A DNA stretch of 42,832 bases from a bacterium (GTDB lineage Bacteria; Oederibacteriota; JAAXVQ01; JAUVAV01). Location of the stretch: positions 1 to 42,832 of the forward strand of contig JAIORK010000022.1 of the NCBI GenBank assembly GCA_021108215.1, in the 5' to 3' direction. The notes under the pieces are model-generated. The model ran no database searches and had not been told where the DNA came from. It saw only the letters and a program-made list of their open reading frames with translations. Both the position numbers and the translations under genes were made by a program. Below, one piece after another: positions 1 to 42,832 of the stretch (its first letter is position 1; every line of letters starts with the position of its first letter).

Positions 1-52
1 CTGTTTGTGGCGCAAGATCAACTGACTGGTATGGCAACAGCTTGCTTGGCGC

Positions 53-2518
53 TCACTTCACGACTGCGATTTTGACTGTTTCTTTCACGTCTCCAGCGAC
101 GGTATACCGTGCCAGATATATACCCGGTGCTATGTCGCCGCAGTCCCACACCAGAGTCTGTCCGTGTCCAGCCGTAAAATCTCCGGAGAGCTCTGCCGCG
201 AGTTCACCCACCAAATTGTAAATCAATATTTTCACTTCTGCTGCCTGGTCCAGATGGAAGACAAAGGTCATCTGTTCCTGGGCCGGGTTGGGATAAGCCA
301 GGACTTGCCGGCCGCCTAAATCCACGCCGCCCAGGGCGGTGGTCGGGGTCATAGTAGGCGTGGGAGTCATGGTGGGCGTGACAGTACTGGTCGGCGAAAT
401 CGTGGATGTGACCGATATGGTCAGGGTCGAGGTGATTGTAGCGGTCGGCGAATGTGTGGGCGTAATCGTGGGCGTGAAGGTCGGTGTAGGCGTCGGAATT
501 AAAGCTGTGACCAGGACATTATACGAAAAAGCCGAGGTGTTGTTATTGCCATCCGTGGCAAGGGCGCAAGCGTAATCCCCATTGGCCAGCAGGCCCGCGG
601 GATAGAGTTCCCAGTATCCGTCAACATCGGCAAAAGTGGAGTTGACAAAGATAAGACTACCGCCTTGCGCGCCGGGCCGCGCTTCAGCTTTGAAGACCTC
701 GATATAATCAAAGGCCTGGGCCGTGCCGGAGACAAGTCCCATATCCGCCATACCTACCAGCGGAGCGGGTTTGTCCTCGTTGCAGCCAGCTCCCAAAACA
801 ATGCCTTCAACGGAAAATGCGCTGATTGTGTTTCCCCATATACGATTAAAATCCGTGTCCTCCCCGGCTAAATTAACGCCAATGAGGCTATTGGCAATAA
901 GATTGCCTTGCCCGTCGCCAAAACTGCCAATGACATTGTCGCGGGAATTGTTGGACAAGTGTATGCCGTTGGTAAAGGCCGTCAAGGGCGCACTGTGATC
1001 GGCCAGCAAACCGATCCAGTTGCCGGTTATGGTATTGCCACTACTGCCATCATTCGTAATACCGCTGAAAGTATCGCCGACAATGATGTTTCCATACCAA
1101 TCACCGCCATCCGTATTGGCCCCGCCGATTAAATTGTTTTCACTTTCAGCGGCTAAATAAAGCGTATAGCTCGTGTTGCTGATACCAACAGTGCCGCTGG
1201 AATTGGTTCCAATATAATTGCCGCAGATGCTATTGTTGTCGCTACGTACGGAAATCGCCATTATATTGGCGGAAATGACATTGCGTTCAAAACGGCCGTC
1301 ATTGCGAACCCCGCCGATCAATTGATAAGGAGAACTCGCTGCGAGGCAAATCCCCATATGATTGCCAAAACTCAGGCCACTGCTGGAGAGGCCGATAATG
1401 TTATTCTGAACAACGCTTTCAGATGCCTGGCTAAAATTAATACCATGCCCGGTGTTCCCGGAAATGACGTTCCCCCAACCGGGCTGCGGCAGGCCAATGA
1501 CATTCCTGGTAACAAAGTTATCGAGGGAAATACCATTCCCATTATTGGGAAGAACGGCATTTTGGCCGGCATTTAGGCCAATAACATTTCCGCAAACACT
1601 ATTCCCGTGCGAAGCGCCGGAAATGGTAATTCCGGAGAAGGAATTGCCGGAAATCAAGTTGCCTTGGCCGGCCAGAGCATTGCCGCCAACCAGGCATTGC
1701 GTGGTTGCGCCCGCCAGGACAATGGCCTGACCATTGGGCAAGGCGCTCAGACCGTCAGGGGCGGTCCCCAGACGATTGCCCCGGATATTCAATTGTATCG
1801 TATCGTATGAAACAATACCCTTAGAGTTCCCGGAAATGATATTGCCCTCGCCTTGAGTTTGATCTCCACCAATCAGGCATTGGAAGGAACTTCGGCTGTA
1901 AATGCCATTGTTGACATTGCCTAAAATGGTTAAGCCATCGCTGGTTAGGCCGATATAATTACCCTGGACCGTATTGCCAATGCCGCTCAGCCAAATTCCA
2001 CCATTATTGCCGGATATTATATTGCGGCTAGAGGAGTCCGGGCCGCCGACCATATTACTGTCGCCATAGACCTGAAGACCGTAGAAATCATTGCCTTGGC
2101 CGGTCGCATCAGACCAATCCGTACCAATGGCGCAGCCCAGGATTTGATTATTGTTGGAATAGATTATAATTCCGCCATAGCCGTCAATAATCGCAATGTT
2201 TCGTATAACACTGGCATCGCTTCCGCTCGCCAATCTTAAAATACTGTTTCCCGTAGCACCCAGCGTCGCGCCCTGGCCCTCAAGCACTACGGGTTGATTA
2301 ACAGCCAATTCCGAATGGACTGTAATCGAATTACTTACGGCTAAAACAATAATGTCTGTTTCCGTGGTGCCATTGGCTTGAGTGATGGCGTCCCGCAGGG
2401 TGTTGGGCCCGCTGTCGGCATGACTCGTGACTGTGAAAGTGGCGGCCTGGGCATTTATATAAAACGCGCCCAAAAGCATACTGCCAAACAAAATTGCGCC
2501 TAATGTCCATTTTCGCAT
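53..2518 (-). CDS. Secreted beta-helix repeat protein with Thr/Pro linker and C-terminal sorting-type domain
   Basis: The start is the ATG at 2518: it begins a clean signal peptide (MRKWTLGAILFG, then a hydrophobic core ending AQA), and AGGAGGG lies about 8 nt upstream (plus strand 2527-2533). A longer frame to 2611 is not needed. After the signal comes a segment of the VTSHADSGPNTLRDAI type, which typically opens bacterial right-handed beta-helix proteins. About 550 residues of degenerate Asn/Gly/Ile-rich rungs follow, with recurring phrases such as GNIISGN, GNYIG and LIGG. A Thr/Pro-rich linker of about 60 residues (plus strand about 340-510) leads to a C-terminal domain starting AYPNPAQEQMTF and ending in a Lys/Val-rich strand, as in FlgD-Ig/T9SS-type tails. 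The product is probably exported and held at the surface. Substrate or ligand is unknown. The tail closely resembles that of the FG-GAP protein at 33.7 kb. Confidence 0.85.
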   Translation of the reverse strand: MRKWTLGAILFGSMLLGAFYINAQAATFTVTSHADSGPNTLRDAITQANGTTETDIIVLAVSNSITVHSELAVNQPVVLEGQGATLGATGNSILRLASGSDASVIRNIAIIDGYGGIIIYSNNNQILGCAIGTDWSDATGQGNDFYGLQVYGDSNMVGGPDSSSRNIISGNNGGIWLSGIGNTVQGNYIGLTSDGLTILGNVNNGIYSRSSFQCLIGGDQTQGEGNIISGNSKGIVSYDTIQLNIRGNRLGTAPDGLSALPNGQAIVLAGATTQCLVGGNALAGQGNLISGNSFSGITISGASHGNSVCGNVIGLNAGQNAVLPNNGNGISLDNFVTRNVIGLPQPGWGNVISGNTGHGINFSQASESVVQNNIIGLSSSGLSFGNHMGICLAASSPYQLIGGVRNDGRFERNVISANIMAISVRSDNNSICGNYIGTNSSGTVGISNTSYTLYLAAESENNLIGGANTDGGDWYGNIIVGDTFSGITNDGSSGNTITGNWIGLLADHSAPLTAFTNGIHLSNNSRDNVIGSFGDGQGNLIANSLIGVNLAGEDTDFNRIWGNTISAFSVEGIVLGAGCNEDKPAPLVGMADMGLVSGTAQAFDYIEVFKAEARPGAQGGSLIFVNSTFADVDGYWELYPAGLLANGDYACALATDGNNNTSAFSYNVLVTALIPTPTPTFTPTITPTHSPTATITSTLTISVTSTISPTSTVTPTMTPTPTMTPTTALGGVDLGGRQVLAYPNPAQEQMTFVFHLDQAAEVKILIYNLVGELAAELSGDFTAGHGQTLVWDCGDIAPGIYLARYTVAGDVKETVKIAVVK

Positions 2519-2951
2519 GAGAAAAACCCTCCTGGAAGGATAATATTGTTGGTGGGAGTGGAAATCAATTAAATCGCCAAGCGAGGAAAAAAACATTCTC
2601 AAATCTTGCATATTTTAAGACGAACTTGCCGGAACGTCCACAAAAAACCGGTCAAGCCCCTATATTTTTATGGCAGCTCGGACAAAACCAATATCCACGG
2701 CGGAAAATGCCGGCAAATAGCTCAAATTCCGGTGACACCATACTTAATTATTTGGACTCCAACACCCAACATCACCGTATTATGGCATCACTTTTTATAG
2801 AATATATTTCCGCCAGGTGTCGCTGCACATCCCATTAATATTATTACATCCACAGCATTTTTCTTGCGAATTGCACTGCCTTATGAACCTATGATCCGGA
2901 GTTCCCCTACTACAGCGCCTTGCGCATATACAGCAGTACACTTTCATAGGC
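2519..2951. other. Intergenic region upstream of the beta-helix gene
   Basis: About 430 bp with no convincing gene; the short plus-strand frames here lack RBS and recognisable features. It must contain the promoter of the beta-helix gene, but I cannot pick a -35/-10 pair with confidence. The stretch around 2715-2745 (GGTGACACCATACTTAATT) resembles sequence I associate with flanks of REP-type transposase genes; this is a weak recollection. The right end is the target site of the IS630-type element. Confidence 0.4.
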
Positions 2952-4030
2952 TAGTGTAGTGTCCCTAACGCTTCTTTACTTTTGGCAATTTTAGCCATGA
3001 TACGTTCAACAGGCGCAGTCCAAACAAATACTTTTGGATTCTGGTTATGATTATTTAAATAATCATAAATTGCCGTGGTCAAGGTTTTCACATTTTCAAA
3101 AGATCCTCGGCGCAAACGTTTTTCGGTTAACTCGCGAAACCAACGTTCGACCAGGTTTAGCCAAGAACATAAAGTGGGAATAAAGTGTAAATGAAATCTC
3201 GGATGACGTTTCAGCCAAGTTTTGACACGGGAATGTTTGTGCGTGCCATAGTTGTCGACAATTAAATGCAGAGCCATCTGTGGAGGAGTCTCAGCGACGA
3301 TTTTTTTTAAGAAGCGAATGAATTCGCTATGCCGATGACGTGGCAGGCAATCTCCGATGACTTTGCCATCAGCCATGTTCAGAGCTGCAAATAAAGTGGT
3401 TGTGCCATTGCGTTTGTAATCGTGAGTCATGGTTTCGCAGCGCCCCTTTTTTATCGGCAAACCCGGTTGGCTGCGATCAAGCGCTTAAATTTGACTTTTT
3501 TCGTCGACACATAATACTAAAGATTTATCAGGTGGATTCAGATATAGTCCTACAACATCTGTCAGCTTTTCTGTGAAGTGCGCATCACGGCTCAATTTGA
3601 AAGTTTTTATCAAATGAGGTTTAAGTTGGTACTGTTGCCAAATGCGTTGGACGGTCATGCGACTGAGTCCTTGGGCTTGAGCCATAGTTCGAATGCTCCA
3701 GTGCGTAGCATTGGACGGAGTAGTATGAAGCGTGGCGTTAATCACAGCTTTTACTTTTGCATTTGAAATTTTGGACAACCGTCCTGGTCGGGGCGCATCT
3801 TTTTCTAAGCCTGTGAGGCGCAGTGATAGGAACCGTTCGCGCCAAAGTTGAACCGTTGGACGGGAAATTTTCATACGACTGGCGATCACTTGATTTTGTT
3901 GACTGTCGGCAGCCATAAGAATAATTTGAGCTCGTTGAACCAAACGCAGAGGATATTTGCGGCCATGAGCCCAAGTTTGCAAAGCAACACGTTCTTCGGG
4001 GGTTAGACGGATAGGTTGACTGATTTTCAT
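2951..4030 (-). pseudogene. IS630 transposase interrupted by an in-frame ochre codon
   Basis: The N-terminal half (from the ATG at 4030, MKISQPIRLTPEER) carries a helix-turn-helix region and the first catalytic Asp in VLCVDEKSQ. A TAA at 3485-3487 follows directly, and the same frame then continues through [14 protein letters not shown] to the second Asp ([11 protein letters not shown]) and the Glu region ([17 protein letters not shown]). In intact relatives the codon after DEKSQI is usually Gln, so a single CAA to TAA change explains the break. The two halves (3485-4030 and 2951-3460) are in one frame, so this is not the programmed frameshift of some IS families. The final TAG is formed by the TA target duplication plus one host base. 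The element is probably not autonomous. Confidence 0.85.
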
Positions 4031-4088
4031 AATAAAACATATTACACCATTTTTGATTATATGCAAACTTATTTATGGGACACTACAC
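2954..4088 (-). mobile_element. IS630-family insertion sequence, 1135 bp
   Basis: The ends are inverted repeats: reading inward, both sides start GTGTAGTGTCCC (12 bp identical). Each is flanked by the dinucleotide TA (2952-2953 and 4089-4090), the target duplication expected of the IS630/Tc1-mariner superfamily. The interior is filled by one transposase reading frame on the minus strand, broken by one stop codon. The element sits about 105 bp beyond the end of the HAD-like fragment at 4196-4434. Confidence 0.9.
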
Positions 4089-4195
4089 TAGATTAGTAAG
4101 AGCTTTAGATAGGTGGTAGTATCCGCTCCCAACATATGCCACGCAGCATTTCCCAACATTTCCACAGACATATTAAACGGTGATTTTTCCACCCA

Positions 4196-4434
4196 CTATT
4201 TTATCATCACTGGAGCCGGTATTTGATCTTCGGACTGTCTTGCGTTTTCTTTCATTAAGCTGTCAATAATTGACAGTAGACAATTGAATAATGTCTTTTC
4301 ATCCAAACCGATCTGGGCAATGATAGATTCCGGCAAAGGATGCAGTTTGGGAGCACTCTCTTCCACAAGTGTTCCGCCAAAATCAAAATATACAATTTGG
4401 CGCTCCCTGCGTTACTTTCAAAAAGATTGTTCAT
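4196..4434 (-). pseudogene. Frameshifted N-terminal fragment of a HAD-like hydrolase
   Basis: An ATG at 4434 overlaps the SDR stop codon as ATGA and opens MNNLFESNAGSAK, which runs out of frame to a stop at 4255. In a neighbouring frame (4196-4411, no ATG) the sequence reads IVYFDFGGTLVEE, the usual HAD motif I form (FDxGGTL with the nucleophile Asp), followed by about 50 helical residues ending PAPVMIK. One indel near 4395-4405 would join the two frames. Even repaired, the product would be only about 75 residues, too short for a HAD enzyme, so the gene is also truncated. Its position suggests it was once translationally coupled to the SDR gene. The HAD assignment rests on motif I alone. Confidence 0.55.
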
Positions 4435-5243
4435 CGTCTGAATCCTCCTTCACTTGCAATCACTTGACCTGTAATCCAGTGGGCATGCTTGCTATGAAGA
4501 AATTGAACCAATTTAGCAGCATCATCAACAGTTCCCCAACGTCCGGAAGGAAACATACTGGCAACTTCGTCATAAGCTGAACCCTCCAGATAACCGGTAT
4601 CGGTTGGTCCGGGATTTATACAATTAACGCGGATATTTTTCGGAGCAAGTGCTGGCGCAACTTGTTTACAGAGCCCCCGAATCGCTTCTTTTGATGTAGC
4701 ATAAGCTATTTCTTTGACCATTGGACCAAGATACTGTCCGCTGGTAAATAAGGTAATAACACCTCCGCGTTCCTGGTCAATCTGTTTCGCGAAGGATTGG
4801 ATCAGCAACATAGTGGCACGAACATTTGCAGAAAAATGCGCATCTATGTTTTCAGCCGTCCATTCTTCAAGATCAGAACTGACGGAATAGGCATGGTTGA
4901 GCACCAGACCATCAAGCCCATCCAACTTTTTCGCTGCTTCCTCAATAACACGCGCCGGTTCATTTGGAATAGACAGATCCGACGGAGACAGTACTTCTAT
5001 AGTATATCCTTTGGCTAATAGCTCTTTGACGAAATCATTGGGAAAATCATTTGCTGCGTCCGGATAATTCAATTCCAAATCATAGTCAGGAAAACCATGG
5101 ACAGCTATGTCGGCCCCTGCCTCGATACATCGTCTGGCAATGGCCGTCCCAATACCAAGCGGACGACTTACTCCAGTAATAAGGATTTTTTGATGTTCTA
5201 AAGATAGTGCTAACTCATTTTTTGTCACATTGGTTGAACTCAT
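4431..5243 (-). CDS. Short-chain dehydrogenase/reductase (SDR)
   Basis: This 270-residue protein has the classical SDR layout. The nucleotide-binding motif is TGVSRPLGIG (about residues 23-32). NHAYS near 116 replaces the usual NNAG. Ser168 lies in LFTSGQ, and the catalytic pair is Tyr181/Lys185 in YATSK. The C-terminus ends WITGQVIASEGGFRR, as usual in FabG-like SDRs. AAGGAG lies about 7-8 nt before the ATG. The variant TGxxxPLGIG loop resembles a small group of SDRs annotated only as oxidoreductases, so the substrate cannot be stated. It was probably the first gene of a two-gene operon with the broken HAD-like gene at its 3' end. Confidence 0.85.
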   Translation of the reverse strand: MSSTNVTKNELALSLEHQKILITGVSRPLGIGTAIARRCIEAGADIAVHGFPDYDLELNYPDAANDFPNDFVKELLAKGYTIEVLSPSDLSIPNEPARVIEEAAKKLDGLDGLVLNHAYSVSSDLEEWTAENIDAHFSANVRATMLLIQSFAKQIDQERGGVITLFTSGQYLGPMVKEIAYATSKEAIRGLCKQVAPALAPKNIRVNCINPGPTDTGYLEGSAYDEVASMFPSGRWGTVDDAAKLVQFLHSKHAHWITGQVIASEGGFRR

Positions 5244-5335
5244 AATGTCACTCCTTTGTTTATAAAAACGTCTGTCGGTCCTTTTTTGTCAGAGATTTAT
5301 TGAAATCCGGCATCCGTAATGTTGGGGGATATTGG

Positions 5336-5956
5336 GTCGAGTAGCCCAGAGGAATCTCACCCCCAGGCTCTCACAGAACCGTACTTGAATCTCTCGATTC
5401 ATACGGCTCTTACTGTTCGGCCATTATGATTAACATAATGACTTGCTTCATGACTGAAGTTCCTCCGGTCTTTCGACAGTTGACAATAGTCACCAAGCTA
5501 AACAGTTCGGTCCCTTCGCTCCACTTCCATTACGGAAGCTTCCTCACTACTACGAACCGATCCGCCCCTATATCACGCCTTGGTACTCACATACTAACAC
5601 CGTGCTGCGATGCTTGCATGGCTCCCTTAACATCATGATATAGGTTCCCACGTTCTCCGTAAAAGCCCGCGAACAGAGCTCATACCACCTCTATGCCGGA
5701 TGCCGCACAGCCAGTAAACACGTTTCCGCTGTACTTATCCCAGGATTCCGTCCATACCCTGGTTTTGACATCATCATTACTGCCTTCGACACTTAAACAG
5801 TGGTTCACTTTCGTTCATCTTCTCTGTTCTCACCTAACCTTGACGCTCACCACCATGCCTTTTGAACACAGCAGCTCAAGGCGGTTTGGCACCTGCTCGT
5901 GCAAGCCGATGCCGAAGGACCGATCCCTTCATCTCTTACGAAACTTCGTGGCACAC
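5336..5956 (-). mobile_element. ORF-less group II intron, about 621 nt
   Basis: On the minus strand the element begins GTGTGCCACGAAGTTT, matching the GUGYG 5' boundary of bacterial group II introns. It ends with recognisable domains V and VI. In domain VI, GAGAGCC pairs with GGCT-A-CTC, leaving a bulged A (the expected branch point) 7 nt before a 3' end in ...CTCGAC. No reverse transcriptase/maturase reading frame lies between, so the intron would need a maturase supplied elsewhere. Its 5' exon is the duplicated terminator-containing segment at 5957-6112. The 5' boundary is inferred from consensus, and the 3' end could be off by one or two bases. Confidence 0.8.
5376..5409 (-). ncRNA. Group II intron domain V
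   Basis: A 34-nt hairpin on the minus strand starts GAGCCGTATG (with the AGC catalytic triad), carries a GAGA GNRA-type tetraloop closed by GAATC/GATTC, has an AG bulge, and ends TACGGTTC. Length and layout match the conserved catalytic domain V. Confidence 0.88.
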
Positions 5957-6112
5957 GGACCGGAGTCAATTTGTCAATTTAAGCAAACCAACCTCATCCC
6001 CTTCTCCTAAACAAAAAAACGCACATATTTCTATGCGCGCCCTGGTTATCTCTCTTTTTCTATACTTTCCGGATTTCTTGTGAGCATGGTTATCTCCATC
6101 CGAATTTATTTA
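5957..6112 (-). repeat. Duplicated terminator-bearing segment, copy 1
   Basis: About 155 bp matching 12779-12940 at most positions and in the same orientation. Shared landmarks are GAGTCARTTTGTCARTTTAA, the hairpin around ACGCACATATTTCTATGCGCG, and GTGAGCATGGTTATCTCCAT. The group II intron begins exactly at its left edge; the second copy has no such intron there. Confidence 0.8.
6013..6039 (-). terminator. Rho-independent terminator
   Basis: Minus-strand stem CGCGCATA / TATGTGCG (one G-U pair) around GAAA, followed by seven T. It lies 3' of the small membrane protein gene at 6197-6451 and would end the methyltransferase unit. Confidence 0.75.
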
Positions 6113-6129
6113 GTAGAAACGTTGCATCC

Positions 6130-6157
6130 GTAGAGACGTTGCATGCAACGTCTCTAC
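6130..6157. repeat. 28-nt GTAG...CTAC palindrome, copy A
   Basis: GTAGAGACGTTGCA followed by its exact reverse complement. A degenerate half copy (GTAGAAACGTTGCATC) lies just left at 6113-6128. Identical palindromes occur at 13047 and 15175. Confidence 0.9.
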
Positions 6158-6196
6158 AATCCATTCCATCCATCACCACATCACTGAATTACGGCA

Positions 6197-6451
6197 TCAC
6201 TTTTTCTTCAATAATAAATAAAACACGATATAAATTGCAAGCATGCATCCTGTGGCGACAACAATACTATACTGTCCTTCGATAATCCCCGGGACATAGC
6301 GGTCAATCTCCAGGATATTAAAAAAATTCAGATGATTAATATCTTTCTCTTTGATCGCGTAAATAACAACCAAAACCATATGAAAGGCTGCCGAAAAAAG
6401 CATAAGCAAGCCCAACGCATTAATGAATCTATTTCCAAGCAATTTATGCAT
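6197..6451 (-). CDS. Small two-helix membrane protein
   Basis: 84 residues from the ATG at 6451 (MHKLLGNRFINAL), chosen because AAAAAGGA lies about 7 nt upstream; longer starts lack that spacing. Two hydrophobic segments are clear: about residues 11-33 (LGLLMLFSAAFHMVLVVIYA) and 60-81 (near the C-terminus, before KKK). A short polar loop containing ILEIDRYVPGIIEGQ joins them. I do not recognise the family. It starts 39 nt after the methyltransferase stop, so the two are probably co-transcribed and end at the terminator at 6013. Confidence 0.65.
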   Translation of the reverse strand: MHKLLGNRFINALGLLMLFSAAFHMVLVVIYAIKEKDINHLNFFNILEIDRYVPGIIEGQYSIVVATGCMLAIYIVFYLLLKKK

Positions 6452-6490
6452 AATCATTCCTTTTTTCAAACATTTGAACTCCGGCACGAA

Positions 6491-7255
6491 TCATTGCTGC
6501 TTACAAATAAAATATTCGTAACTGTAGCTATCACCATATTTCTCAAACATGGCAACTTCATGGTCAAAACTACCTAATACTTCTAATGCAAATTCATCTT
6601 TTTCATACTTATCCTTCAGCACCGCAAGACGCTTTTGCAGCGGCACATAGTATTCATCCCACCAATCACGACGAGGTAATGTAAAATGATTGAGACATGC
6701 ATAACCGGCCAGCTCAATCATTTCCAAATTGCGATCAATAGAGGTAATGGCTGGATATTCCTGATCCCACATTGCTTTTATTTCAGCCGGAGGATCAGTG
6801 GTAAGCCATACAACCTCAGAAACAACAACCAACCCCTCTGCTTTGATAAACCGACGCCAGGCGCGCATCCCTTTTTCAAAACCGACGTTATAAATAGCGC
6901 TTTCGCAAATAATCATATCAGCACTATGGATTTCCAATGGCGGTTCAAGCATATCACCGGCAATTCCCTGAAGCCGATGATCCAATCCCAACTCTTTGAC
7001 TTTTTGATTAAACTTATCCATAAAAGGCTTATGATTATCTATTGCTTTAATTTGAGCACCTTGAAAAAACTCAGCCAACTGAAAGGTTGCAATACCATTA
7101 CCCGCACCCAAATCAGCAATGAACGGTTTTTCCGGCAAACTCGGCACCCTAGCCAATGCTTTATTCAGACTGCCGGCACTGCCCGGTCCAAACTGCGGCA
7201 TATCATCGTATACTTCCAAAAAAATTTCCTGAAACCTTGGGTTATCCATATCCAT
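6491..7255 (-). CDS. Class I SAM-dependent methyltransferase
   Basis: The 254-residue protein has the Rossmann SAM-binding motif I FIADLGAGNGIATF (about 45-58), an acidic strand-2 end (IKAIDNHKPF), GDMLEPP and then MIICESAIYNVGFEKG, in the order usual for class I methyltransferases such as the UbiE/Methyltransf_11 group. The C-terminal part (WWDEYYVPLQKRL) is typical of small-molecule methyltransferases of unknown substrate. ATG at 7255 is preferred over a TTG three codons upstream, because AAGGAG would lie only about 2 nt from that TTG but 11 nt from the ATG. It is the first gene of a two-gene unit with the small membrane protein. Confidence 0.8.
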   Translation of the reverse strand: MDMDNPRFQEIFLEVYDDMPQFGPGSAGSLNKALARVPSLPEKPFIADLGAGNGIATFQLAEFFQGAQIKAIDNHKPFMDKFNQKVKELGLDHRLQGIAGDMLEPPLEIHSADMIICESAIYNVGFEKGMRAWRRFIKAEGLVVVSEVVWLTTDPPAEIKAMWDQEYPAITSIDRNLEMIELAGYACLNHFTLPRRDWWDEYYVPLQKRLAVLKDKYEKDEFALEVLGSFDHEVAMFEKYGDSYSYEYFICKQQ

Positions 7256-7316
7256 AATTGTCAATTCTCCTTATACGTTTGCCCTCATTATTACGAACTG
7301 GATTTTGCTTGGTGCC

Positions 7317-7365
7317 GGAGTTAGAATAATAGAATAAGGTTGTGTTAATCTAATATTCTAACTCC
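7317..7365. repeat. 11-bp inverted repeat between methyltransferase and ATPase genes
   Basis: GGAGTTAGAAT at 7317-7327 is the exact reverse complement of 7355-7365, with a 27-nt AT-rich loop. It lies upstream of the methyltransferase and downstream of the ATPase. There is no T-tract, so an operator or a decayed element end is as likely as a terminator. Confidence 0.55.
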
Positions 7366-7378
7366 AGCATCCTTTACG

Positions 7379-7411
7379 TACTGATATACTAATCAACGTC
7401 CCGGATCATTT
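7379..7411 (-). repeat. 33-bp direct repeat, left copy
   Basis: Identical over 33 nt to 12143-12175 and in the same orientation. The minus-strand core is ATCCGGGACGTTGATTAGT. Related copies occur on the plus strand at 38161 and 38233. The two exact copies flank the ATPase, Fic and helicase genes. Confidence 0.9.
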
Positions 7412-7476
7412 GCTTTCTATTTCATTCAACATATAAGGCAATTGCCGACATATGATTCTGCTGCAAAACTCCATGT

Positions 7477-8661
7477 TTATAACCACTCCGACGCAGGTTT
7501 GAGCATAAATGTTTCCAGTGGAATACCCTCTCCTCCAACGAGAATCTTACGTCGGGGTTTGAATGCTTTGTCAAAAGCATCCATCCCTGTCAGTATCTTT
7601 TTTTTTGTACTGCTCTTCACCTCAATAGCAGTTGCTGATTTCCCACGCCCCAATACAAAATCCACTTCCCGGTCCCCTTCCCGCCAATAAAACACTTCAC
7701 ACGATAAGTCCTTTGAGGAATTGAGCAGATGAGCGCCGATTGCCGACTCAACCAGTTGACCCCAATACTCTTTATTCTGTTTTGCGCTTTCCAGAGTATA
7801 GCCGGTTTGTGCACTGATGAGTGCATTGTTCAACACCTGGAGTTTCGGACTCGAATTCCGTTGCCTCACCTTTTGCACAGCATATTTTTGCAACCCGGTT
7901 ATCATGCCTGCACCGGCCAGCATTTCAAGATAATGTGCCAGAGTGGTTGTATTACCTTTATCCTGCAATTGCCCCAGCATTTTTTGATAGGTTAATATTT
8001 TCCCGGAATATTCGCAGCCCAATTGGAACATCCTTCGCAACAAAACCGGTTTCTGTACGGGATTTAATAGCATGATGTCTCTCGAAATACTGGTTTCAAT
8101 GATTGCATCCCGGATATAACGTTGCCAGCGGCCTTCTTCTTTGATCAATTCCGCAGAACCCGGATAGCCCCCATAATAGATATACGTTTCCAGATCCCAA
8201 CCAAAAGCTGCGTGCATTTCTGCATAACTCCAATGGGTAACCGGAATTATTTCGAAACGTCCCGCCAAGCTCTCGGTCAGACCTTTTTGGATCAACCAGG
8301 GTGATGATCCCATAAGCACCAGCTTTAACCGGATTCCCTTACGGCTGTCTTCATCCCACAGACGCTTAACACTTTCCGACCACCCCGGCATTTTCTGAAT
8401 TTCGTCCAGAAATAAAACCGCACCTTGTTTGCGCTTATCACACAGCTGCCGGGCTGCCTCCCATTGTTCTTCAATCCATGATTGATTTTGCAAGGTGGGC
8501 TCATCGGCCGATGCGTATCGGGTTGGGTGCTTTAATGCTTTTTCAACCTGCTGCGCCACAGTAGTCTTTCCCACTTGACGTGGTCCTGCCAGAACCTGAA
8601 TAAATTTTCTTTGCTCGTTCAGGCGTGACAGGGCGATGCGAAATACATTTCTTTTATACAT
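7477..8661 (-). CDS. AAA-type ATPase with DUF4143 C-terminal domain
   Basis: 394 residues. The N-terminal AAA domain has Walker A GPRQVGKTT (about 26-34) and Walker B AVLFLDEIQKM (about 81-91), then SSPWLI and RFEIIPVTHWSYAE, as in the AAA_14/DUF4143 family. The C-terminal half has the DUF4143 pattern ending in VFYWREGDREVDFVLG and ATAIEVKSS, an ED...EVK arrangement like a PD-(D/E)XK nuclease fold. Family members are common in accessory DNA and are usually unassigned; some are annotated as DNA-repair or toxin-related ATPases. It begins at the ATG at 8661 and is preceded by an inverted repeat (8682-8723) that may be its operator. It has the same orientation as the Fic gene, 144 nt downstream of that gene's stop. 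Confidence 0.85.
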   Translation of the reverse strand: MYKRNVFRIALSRLNEQRKFIQVLAGPRQVGKTTVAQQVEKALKHPTRYASADEPTLQNQSWIEEQWEAARQLCDKRKQGAVLFLDEIQKMPGWSESVKRLWDEDSRKGIRLKLVLMGSSPWLIQKGLTESLAGRFEIIPVTHWSYAEMHAAFGWDLETYIYYGGYPGSAELIKEEGRWQRYIRDAIIETSISRDIMLLNPVQKPVLLRRMFQLGCEYSGKILTYQKMLGQLQDKGNTTTLAHYLEMLAGAGMITGLQKYAVQKVRQRNSSPKLQVLNNALISAQTGYTLESAKQNKEYWGQLVESAIGAHLLNSSKDLSCEVFYWREGDREVDFVLGRGKSATAIEVKSSTKKKILTGMDAFDKAFKPRRKILVGGEGIPLETFMLKPASEWL

Positions 8662-8681
8662 CTGTTTCCCTCATTTATTAT

Positions 8682-8723
8682 TATCTAGTTTTAACTAGTT
8701 AATTATCTCAATCAAACTAGATA
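8682..8723 (-). promoter_or_regulatory. Operator-like inverted repeat upstream of the DUF4143 ATPase
   Basis: TATCTAGTTT (8682-8691) and its exact reverse complement AAACTAGATA (8714-8723) enclose a second palindrome, AACTAGTT (8693-8700). It lies 20-60 nt before the ATPase start, a position suited to autoregulation; the binding protein is unknown. Confidence 0.5.
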
Positions 8724-8735
8724 ATGTCAATAGTT

Positions 8736-8804
8736 TACTTGGTGCCGACCACTCCGGCACCGATCACATTACCGAACTACGTCCCGTAGTAACGTCCCGT
8801 AGTA
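8736..8804. repeat. Hairpin and 13-bp tandem duplication 3' of the fic gene
   Basis: On the minus strand a 7-bp stem GGTGCCG/CGGCACC with a 7-nt loop occurs at about 8736-8756, with no T-tract. Beside it ACGTCCCGTAGTA is repeated twice head to tail (8779-8791, 8792-8804). The string ATCGGTGCCGGAGT also recurs near 12604-12620, and GGTGCCGGAGTT on the plus strand at 7311. Confidence 0.5.
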
Positions 8805-8805
8805 A

Positions 8806-9558
8806 TTATGACAGCCCCATTGACTCAAGAACCCCTTGCGCAATATAATCAATCCATTCCGTAAAATCATCATCCGCTTGCTTGACTTGTTGGATTTTCA
8901 TAAAATATTTTTCTTTATCAGCTGCGAAATAATCTTCCAACGCAAGTACATGCTTGGCATTGTAGTTTTTCCGAAACAATATCCATAACCCCATGGCTCT
9001 GCCAAGCCTGCCGTTGGCTACCGCAAACGGCTGAATCAGTATTAATTGCAAATGAAAAACCGCACTCAGAACAATTGCATGACAAGCCTCTTTGCGTTCG
9101 GCCCAGTCTACCAAAGCCCGGGTTAATTTAGGAATCGCTGATGTTGACGGCGGTTTATAACCCTTTGTTTTTTTTCCGGTATGATCACGATTGTGAATTT
9201 TTCGATAACGACCATTTTTAAGATTTTCAACCAATCCTAAAGTCAGCACACGATGTAAATACAGCACATCATGTTCCGTGATGTATCTGTCATCATGCTC
9301 CATGATCCAGCGCAAGGCGCGTTTATAATTTTCCGTCTCACATCTGCCATATCCAGACAACGCAGTCTCCTGCTGAGAACCAGATGACTGCTCGCCCATG
9401 GCGATTGCCAAGCGAGTATGTTTGACCAACAGCTCTTTGGGCAGATCTCGAAAACTTTGTTTTTTCAATTTCATTTCGCTATCCAGTACTTGAACTGCGT
9501 CAATTTTTTCGATACAGGATAAAAAAAAGTCTGTCGTACGGTAGTAAGGTTTGAACAT
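8806..9558 (-). CDS. Fic/DOC-like protein with degenerate active site
   Basis: 250 residues; GGAGG lies 4-5 nt before the ATG. The Fic fold is recognisable from the flap region (NGRYRKIHNRDHTGKK, then YKPPSTSAIPKLTRAL) and the core helix LQLILIQPFAVANGRLGRAM. The canonical motif HPFx(D/E)GNGRxxR is changed here. The catalytic His is Gln176, the Asp/Glu is Val180 and the first Gly is Ala181, while NGRxxR (182-187) remains. Active Fic enzymes transfer AMP or related groups with that His, so ordinary AMPylation is unlikely. An N-terminal inhibitory (S/T)xxxE(G/N) helix is not clearly matched. It sits between the helicase and ATPase genes inside the direct-repeat-bounded module. Confidence 0.8.
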   Translation of the reverse strand: MFKPYYRTTDFFLSCIEKIDAVQVLDSEMKLKKQSFRDLPKELLVKHTRLAIAMGEQSSGSQQETALSGYGRCETENYKRALRWIMEHDDRYITEHDVLYLHRVLTLGLVENLKNGRYRKIHNRDHTGKKTKGYKPPSTSAIPKLTRALVDWAERKEACHAIVLSAVFHLQLILIQPFAVANGRLGRAMGLWILFRKNYNAKHVLALEDYFAADKEKYFMKIQQVKQADDDFTEWIDYIAQGVLESMGLS

Positions 9559-9703
9559 TTCGCCTCCAAACCGGATAATATCACATTCTCAATGATTTAT
9601 TGCGATATTTGATTCTAAGAATACTATACTGACTTCATTAATATTTGACTTCCGGAACCAATCAGGCCTAATCGCTTAAACTGACAACCTGACGCCATCC
9701 CCA

Positions 9704-11956
9704 TCAACGCTTAGACATCATACTGGAAACGACTAATCGGATTTCACCATAGGTGAATTCACTACCCAATGCCGTTTTCAAAGGCTGGAATTTGCTGGTT
9801 TTTAGTTCTTCTACCTTATCCATAATTTGCTGAAGTTTGCTCGCTTCCACCAGTTGTTTGACATCTATCAGACCTTCACTTACATAATGGGCCATGTGTC
9901 CTTCGATAGTACTTACTACTAAAGAGCGCTCCTCGGCGATTTGCTCAATGGTCTTGCCCGCTTGATAAAGTTTATAACTGATTTCTTTGGTATCGCCTTT
10001 TTCAGCCTTTTTCTTACCACTTTTTTTAGTTTTTAATCTTTCTTTGACAACTTCCTTTTGGCGCGTTTCGGCCATGGCTGGTTTTTTTATGGTCTCTTTT
10101 GAGAAAGAACTATTCTTAACAATGGCATCAATCATAGATTCGGCCTTATACATCTTTTGTAATTGACTGTAATAAAGATTATCCAGATCATGCAGCTCGT
10201 TTAAATAGGCTTTTATCCCCTTTTGACCTTCCAATTCTTTTATGCTGCTAGTCACTTTATCAGACAAGGTTTGCATCAATGGTTCAAAATAACCTATCGC
10301 TGCCAGTAACCTATCTTGTAATTGATGCTCGTATTCTTTTGATCCACTAATTATAGTCTGCATCTGATTTTGAAAAGCATCGCCGGTTTTTTTCAAGGGT
10401 CTGCTCCGGTCCAATAGTTCGATGGCCCATGATTTGTATTTCTGTTTAACTGATTTTCTCACATCTTTATTATAAGTTATGGTGTGATAGCTTAATGCTT
10501 GGATCATGTTACTAAAATCAAAAGCATTTAAAACAAAGCTATTAAAATATTTTTTCGATTCTTCCTCAAAGAGTCCCGCCAGTTTAGAAGGATCTTGTTT
10601 GGTCTGAGAAAAAACCGCCAGTGATTTATCTGGATTTAATCCTAATCTAGGAATAGTTGATGAAAGGATCAAACCATCCAGTGACGTCAGTCGTGAGAGC
10701 GCAACATAAATTTGACCAGGTGCAAATGCCTTCCCAACATCAATAATAGCTTTATCAAAGGTTAATCCCTGGCTCTTATGAATGGTAACAGCCCAAGCTA
10801 GTTTTAAAGGATAATGCTTAAAGGTGCCTACTACTTTTTCCTCGATCTCATTGGTTTCTCTGGCAAGTGTGTACTTCTTATTCTCCCAGGTATAAGGTTC
10901 TACCACTACTGGAACTTGACCATCTAAAAAACCAACTTCGATTTCATCTTTTTTAAGCGAACTTATGGTGCCGATTTTGCCATTAAAATAACGCTGTTCA
11001 CCTGAATAATCATTTTTCACAAACATAACGCGAGCGCCTTTTTTGAGCTCCAAGTTGGCTTCTATGGGGTACATATAATCGTTGAACTCTCCTGCCAGCT
11101 CAGCCTCATAAAAAAAAGAAGGTTCGCTAATTTTCTCAAGTGCCTTCTTATTTTTAGCGTCCACCATCCGATTATGCGTGGTCAACAATATGTAGCCATC
11201 TTCGTTCTTTTTCTCAATATCAGGAAAATAATGTTGATTTAGTAACTGCGAATCCTCTTCTGTAATCTCATTATTCCGCAAATTGTTAAGCAATTGAATA
11301 AACCGAGCATCACGCTGCCTATAGATTTTATCTAATTCAATAACGAGCGGTTGAAATTCGGTTAATACCTGGGCGTTAAAAAAGTATATGCCTGAATAGT
11401 AAGGTTTAAGGTATTGCCATTCGTCCTCTTTAACCACTGGTGCCAGCTGAAATAAATCGCCGATAAACAGTACCTGCACGCCTCCAAATGGCTTGGCCTT
11501 ATTGCGTCTTACGTGCCTTAACACAACATCAATGGCATCGAGCAAATCTGCCCGCAGCATACTTACCTCATCAATAATAAGTAATTCCATCTCTCTAAGT
11601 AAAAGGCGTTTGGTTTTATGCATCTTATAGGAGCTTACCAATGATTTGGGTGTGCTAAGCGAGGTCGTAATTGAGGTTGAACTCTGATTCACTTCCTCTG
11701 GAATAAATGCGCCAAAGGGCAATTGAAACAATGAGTGAAGTGTTACGCCGCCGGCATTGATAGCAGCAATACCGGTAGGCGCTGCAACAATAGCTTTCTT
11801 ATGTGTCGTCTCTACAATACTTCTCAGAAAGGTCGTTTTTCCGGTTCCTGCCCGTCCTGTGAGGAAAATATTACCATTTGTATTGTTTATAAATTTTGAT
11901 ATAAGATCGGTTATAGGATCTTCTCTTTTATCTGTATCAACACCATTGTTATTCAT
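9704..11956 (-). CDS. PIF1-like superfamily 1 helicase with C-terminal HTH domain
   Basis: 750 residues. Walker A is GRAGTGKTT (about 34-42), followed by APTGIAAINAGG (motif Ia, typical of PIF1/RecD2). Motif II is LLIIDEVSM (about 125-133), then FIGDLFQLAPV. The C-terminal 2A part has TIHKSQGLTFDKAIIDVG and IYVALSRLTSLDGL. After about 200 mostly helical residues comes a Lys-rich linker and a winged-helix/HTH_40-like segment (SYKLYQAGKTIEQIAEERS). This architecture is frequent in Bacteroidetes and in mobile islands. Base use is more AT-rich than the housekeeping genes to the right, suggesting acquisition. A GAAGG motif lies about 10 nt before the ATG at 11956. Confidence 0.88.
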   Translation of the reverse strand: MNNNGVDTDKREDPITDLISKFINNTNGNIFLTGRAGTGKTTFLRSIVETTHKKAIVAAPTGIAAINAGGVTLHSLFQLPFGAFIPEEVNQSSTSITTSLSTPKSLVSSYKMHKTKRLLLREMELLIIDEVSMLRADLLDAIDVVLRHVRRNKAKPFGGVQVLFIGDLFQLAPVVKEDEWQYLKPYYSGIYFFNAQVLTEFQPLVIELDKIYRQRDARFIQLLNNLRNNEITEEDSQLLNQHYFPDIEKKNEDGYILLTTHNRMVDAKNKKALEKISEPSFFYEAELAGEFNDYMYPIEANLELKKGARVMFVKNDYSGEQRYFNGKIGTISSLKKDEIEVGFLDGQVPVVVEPYTWENKKYTLARETNEIEEKVVGTFKHYPLKLAWAVTIHKSQGLTFDKAIIDVGKAFAPGQIYVALSRLTSLDGLILSSTIPRLGLNPDKSLAVFSQTKQDPSKLAGLFEEESKKYFNSFVLNAFDFSNMIQALSYHTITYNKDVRKSVKQKYKSWAIELLDRSRPLKKTGDAFQNQMQTIISGSKEYEHQLQDRLLAAIGYFEPLMQTLSDKVTSSIKELEGQKGIKAYLNELHDLDNLYYSQLQKMYKAESMIDAIVKNSSFSKETIKKPAMAETRQKEVVKERLKTKKSGKKKAEKGDTKEISYKLYQAGKTIEQIAEERSLVVSTIEGHMAHYVSEGLIDVKQLVEASKLQQIMDKVEELKTSKFQPLKTALGSEFTYGEIRLVVSSMMSKR

Positions 11957-12142
11957 ATACTTGAACCTTCAATTTATTTAAGCACTATCAGTTATGCTAA
12001 GTTGATGAAGAGCGAGTGTAACATTTTATAAAATGGATTTAAAGACTAAGACGCTTCCTCAATTTCCTTATTTCAAATATGGATCCTTTCCACTCTGTGG
12101 AGATACCCAAACAACGGGTACAAGAGGATGGCGTGAGGGCTA

Positions 12143-12175
12143 TACTGATATACTAATCAACGTCCCGGATCATTT
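12143..12175 (-). repeat. 33-bp direct repeat, right copy
   Basis: Identical to 7379-7411. It lies 187 nt upstream of the helicase start, closing the 4.7-kb bracket. Beyond it (12176 onward) the sequence is unrelated to that beyond the left copy. Confidence 0.9.
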
Positions 12176-12778
12176 TCCGTCTGCCTGGCACTAGCTGACA
12201 AAAACCTGGAGATTTCGGTTTTCCACCGGGCTCCCCTTGACCGCTATTATCAGATGGAGATCAACAGATTCTCCCAGGTTCCTGGAAAACCTCCTGTACA
12301 CATGCCCTGCTCTTACGACCCCGGCGAAATCTCTGTATCTGGCCTTGACGATACTTTGATGCTGCCTTCCGATGGAGTCAACACGTCGGCTTTCGCATTG
12401 GTGATTTCGGGGCTCGGTCACACGGCCTATGTACTCGCTGTCTACGCTTCGTCTTAGAAAGTCACCCTTCCACTACGCAAGACTCGCTTCCGGCTGCTGG
12501 CTAGGCTTTGCCGGGCGGGATTGGTTACCCACTAGGTTTCATTACAAAGTTTCAGAGTTTACTTCCCACCTCATTCCCTTTGTCCAGACTTGGCCTGGCG
12601 CAAAACTCCGGCACCGATTACACAATCGCAAAATTACACGTTGAAAGGTATTCTTGCAATGATGAATATTGACTATCCTCAGTTTTCAACGCAGCATCAT
12701 CCTACGGGACATGTCTAACTTCAAACTTTAGCCACATCGGCCTTTCCCAAAAAAACGCTGAATTCCTGGGCACTATTA
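12176..12778 (-). other. Non-coding segment, possibly a group II intron 5' remnant
   Basis: No credible gene. A 76-codon minus-strand frame (12191-12421, MTEPRNHQCESRR...) lacks a good RBS and has the Arg-rich, low-hydrophobicity look of translated structured RNA. The minus strand from about 12620 to 12180 has many short complementary blocks, and its general look recalls the leader of intron-encoded maturase genes; I cannot find a domain V. The 12176-12778 block sits next to the second terminator duplicate, as the intact intron does at the first. The adjoining 11957-12142 also shows no gene and should hold the helicase promoter. Confidence 0.3.
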
Positions 12779-12940
12779 GGGATCGGAGTCAGTTTGTCAG
12801 TTTAAGCAAACCACCATATCCCCACCCCTCAAAATAAAAAAGACGCACATATTTCTATGCGCGTCTTGGTTGTCTCTCTTCTGCTATGCTTTCCGGATTT
12901 TTTGTGAGCATGGTTATCTCCATCCGAATTTATTTATTTA
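12779..12940 (-). repeat. Duplicated terminator-bearing segment, copy 2
   Basis: Matches 5957-6112 along its length with scattered substitutions. There is no intron at the position where copy 1 meets one: the minus strand simply continues from GACTCCGATCC into CTAATAGTGCCC. Confidence 0.8.
12831..12866 (-). terminator. Rho-independent terminator in copy 2
   Basis: Minus-strand stem AGACGCGCATA / TATGTGCGTCT (one G-U pair) around GAAA, followed by TTTTTATTTT. It is stronger than the copy at 6013. No gene ends directly before it; the XRE gene upstream has its own terminator at 13182. Confidence 0.75.
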
Positions 12941-13046
12941 GGGAGTACTTATCGATAAATCACCATTTCCTGGATCTTTTGAATTATGAGCATATCATAC
13001 CCCTAATTCCATAAATTGCAATGTTTTTTGTGCGGTGCGCCGTATC

Positions 13047-13074
13047 GTAGAGACGTTGCATGCAACGTCTCTAC
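13047..13074. repeat. 28-nt GTAG...CTAC palindrome, copy B
   Basis: Identical to copy A at 6130: GTAGAGACGTTGCA plus its reverse complement. Confidence 0.9.
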
Positions 13075-13181
13075 ACGGTCATAATGTTTGGTGCCGGATA
13101 CCGATTCCAATCCACCAATTCACACGATTCATGCCCAGGAAATCGTCACCCCCATCGGCGCTGTCCCAAATACAGCAGCAT

Positions 13182-13214
13182 AAAAAAAGGGGCAGCTGAT
13201 TGCTCAGCCGCCCC
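13182..13214 (-). terminator. Rho-independent terminator, shared hairpin copy 1
   Basis: Minus-strand arms GGGGCGGCTGA and TCAGCTGCCCC (one G-U pair) around GCAA, followed by seven T. It lies 25 nt after the XRE antitoxin stop. The 26-nt hairpin is identical to those at 14198 and 15314. Confidence 0.88.
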
Positions 13215-13238
13215 GGGGGTGTGCAGGTGTATCCCGAA

Positions 13239-13595
13239 TCACACAAACCTGTCCAATGGTTCATCAAACAGCTTCGCGAGGCGTTTTGCCAGTTCCTTGC
13301 TTATCGACCGGCGGTGATTCTCATAATCGGAAACCCTGTATTTGGAAACCCCGATTTTCTTTCCCAGCACTTCCTGCGTCCAGCCCCGATTCAGACGATA
13401 GATACGAACCGCATCGCCGGGCCGGACCTTTTTTTTCATGCTTTGATACCACTGTGTCGACTTCACCGGGACCGCCTCTTCCTCATGAATATGCAAGGCT
13501 TTCCCGTATTCATGGTGGAGAAAATCCAGCAATTTTGAAGGGATGTCCCCTTTGACCGTAAAATCAGTATGGAGCATTTTCACGACTGCCAACAT
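13239..13595 (-). CDS. XRE-family antitoxin (HigA-like)
   Basis: 118 residues from the ATG at 13595, preceded by GAGGTG at 4 nt. The N-terminal half is a variable dimer or neutralising region; the C-terminal half is a helix-turn-helix of the lambda-repressor type (VRIYRLNRGWTQEVLGKKIG, then SKYRVSDYENHRRSISKELA). It follows and overlaps the toxin gene by 32 nt, the toxin-first order typical of HigBA-like modules. Such antitoxins normally bind and silence the toxin protein and repress their own promoter. The shared hairpin terminator follows directly. Confidence 0.82.
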   Translation of the reverse strand: MLAVVKMLHTDFTVKGDIPSKLLDFLHHEYGKALHIHEEEAVPVKSTQWYQSMKKKVRPGDAVRIYRLNRGWTQEVLGKKIGVSKYRVSDYENHRRSISKELAKRLAKLFDEPLDRFV

Positions 13596-13830
13596 AATAC
13601 ACCTCAATGGTTATTTGATTTCGCTCACGCTTCCAGCAAGCAACCCAGGAATATCCCAAATGGCAGTGATAACAATCTTTGCCAAGGGGACTGAAATTTT
13701 TCCAGTGATTCAGTATCGGACCCTTTTCTTCCAAGTCCTGAACCAAATAATAAAATCGTTTCTCCACCCACTCAGGACATTTGACTAACCGCCTCAGCCA
13801 TTTACGCTTAATGGTTACTTTATATTCCAT
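13564..13830 (-). CDS. RelE/HigB-like toxin
   Basis: 88 residues from the ATG at 13830 (MEYKVTIKRKWLRRL); the frame extends to a TTG at 13863 without better support. The fold signature is the C-terminal beta-sheet YSWVACWKRERNQITIEVYYVGSREN, close to the RelE-superfamily pattern of a basic strand followed by a hydrophobic IEVYYVG strand. Relatives cut mRNA on the ribosome. Length (85-100 aa) and the overlapping XRE gene downstream support a toxin-antitoxin pair. The catalytic residues vary in this family and I cannot assign them. Confidence 0.75.
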   Translation of the reverse strand: MEYKVTIKRKWLRRLVKCPEWVEKRFYYLVQDLEEKGPILNHWKNFSPLGKDCYHCHLGYSWVACWKRERNQITIEVYYVGSRENAPY

Positions 13831-14191
13831 ATTGACTTTACCCCATTCTGGAGTACTTGGCAAATACTATTTTACAGCCTAATTGATTAGACAGATTTCC
13901 GAAAAATTCCATGCAGTTTTCTTGATGATTCACTTAAAAAAAGTTTCCGCCACCCGTATTCTCAAATCCCCCTCACATCGAAAAGCTTCCCTCACGCCCT
14001 GCTCTTTGATATTAAATCAGATGATTCCCAGGACCGGCTAAGTCGCAAAGAAAAGCTTTTTAGACTTTTATCTTCTTTCCCTTTGCGTTCTTTGTTCCTT
14101 TGCGGCTTGGCGTGATGCTTTTTAACCCTATTTAGCTTTTCTCCGTGTACTCCGTGCGCTCCGTGGTGAATCTTTGCTTTTGATTGAATAT
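13831..14191. other. Intergenic region with boilerplate low-complexity repeats
   Basis: No gene. It contains the toxin-antitoxin promoter region and, at 14070-14172, strings of the type CTTTGCGTTCTTTGTTCC and CTCCGTGTACTCCGTG. I recognise these as a degenerate repeat found between genes in many environmental bacteria. Traces recur near 15060-15085 and 42600-42630. Confidence 0.5.
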
Positions 14192-14223
14192 AAAAAAGGG
14201 GCAGCTGATTGCTCAGCCGCCCC
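14192..14223 (-). terminator. Rho-independent terminator, shared hairpin copy 2
   Basis: Same 26-nt hairpin as at 13189 and 15314, followed by six T on the minus strand. It lies about 65 nt after the HEPN gene stop and ends the MNT-HEPN unit. Confidence 0.88.
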
Positions 14224-14288
14224 GGGGGGTTTACGGTTATGTCTGGCGCGGAGTTTAAATATTCAACTAATAATGGAAAAAGTAATCC

Positions 14289-14675
14289 TCAAGCTAAAAT
14301 AGATTTCACCTTATCATGGATTTCCATGGCGATTGCCAAACCTTGGCTGCACTCTTCACGCGCCGGTTCAAAATTCGGCAAAACACTCCCAAGAGGATAT
14401 TTCGAAGGCAGGTAAATAGAATCAATAAATTCAATTTTTTCTTCACTTATATCTAATCGAATATTTTCTTTTTCCAGTAAACCAATCAATTCCTGAATAC
14501 TATGCGTTTTCTTGACAGACAGATCTTTGTAAACCAGAACAGCTTTCAATGCTTTTTCGATCGCTTGTTGAATATTTTGCAAGCAAGGATTGAAAAGTTC
14601 TTTTTCCATTAAAATTTCAGCGGACGCTAAATTTTCTCGAGCATAATCCATCCAAATAAGAACATCATTTTTCAT
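14289..14675 (-). CDS. HEPN-domain protein (MNT/HEPN pair)
   Basis: 128 residues. The N-terminus (DVLIWMDYARENLASAEILMEK) and the central QNIQQAIEKALKAVLVYK are the usual four-helix HEPN core of the PF05168 type. KKTHSIQEL follows, and the late YLPSKYP matches the Y-x-x-S-R/K-Y-P seen in this group. HEPN partners of MNT proteins can act as RNases through an Rx4-6H motif; here that motif is not clear, so toxicity is uncertain. The gene overlaps the MNT gene by 11 nt, indicating translational coupling. Confidence 0.82.
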   Translation of the reverse strand: MKNDVLIWMDYARENLASAEILMEKELFNPCLQNIQQAIEKALKAVLVYKDLSVKKTHSIQELIGLLEKENIRLDISEEKIEFIDSIYLPSKYPLGSVLPNFEPAREECSQGLAIAMEIHDKVKSILA

Positions 14676-14967
14676 AAATTATTTCCCCGGATGAAATTTG
14701 AGAAAAAAAGGAATTCGAACCTTGGAATGAATTAAAGGGAATCACATCAACAGGTATACGTTTTGATATTGCCCGGATTTTTTTCCGATACTTCATTGCC
14801 AATGATAAATACTTCTCATTACTGCTCTGCAAAATCGCAATATCTAAATCATTCGGTTCCTCTGCATGCATAAATGACCCAAAAATAATAATTTTCTGAA
14901 TTTCATTTTCATATTTCAAGCAATCAATGAGTTCATTTTTAATGTTTAGTTTCTCTTGCGCTGTCAT
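14665..14967 (-). CDS. MNT-type minimal nucleotidyltransferase
   Basis: 100 residues; AAAGGA lies about 7 nt before the ATG. The polymerase-beta-like motif GSFMHAEEPNDLDIAI (GSx10DxD) is intact, with a third acidic strand in VDVIPF. Known MNT antitoxins AMPylate their HEPN partner to silence it. This gene precedes and overlaps the HEPN gene, the standard order for the system. The unit starts in a region with no other gene upstream until the nifJ terminator. Confidence 0.85.
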   Translation of the reverse strand: MTAQEKLNIKNELIDCLKYENEIQKIIIFGSFMHAEEPNDLDIAILQSSNEKYLSLAMKYRKKIRAISKRIPVDVIPFNSFQGSNSFFSQISSGEIIYEK

Positions 14968-15174
14968 GACTGATCCTTTTAATTCATTTTTATTTATTAT
15001 AACTTTTTCCTGCCCTTTTTCAAAGGGGGATTATTGCTTTTACCTTTACTCTATCAGATTTTCTCCGTGTGCTCTGCCGGTCCTGCGATTCTGCTACTTT
15101 GACATCTCCCCCTCTATTCCCCTTTTCCATGCAAAATTTTCGGAGGAAGGTTTTTTTGTGCTGTGTACCAGGTT

Positions 15175-15240
15175 GTAGAGACGTTGCATGCAACGTCTCT
15201 ACACGAACGCAACGTCTCTACACGAACGCAACGTCTCTAC
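15175..15240. repeat. 28-nt palindrome copy C with two tandem half-copies
   Basis: The full palindrome occupies 15175-15202. Two exact copies of a 19-nt unit (ACGAACGCAACGTCTCTAC) follow at 15203-15221 and 15222-15240, each ending in the right half of the palindrome. An imperfect hairpin with arms GGGCGCGA/TCGCGCCC lies just right (about 15250-15288). Confidence 0.88.
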
Positions 15241-15305
15241 ACGGTCTTCCGGGCGCGATGATCCGGCATCCACCGGACAGGTCGCGCCCCTACGGGTTTT
15301 TCAAC

Positions 15306-15339
15306 AAAAAAAAGGGGCAGCTGATTGCTCAGCCGCCCC
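15306..15339 (-). terminator. Rho-independent terminator, shared hairpin copy 3
   Basis: Same 26-nt hairpin as at 13189 and 14198, followed by eight T on the minus strand. It lies 25 nt after the nifJ stop and clearly ends that gene. Confidence 0.9.
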
Positions 15340-15364
15340 GGGGGTTTTACGGTTATAAACCCGG

Positions 15365-18300
15365 TTACATGATCGCGCCGAGTTTTTTGTAGAATTCCAT
15401 CCGTTTCTTGGTATCGGTTTCACACTCTTTGAAAAGCGCTTCAGCTTCTTCGGGCGCGGTTTTCTTGAGGGAAGAAAACCGTTTCTCCCCTCTGATGAAT
15501 TCCTGGAAATCAAGTTTGGGTTCCCGGCTTTCCCAGGTGAACCGCTTGCCTTCTTCGGCAGTGGGATTGAAGCGGTACAAAGGCCAATAACCGGATTCAA
15601 CCGCTCTTTTTTGCTCCAGCTGCGATTTGCTCATATCGATACCATGCGCGATACACGGACTGTAGGCAAAGATGATGGAAGGACCATTGTAGGCTTCGGC
15701 TTCCATGATCGCCTTCTGGGTCTGCATGCGGTTGGCACCCATGGAAATGGAGGCAACATAAACATAACCGTAACTCATGCACATCATGCCCAGATTCTTT
15801 TTACCAAAACGCATCCCGGCATTGGCAAATTTCGCGACTGCGGCTATCGGCGTGGCTTTGGAAGCCTGACCGCCTGTATTGGAATAAACTTCTGTATCCA
15901 AAACCAGGATATTGACATTTTTACCGGATGCAACAACATGGTCCAGACCGCCAAAGCCGATGTCATACGCCCAGCCGTCACCACCAATGATCCAGACACT
16001 CTTGTCGGTAAAGTAGTCTTTGAGTTCGGTCATCTTGGAAAGAATTTTCTTTGCCTCACCGGTGGCATCTCTTAAGGCCGGTTGCAAAAGCAGACCGGTC
16101 GCGGTCTGGGCAACAATAGCTTCTTCCCCTTTGACTTCCCACAGTTCAATATTTTTCTTGAGCGCCACTTCCAAATCTTTGGTGGTGCCCAAAGCCAGCA
16201 GTTTGTCGATATTGATTTTCAGCAATGTCCGGTTGCTGTCGACTGCCAGTCTCATCCCAAAACCATACTCTGCGTTATCCTCAAACAGTGAATTACCCCA
16301 GGCCGGACCTCTGCCATCCTCTGTTTTACAGTAAGGAATGGTCGGGAATGTCCCGCCGTAAATGGATGAGCAACCGGTCGCATTCGAAGCGAGCATATTG
16401 TCGCCGTAGAGTTGAGAAATAAGTTTGACATAAGGCGTTTCTCCGCAGCCGGCACATGCACCTGAGAATTCAAACAACGGAGTTTTGAACTGGGCACCCT
16501 TGATTTGGGCCGGGGTGGTGCCATCCAGCACATTATGCGGAAGTTTATCAAAAAACTCATAGTTGGCTTGCTCGCCTTTTTCCCGTTCGGTTTCTATCGG
16601 ACTCATATACAGCGATTTTACTTTGGAGGGACAGACATCCACACAAACACCGCAACCCTGACAGTCGTCCGTATACACCTGAATCTTAAACTGCAAATCT
16701 TTTTCATTTTTAGTGGTTGATTTAAGGATGGTAAAGGTTTCCGGCGCATTTTTAAGATCAGCCGGCGCAATCTGTTTCGCCCGGATCGCTGCATGCGGAC
16801 ATGCCATCACACATTGGTTGCACTGAATACAATTTTCCGACACCCAGGACGCAACCACCGGGGCAACACCGCGTTTTTCCAAAACAGCTGTTCCTAATGG
16901 CAGTGTGCCGTCAAAAGACATCTTGGATACGGGGATATCATCCCCTTGCAGGCGCATGACAGGTTCAATCACATCCCTGGCAAAATCGCCGGCTGATGCC
17001 GGAATCAGTTCCGGAGCTGCAAATGATTTGGTAATGCTTGCCGGAATCTCAACTTTTTCCAAGGCTTCTGCCGCTTTATCAACAGAGGCCCAGTTCATTT
17101 TAACAATATCATCACCCTTGGTGGCAAAGGTCTTCTTGATCGCTTTTTTAATCAACTCAATGGCTTCCGCTTCCGGAAGAATCCCGGAAACTTTAAAAAA
17201 GGCTGCCTGCATAACCGTATTAATTCTGATGCCCAATCCGGTTTCTTCCGCGATTTTCAGAGCATCAATGGTATAAAACTTGATCTTGCGGTCAATAATT
17301 TCTTCCTGCATCTCTTGAGTGAGATGTTCAAACGCTTCTGTCGCATGGATGTGAGAGTTGAGAATAAATGTCCCGCCCTCTTTAATCGGACCCAGCATAT
17401 CATATTTCCCAATATAAGCCTGATTGTGACAAGCCACAAAGTCAGCCTCATCAATCAGCCATGGCATGTTGACCGAGCTGTCGCCAAATCTCAGATGGGA
17501 TACGGTAACACCGCCTGATTTTTTGGAATCATAGACAAAGTAGGCCTGTGCATTTTTATCGGTATTTTCACCAATAATTTTAATCGAGTTTTTGGCAGCG
17601 CCAACCGTGCCATCCGCCCCCAGACCCCAGAACATGCAGTTCACCACATCTTCAGGTGCCAAACGGACTTTTTCTTTGATCTCCAGCGAAAGGTTGGTGA
17701 CATCATCATTGATGCCCACAGTGAAATTGTGAAAAGCTTTACCCTCCAGGTGATCAAAAACCGCCTTCACATGAGAAGGTGTGAATTCTTTGCTGGAAAG
17801 ACCATAGCGGCCGCCGATGATCTTGATATCCTTGCCTGCCAAAGATGCGACAACATCCAGAAACAGCGGTTCACCGATGGCGCCGGGTTCTTTGGTTCTA
17901 TCCAGTACTGCGATTTTTTTGCAGCTGGTTGGGACGGCATCAATAAACGCTTTGACTGAAAAAGGCCGGTAGAGCCTCACTTTAATCGCCCCGACTTTTT
18001 CACCCTTGCCAACCAGATAGTTGACGGTGTGTTCAATGGTATCGCAGCCGCTGCCCATCGCGATAATGACTTTTTCTGCATCCGGTGCACCGATATAATC
18101 AAAAAGATGATACTGTCTGCCGATCACCGCGGCCAGCTTGTCCATATACTCCTGAACAATGGCAGGGATGGCATCATAGTATTTATTGACTGTCTCGCGG
18201 CCCTGAAAATAAACATCCGGGTTCTGGGCGGAAACCTTAATAATCGGTGCTTCCGGCCGCATGGCTCTGTTTCTAAATTGTTCAATATACTCCGGTTCAA

Positions 18301-18886
18301 TCAATGACGCGATATCGTCATAAGATATTTCTTCCACTTTCTGGACTTCATGCGATGTTCTGAAACCATCAAAAAAGTTTAAAAAAGGCACTTGCGCTTT
18401 TAAAGTTGCCAAGTGAGCGACCACGGACATATCCATGGTTTCCTGAATAGAGGTTGCTGCTGTCATGGCAAACCCGGTATTTCTGACGGACATAACATCC
18501 GAATGGTCCCCAAAAATCGACAAACTTTGACACGCCAGCGATCTGGCAGATACATGAAATACAGTGGCGAGCATTTCACCCGCGATTTTATGCATATTGG
18601 GAATCATGAGCAACAAGCCCTGAGAGGCGGTAAATGTCGTGGTCAGCGCGCCGCCGCTCAACGCGCCGTGCACTGCCCCGGCTGCCCCGGCTTCCGACTG
18701 CATTTCGATGACATCGACTTTCTTGCCAAATACATTTTCCCTGCCCTGGCTGGCCCATTCATCAGAACTTTCACCCATGGGCGAACTGGGGGTAATGGGA
18801 TAGATTGCCGCCACTTCGCTAAATGCATAAGCAACATGCGCCGCCGCGGTATTTCCATCAATTGTAACCATCTTTTTTTCAGACAT
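15365..18886 (-). CDS. nifJ: Pyruvate:ferredoxin (flavodoxin) oxidoreductase
   Basis: 1173 residues, the normal length for the one-chain homodimeric enzyme. It interconverts pyruvate + CoA and acetyl-CoA + CO2 with reduced ferredoxin or flavodoxin, in the cytoplasm of anaerobes. Domain order is complete. The N-terminal pyrimidine-type domain reads TIDGNTAAAHVAYAFSEV then YPITPSSPMGE. Two 4Fe-4S sites follow: CIQCNQCVMACP (about 685-697) and CQGCGVCVDVCP (about 738-750). A further proximal cluster has CAGCGETPY and GCSSIYGG. The C-terminal thiamine-diphosphate domain has GGDGWAYDIG (about 965) and NTGGQASKATP (about 1002). AAGGGA precedes the ATG. It appears monocistronic, with a candidate promoter at 19116-19143 and a strong terminator at 15306. 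Confidence 0.97.
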   Translation of the reverse strand: MSEKKMVTIDGNTAAAHVAYAFSEVAAIYPITPSSPMGESSDEWASQGRENVFGKKVDVIEMQSEAGAAGAVHGALSGGALTTTFTASQGLLLMIPNMHKIAGEMLATVFHVSARSLACQSLSIFGDHSDVMSVRNTGFAMTAATSIQETMDMSVVAHLATLKAQVPFLNFFDGFRTSHEVQKVEEISYDDIASLIEPEYIEQFRNRAMRPEAPIIKVSAQNPDVYFQGRETVNKYYDAIPAIVQEYMDKLAAVIGRQYHLFDYIGAPDAEKVIIAMGSGCDTIEHTVNYLVGKGEKVGAIKVRLYRPFSVKAFIDAVPTSCKKIAVLDRTKEPGAIGEPLFLDVVASLAGKDIKIIGGRYGLSSKEFTPSHVKAVFDHLEGKAFHNFTVGINDDVTNLSLEIKEKVRLAPEDVVNCMFWGLGADGTVGAAKNSIKIIGENTDKNAQAYFVYDSKKSGGVTVSHLRFGDSSVNMPWLIDEADFVACHNQAYIGKYDMLGPIKEGGTFILNSHIHATEAFEHLTQEMQEEIIDRKIKFYTIDALKIAEETGLGIRINTVMQAAFFKVSGILPEAEAIELIKKAIKKTFATKGDDIVKMNWASVDKAAEALEKVEIPASITKSFAAPELIPASAGDFARDVIEPVMRLQGDDIPVSKMSFDGTLPLGTAVLEKRGVAPVVASWVSENCIQCNQCVMACPHAAIRAKQIAPADLKNAPETFTILKSTTKNEKDLQFKIQVYTDDCQGCGVCVDVCPSKVKSLYMSPIETEREKGEQANYEFFDKLPHNVLDGTTPAQIKGAQFKTPLFEFSGACAGCGETPYVKLISQLYGDNMLASNATGCSSIYGGTFPTIPYCKTEDGRGPAWGNSLFEDNAEYGFGMRLAVDSNRTLLKINIDKLLALGTTKDLEVALKKNIELWEVKGEEAIVAQTATGLLLQPALRDATGEAKKILSKMTELKDYFTDKSVWIIGGDGWAYDIGFGGLDHVVASGKNVNILVLDTEVYSNTGGQASKATPIAAVAKFANAGMRFGKKNLGMMCMSYGYVYVASISMGANRMQTQKAIMEAEAYNGPSIIFAYSPCIAHGIDMSKSQLEQKRAVESGYWPLYRFNPTAEEGKRFTWESREPKLDFQEFIRGEKRFSSLKKTAPEEAEALFKECETDTKKRMEFYKKLGAIM

Positions 18887-19115
18887 AATAAATCCCTTCT
18901 TTTATTTATATTTTACAAGTATTTTTCATTGGAAGCGCCCTCATCCTTGACCCATTCCAATTGATTGATCCTGTTCATTCCGGCATGAATGCTCTTTCAG
19001 GAAAATGATCGGACTGAAACCTCTTCGCTAAAGCGTAAAAATACTTTTTATCGTCATGAGGTTTCACGAAGACTTGATTACTTTTTTCCCTATCACAACC
19101 ATCTATCGGGCTAAA

Positions 19116-19143
19116 ATTATACGCGTTTGTCAAAAAAAGGCAA
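19116..19143 (-). promoter_or_regulatory. Candidate sigma-70 promoter of nifJ
   Basis: Minus strand TTGCCT (-35), 16-nt spacer, TATAAT (-10). It would give a leader of about 220 nt before nifJ. The rest of the 363-bp recR-nifJ gap shows only a short TCCCGC/GCGGGA hairpin near 19180, part of a degenerate GGCACGGC-type repeat, with no T-tract. Confidence 0.5.
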
Positions 19144-19249
19144 GAACGGAATCACAATTTTTATATGTAAAGGCACGGCATCCCGCATGCGCGGGACAAG
19201 CCGCGCCCATCATTCCATTTATCATTGTTTTCAGGACTGCCCCCCGTCC

Positions 19250-19849
19250 CTACAATTCCCGCCTGCCGCTGATCGCCTGACTGATTGTGACATCATCAGC
19301 ATATTCCAGGTCCCCGCCTGCCGGAAGACCGCTGGCCAGGCGCGAGACGCGCACCCCGAGCGGTTTAATCAATTTGGCCAGATACAATGCCGTGGCCTCG
19401 CCCTCAACATCCGGATTGGTGGCAATCACAACTTCTTTGACCTCGTTCGATTCAAGCCGTTTGAGCAACTCGGTTATTTTGAGATCATCCGGCCCAATGC
19501 CTTCGATGGGAGACAAGGTCCCCATCAGAACATGATATTTCCCCTGAAATGCCTTGGTACGCTCCAGGGCAAAAACATCGTTGGGTTCTTCCACCACACA
19601 AATAATCGACACATCCCGCCGGGGATGCCGGCAGACACTGCAGATTTCTTCTTCGCACAGTGAAAAACACGTTGCACAGTACTGAATTTTATCCTTGGCT
19701 TCCACCAGCGTATGGGCCAGTCGCTCCACTGCTGCGCGATCCTGTCTAAGCAGATGAAATGCCAATCGCTGGGCGGTCTTGGGACCCACACCGGGCATCC
19801 GCCCCAGCTCATCAATCATACGTGCCAGCGCACCGGTATACAGCGTCAT
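19250..19849 (-). CDS. recR: Recombination mediator RecR
   Basis: 199 residues, the standard RecR length. RecR works with RecO/RecF to load RecA at single-stranded gaps. The N-terminal helix-hairpin-helix reads LGRMPGVGPKTAQRLAFHLL. The zinc finger is Cys58, Cys61, Cys70, Cys73. The Toprim domain has ICVVEEPNDV and VIATNPDVEGEATA, and the Walker-B-like C-terminus reads VSRLASGLPAGGDLEYAD. It is the last gene of dnaX-ybaB-recR, starting 5 nt after the ybaB stop with only a weak GGCGG-type RBS inside the end of ybaB, so it is probably translationally coupled. Confidence 0.97.
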   Translation of the reverse strand: MTLYTGALARMIDELGRMPGVGPKTAQRLAFHLLRQDRAAVERLAHTLVEAKDKIQYCATCFSLCEEEICSVCRHPRRDVSIICVVEEPNDVFALERTKAFQGKYHVLMGTLSPIEGIGPDDLKITELLKRLESNEVKEVVIATNPDVEGEATALYLAKLIKPLGVRVSRLASGLPAGGDLEYADDVTISQAISGRREL

Positions 19850-19854
19850 AAGAC

Positions 19855-20166
19855 TTAACCGCCGAAAGGATTTTTGCCGCCCAAGCCGGTCATCGAACCG
19901 ATCTGGGAGGAAGCCAGTTTTTGCGCGCGATGAATACTGTCCGCCATCGCCTCTTTCACCAATTTCTCCAACTGGGACACATCATTTTTTTCAATCAGAT
20001 CAGGCTTAATTTTTACGTTTTTAACTTCCATGGCACCGCTCAATTCAATCACCACATCCTCCCGGCCGGCCTTACCAATCACTGTCTGAGCTGCCAGCAC
20101 GGTGCGGGCCTTTTTCATTTCACCCTGCATATTTTTTAACTGCTTCGCCATATCCAGAAAACTCAT
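19855..20166 (-). CDS. ybaB: YbaB/EbfC family nucleoid-associated protein
   Basis: 103 residues with the usual family layout: an N-terminal helix (MAKQLKNMQGEMKKARTVLA), a beta segment with VVIELSGAMEVKNVKIKPDLI, and a C-terminal helix followed by a short Gly-rich tail (GLGGKNPFGG). Members bind DNA as dimers and almost always sit between dnaX and recR, as here. The start overlaps the dnaX stop as ATGA. Confidence 0.95.
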   Translation of the reverse strand: MSFLDMAKQLKNMQGEMKKARTVLAAQTVIGKAGREDVVIELSGAMEVKNVKIKPDLIEKNDVSQLEKLVKEAMADSIHRAQKLASSQIGSMTGLGGKNPFGG

Positions 20167-21908
20167 TTTTTCCCTCCTGCGGGTTTTTGTATAATATCCA
20201 CAATCTTACCACCGAACATTTCCAGGGTTTTCCGGACCAGGGGTTCATTGCGGGTAATGTCCTCAAATTCTTTTTCCTTATCTTTTTCCGTGGCTTGGGC
20301 AGGTCCCTTCTCGTTTTTGACGTCTTCCTCACATTTCAACTGAATACGCGTACGCCGACCCAGCTCCGATTCCAGGACCGTTTCAATCACCTTGCGGGCA
20401 TCCTCTTTTTCCAGGCCGGTCCGGTGATATACGGATGCACAGGTAAGTTCAACCAGCCCCTCTTCCGCCCCGGTCAGTGTCGCATCACGCAGCAATGCCT
20501 GCACGCGCCGGTTCTCCTGCCCGACCAATTGCATAATCGCATCCCAGTTTTCTTTAACTTTATCATGATAGGAAAGTTCCGCAGCATCTTCCAGTGCATC
20601 CACCACCAAAGTCCGCTCACCTTCAATCGACGATTGGGATTCTTTCGGCTCCTTTTCAATACCGAGCGCTTCTTCGCTGACCGCTGCTGCCGGGACAACC
20701 GGCTGCTGATCCGGCACCGTACCGGCACCTGACGAAAGTACTGCTGTTTCCGGCATTTGCGCCACCCGTGTTTCCATGGCTTGCAGTTGCCGCCATAGCG
20801 ATTCCAAAGAGACCAAACGGTCCGCTGAACACAATTGGAGTAAAAGCAATTCCAGCAATAACCTGGGATGCTGTGTCCGGCGGAGTTGATCGTCCGTGTT
20901 CACCGCAATTTTCGCTAAATTGAGCAGCTCTTCCAGAGAGAAAAGCCCTGACTGACGCTGCGCCTCTTGCTCAACCGTGGTGGCCGGTTCATGCGCCGTC
21001 GGCGGTTTCCGCCCCACAACACGCAGCATGACCAAAGAACGCCAGTATTCAACCCAATCTTTCATAAACAGCCGAAGGTCCGCGCCGTTATTCACCAGGC
21101 GGTCCACCGCTTCCATGGCGTCCGCAGGTACTTTTTGCGCAATCGCATCCACCAAGGCAACAAAAACCTGCGCATCAACCAGCCCCAGCACGGTGATAAC
21201 ATCCTCGGTTGTCACATCATTGCCGCTAAAACTGACAATTTGGTCAAAAAGACTCTGCCCGTCCCGCAGACTGCCGTCGGCACCCCGGGCGATCACATGC
21301 AGCGCTTCTTCCTCAACCGTGATTTTTTCCGCCGCCGCCATGACCGCCAACCGTTCAGCAATTTCTTTTTCCGGGATACGCCGAAAATCAAAACGCTGAC
21401 AGCGGCTCATAATGGTGGCCGGCACTTTGTGTGATTCCGTTGTGGCCAAAATAAAAATTGTATGCGCGGGAGGTTCTTCCAGGGTTTTCAGCAGTGCGTT
21501 GAACGCAGCATTGCTCATCATATGAACTTCATCAATGATAATGACCTTGTACCGGCATGTTGCGGGTGCATAGCGCACCTTTTCCCGCAATTCCCTGGCA
21601 TCATCCACCAAGCCATTGGAAGCGGCGTCAATCTCAATCACATCCGTCGTACTGTTGCTCATAATCTCTTCACAACGCACGCAATGATTGCAAGGCTCTC
21701 CACTCTCGGGCGAAAGACAGTTGACCGCCTTGGCCAACAGCCGGGCCGAAGAGGTTTTGCCCACGCCGCGCGGACCGGTAAACAGGTAGGCATGGGAAAT
21801 TCGGTTTGCCGAAATGGCATTCTTTAATGTGCGCACAACATGATCCTGGCCTACCACGGTATCAAACGTGCGGGGCCGCCATTTTCTTGCCATCACTACA
21901 TAGGACAT
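20163..21908 (-). CDS. dnaX: DNA polymerase III subunit gamma/tau
   Basis: 581 residues from the ATG at 21908 (MSYVVMARKWRPRTF), chosen because GAGGT lies about 7 nt upstream; a longer frame to 21950 adds an atypical leader. Clamp-loader ATPase features are Walker A GPRGVGKTS (45-53), zinc-binding Cys64/73/76/79, Walker B IIIDEVHMM (123-131), sensor 1 ATTESH and the SRC motif MSRCQRF. The C-terminal third is tau-like and low in conservation. I see no canonical A6G slippery site, so a programmed gamma frameshift is not evident. It is the first gene of the dnaX-ybaB-recR operon. Confidence 0.96.
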   Translation of the reverse strand: MSYVVMARKWRPRTFDTVVGQDHVVRTLKNAISANRISHAYLFTGPRGVGKTSSARLLAKAVNCLSPESGEPCNHCVRCEEIMSNSTTDVIEIDAASNGLVDDARELREKVRYAPATCRYKVIIIDEVHMMSNAAFNALLKTLEEPPAHTIFILATTESHKVPATIMSRCQRFDFRRIPEKEIAERLAVMAAAEKITVEEEALHVIARGADGSLRDGQSLFDQIVSFSGNDVTTEDVITVLGLVDAQVFVALVDAIAQKVPADAMEAVDRLVNNGADLRLFMKDWVEYWRSLVMLRVVGRKPPTAHEPATTVEQEAQRQSGLFSLEELLNLAKIAVNTDDQLRRTQHPRLLLELLLLQLCSADRLVSLESLWRQLQAMETRVAQMPETAVLSSGAGTVPDQQPVVPAAAVSEEALGIEKEPKESQSSIEGERTLVVDALEDAAELSYHDKVKENWDAIMQLVGQENRRVQALLRDATLTGAEEGLVELTCASVYHRTGLEKEDARKVIETVLESELGRRTRIQLKCEEDVKNEKGPAQATEKDKEKEFEDITRNEPLVRKTLEMFGGKIVDIIQKPAGGKK

Positions 21909-21971
21909 CTTGGTTACCTCAAAAATTGGAATCTCAACTGTCGTATTCAATAGGGTTTCAGACGGGCCGTT

Positions 21972-22000
21972 ATTCTACTACGGGCACCTGGCTGCGTCAA
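21972..22000 (-). promoter_or_regulatory. Candidate sigma-70 promoter of dnaX-ybaB-recR
   Basis: Minus strand TTGACG (-35, plus 21995-22000), 17-nt spacer, TAGAAT (-10, plus 21972-21977), about 64 nt before the dnaX start. Spacing is ideal and both boxes are close to consensus. Confidence 0.65.
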
Positions 22001-22054
22001 GGACTGTCCGGGCGGGAAAACCGCAACCAACCGGGCTTTTACAGAAACCGCCGC

Positions 22055-22519
22055 TCAAGTAATAATAATCCTATCTGCCTGTTCCACCAGCGCGTCATCG
22101 GTCTGCCTGAGACGCGCGGTCAATTTTTCAATAAAAACCCTTAAAAGTTTCACGGCGGTACGGGGGGTGTTTTTCTCCAAACTGGTCAACTGCTCAGGCC
22201 GGAGGCAGAATAAAACCGCATCTTCATCCACCGTGACGGTGGCGGAACGGGGGTGCATATCCAAAAAAGACATTTCACCAAAAATATTCCCCATCCCAAA
22301 CATGGCAATAACTTTTTCTTTGCCTGAATTGATCTTGGTGATTCTCACAATTCCCTCTTCAATAAAATAGACTCCGTGATCCGCTTGCGCTTCTTCAAAT
22401 ACCCGGTCGCCTTTTTTATATTCCTGCCGTTCACACATGTTCATAATCAGCAAAAATTCTTCATCAGAAAATTCCTCAAACATGGCATGCGTCTTGAGAA
22501 TCCGAATCATCATTTCCAT
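22055..22519 (-). CDS. Single-domain cyclic-nucleotide-binding protein
   Basis: 154 residues from the ATG at 22519; AAGGAG lies 7 nt upstream, and the longer frame to 22585 overlaps the GT gene without an RBS. The cNMP-binding beta-barrel is complete, with a phosphate-binding cassette GNIFGEMSFLDMHPRSATV containing the expected Glu and Arg. It ends in a long helix and has no DNA-binding HTH, so it is not a Crp/Fnr regulator. It may sense cAMP, c-di-GMP or no nucleotide at all. It follows the last glycosyltransferase by 31 nt and is probably the promoter-distal gene of the glycan operon. Confidence 0.82.
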   Translation of the reverse strand: MEMMIRILKTHAMFEEFSDEEFLLIMNMCERQEYKKGDRVFEEAQADHGVYFIEEGIVRITKINSGKEKVIAMFGMGNIFGEMSFLDMHPRSATVTVDEDAVLFCLRPEQLTSLEKNTPRTAVKLLRVFIEKLTARLRQTDDALVEQADRIIIT

Positions 22520-22550
22520 GACAGACTCCTTCAAAAAAAACCTAAACCGG

Positions 22551-23699
22551 CTATTCCTTTTTTCTGTAGTGCAATACCCTGGCATAGACCTCCAGGGTAC
22601 TTTGGGCGGTCTTTTCCCAGGTGAACTTCTTGGCCTGAAGGTAGCCCGTCAGCGCCAGGCGATGCGCCTCATTGGAATCAATTAAAACCGTGAGAATTGC
22701 CTGACAGATACTCCGGGGATCATCCGGCTCCACCAAACGGACGGCATTCCCCGCGACTTCGGGAATCGACCCTGCATTCGTGGTAATCACAGGAACGCCC
22801 AGACGAAAAGCCTGAAGAATCGGGAGCCCAAATCCTTCCATCTTGGAGGGATACACAAACGCTGCCGCCGCCTGAAACAAAGCGGTCAGTTCTTTTTCAC
22901 TGATATACCCCAAAATTTTAATCCGGTTATGCATGCCGAATTGTTTTATCAAATTCGGCACCAATGATTTCTCGTGTTTTTCAAATCCTGTTAGCACCAG
23001 CATATCGGCTGCCGATCGCGGCAAACGCGCAAACGCCCGCACCAGATTGGCGGTATTTTTTCTCAAATCAATGGCACCGAATCCCAGCAGATAGGGACGT
23101 CTGATTTTATGCTGTTCAATAATTTCCTTCACCTTGCTTTCCGGCAAGGGCGGTGTCTGGTGGGGATCCGCCAGGGGAATCACATCAACCTTTTCAGGAT
23201 CCAGTCGAATTTTCTTTATGAGTTCCGATTTGGAAAACTGCGAGTCGGTGATGACGCAGTCAGCCCGCCGGGCTCCCCTGCCAATGGTCCATTGATGGTA
23301 GTAATGCGCCAAAACCTGCTTCGGATAAATCGTGCCTGAAATTTGAAGCAGCCGTCTGATAAAAATGGCATCATGCACTGTGACCACATGCGGAATTTTA
23401 CAATGCAAGGGGGAACTATTGGCAGTACAGTGCAACAAGTCGGCTTTGGCCTGATGTGCCAATCTGGGCAAAATGACTTGCTCCCAGCGGGCCTGATTTC
23501 CGGCCGTACCCCATACCCGTACCAAATCAGGCAGATCTTCCCACGGGTCCCCGCCGCTTTTCCGGTTGAGGGCCACATGAATATCAACCGGTTTATCCAC
23601 AATGGAAGCCAAAGCGCGTATCAAACGCGACGTATAGACCCCGACACCCCGCAGCTTCCCTTGGGCCGGTCTCCCGTCAATCATGATGGATTGCTTCAT
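22551..23699 (-). CDS. Glycosyltransferase family 4
   Basis: 382 residues from the ATG at 23699, which overlaps the radical SAM stop as ATGA and has GGAGG 5 nt upstream. The N-terminal Rossmann half starts SIMIDGRPAQGKLRGVGVYT. The C-terminal half carries GFGAIDLRKNTANLVRAFARL, VYPSKMEGFGLPILQAF (the GT4 E-x7-E region) and VITTNAGSIPEVAGNA. Such enzymes add a sugar from an NDP-donor to a lipid-linked glycan at the inner face of the membrane. The exact sugar cannot be predicted. Confidence 0.92.
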   Translation of the reverse strand: MKQSIMIDGRPAQGKLRGVGVYTSRLIRALASIVDKPVDIHVALNRKSGGDPWEDLPDLVRVWGTAGNQARWEQVILPRLAHQAKADLLHCTANSSPLHCKIPHVVTVHDAIFIRRLLQISGTIYPKQVLAHYYHQWTIGRGARRADCVITDSQFSKSELIKKIRLDPEKVDVIPLADPHQTPPLPESKVKEIIEQHKIRRPYLLGFGAIDLRKNTANLVRAFARLPRSAADMLVLTGFEKHEKSLVPNLIKQFGMHNRIKILGYISEKELTALFQAAAAFVYPSKMEGFGLPILQAFRLGVPVITTNAGSIPEVAGNAVRLVEPDDPRSICQAILTVLIDSNEAHRLALTGYLQAKKFTWEKTAQSTLEVYARVLHYRKKE

Positions 23700-25171
23700 T
23701 TTGTTCCTCCAGGCGTCCAACGCTGGAAAAGCATGCGCAGCAGTCTAAGAGGAGCAAAAAACGCCTTTAAATACAAAGTAATCTCCGTTCTGATTTCATA
23801 CGCATTTCTTTTGATCACCCTTGGCAGCCACCAAAAAAACAAATGATATTTCAGCAGCTGAACACGGCAAAAGCGCTCTGTTTCCCGGTAGACCTGCCGC
23901 CTTTGCTCCAAAGTAAACACGCGTGTTTCAAAAACCGGTTCTGTGCTCATATGGTCAAAAGATAAATAATCTTCATTGACGAATTTCCCCTGCGTTTTCA
24001 CATACTCCCATAAACGTGTCCCGGGATAGGGTAACGCCATATAAAAAGCCGGAAGATCAATTTTTTTTTCCTTTGCAAAAACAATTGATTTCCGAACAGT
24101 TTCCAGCGTATCATTCTGATTGCCGATCATAAACATGCCGAGCACCTGAATCCCGACTTGTTTGCACAAATCAATCGCCTGGGCCATGTCTTCGGGCGTC
24201 TCTTTTTTCCCCACTGCATCCAAGACACCCGAATCAATTGATTCTATACCCAAAGAAACACGATGGCAACCGGCACGCCGCATTTTTTTTAAACTATCCA
24301 TCCTGGCCGCATCCGCCCGCATGCCCTGGGCAACCCACTGAACCTGGAGCCGGCGCTTGATGATTTCATCACAAAAAGATTCAATATGAACAGCATTCAT
24401 AGTGAGGTTATCATCGTTGATATGGACCAATTTTCTCCCCCACTTTTGGACCATCCAGGCCATTTCCGCAACAACCTCTTTCGGATTTCGGCGAATCCAT
24501 TGAACACCCCAAATGGTTTTAATCGCACAAAACGAACAATCCATGGGACAGCCGCGACTGCTGAGCAACACATGCTGTTTGTAACGCCGCATGGGAAACA
24601 AATGCCAGGCTGGATACGGGAGCGCATCCAGTTGGCGGATACGGGCTGCCGGCTGACCAGCATAGACTGTGCCGTGCTCACGAAAAACAATACCGGGAAT
24701 CTGGTCGAGCAACTCACGGGAAACACAACCGGCATGCTTGAGAACTTCGATAAAATCTACTGCCGCCACCTCGCCTTCCCCGCGGATGGCAAAATCAATC
24801 ACGGGATCAGCCAGACACCCCTGCGGATCAATGGATGTATGCGGGCCGCCCACCAAAACCGGGACCGAGGGATACCGTTTCTTAATTTCCCGGGCAACTA
24901 TTAACGCCTCGCGAAATGTAAAACTGGTTGCTGTGATACCGACAATATTATAAGGCTGGGATAAAAAACGCTGAATCTCGCGCTGCGTGGCAATCCCGGC
25001 ATCCAAGACAGAAACCCGATCTCCGTTTTTCTCCAGGCTCGCCGCCAAATAGGCCAAACCAATATGAGGAAACAGTTTTTTTCCAGGCCGGGTCCTTTTC
25101 ATGCCTTGCGCAAATCCATCCGGATCAATCAATGCAATATCCCAACTCACAGAACTGAAATGGTCCTGCAT
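23696..25171 (-). CDS. B12-binding-domain radical SAM protein
   Basis: 491 residues from the ATG at 25171, which shares one base with the preceding stop (TGATG) and has GAGGAG about 9 nt upstream. The N-terminal cobalamin-type domain (IALIDPDGF... HIGLAYLAASLEKNG, GGPHTSIDP) is followed by the radical SAM site RGCPMDCSFC with Cys208/212/215, then the barrel (HINDDNLTM, RVSLGIESID, GMFMIGNQNDT). This class includes methylases and sugar or lipid modifying enzymes such as the BchE/HpnR types. Its place inside an overlapping run of glycosyltransferases suggests it modifies the glycan or its lipid carrier; that is inference. Confidence 0.9.
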   Translation of the reverse strand: MQDHFSSVSWDIALIDPDGFAQGMKRTRPGKKLFPHIGLAYLAASLEKNGDRVSVLDAGIATQREIQRFLSQPYNIVGITATSFTFREALIVAREIKKRYPSVPVLVGGPHTSIDPQGCLADPVIDFAIRGEGEVAAVDFIEVLKHAGCVSRELLDQIPGIVFREHGTVYAGQPAARIRQLDALPYPAWHLFPMRRYKQHVLLSSRGCPMDCSFCAIKTIWGVQWIRRNPKEVVAEMAWMVQKWGRKLVHINDDNLTMNAVHIESFCDEIIKRRLQVQWVAQGMRADAARMDSLKKMRRAGCHRVSLGIESIDSGVLDAVGKKETPEDMAQAIDLCKQVGIQVLGMFMIGNQNDTLETVRKSIVFAKEKKIDLPAFYMALPYPGTRLWEYVKTQGKFVNEDYLSFDHMSTEPVFETRVFTLEQRRQVYRETERFCRVQLLKYHLFFWWLPRVIKRNAYEIRTEITLYLKAFFAPLRLLRMLFQRWTPGGTK

Positions 25172-26340
25172 CAGCAATACTCCTCAATAACGTCTTCAAA
25201 CAAGGCCAGATGCTGCTCCGCAATACGTTCCCAGGAAAAGGCCTCTCGTAAATCACCGGCTGCTTTGGAAAACGCAGCAAGCACCTCAGGGTTTTGCAGA
25301 TATTTTTCCAGCGCAGCCTTCAGGGTTGATATGTTTTTTGCCGGGACCAGCAGCATATTTTGTCCATCAATAAAAGGAACTTGCCCGGCCGCCTCCGGCA
25401 GGGTTGAAATGATCGACAAGGATTGCTCAAGGCAGGCCAATAGCGTACCCCGCTTCATTGAAATCCCATCGGTATACGGCAGCACCGCACAATCAGCAGC
25501 TGCCAGCATCCCGGCAACCTCGCGCGGGGCTTCCCATTTTGGCCGGACCATTATTTTATCCAGATCCAACTGTCGCATCAATGCCGAAATTTTCCGGTGG
25601 TAGGTGTTTTTTTCATCCAGCTGGGCCAAAAACAGCAAACGCAGTCCACAGTGATTTCCTGACAATTGAGAAACCGCATGTAACAGGGTCTCCACGCCTT
25701 TGGGTTCATTGACAAAGCCAAAAAACACCACAACAAAATGGCCCGCCTCAAATCCCAGCTGTTTCCGCTTCGCCGCGCGGTCAAAGGTCCCGGCCTGTCT
25801 TGGAATATTTGATCCAATGGGAATATGCTGCAGGTCTTCATTTCCCTGACCGCTTTTTTTCCGGAGCAATGCCAGGTCCTGCGGGTCCACCAAAATTGTC
25901 CGGTCGGCACCGGAGATCAAGCGGCGTGCGCGCCATTGACCAAACCAGTTAAAATAACGGTATTCATGCAGTGTGGTGATCACCGGAAGATCCGGAAATG
26001 TTTTTTTCAAAAATAGGGTGATCCGGTTGACTGCCATGAAACGGCCGTAAACTGCGGTCGGCCATTGCAACAGGACCAAATCCGGTTTTATGTCCGCAAC
26101 GGTTTCTCCGATTTTGATCAAGGCCCCGCAGTCCCATTGATCAATGACCGGTATAACATCAACCACCGCCCCACCGCCGATTCTAAAATCAGCTCTGGCG
26201 CCGCGCGAGGTCAAGACATGTACCTTGACTGCCAAAGCAGCCAAATGCTCGCTGAGCCGCGAAGTATAATCCCCCACCCCGCACCGCATGGGCGGCCAAG
26301 TTCCTGAAATGATTAAAATCGAGCGTGGCATTGTATCCAT
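25171..26340 (-). CDS. Glycosyltransferase family 4
   Basis: 389 residues. The N-terminus (ILIISGTWPPMRCGVGDYTSRL) is the donor-independent GT4 opening. The C-terminal domain has VVFFGFVNEPKGVETLLHAV, a short ADCAVLPYTDGISMKRGTLLACL and a final helix WERIAEQHLALFEDVI. The E-x7-E motif is replaced by DGISMKRGT, a variation seen in some GT4 subfamilies, so activity is likely but not certain. It overlaps the preceding gene by one base (TAATG) and the following by one base. Confidence 0.9.
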   Translation of the reverse strand: MDTMPRSILIISGTWPPMRCGVGDYTSRLSEHLAALAVKVHVLTSRGARADFRIGGGAVVDVIPVIDQWDCGALIKIGETVADIKPDLVLLQWPTAVYGRFMAVNRITLFLKKTFPDLPVITTLHEYRYFNWFGQWRARRLISGADRTILVDPQDLALLRKKSGQGNEDLQHIPIGSNIPRQAGTFDRAAKRKQLGFEAGHFVVVFFGFVNEPKGVETLLHAVSQLSGNHCGLRLLFLAQLDEKNTYHRKISALMRQLDLDKIMVRPKWEAPREVAGMLAAADCAVLPYTDGISMKRGTLLACLEQSLSIISTLPEAAGQVPFIDGQNMLLVPAKNISTLKAALEKYLQNPEVLAAFSKAAGDLREAFSWERIAEQHLALFEDVIEEYC

Positions 26341-27464
26341 TATACGTGATCGTCGCTTTGCAGTGTCTGCATAACTTCAGTATACACATGAATCAGCAGG
26401 GATGCAATCATCTCCCATTGGTGCGCCTGCACCCAGTTGGCGGCATTTTCCCGGAGCTTTTGACGCCGCACACTGTCTTGCAGCAACCCCTTCAGCTGCG
26501 TTGCAAGCGCAGCCGCGTTCCGGTTCGGGAAGGTTTCAAGCATCGCGGTATTCCGCGATAATTCCTGAAAGCATTCTATATCCGAGGTCAAAGCAACACA
26601 GCCATGCGCCAAAACCACTGAGAGTGAATACGAGGCGGTCCCCGCAGTATAGGGCAAAATAACAAGATCAGATGCCAGCAAAAGGTCTGCCAAATCGTCC
26701 GGCTCTAAATAACCGGTCATTTTTACTGTCCCCGGAAAAGTATTTGCCTGCGTTTTGACTTTTTCTGCATACAGCGTATCTACTTTGGAAAAGGGTTTCC
26801 CGACAATCATCAGGGTGGTATTTTCCGGTGCTTGCTGCCAGGCTTCCAGGGCCAGCAGATGCCCTTTGGACGGAATTAAAAACCCAAAAAGCGTCACAAC
26901 CTGACCGGCAAGCCCCCAGCGCGCTTTGGCCCGCAGCCCTGATGCAAACTGAGGCGCACCGGGTATCCCCTGGTCCATAACCTGAACTTTTTCCCGGGCA
27001 ATTCCTTTTTTCATCAACGCCTGTGCAAACGCCTGCGTATGCACGATTACTTTTACCGCCCCTTTAAATTGTCCGGCCTCAAGATAGCGCTGCCAGCCGA
27101 TCAGAGTATACACGCCCAGACGCAGCGCACGCACTGAACGCTTGATCCACCCCCCGCCGGAAAAAGGTCTGAGCCAGGTATGCACGGTCACAATGTAGGG
27201 GACTTTTATGTGGCGTATCAATTCCTTCCAATCGGCATTCCAGGGATCGCGCCCGCCGAAAAAAACATATTCATGCTGAATGTGCACCAGATCATAGCCG
27301 ACACATGCCTGCCCAAGCTTGCGAAAATAATCACGCTTGTGCCGGCCGTGTTTTATTTCAATGACATCCACGGCAGCTTGCGGCTTGAGTGCCGCCACCA
27401 AACCTTTGGCATAATCCGCAATACCGCAAGGTTCACTCCAGGTTGTAAGCATGGCAATTTTCAT
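26340..27464 (-). CDS. Glycosyltransferase family 4
   Basis: 374 residues. It starts MKIAMLTTWSEPCGIADYAKGL and continues with YDLVHIQHEYVFFGG, VPYIVTVHTW, and a C-terminal domain with TLFGFLIPSKGHLLALEAW and LVILPYTAGTASYSLSVVLAHG. Like its neighbour it has a variant of the usual EGFGLP region. The start overlaps the GT2 stop as ATGA, and the stop overlaps the next GT4 start. Role inferred: sequential sugar addition in a shared pathway. Confidence 0.9.
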   Translation of the reverse strand: MKIAMLTTWSEPCGIADYAKGLVAALKPQAAVDVIEIKHGRHKRDYFRKLGQACVGYDLVHIQHEYVFFGGRDPWNADWKELIRHIKVPYIVTVHTWLRPFSGGGWIKRSVRALRLGVYTLIGWQRYLEAGQFKGAVKVIVHTQAFAQALMKKGIAREKVQVMDQGIPGAPQFASGLRAKARWGLAGQVVTLFGFLIPSKGHLLALEAWQQAPENTTLMIVGKPFSKVDTLYAEKVKTQANTFPGTVKMTGYLEPDDLADLLLASDLVILPYTAGTASYSLSVVLAHGCVALTSDIECFQELSRNTAMLETFPNRNAAALATQLKGLLQDSVRRQKLRENAANWVQAHQWEMIASLLIHVYTEVMQTLQSDDHV

Positions 27465-28417
27465 GCTGTACCCTCCCCGCCTTTCAAGGCCATCCTCATA
27501 ATCAGACCATTGCGTTTAAGCTTTCCCGGCAAACTGCGCCAGGCGCTGTGAAAAAAAACTGTCTTGAGCAGCTGCACTAGGCTCCATACCAGCGCGTGAA
27601 AAAAAACCACCTTGCGAATGCCCACTGTCCAAAACCACCCATGATGTTTACGCCAATATCTAAACAATGCGTCATAGTGCCAGCGCCAGGCCTGGTCCCC
27701 GCACTGCGACAAACTGGCAGCCCAATGATGCACCACCTGGGCCGCCGGTTGGTATAAAACATATCCGGGTATTTTCCGCAGTCTCCGAAACCAATCAATT
27801 TCTTCAAAATAAATAAAATACCCTTCATCCAACAAACCGATTTTATCCAACACCTCACGGCGCGTGATAAAACAGGCGCCGGACAGTTCATCGACTTTTG
27901 CGGGTTGATAAAAATCAGTCCGCCCGAAAGCCGCTTTGCGCCACCCGCGCGATTGTTTCACGAATTCCGGCAGCAATCCTTCCAGCAAGGTCCGAAAAAA
28001 ACCGGGAAACCGCCGGCCGGAGGGTTGCAGACTGCCGTCACTATTGAGCAATTGCGGCCCAACCGCCAAAAGGGTTTCATCGACAAGCATCGCCCGGATC
28101 ATAAAGGTCAATGCATCCTCTTTGATCTGAGTATCCGGATTCAGCAATCCCACCAACGGTGCGGTGGCAATCGCAATGCCTTGGTTGGTCGCAGCGGCAA
28201 AACCGCGATTGCTTTGATTGGCAATCACTTTCACTGCCGGATACTGCTCTGCCACCGCTGCGACGCTCCCATCCTGCGAAGCATTGTCCACCACAATACA
28301 CTCAAAAGCCTCACTGCCTAATTGCGCCACAAGTGATGCCAGGCACGCAAGCAGCATATCCTTGGTATTCCAATTGACAATAATCAGGGAAAGTTGATAG
28401 TGATCGGTCTGTGTCAT
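27461..28417 (-). CDS. Glycosyltransferase family 2, rhamnosyltransferase-like
   Basis: 318 residues from the ATG at 28417, which overlaps the upstream stop as ATGA; the frame extends to 28471 without better support. The GT-A core is clear: LSLIIVNWNTKDMLLACLASL, CIVVDNASQDGS, NRGFAAATNQGI and LLNPDTQI (DxD-like). GACFITRREVLDKIGLLDEGYFIYFEEIDWFRRL follows, typical of WbbL-type rhamnosyltransferases. The tail has a hydrophobic/basic C-terminal segment that may associate with the membrane. Confidence 0.9.
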   Translation of the reverse strand: MTQTDHYQLSLIIVNWNTKDMLLACLASLVAQLGSEAFECIVVDNASQDGSVAAVAEQYPAVKVIANQSNRGFAAATNQGIAIATAPLVGLLNPDTQIKEDALTFMIRAMLVDETLLAVGPQLLNSDGSLQPSGRRFPGFFRTLLEGLLPEFVKQSRGWRKAAFGRTDFYQPAKVDELSGACFITRREVLDKIGLLDEGYFIYFEEIDWFRRLRKIPGYVLYQPAAQVVHHWAASLSQCGDQAWRWHYDALFRYWRKHHGWFWTVGIRKVVFFHALVWSLVQLLKTVFFHSAWRSLPGKLKRNGLIMRMALKGGEGTA

Positions 28418-29436
28418 TTTTTTTCCAGTATTTCCCGTGGTTTCAGCCCGCTGATCCGGCACCACCGCCATGCCAGGCAGTTAATAAATCTGCCTGCCGG
28501 GGAATCCTGCGTGGTTATTTTATAGCTCATCCAGGCAATAATATCCTCATCCTTGACTTTTCGTAATTTTTGCAGGGCGATAAATTTTTCCTGAATCAAG
28601 GAACGGTTTTGCTTGATCCAGTGATGCGCTTTTTTGACCGGCGCGCGCGACCGGCCTGCGCGGCGGTCAGCCAAGCTTTCCACCCATTGTGACAATTGCA
28701 TCAGCGGCGAAATTTTCTTCCGGGTTGTCTCCGAAAACAAGGTCAAATAATTCAGCCAACGGTTGCGCTCAATTAAAAAACGGTTCTCATCACCAATACC
28801 GCCGACCGTGGCCCCGCCGATATGCTTCACCACTGTTTCCGGAAGACGCAGCACCTTGTATCCCTGCAAACGGGCTTTCCACGCCAAATAAACTTCCTCA
28901 TGAAAAAATCCATAATCTTCATCAAAGGGGAGTGGAATCATGGACCGCCGGAACATGAGCGAACACCCGGCAGCACCGAATGAGAGCGTGGTGTCCTTAA
29001 AAACATGCTGAATAATCGTCCCTGTCAAACCCATGCTGCCCACATACGGATAATGCGCCATATTCATTTTCAAATTATACACACCCGGCCCGGCGAGCGC
29101 TGCCTGCGGGTCCGCTTCCAATGCCGCAACCAGATTGCTGACAAAATTGATCGGCAGATACACATCATTTGAAACCAAGGCCACATACTCACCTTGTGTA
29201 TGCAGGACACCGGCATTGTTGGCGCCGGCAAAGCCTGAATTCTTCTCCAGTGCCAGCACCCGGATGTCCGGGTGCACCTGCTGCATTTTTTCCAGCGTCC
29301 CGTCATTCGAACCATTGTCCACGACCAAGACTTCCAAGTCCAAATAATCCTGGCGCAAAACATTTTGCAAACACTCGTCCAACAATTTCCATCCGTTGTA
29401 GGTTAAAACAATCATGCTTACTTTGGGCCGTCTCAT
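28414..29436 (-). CDS. Glycosyltransferase family 2
   Basis: 340 residues. It opens VSMIVLTYNGWKLLDECLQN and has VLVVDNGSNDGT, NSGFAGANNAGV, LVSNDVYLP (DxD-like) and a catalytic-side segment DEDYGFFHEEVYLAWKAR followed by KHIGGATVG. It resembles the neighbouring GT2 but is diverged, suggesting an old duplication with different acceptors. Both ends overlap neighbours by 4 nt (ATGA). Confidence 0.9.
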   Translation of the reverse strand: MRRPKVSMIVLTYNGWKLLDECLQNVLRQDYLDLEVLVVDNGSNDGTLEKMQQVHPDIRVLALEKNSGFAGANNAGVLHTQGEYVALVSNDVYLPINFVSNLVAALEADPQAALAGPGVYNLKMNMAHYPYVGSMGLTGTIIQHVFKDTTLSFGAAGCSLMFRRSMIPLPFDEDYGFFHEEVYLAWKARLQGYKVLRLPETVVKHIGGATVGGIGDENRFLIERNRWLNYLTLFSETTRKKISPLMQLSQWVESLADRRAGRSRAPVKKAHHWIKQNRSLIQEKFIALQKLRKVKDEDIIAWMSYKITTQDSPAGRFINCLAWRWCRISGLKPREILEKK

Positions 29437-30911
29437 GTCAATTTCATTCCTCCACTTTTGGTTGGGCGGATAATCCGTGTAAAAATCTCGATATCCACCT
29501 CATCGAATACTTTTAGACCCCAAAGCAGACTTAAATAAACCATGCCGCCGATGACAATTTTATATCCCATATCCCAGGATTGAAATACAATCAGCAGCCC
29601 TGCCATCACCGCCATGGCCAGAACCGGTTTCAAAAAATGACGCAGCATACGAAAACGCATTTCCAGAGAGCGACGCAACGCCAGCATGAACATCGCAATA
29701 GTAACCCCTTCGGAAATCAGGGTTACCCAGGCCGCACCCAGCATGCCATAGCGCGGAATGGCATAGGCATTCAATCCAATGTTGAGCAGCATGCCGATCA
29801 TCACCAGGCGGGTGACAATTTTTTGCCGTCCCATGACAATTAAGTAAGGCGCATTGATGCTATTGACCGCAATTAAAACCAAACACCACATCAGCACTGT
29901 GAGCACCGGCACACTCGCGGCATAGTCCTGCTTATAGAGGATGTCAATAAACTGCGGTGCCAGCAGGGCTGCACCGGCAGCCAATGGGAGAGACAACAAA
30001 AACATATATTTCATGGAACGCCGGTAAATAAGCAAAAAACGCTGTTGATGATTACTATAGCTCTGCGAAATTACCGGAAAAATCGCTCCCCCATAATAAG
30101 CCGGCAGCAACAGGGTAAGTTCCAGCAGACGAAACGCCGCATTATAAAGTCCCACCGCTTCCTGCCCTTTCATGGAAGCCAGCATCACGGTATCCACCCG
30201 AAAATATATAATTGAGAAAAAATTTGCCAATGCCAGCGGATAGGCCTGTTTAAGCATCTGTTTCCAAAATCCGGTATCCAATTTAAATTCCGGCCGGATG
30301 AAATAAAATAAAATCCCGACCAGGACCGTCATGTGCAAAACCGAGTAGAAAAAATGGATCCAAATCAATGCCAAAACACCCTCGCCGACTGCCAACGCGC
30401 CCAATGAAACACCGATACGGAAGGTATTGGCCACTACAGAAACCGAGGACGTAATTTCCATCCGTTGATGCGCATAAAAAATGGACGATGCTGTATCAAT
30501 ATTGCTGTTAAAAAATAAGGAGAGCGCCAATACGACGGTCAGCTTGATGATTTCCGGTGGATGTCCCAGTATTGCCACGCTGCCTATCATGGCAATTCCG
30601 GCAAACAACGAAAGGAACAGCCGCAACGCCGCAATATTTGTAAAATAGGTCGACTCTTTTTCCGGGTGTTTGGCCAGATCGCGGGTTGTCAACGTCCCCA
30701 ATCCAAAATCTGTGAAAATATAAAAAATTGCGTGCAATGAAAGCACAAACGTATATTGCCCGAACCCTTCCGTCCCCAATTGGCGGGCGGCATAAATAAT
30801 CAGCGCCACGCCCAATATTTTATTAATCACCCCCGCAGCCATCTGCACCAGTGAATTTTTGGCCACCCGGGCGGTACTGTTGATTTGTGGTTTTTTTTCC
30901 TCTGTGCTCAC
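29433..30911 (-). CDS. Polysaccharide flippase (Wzx-like)
   Basis: 492 residues with about 12-14 hydrophobic segments. The N-terminus NSLVQMAAGVINKILGVALIIYAARQLGTEGFGQYTF is characteristic of the polysaccharide biosynthesis/MviN-like exporter group, which flips lipid-linked glycans across the inner membrane. The start is a GTG at 30911; an ATG at 30915 is out of frame. GGGGG sits 4-5 nt upstream. It stands second in the glycan operon, separated from the membrane GT39-like gene by 79 nt that hold a GTAG...CTAC palindrome. Confidence 0.9.
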   Translation of the reverse strand: MSTEEKKPQINSTARVAKNSLVQMAAGVINKILGVALIIYAARQLGTEGFGQYTFVLSLHAIFYIFTDFGLGTLTTRDLAKHPEKESTYFTNIAALRLFLSLFAGIAMIGSVAILGHPPEIIKLTVVLALSLFFNSNIDTASSIFYAHQRMEITSSVSVVANTFRIGVSLGALAVGEGVLALIWIHFFYSVLHMTVLVGILFYFIRPEFKLDTGFWKQMLKQAYPLALANFFSIIYFRVDTVMLASMKGQEAVGLYNAAFRLLELTLLLPAYYGGAIFPVISQSYSNHQQRFLLIYRRSMKYMFLLSLPLAAGAALLAPQFIDILYKQDYAASVPVLTVLMWCLVLIAVNSINAPYLIVMGRQKIVTRLVMIGMLLNIGLNAYAIPRYGMLGAAWVTLISEGVTIAMFMLALRRSLEMRFRMLRHFLKPVLAMAVMAGLLIVFQSWDMGYKIVIGGMVYLSLLWGLKVFDEVDIEIFTRIIRPTKSGGMKLT

Positions 30912-30966
30912 ACATGCCCCCGAAAATCAAATAATCCTTTAAACCGCAATATTATAGCATGCTTTA

Positions 30967-30994
30967 GTAGGGAATGGTCGCGACCATTCCCTAC
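30967..30994. repeat. 28-nt GTAG...CTAC palindrome, copy D (different interior)
   Basis: GTAGGGAATGGTCG followed by its exact reverse complement. The TAG stop codon of the upstream membrane gene (30991-30993) lies inside its terminal CTAC. Confidence 0.9.
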
Positions 30995-32940
30995 CTGATT
31001 AATGCCAACTGCCGGTCCGCATAAATTTTATACACACTGACTGGTCCGTCTTCAAATTGTTTTTCACCGGCTGATGTCAGCACGGCCTCCATCATTGTCA
31101 CAATCTTGGGATCGAGATAGGTTTCAGCATACAAGTCTGTACGGAACAGCACCCACCTTACATTGTGATTATGCAATTCGCGCAGCAGGGGCGACCTGCC
31201 GGCCTCCCCTGCTGATTCAAACTTTCGGTAATCAATCACCATTTGCATCATCGGGTCTCCCCAAAGATAGTCCACCTCCAGGTAAAATCCCCGATTTTCT
31301 CCAAAGAGCAGGACCTTCTCACCCGCACGCACATTTTTATTCAAAAAACGCATTGCCGCATAATGATCAATTTTTTGATGACAATAAATATCCGGCGGCA
31401 CCCGGTTGGCGAGGACTTTGACCTGCCGGCCTGTATCGTGATGAATCGGAGGATGAAAAAGAAAAAAGAGCATCCCAATGGACACAGCCAAAAGACGATT
31501 GACCGTCGTCCCCTGCTTCCACAAGGCAACCAATACCAATCCTGCCAGCCATGCTGCAACAGGAAACAGCGGCATGAGAAACCTAATCTGAGGTGAACTA
31601 AAAAACCAAATAATAACAAACAATCCCATAATTCCCGGCAAAGTGATTTTTTGAATACCTTGCAGCCGGTAGGGTGAGGCTTGATAATCCCACCGCAAAA
31701 AAAACAATGTACAAATCACAATAAAAAGCATGCCCACCAAGGGCCAGCGCAATTCCGCCCCCCCCAGCCCAAACAACGAACCCCGGACAATGAGATCATA
31801 GGGTAATTGAATCAGCCCCAAAAATCCATGATCACCCCCGGCAAATGAGGCATGCAGCTTTTGGACCTGATCGGCAATCCGGGCATCCCAGTACTTCCCT
31901 CCAAAAACCGGATACAAGAGCGGCCAAGCCGGATTGCCTCCCATCATCCAGGCCCGAATCATGTACGGCAACACCGGCAGACTGCCCCATCCCATCACCC
32001 CGGCGGACTGCCGTAATTTCTCTTGCAGGCGCAAGGATTTCCGGTTCCAAATCATCAGCAGGATTGCGCCGCCTGCCAAGACCAGCACGATGAGACCATG
32101 CCATTTATTTGCAGCGATAATCCCCAGAAAAAAAGCTGTCATATACAGCCAGCGCATATCACGGCTTTGAATAAATTTAAACACCGCAAGTAACCCCAGC
32201 GCAGCATAAGCTGCCACGGTCAAATCAATAAATGCGGTGGTGGATTCCATATGTACAACATACTGCGCATAAAATATCAGACCGGCCAATAACCCGGCAA
32301 GCGGATTTTCCAACTCTTTACCCAAACAATACAATATAAAAACCACCAAACCACCAAATGCAAAATGGACTCCCTTGGCTGCCATGCCATAAGGAAAAAT
32401 CATTCCCGCTAAATAAAACATCTCGGTAAACTGAGGAAAGAGGTTGTGAAAAATATCCGGCCGGAAAACAAAGCCTCCAGCCTGAAGATAGAGTTTGGGC
32501 AGTGCCAAATGATAGGCCATGCCGTCCCAACCGGTCTCCGGCACAAATGCAGGAATAAAATTAAGCAGCGCGAGCAGGGCAAACAGCGACCAGCCAATAT
32601 AAGTAGGGGCACGGCGTGCCGTGCCCCTACCGTTCGTGTCCAAACATGCCGTGCCCCTGCGCAACCTTCCCAACAATTCCGGCACCAGCCACAGCGACCA
32701 GAGTGCAGCGGCGCCGAATAAAACCGGTTTAGACAACAGCCCCAGGGCCGCCAATAAAAATATCATATAGGAAAAAACCGCCATACCGATACCGATGGCT
32801 ATAACAGCATCACCCGGCGAATCCTTTTTTTGCAAGCACAGTCGTTTGAGGACCCACGTACCGCAGCCATGGGCAGCGGCAAAAAGAATAAACAGCCACG
32901 CCAACGCTGCGAGTACCATGATGCCATATGAAATAGTCAT
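30991..32940 (-). CDS. Polytopic membrane protein, GT39/PMT-like glycosyltransferase
   Basis: 649 residues with at least ten hydrophobic segments and a soluble C-terminal domain of about 130 residues. The luminal loop after the second helix block, WDGMAYHLALPKLYLQAGG followed by FRPDIFHNLFPQFTEMFYL, is the acidic loop expected in GT39/ArnT-like enzymes that use polyprenyl-linked sugars. It is probably the first gene of the glycan operon; AAGGA lies 7 nt before the ATG. A palindromic repeat is inserted in frame near residues 100-115 (GRGTARRAPTYIGW). The donor and acceptor are not predictable. Confidence 0.78.
   Translation of the reverse strand: MTISYGIMVLAALAWLFILFAAAHGCGTWVLKRLCLQKKDSPGDAVIAIGIGMAVFSYMIFLLAALGLLSKPVLFGAAALWSLWLVPELLGRLRRGTACLDTNGRGTARRAPTYIGWSLFALLALLNFIPAFVPETGWDGMAYHLALPKLYLQAGGFVFRPDIFHNLFPQFTEMFYLAGMIFPYGMAAKGVHFAFGGLVVFILYCLGKELENPLAGLLAGLIFYAQYVVHMESTTAFIDLTVAAYAALGLLAVFKFIQSRDMRWLYMTAFFLGIIAANKWHGLIVLVLAGGAILLMIWNRKSLRLQEKLRQSAGVMGWGSLPVLPYMIRAWMMGGNPAWPLLYPVFGGKYWDARIADQVQKLHASFAGGDHGFLGLIQLPYDLIVRGSLFGLGGAELRWPLVGMLFIVICTLFFLRWDYQASPYRLQGIQKITLPGIMGLFVIIWFFSSPQIRFLMPLFPVAAWLAGLVLVALWKQGTTVNRLLAVSIGMLFFLFHPPIHHDTGRQVKVLANRVPPDIYCHQKIDHYAAMRFLNKNVRAGEKVLLFGENRGFYLEVDYLWGDPMMQMVIDYRKFESAGEAGRSPLLRELHNHNVRWVLFRTDLYAETYLDPKIVTMMEAVLTSAGEKQFEDGPVSVYKIYADRQLALIR
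32603..32630. repeat. 28-nt GTAG...CTAC palindrome, copy E, inside a coding sequence
   Basis: GTAGGGGCACGGC, central GT, then GCCGTGCCCCTAC: 13-bp arms, 28 nt in all. A further half copy (GCCGTGCCCCTGCGC) lies at about 32648-32662. Both are translated in the GT39-like gene. Confidence 0.9.
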
Positions 32941-33183
32941 TCAGGATTCCTTCCCCAATACTCCAACCCCTATTTTGTCAACTCATTCTTCAAAAAATCA
33001 TTCCCGTTATTTCAAAAAACAGCCATCAAATTATCCATTGTCACTGCCGGATTTCCCACTATAAACGAATTTGAAGATAAAAAAAAGAGGACATGTTGCA
33101 AAATTTTAAAATCCTTCAACGCACTTTTTCATTCCCTTAAGAACCGTCTTTTTCAATCCGGATTTCTGAAACTGTTAACTTGA
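32941..33183. promoter_or_regulatory. Intergenic region expected to hold the glycan-operon promoter
   Basis: 243 bp, AT-rich, no gene. A TTGACA lies on the minus strand about 40 nt before the GT39-like start, but its spacing to a -10 is poor. I see no strong terminator for the DUF454 gene. Confidence 0.3.
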
Positions 33184-33624
33184 TCAATCCCTGCCGCCGC
33201 AGTCATCCAACGCCTCGGGCGCGACCTCCGGATTGCTGATTTTTTCATCATGACGGGACCGCAAGGATAAAATATGGAAGCTGACACCCGCAGCGATTGC
33301 TGCCAGTAATAGTTTGATATAAAAACGAGGTACCAAGTACATTGAAATCCCCATCGACCCCCACAACCATATTAAAGCGATTATTTTTGTTTTTCCGGTA
33401 ATCGCCCTATATTTAAAATAATCCAAAATATAACTGCCGACAATCTTATTGTGAATCAACCAATGATGTAACCGCTGCGACGTTTGCATAAAACAAAACG
33501 CCGTCAGTATTAAAAAAGGCGCCGTAGGCAGAATCGGTAGAAATATCCCGACAATCCCCAGCCCCAGGGAAACAAACCCCAGGCTGATAAGTAAATATTT
33601 TTTTATCGTATTCATTTTTTTCAT
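33184..33624 (-). CDS. DUF454/YbaN-family inner-membrane protein
   Basis: 146 residues. The family signature is clear: SLGLGIVGIFLPILPTAPFLILTAFCF then RLHHWLIHNKIVGSYILDY, followed by a second hydrophobic block (IIALIWLWGSMGISMYL and KLLLAAIAAGVSF). The typical length is about 120-140. The start could also be the ATG three codons in; an AGAAG sits before the first. The function of the family is unknown. It lies about 75 nt after the FG-GAP reading frame, in the same orientation. Confidence 0.85.
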   Translation of the reverse strand: MKKMNTIKKYLLISLGFVSLGLGIVGIFLPILPTAPFLILTAFCFMQTSQRLHHWLIHNKIVGSYILDYFKYRAITGKTKIIALIWLWGSMGISMYLVPRFYIKLLLAAIAAGVSFHILSLRSRHDEKISNPEVAPEALDDCGGRD

Positions 33625-33699
33625 AGCATTTCTTCTGATTTTCCTGCATTTTTTTCAATTTATTTTCCTTACTACCTAACACCGCCCCTCAAACTTTTT

Positions 33700-35586
33700 T
33701 TATCTCATCACAGCCAGCTTGATCGTCTGCTTCTCTTTACTGTTAAAATAAACTTTGGCCAGATAAATCCCCGGCGCGATATCCGCGCAATTCCAGATAA
33801 GTACTTGTCCTCGACCGGCCGGCATGCTTTCCTTGAGCTTGGCAATACGTTCACCAGTCAGATTATATATATTTATTTCTACATCTGTGGCTTTGTCCAG
33901 GTGCATTAAAAATTTCATCTGCTTTTGCGCGGGATTGGGATAGGCCAGCACTGCCTTGCCTTTCAGGTCTATGTTGGCCAAACCTGAGGTTTGGGTCACA
34001 GTTGGTGTTAACGTGATAGTTGCTGTTGGTGTGGCTGTCGGACTAACAGTCAAAGTAGGTGTTATTGTTGCTGTTAGCGTGACTGTCGGACTCATAGTCG
34101 AGGTAGCTGTTAGAGGGGGTTCTGGGCCGGTTCGCATATCGGCGTTTCCTTCCAGGTTGCCTTTGGAAATCCTGAACCACGGACTGTGTAGTTGACCATT
34201 GTTTACTTGGGCTGGATCATACAGCAGCCGAGCTCGCCAATAATAGGCTTGAAGTGCATTGAGTCCACTGACTTGATATTCCATTTCAGCGCCGGGAACA
34301 CCCAAATCCGTATACCCTGCCTGCGTGTGCATTGTTCCCGATACCAGGGACTGCCCTGACTCAGCGATTTGTACCTGCAATCTGGCGCGTATACGACCCT
34401 GGGTCGAACGGCCAAAGAGACGTACACGAAAAGCTGTATTGCTTAACAAATCTGAAGCCATTCCCACAGGCATGATTAATTGCGAACCATCGGCTCTGGC
34501 CTGACGAGGGATAACTGACAGACCAACAGTATCATTACCATAGTACACAAAAGCACGGCCTTCATTACTCTCGCCATTGTCATATCGATTCGACCCCACT
34601 ATCACATCACTATAGCCATCTCCATTCACATCGCCGGCACCTGCAACAGATATGCCAAAATATGCATCCACTTGATCACTCTCGGCTGTCCAATTTGCTG
34701 TAGCAGCTAAACCTGAGCTGCTGCCATGATACACATAAGCACGACCTTCACCTGCCTCTCCATTTTGATAATAACGCGCTCCCACGATCACATCACCATA
34801 GCCATCTCCATTCACATCGCCGCTACTTGCCACAGAATTGCCAAAATATGCACTCGTTTGATCACTCTCGGCTGTCCAATTTGCTGTAGCAGTTAATCCT
34901 GAGCTGCTGCCATAATACGCATAGGCACGGCCTTCATTATTCTCGCCATTGTCATAACCATACGCTCCCACTATCACATCACTATAACCGTCTCCATTCA
35001 CATCACCTGCGCTTGCCACAGAACAACCAAACTCTGCGCTAATTTGATCACTCTCTGCGGTCCAATTTGCTGTAGCAGCTAAACCTGAGCTGCTCCCATG
35101 ATACACATAAGCACGGCCTTCATCTGGCTCACCATTGTCATATCTATACGCCCCCACGATCACATCACTATAACCATCGCCATTCACATCGCCGGCACTG
35201 GCTACAGAATAACCAAACTCTGCATTCGCTTGATTACTCTCGGCTATCCAATTTGCTGTAGCAGCTAACCCTGAGATGCTGCCATGATAAATAAAAGCAC
35301 GGCCTTCATTACTCTCGCCATTGTCATAACAAAACGCTCCCACGATTACATCACTATACCCATCCCCATTCACATCGCCGGCACTGGCCACAGATAGGCC
35401 AAAATATGCATCCACTTGATCACTCTCGGCTGTCCAATTTGCTGTAGCAGCTAAACCTGAGCTGCTGCCATGATACACATAAGCACGACCTTCACCTGCC
35501 TCTCCATTTTGATAATAACGCGCTCCCACGATCACATCACCATACCCAAATAAAAGCACGGCCTTCATTACTCTCGCCATTGTCAT
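33700..35586 (-). pseudogene. C-terminal part of a frameshifted FG-GAP beta-propeller surface protein
   Basis: The frame continues the repeats of the gene at 35537-37819 after a break near 35546-35549: its true homology begins at GYGDVIVGARYYQNGE, and the preceding dozen residues are a shadow of the other frame. It has five further full or nearly full FG-GAP units of 62 residues (GDVNGDGYSDVIVGA...). A beta-sandwich-like region of about 130 residues follows, containing YYWRARLLYDPAQVN, which resembles Ig/fibronectin-like modules. Then come a Thr/Pro-rich linker and a sorting-type C-terminus (AYPNPAQKQMKFLMHL...IAPGIYLAKVYF). The first apparent start lacks an RBS. This tail is very like that of the beta-helix protein at the left edge. 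Confidence 0.8.
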
Positions 35587-37010
35587 AACAAAACGCTCCC
35601 ACGATTACATCACTATAACCATCTCCATTCACATCTCCGGCACTGGCCACAGATAGGCCAAAATATGCACTCGTTTGATCACTCTCGGCTGTCCAGGCGG
35701 CTGTATTTGCCAGCCCTGTGCTGCTGCCATGATACACATAGGCACGGCCTTCATTTGTCTGGCCATTGTCATATCGACGCGCTCCCACGATTACATCGCT
35801 ATACCCATCTCCATTCACATCTCCGGCACTGGCCACAGATCTGCCAAACTCTGCGCTAATTTGATCACTCTCTGCTGTCCAATCCGCTGTATTTGCCAGC
35901 CCTGAGCTGCTGCCTTGATACACATAAGCACGGCCTTCATTTGTCTGGCCATTGTCATAATAGTAAGCTCCCACGATCACATCACTATAACCATCCCCAT
36001 TCACATCGCCCGCACTTGCCACAGATATGCCAAAATATGCGAGAGTTTGATCACTCTCTGCTGTCCAGGCAGCTGTATTTGCCAACCCTAAGCTGCTGCC
36101 TTGATACACAAAAACACGGCCTTCATTCTGCTCTCCATTGTTATAACCATACGCTCCCACGATCACATCACTATAACCATCTCCATTCACATCGCCGGCA
36201 CTAGCCACAGATATGCCAAACTCGGCATATGTTTGATCACTCTCGGCTGTCCAGGCAGCTGTACTTGCCAGCCCAAAGCTGCTGCCTTGATACACAAAAA
36301 CACGGCCTTCATCATCCGCGCCATTGTCATATAAATGCGCTCCCACTATCACATCACTATAACCATCCCCATTTACATCTCCGCTACTTGCCACAGATCT
36401 GCCAAAATAAGCATTCGCTTGATCGCCCTCGGCTGTCCAGGCAGCTGGATTTACCAGCCCTCCACTGCTACCATGATACACATAAGCACGGCCTTCATCT
36501 GTCTCGCCATTGTCATAACCATACGCTCCCACGATCACTTCACTATAACCATCTCCATTCACATCTCCGGCGCTTGCCACTGAACAACCAAAATATGCAT
36601 ATGTTTGATTACCCTCTGCTGTCCAATATGCTATGGCGACCAGCCCTGAGCTGCTGCCATGATACACATACGCACGGCCTTCATCTGTATGATCATCATC
36701 ATAAAAGGGCGCTCCCACGATCACATCACTATACCCATCTCCATTTACATCTCCGGCGCTTGCCACTGAATAACCAAAAGATGCATTCGCTTGATCACTC
36801 TCTGCGGTCCAGGCATCTGTAGCGGCTAATCCTGAGCTGCTGCCATGATACACATAAGCACGGCCTTCATCTGTATGACCATTGTCATATTCATACGCTC
36901 CCACGATCACATCACCATAACCATCCCCATTTACATCTCCGGCGCTTGCTACTGAATAACCAAAAGATGCATTCGCTTGATCACTCTCTGCTGTCCATCC
37001 GGGATTGGTC
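34561..37010 (-). repeat. 186-bp tandem repeat array encoding FG-GAP units
   Basis: About 13 units of 186 bp in total. Some are nearly identical: the stretch 35386-35530 matches 34650-34800 almost base for base, and 35549-35640 matches 35292-35390 closely. The frameshift lies between these two near-copies. Confidence 0.85.
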
Positions 37011-37819
37011 ATCAAGGGATCAATGACTATCGGATATTTTGCATTGGCATCCTGGTACGCTACAATGATCGTGTTTTCTTCCACTCTTATTTCCGAGGGC
37101 AATAACTTGTCTGTTGCATCTTTGACTTTTAATTGCCCATATCTCATGATAACTGCCTGATGCTCATCTACAAAATCAATGCTGCTGTGATCTGCTGCCA
37201 TTCGCAAGCACAAGCCCTCTATCCTGCAGGACTGAATCATTACCCAAGGATCGCTGCCGGAAGACTTTTTGGGACCTGCAACCGGCTTTTTATAAATGAC
37301 AAATCCTTGCTCTATGCCTTCGGGTTTGTTCTCATACCACTCTTTCATCTGCTTGCGATCATAGGTAACCATATTCCCTTGTACGCTTCTTTCGCCCTTA
37401 TCGACTGATTCCATGTTCCCCAGCCGGCCCATTTGATCAGTCTCCCATTGCCACTGCCATTTTTTGGTTTTGGATTTCTCTTCTTTTTCAGAGGATATTG
37501 TTCGCGGCTCAAATCCCACCTTGTTCTCATGCACAGTCATCCGGAAATTATGCTTTCGATTCGGCGCCTGGAGCAGGCCTTGTTTATTTTTGCTGAGCTC
37601 ATATTCCTGCGCTTTGATCTTTTCCATGGCTTGACTGAGCCACGCTTTATCTGCTCCGCCAGCCACGGCTTTTGGATCAATCGCAGGCTCGCTTAACTGC
37701 TTGGAATCTTGTGGCCTGTGATCGCTTTTTTGCACCACCATATAGGCGCCCAAACTGATCAGACCAACCACACTCACCATGATGATGATGGTTATAATTC
37801 GTTTAATGTTTACAGACAT
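35537..37819 (-). CDS. N-terminal part of FG-GAP repeat surface protein (frameshifted at its 3' end)
   Basis: 760 residues, with GGAGG before the ATG at 37819. An N-terminal hydrophobic segment (IITIIIMVSVVGLISLGAYMVV) serves as signal or anchor. About 230 residues form a globular region ending in KYPIVIDPLM, a phrase I associate with this protein class. Then come FG-GAP units of 62 residues, each with the calcium-binding loop DVNGDGYSD and the phrases VIVGA, EGRAYVYHGSS and WTAESDQ: seven complete units and an eighth cut at GRAFI, after which a wrong frame adds WVW and stops. FG-GAP units form seven-bladed integrin-like propellers. Together with 33700-35586 it would make one protein of about 1370-1410 residues. 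Confidence 0.82.
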   Translation of the reverse strand: MSVNIKRIITIIIMVSVVGLISLGAYMVVQKSDHRPQDSKQLSEPAIDPKAVAGGADKAWLSQAMEKIKAQEYELSKNKQGLLQAPNRKHNFRMTVHENKVGFEPRTISSEKEEKSKTKKWQWQWETDQMGRLGNMESVDKGERSVQGNMVTYDRKQMKEWYENKPEGIEQGFVIYKKPVAGPKKSSGSDPWVMIQSCRIEGLCLRMAADHSSIDFVDEHQAVIMRYGQLKVKDATDKLLPSEIRVEENTIIVAYQDANAKYPIVIDPLMTNPGWTAESDQANASFGYSVASAGDVNGDGYGDVIVGAYEYDNGHTDEGRAYVYHGSSSGLAATDAWTAESDQANASFGYSVASAGDVNGDGYSDVIVGAPFYDDDHTDEGRAYVYHGSSSGLVAIAYWTAEGNQTYAYFGCSVASAGDVNGDGYSEVIVGAYGYDNGETDEGRAYVYHGSSGGLVNPAAWTAEGDQANAYFGRSVASSGDVNGDGYSDVIVGAHLYDNGADDEGRVFVYQGSSFGLASTAAWTAESDQTYAEFGISVASAGDVNGDGYSDVIVGAYGYNNGEQNEGRVFVYQGSSLGLANTAAWTAESDQTLAYFGISVASAGDVNGDGYSDVIVGAYYYDNGQTNEGRAYVYQGSSSGLANTADWTAESDQISAEFGRSVASAGDVNGDGYSDVIVGARRYDNGQTNEGRAYVYHGSSTGLANTAAWTAESDQTSAYFGLSVASAGDVNGDGYSDVIVGAFCYDNGESNEGRAFIWVW

Positions 37820-37991
37820 TTGCTTTTCCTCCGGGATTTAAATTAATCATGGCAAGCAATGCCATCTTTGCCTTTCATTCCGTCTTTGGCAACGCCACCG
37901 GATCCGACCGACGGAACAATAAATAAGGTCGCTCGTATTTAGGATCAATATTTCAAGACCTGGGATGCCCCTGGTTTGACAGACACTTTAA
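37820..37991. other. Leader region of the FG-GAP gene
   Basis: About 170 bp without a gene. It must hold the promoter; TTGATC with a 17-nt spacer before TTATTTA on the minus strand is only a weak candidate. Confidence 0.25.
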
Positions 37992-38114
37992 TTACGCTGC
38001 AACCGGCTTTTTCTCTGCCTCTTCAGGCATGAAATAGTTTAGTGATTGGTGCAACCTTTGTCGATTATGAAATATTTCAATATATTCAAACATCTCTTTT
38101 TTGCATCTTCTCTC
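37992..38114 (-). pseudogene. C-terminal remnant of an IS3-family transposase (orfB type)
   Basis: 40 codons ending at a TAA at 37992. They read FEYIEIFHNRQRLHQSLNYF then MPEEAEKK, the standard C-terminal end of IS3/IS150-group transposases (YIExFYNxxRxHxxLxYxxPxx). It opens after a stop at 38115, and no further transposase sequence is visible upstream, so only the tail survives. Confidence 0.75.
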
Positions 38115-38160
38115 CTCACAAACGATTTGTCAAAATAAAATTCATTCTTTAATTGTCCGT

Positions 38161-38257
38161 GATCCGGGACGTTTATTAGTGTAGTGTCGCTTGAATAATT
38201 TTACATTTGTCATTGTGAGAAACGTTTTTTGTAATCCGGGACGTTGATTAGTGTAGT
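38161..38257 (+). repeat. Two diverged copies of the 33-bp repeat core joined to IS630-end-like sequence
   Basis: The core ATCCGGGACGTTGATTAGT (one mismatch in the first) occurs at 38162-38180 and 38234-38252, 72 bp apart. Each is followed by GTAGTGT, so that TAGTGTAGTGT matches the outer end of the IS630-type element at 2954. Orientation is opposite to the copies at 7379 and 12143. Confidence 0.75.
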
Positions 38258-38289
38258 GTGAGCATTTAGTCGAATTATTTGTATTTTGC

Positions 38290-38409
38290 CGTCATACCAA
38301 CGGAAGCCGGTATCCAGAAATCTGAATTTCAAAGCTTTTTGTGGTTCCCCCCGGGCAAGCCCGGGGGGCCCTATTCAGCGTCTGGACCCCGGTTTTCACC
38401 GGGGTGACG
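38290..38409. repeat. Long imperfect palindromic repeat of the CGTCAT...TGACG type
   Basis: It opens CGTCATACCAACGGAAGCCG and TATCCAGAA, closes TCTGGACCCCGGTTTTCACC and GGGGTGACG, and contains an inner CCCCCCGGGC/GCCCGGGGGG hairpin. Sequences of this kind are dispersed in many bacterial genomes. It lies 3' of the envelope operon and might also slow transcription. Confidence 0.65.
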
Positions 38410-38468
38410 AATAATACCAGAAACAGACTAATTGCTCAGTCTCCTAGGTTCCAATTACGGTTAACATA

Positions 38469-39134
38469 TCAAAATTTCAGATCCAAGCGTATTCCACGTT
38501 CATCCACGCCCAGATCCATTTTCAGTTTTTTACGTAATTGCTCATTTGAATCTTCCGTCGTCATCGCAGCATCGTACATTTCAATTCCTTTAACAATTAA
38601 AAAAGCCGGAAACAGCGACAATGACTTCAATGTCGGATCAATTCCTTCTATAGGTGCAAAAGCAACCACAAGACACAATATTTCCGGAACCATGAAAAAA
38701 AATCCCCGTCCCCAATCACCTGCATAAGCATGACCGGAAGAAGGCAAAAGTGCCGCGCAACTCATCGCCAGCATGGGTTCTTTCCTGTTCGCAGAGTAGA
38801 GACGGCAAGCTTCGCTTAAATTGTTTAAAGAAACCGTCCGCTCCGCCTCCCGCTGTTTTTCTCCTGTTTTTTTTATTTCCGTAAAATATTCCTTCCGCTC
38901 AACTGGTTGAATCTCCCTTCCCTTCGCAGGCATACTATCGGATACGTTTTGAATCCGCCGGGAATCCAAACCCCACATTTTGTCAGATCCGCCATGACGG
39001 AATTGGATGATTCCTTTTTTATTAACAATGATTTTAACATCACGAATATATAACCCGTCTTTTAGAATCAAATGTTCCGCACCGGTCATACTTGGCATAA
39101 TTAACAAACATATAATCCAAATTATTTTTTTCAT
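38469..39134 (-). CDS. Secreted or membrane-anchored protein of unknown function
   Basis: 221 residues with a signal peptide (MKKIIWIICLLIMPSMTGA). A short beta-rich part (LILKDGLYIRDVKIIVNKKG), a charged linker of about 50 residues and a C-terminal part follow. The latter has ALLPSSGHAYAGDWGRGFFF and a hydrophobic helix pair (ILCLVVAFAP, LFPAFLIVKGIEMYDA), reminiscent of the DUF5683-type motif (PGxGxxYxGxxxxG) found in envelope proteins of FCB bacteria. It is the last gene of the four-gene envelope operon, starting 14 nt after the PorV-like stop. Confidence 0.65.
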   Translation of the reverse strand: MKKIIWIICLLIMPSMTGAEHLILKDGLYIRDVKIIVNKKGIIQFRHGGSDKMWGLDSRRIQNVSDSMPAKGREIQPVERKEYFTEIKKTGEKQREAERTVSLNNLSEACRLYSANRKEPMLAMSCAALLPSSGHAYAGDWGRGFFFMVPEILCLVVAFAPIEGIDPTLKSLSLFPAFLIVKGIEMYDAAMTTEDSNEQLRKKLKMDLGVDERGIRLDLKF

Positions 39135-39148
39135 GCTTTCACCATTCC

Positions 39149-40084
39149 TTATCTTTTCTTGTTCTCCGGTCCATGAATATTGAGCGAAAGATAATGCTTC
39201 ATTCCCAATTCTCCCATCAGTCCAAGAGCGTAATCCAGTTGAAACGCGCCCAAACGCGCACCTAAACCAAAAGAAAAAGATTCTAAATCATACCCATATT
39301 TATATCCGATTCGCCCCTTCATTATTTCTCCCCAAGCAATTTCAATACCGGAATGCATCTGCAAAATATTAATATTCACAATATCCAAGGACGTCAGCAA
39401 ACAATAATCACCATTCCATTTAACTTGGTATGTCCCTCCGATTCCAACAGATAACGGCAATGAATCACCTACCTCTGAGTATTTCAATTGCGTCCCGATA
39501 TTTTGAACCACAACTCCCAAGGTGAATTTTTCATTCGGAGACACAAATAAACCACCAACATCTATAGCGAAAGCTCGTGCATGATATTCCTCGATCAAGG
39601 TCGAGTAAACCATTTTCGTTACAACGCCTAAAAACAGTTCCTTTAAATCCAAACCATATCCCAATGAAAACACAAAATCCTGTTCCGCGTTTGATATGCG
39701 AGAGCTTCCGTCATCGGCAATGAGTTCAATTTCCCCACCCTGAAAAGTTGCCAAACTTGCGCCCAGCGTTCCCTGAAAAAGCGGACTAACATAACCGAGA
39801 TAACCGTAATAAGTATCCATCAGGCTCCGGTTGTACATGAGACCTGTTTCCTGATGCACCAAACGTCCCAGCCCAGCCGGATTGTAATAAAGTGTCTGCA
39901 TATCATCCGCCACAGCTACATAAGCTTCACCCATACCCAATGCCCTCGCACTCATCCCCTGGGTTAATACTCGTGCGCCGCTTTCTCCCTGGTCGCTTCC
40001 CCAAACATTCAAAATCCCAAAAAATACACAAACGAGTGAAAAATATGTTAACAGAATATATTTTCGTGAAAATTTGCATCTCAT
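39149..40084 (-). CDS. PorV/PorQ-family outer-membrane beta-barrel protein
   Basis: 311 residues from the ATG at 40084, preceded by AAGGGA; the frame's earlier start lacks an RBS. A signal peptide (ILLTYFSLVCVFFGILNVWGS) is followed by the family hallmark GARVLTQGMSARALGMGEAYVAVADD and YYNPAGLGRL, then alternating beta strands (DTYYGYLGYVSPL, FVFSLGYGLDLKELF) to a C-terminal strand. PorV/PorQ-type proteins belong to or resemble parts of the type IX secretion system and the FadL-like UPF0164 group. It sits directly after a secreted protein with a sorting-type tail, which fits an export or anchoring role. Confidence 0.82.
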   Translation of the reverse strand: MRCKFSRKYILLTYFSLVCVFFGILNVWGSDQGESGARVLTQGMSARALGMGEAYVAVADDMQTLYYNPAGLGRLVHQETGLMYNRSLMDTYYGYLGYVSPLFQGTLGASLATFQGGEIELIADDGSSRISNAEQDFVFSLGYGLDLKELFLGVVTKMVYSTLIEEYHARAFAIDVGGLFVSPNEKFTLGVVVQNIGTQLKYSEVGDSLPLSVGIGGTYQVKWNGDYCLLTSLDIVNINILQMHSGIEIAWGEIMKGRIGYKYGYDLESFSFGLGARLGAFQLDYALGLMGELGMKHYLSLNIHGPENKKR

Positions 40085-40116
40085 GACTTTCCCTTTCAGC
40101 AAAGTGTAGCAATCCC

Positions 40117-41442
40117 TCATTTGATAATACATATTTTTTTAGTTTGCCGCCATCCCGGAGCTTCAAGATGCAGCAGGTATATGCCACTGGCCACAAACGT
40201 TCCTCGCGTATTTCTGCCATCCCAGGTTTCAACATGCGCACCGCCCGCCTGTCTGGAACCATCAACGACTGTTCTGACCAACACACCATCCACAGTATAT
40301 ATTTTGATACTGATCTTCCCGGGAGAAGCAATATTATATAAAATAGTCACTTCTTCCCCTTTTATGGGATGACATTCATTATGTACAAGCCGCAAGGAAT
40401 TATTTCCAATCGCAGTTTGAGCATTCGCCGCATTTTTCGTAGGTCCGTTAAGCGGATAAGCGATTCCCGAAAGAATGGAATTGTAATACCCGGTACGGTC
40501 AGTGATGTACCAAACAGCACTTAAAACATCCAAACTGGAATAGTCATGTTGATTGGCATATTGAATACCCTTTCGTACCCAATATGCCCAATGATTAGAT
40601 GTCTCACTAGTCCAGGGCTGCCCGAAAGTCTGGCCGTCACTCGGAATACCTTTATGCGCATCCGTGCAATAGGCACTGATATAATGCGCGCAGCCATTTA
40701 AAGCGGTGGTGCTATCACCCACCACCAAATCCTGATCACTATCATCTGTTGAATCGACAATATAGCCTTCGTAATTGGTACCGGATTGATACACAACAGA
40801 GATGAGTGATTTTTCCCCAACATAATTACTGGTTCCATAAAAGACTTGTTCCCGACCAATTTCTGAGTATGTGGGAAAATGGTAAAATGTTATATGACCA
40901 CTTCCAAACTTATTCCTTAGCCAGCTCAGATACCCATCAATTGTAAGGTCATTATGATCTCCAGAATGAGCTGCCAACAAGACATTTCCACCATTTCCGG
41001 TTGCAACAATTGCAGCGTGACTATATATATCGTCATCACGGCCAAAAATCACGACATCCCCCGGCGATAAATTGAAGGGTGCTTGACCCGCATTTTCCCC
41101 AAAAGTAACTTCAGCATGTTGGAAATTCTTTAAATGCGCATGAAGAGAATCACACCAGGTTATCGTTCCACCTATACCAATATGACCCGAAGGTATATTT
41201 CCGTCTTGAACCAAATCCATCCCACCATCAATTAAGCATTGTGATACAAAATTCGCACAGTCACCGCCTACATTTGAATAGTCCGCGTAATCTCTTGTAT
41301 TTCTTCCATCCCACCATTTATTTGCATAATACACAGCTTCCTCGAAATTATATGCATTTGCGAGTGGTGTCAAAAATAATATCAGCAATAGAATTGATAG
41401 TGATTTTCGAAAATACTTTTTCTTGATCCAAAAAAATATCAT
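40117..41442 (-). CDS. Secreted amidase-like protein with C-terminal sorting-type domain
   Basis: 441 residues. A signal peptide ends PLANA. The Amidase_6-like domain starts YNFEEAVYYANKWWDGRNTR and has the catalytic Cys62 in GGDCANFVSQCL and His142 in IYSHAAIV within a papain-like (CHAP/NlpC-related) fold. A middle region of about 180 residues includes a second GCAHYISAYC segment. The C-terminal about 85 residues have the FlgD-Ig pattern GKISIKIYTVDGVLVRT then ASGIYLLHLEAPG. It probably cleaves peptide or amide bonds at the cell surface or outside. It starts 1 nt after the HEAT gene stop. Confidence 0.82.
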   Translation of the reverse strand: MIFFWIKKKYFRKSLSILLLILFLTPLANAYNFEEAVYYANKWWDGRNTRDYADYSNVGGDCANFVSQCLIDGGMDLVQDGNIPSGHIGIGGTITWCDSLHAHLKNFQHAEVTFGENAGQAPFNLSPGDVVIFGRDDDIYSHAAIVATGNGGNVLLAAHSGDHNDLTIDGYLSWLRNKFGSGHITFYHFPTYSEIGREQVFYGTSNYVGEKSLISVVYQSGTNYEGYIVDSTDDSDQDLVVGDSTTALNGCAHYISAYCTDAHKGIPSDGQTFGQPWTSETSNHWAYWVRKGIQYANQHDYSSLDVLSAVWYITDRTGYYNSILSGIAYPLNGPTKNAANAQTAIGNNSLRLVHNECHPIKGEEVTILYNIASPGKISIKIYTVDGVLVRTVVDGSRQAGGAHVETWDGRNTRGTFVASGIYLLHLEAPGWRQTKKICIIK

Positions 41443-41443
41443 T

Positions 41444-42460
41444 CTATTTGCCCGCTATTTTTTTTATTAATTTCTCAGCTTTTCCGGATAAATAGCGATT
41501 GGAAGATTTTTTATATTTTTCAAGTATTGCCCGTTCCTTTTTTCCTTTTCCGCTCGCTATGGCAGACAACGCTGCCGAACGGACTGATTTTGTAATCATG
41601 GGATTAGAAACAATAGCTTCCAGCACCGGGATCGCTTTCCCCTTCCTTTCTGATTCCATCAATACACCACCTGCTCTTAAGCGCACAAATTCATCCACAT
41701 CATATAATGCCGGTTCAACTGCATCCAAAGCCTGTTCGCTCCCGATTTTTCCCAAATGCGTGATCGCTTTTCTTGGCAAAGATGCATTGCGAAAACTACT
41801 TGCATATTCTTCCCTTTTTTGTTCTTTGATTTTTCCGGAATATTGTTCCACTCTGTCTTCAACATCAATTTTCCATTTTTCAACGTTCTGTTTCTGTGCT
41901 ACTTCAGCCAATACTGCAAAAGCTTCGTCCGATTTGCCAAGTTTGACCAAAGCACCGGCTGCGGCCACCCGTGTTAGGTAGTCTTCGTGCGCAAGTGCTT
42001 CAATCAATACAGGAATCGCTTTCAAATCTCCGATGCTTCCCAGAGCTTTTGCTGAAGCAATCCGAATCTCGGCGCCATGATAAGTTGTCAACATATTACA
42101 AAGTAACGAAACTGATTTCATGCTTCGTGCAAAACCAAGCTGCATAATGGTTTCAGCATCAAACATATGAAGTGTTCCCAGTTCATACTTTTGTTTTAGA
42201 TATGCATAATTCCCATTTGCCGTCTGTTCAGCTTTCCTTCGCAATGTTTGTATATACTGCTTTTGTCGCTCCTCCCTGGACATTGCTTTTATACTCGCAT
42301 TTTGAATATGGTTTTTTTGTTTTTTGACTACTGTACGATTTTTTTTCTGAATCGCCTCTTCAAACGACATTTTCTGTCCGGCAAAAGCATAGACTGCCAA
42401 TGCCAGAACAAACACCAACACGCTATAGAGGATTACTTTTGTGGTTTTTTTTGATTTCAC
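41444..42460 (-). CDS. Signal-anchored HEAT-repeat protein
   Basis: 338 residues beginning at a GTG (42460) with AAGGAG 7 nt upstream. The hydrophobic segment VILYSVLVFVLALAVYAFA is a signal or anchor. A charged coiled-coil-prone stretch (about 30-90) follows, then HEAT/PBS-lyase-type repeats: EIRIASAKALGSIGDLKAIPVL, TRVAAAGALVKLGKS, AITHLGKIGSEQALDAVEPAL, FVRLRAGGVLMES, KSVRSAALSAIASGKG. Such repeats make protein-protein scaffolds. It is the first gene of the envelope operon. Confidence 0.82.
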   Translation of the reverse strand: MKSKKTTKVILYSVLVFVLALAVYAFAGQKMSFEEAIQKKNRTVVKKQKNHIQNASIKAMSREERQKQYIQTLRRKAEQTANGNYAYLKQKYELGTLHMFDAETIMQLGFARSMKSVSLLCNMLTTYHGAEIRIASAKALGSIGDLKAIPVLIEALAHEDYLTRVAAAGALVKLGKSDEAFAVLAEVAQKQNVEKWKIDVEDRVEQYSGKIKEQKREEYASSFRNASLPRKAITHLGKIGSEQALDAVEPALYDVDEFVRLRAGGVLMESERKGKAIPVLEAIVSNPMITKSVRSAALSAIASGKGKKERAILEKYKKSSNRYLSGKAEKLIKKIAGK

Positions 42461-42832
42461 AATTATGCTCCTTTTAAAAAATATTCAATCCAGTGACACT
42501 CGTCCTATTTTTCGTCAAAAATCGCTCACCCGCCAACATTTTATACCCTTGCATTATTCACGTCTTTTCGTGTCCGTTCATAGACTACCCTTTTACTTTT
42601 TCATTTTTTACTTCACAGCTTAGCGTGACGCTTTTTCTCCTATTTCTTTTGACTAATTTTCATCAAAATCCATGCGTTTTTTTTAATATTTTATCACAGA
42701 TATGATATATGACTTTCATAGCGATCACCCGGATTCATGCAACTGCCTAATCAGGCACCAGCTTGCTTGGCGCTCATTTACTAACGTGACTAATGTCACC
42801 AAGTCCTTCCGTGGCTTTTTGAGCAGCGTATC
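42461..42832. other. Intergenic region; possible 3' end of an upstream gene at the edge
   Basis: No full gene. It should hold the promoter of the envelope operon. On the minus strand the last 59 bases are open in one frame (YAAQKATEGLGDISHVSK then TGA at 42774-42776), which could be the C-terminus of a gene beyond the window. That stop opens an 18-nt string (TGAGCGCCAAGCAAGCTG) that is repeated exactly at 38-55, where it holds the stop of the beta-helix gene. Low-complexity sequence like that at 14.1 kb lies near 42600. Confidence 0.35.

Follow-up and report, generated by a model that had tools for sequence, protein, structure and literature searches.

A frame break in the repeat array of a predicted bacterial FG-GAP propeller gene

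Three kinds of described protein come close to the gene reported here. Chouhan (2011, PMC3192720) treated integrin-type FG-GAP propellers of bacteria, which hold 7 or 14 repeats, and the WRAP propeller of Npun_R6612 (PDB 2YMU) has 14 near-identical blades that form two seven-bladed propellers (Afanasieva 2019, PMC6805158). Disrupted forms of highly repetitive beta-propellers were described by Pereira and Lupas (2022, PMC9218822), who note that sequencing errors cannot be discarded. Going by the sections of these articles drawn on here, FG-GAP proteins of 14 repeats, a 14-blade protein of two propellers and disrupted propellers had thus all been published already.

We found, in the window (the whole stretch of 42,832 nt that was analysed), one minus-strand gene running from 37819 to 33700, in which an N-terminal domain is followed by an array of 186-nt FG-GAP units and by a tail with a type IX sorting domain at its end (Table 1). 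The gene is read in two frames, ORF1 and ORF2, which overlap by 50 nt. The FG-GAP profile PF01839 scored 253.3 bits in ORF1 and 145.7 bits in ORF2 (Pfam cut-off 22.1), and DxNxDG calcium-loop motifs recur with 62-aa spacing, one per repeat, eight in ORF1 and five in ORF2; these loops are the predicted Ca2+ sites of integrin-type FG-GAP repeats. A phmmer search matched integrin alpha-5 (E 8.5e-25). The best model of units 1-8, built on alignment A3 (7 sequences), had a pLDDT of 78.9, the other four ranging from 65.4 to 30.8. A Foldseek search with it filled the best 50 rows with integrins (alpha chains), with a best E of 6.5e-20 and TM-scores by query length of only 0.55-0.61, while in VIA-align integrins reached Z 28-29, with WD40 proteins at equal Z and above (Z 28-30 overall). 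The model is compatible with seven or eight closed blades, its top VIA rows including eight-bladed WD40 proteins. Together, the searches and the model point to an integrin alpha propeller fold for the array.

The sorting domain is one of 78 matches to such domains in the genome. A model of SprA matched one 2138-aa frame at five collinear places, each below the cut-off, as for a divergent SprA-like protein. Calcium-loop motifs and profile matches make the gene product an FG-GAP protein of the integrin type that carries a type IX sorting domain; it is probably a surface protein of the bacterium, which might display it as an adhesin-like or recognition protein. Going by its relatives, the bacterium probably belongs to candidate phylum FCPU426. 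By reading, a Shine-Dalgarno-like GGAGG lies just upstream of the ATG of ORF1; the first ATG of ORF2 is preceded by GGGAG, itself part of the unit sequence.

Table 1. Positions of the FG-GAP gene, its parts and a neighbouring gene in the window
Feature	Position	Strand	Remarks
ORF1	35537..37819	-	760 aa; N-terminal domain, FG-GAP units 1-7 and most of unit 8; stop just past the junction; 8 PF01839 stretches
N-terminal domain	36998..37819	-	conserved, ends YPIVIDPLMTNPG; alignment A1, 7 sequences; hydrophobic start by eye
FG-GAP units 1-7	35696..36997	-	in frame, 186 nt each
Unit 8, first 148 nt, as far as the junction	35548..35695	-	
Junction TTTATTT/GGGTATGG (break between the two parts)	35547..35548	-	short by 113 nt (mod 186), microhomology of 1 nt
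Unit 9, last 111 nt, other frame	35437..35547	-	
FG-GAP units 10-14, second frame	34507..35436	-	
ORF2	33700..35586	-	628 aa counted from first ATG; unit 9 remnant, units 10-14, post-array domain, linker and sorting domain
70-nt exact repeat, end = junction	35548..35617	-	copy in unit 10 at 35289-35358
147-nt exact repeat, start 3 nt past junction	35398..35544	-	copy in units 13-14 at 34654-34800
Type IX secretion C-terminal sorting domain	33727..33942	-	PF18962 32.3 bits (cut-off 27); TIGR04183 31.0 bits (cut-off 23)
PorV/PorQ-family protein, upstream, same strand	39149..40132	-	context only; NF033709 150.8 bits, cut-off 90

The frame is broken once, at 35548|35547, where ORF1 ends unit 8 at GRAFI and ORF2 restarts in mid-unit at GYGDV. 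Ten of the 11 spacings between the 12 listed register copies are 186 nt and one is 259 nt, and the deficit is 113 nt modulo 186, or 37 codons plus 2 nt. Open reading frames and spacing therefore agree with the sequence-only reading of this DNA, which had reported a loss of about 37 residues, not a multiple of three, between near-identical units; the near-identity of the flanking units is likewise borne out by the two exact repeats at the junction. Within the genome the 26-mer spanning the junction is unique, also when up to 3 mismatches are tolerated, and the window gene showed no further stop or frameshift. Losses of 113, 299 or 485 nt all give the same frame, with 14, 15 or 16 units respectively, so that 14 units are not forced by the window sequence alone. 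The earlier sum of 7+1+1+5 = 14 units accordingly holds for the smallest loss and agrees with the usual count of the family, while the sequence also allows 15 or 16.

That usual count comes from homologues with the same N-terminal domain. A profile search of genome contigs with alignment A1 gave 10 loci, where a single-protein query had found no relative, and the domain is present in 4 of the 45 genomes of the phylum searched. Fourteen units were found in six of the seven countable arrays, namely L041, L042 and L043, all three from one genome (FCPU426 MAG CSMAG_228), L046 and L049 from a Pseudomonadota and a Gammaproteobacteria MAG, and the paralogue C37 of the same genome as the window; L044 has 11. 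The count for L042 includes one loop off pattern, and that for L046 consists of 13 canonical loops and a last unit that rests on its first residues and length, its loop being off pattern. The set leaves out L045 and L050, in which the match lies close to a contig end and an array was not seen, L048 (4 loops, running off the contig), G005 (match ending at a contig end), the split C21/C19 (8 and 4 loops) and L047, whose 6 loops at 66-75 aa belong to a different spacing class. Across the countable arrays the 62-aa spacing is kept, save for changes of up to 5 residues in C37, L046 and L049, and in L049 the 67-aa spacing falls exactly between loops 7 and 8. None of the seven is broken at the position of the window's break. 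Two heptads are well supported, by these counts, as the usual form of the family array, and the 14 blades would probably make two seven-bladed propellers between the N-terminal domain and the sorting domain. The modelling proposed earlier as a check for two closed seven-bladed rings was run on an intact 14-unit homologue (alignment A2, 3 sequences), and its mean pLDDT of 44.7 made the model unusable for that purpose.

Only two exact repeats of at least 45 nt occur inside the gene, and both flank the junction. For comparison, the longest exact repeat covering an array base has a median of 29 nt, the longest in 7 other array sequences compared is 71 nt, and median blade identity is 75.8% (66 pairs, 12 complete in-frame units). 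Parts of units 8/10 and 9/13 seem, from this pattern, to have been made near-identical by recent local copying. When the copied stretches (unit 8 from nt 39 to the junction, and 150 nt after the junction) were set against their partner copies, all four differences were synonymous and lay in third positions of glycine codons, which has a probability of 0.0035 if the differences are neutral and independent and of 0.06 if they are counted as two events. Units 8 and 10 have four nonsynonymous differences in their first 39 nt; this part was excluded because unit 10 there belongs to the 147-nt copy of unit 14. Against the C21 paralogue, dN/dS was 0.35 for units 1-7 and 0.33 for units 11-14, 0.145 for the N-terminal domain and 0.20 for the tail, with a higher value of 0.57 for unit 8 alone (49 codons); unit-to-unit matching between the paralogues is loose, and units of the window and of C21/C19 are 68-91% alike in DNA. 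Given that the copied flanks differ only synonymously and that the two sides are under similar constraint, the break is probably younger than the copying, or absent from the cell. A single event giving both the copies and the break is disfavoured by the same four differences, weakly so if the three that cluster are one event, and only with those 39 nt set aside. A recent 73-nt tandem duplication in place of a deletion was not favoured either: Tandem Repeats Finder gave 79% matches for the 73-nt period, and the right flank matches units 13-14 far past 73 nt.

The draft assembly consists of 67 contigs, and the N-domain search finds two other family members in it. The C21 paralogue, 93% identical over a 393-aa query, reaches the end of its contig inside the array, and on contig C19 a matching C-terminal half begins at the contig end; we infer that C21 and C19 are one gene. 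The contig of C37 stops at the N-domain, so that about 85 residues are lacking relative to the start of the window protein, and this paralogue carries an in-frame TAA in unit 14 and another in-frame stop four codons from the contig end. The chance of meeting a contig end is about 0.15 for any one 3.9-kb gene. At the 5' end the window and C21 are identical over 519 nt, though diverged around that tract. In a comparison of seven contig ends with a set of stretches from the same genome, common words were 47 nt long for C19 and 39 nt for C21, with none for the other five; searched as a pattern, the opening 42 nt of C19 matched no contig besides C19 itself and C21. Among 11 stretches around sorting domains with short frames, one (L057, on C29) looks frame-broken and one (L051, on C32) looks like an orphan domain, both by eye; the apparently frame-broken cargo gene on C29 is non-repetitive.

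From the sequence evidence we lean, with some reserve, towards a misjoin in the draft assembly as the origin of the junction, ahead of a real recent lesion, which we regard as a substantial but less probable alternative. The true gene would then run on in one frame, two sequence tips ending in near-identical repeats having been joined without true overlap, presumably by software and not in the cell; this one loss, of 113 nt (mod 186) and out of register, would postdate the copying of units 8/10 and 9/13. Such a misjoin would account for the position of the junction between the gene's two longest exact repeats and for a join that breaks the register at a single nucleotide of microhomology; had repeats recombined, the loss would be a multiple of 186 nt. 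It also fits with the contig ends met by both other family members, the constraint kept on both sides, the synonymous differences along the copied flanks and the 14 units of most countable arrays. Graph assemblers, however, join only words present in the reads, so that a join of non-overlapping ends implies scaffolding, gap closing or a chimeric read, and would not normally be made by the assembler alone. There is no N in the window or in the compared loci, hence no mark of a closed gap, and the contig crosses both the 519-nt repeat shared with C21 and the 147-nt repeat, so that this assembly could pass repeats longer than those at the break. The constraint argument, too, is tempered by the value for unit 8, by the loose unit matching and by the 39 nt left out of the synonymous count. 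The alternative, real gene death, would consist of an illegitimate deletion of 113, 299 or 485 nt in a working gene of 14, 15 or 16 blades, after which the product of ORF1 would lack the sorting domain, and ORF2 would yield no product unless translation began internally. The same genome contains lesions not attributable to near-identical repeats (the TAA and the end stop of C37, the gene on C29), as well as the orphan sorting domain, and disrupted repetitive propellers are, in the cited sections of PMC9218822, a documented class; these points speak for gene death as they do against a misjoin. Yet the gene shows no further decay and its dN/dS is alike on both sides, which would place a real event in the very recent past; homology at the breakpoint is close to nil though long homologies abound, and the other two members meet contig ends as well.

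The sequence-only reading had named recombination or an assembly collapse as the cause. In their in-register forms neither fits: recombination in register and the collapse of identical repeats lose multiples of 186 nt, unlike the loss seen here, and the simple collapse proposed earlier is set aside on this ground; a misjoin and a real illegitimate deletion are the causes that remain. Slippage, also suggested there, is not favoured, given a single nucleotide of microhomology at the junction. If 485 nt of a 744-nt (4-unit) tandem duplication were missing, both flanking repeats would follow from one offset, but the array would then have 16 units and not the 14 seen in most relatives. Phase variation was a further suggestion, and in a wider form it would be on/off switching or sequence variation by recombination among the window, C21/C19 and C37, with an off allele restorable by conversion. 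The exact 519-nt tract in common with the otherwise diverged C21 and the recent copying within the array are consistent with such exchange; nevertheless, apart from the periods of the array itself, no short tandem repeats were reported at the junction, one search for inverted repeats (11 pairs) gave none with an arm there, a deletion of this kind cannot be reversed by slippage, and the units of the window and C21/C19 are only 68-91% alike in DNA, so that we consider switching very unlikely. Least probable of all is that ORF1 and ORF2 are both expressed on purpose, through a programmed frameshift or as two separate proteins, as the overlap of the frames and the GGGAG ahead of ORF2's first ATG might hint: the joined protein would have a blade with 24 extra residues, no countable homologue is broken here, and the stop of C37 sits in a different unit. 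On a broader view, FCPU426 bacteria might have a small family of two-heptad, sorting-domain FG-GAP surface proteins, whose arrays would be constantly rewritten by copying between units and paralogues while selection holds the count at 14, broken members being by-products or off states; we think this unlikely as it stands.

The break itself carries modest weight. Blade number is mostly 14 in diverged homologues despite the copying of units, which could make the family a test case for a closed fold controlling repeat number. Frame breaks in the repetitive propellers of draft genomes would need a check against reads before being counted as gene death.

Compared with the described systems, and within the sections of the articles cited, the window gene resembles the proteins of PMC3192720 in its FG-GAP repeats with one Ca2+ site each (here a motif only), and 14 repeats are taken there as two tandem domains; those sections mention no break, unlike what we report here. 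Npun_R6612 (PMC6805158) differs in belonging to the WD40 family, in being a single solved protein and in having practically identical blades, against about 76% identity in the window gene. With the class of PMC9218822 the gene has in common an array of similar blades that is interrupted by a stop or an out-of-frame deletion and resumes downstream in another frame, and a median internal identity above 60%. It differs from the two worked examples given there, which are WD40-like and Kelch-like, in being of FG-GAP type, in its roughly 14 units, in its sorting domain and in a break that may be an assembly fault. The closest counterparts are L041, L042 and L043, which, like the window gene, have the N-domain, 62-aa units and a similar post-array region, with 14 units each, and which, unlike it, each run uninterrupted in one frame, 1411, 1426 and 1423 codons long from stop to stop.

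Sequence identity between the window's FG-GAP gene and its paralogue on C21, another contig of the same genome, extends over 519 nt from the ATG on, together with the 2 nt preceding it; the 303 nt that follow the identical tract contain 30 differences. The identity of the 5′ tract reflects either gene conversion or the use of a single consensus for both genes.

In the paralogue on C37, a TAA lies in frame within unit 14, the last of its FG-GAP units, and beyond it the frame stays open through the tail and the type IX secretion C-terminal sorting domain. Another in-frame stop is found at the N-terminal domain of this gene, 4 codons from the contig end.

Sorting domains are also encoded on C29 and C32. 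The C29 locus (L057) is a cargo gene that, judged by eye, has an apparent frameshift between two overlapping frames, and the apparent break, again by eye, is without near-identical repeats. At the C32 locus (L051), a lone sorting domain occupies a 96-aa frame and may be all that is left of a former cargo gene.

Features in the window and on contig C37 of the same genome
Feature	Location
Transposase-like gene, two frames (169 + 193 aa)	window 2951-4066
Perfect 19-nt tandem repeat, 2.8 copies	window 15190-15243
5′ tract identical with C21 paralogue (L010)	window 37301-37821
Amidase-like gene with FlgD-like C-terminus, then PorV/PorQ-like gene	window 39149-41442
FG-GAP paralogue, 14 units (L009)	C37:121500-126777

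The genome holds two copies of the amidase-like and PorV/PorQ-like pair, alike in layout, one in the window and one on C48 (L061; judged by eye from its translation). The tandem repeat sits downstream of the pyruvate:ferredoxin oxidoreductase gene. The transposase-like gene is presumably of the IS630 type, whose transposase genes are often divided over two frames.
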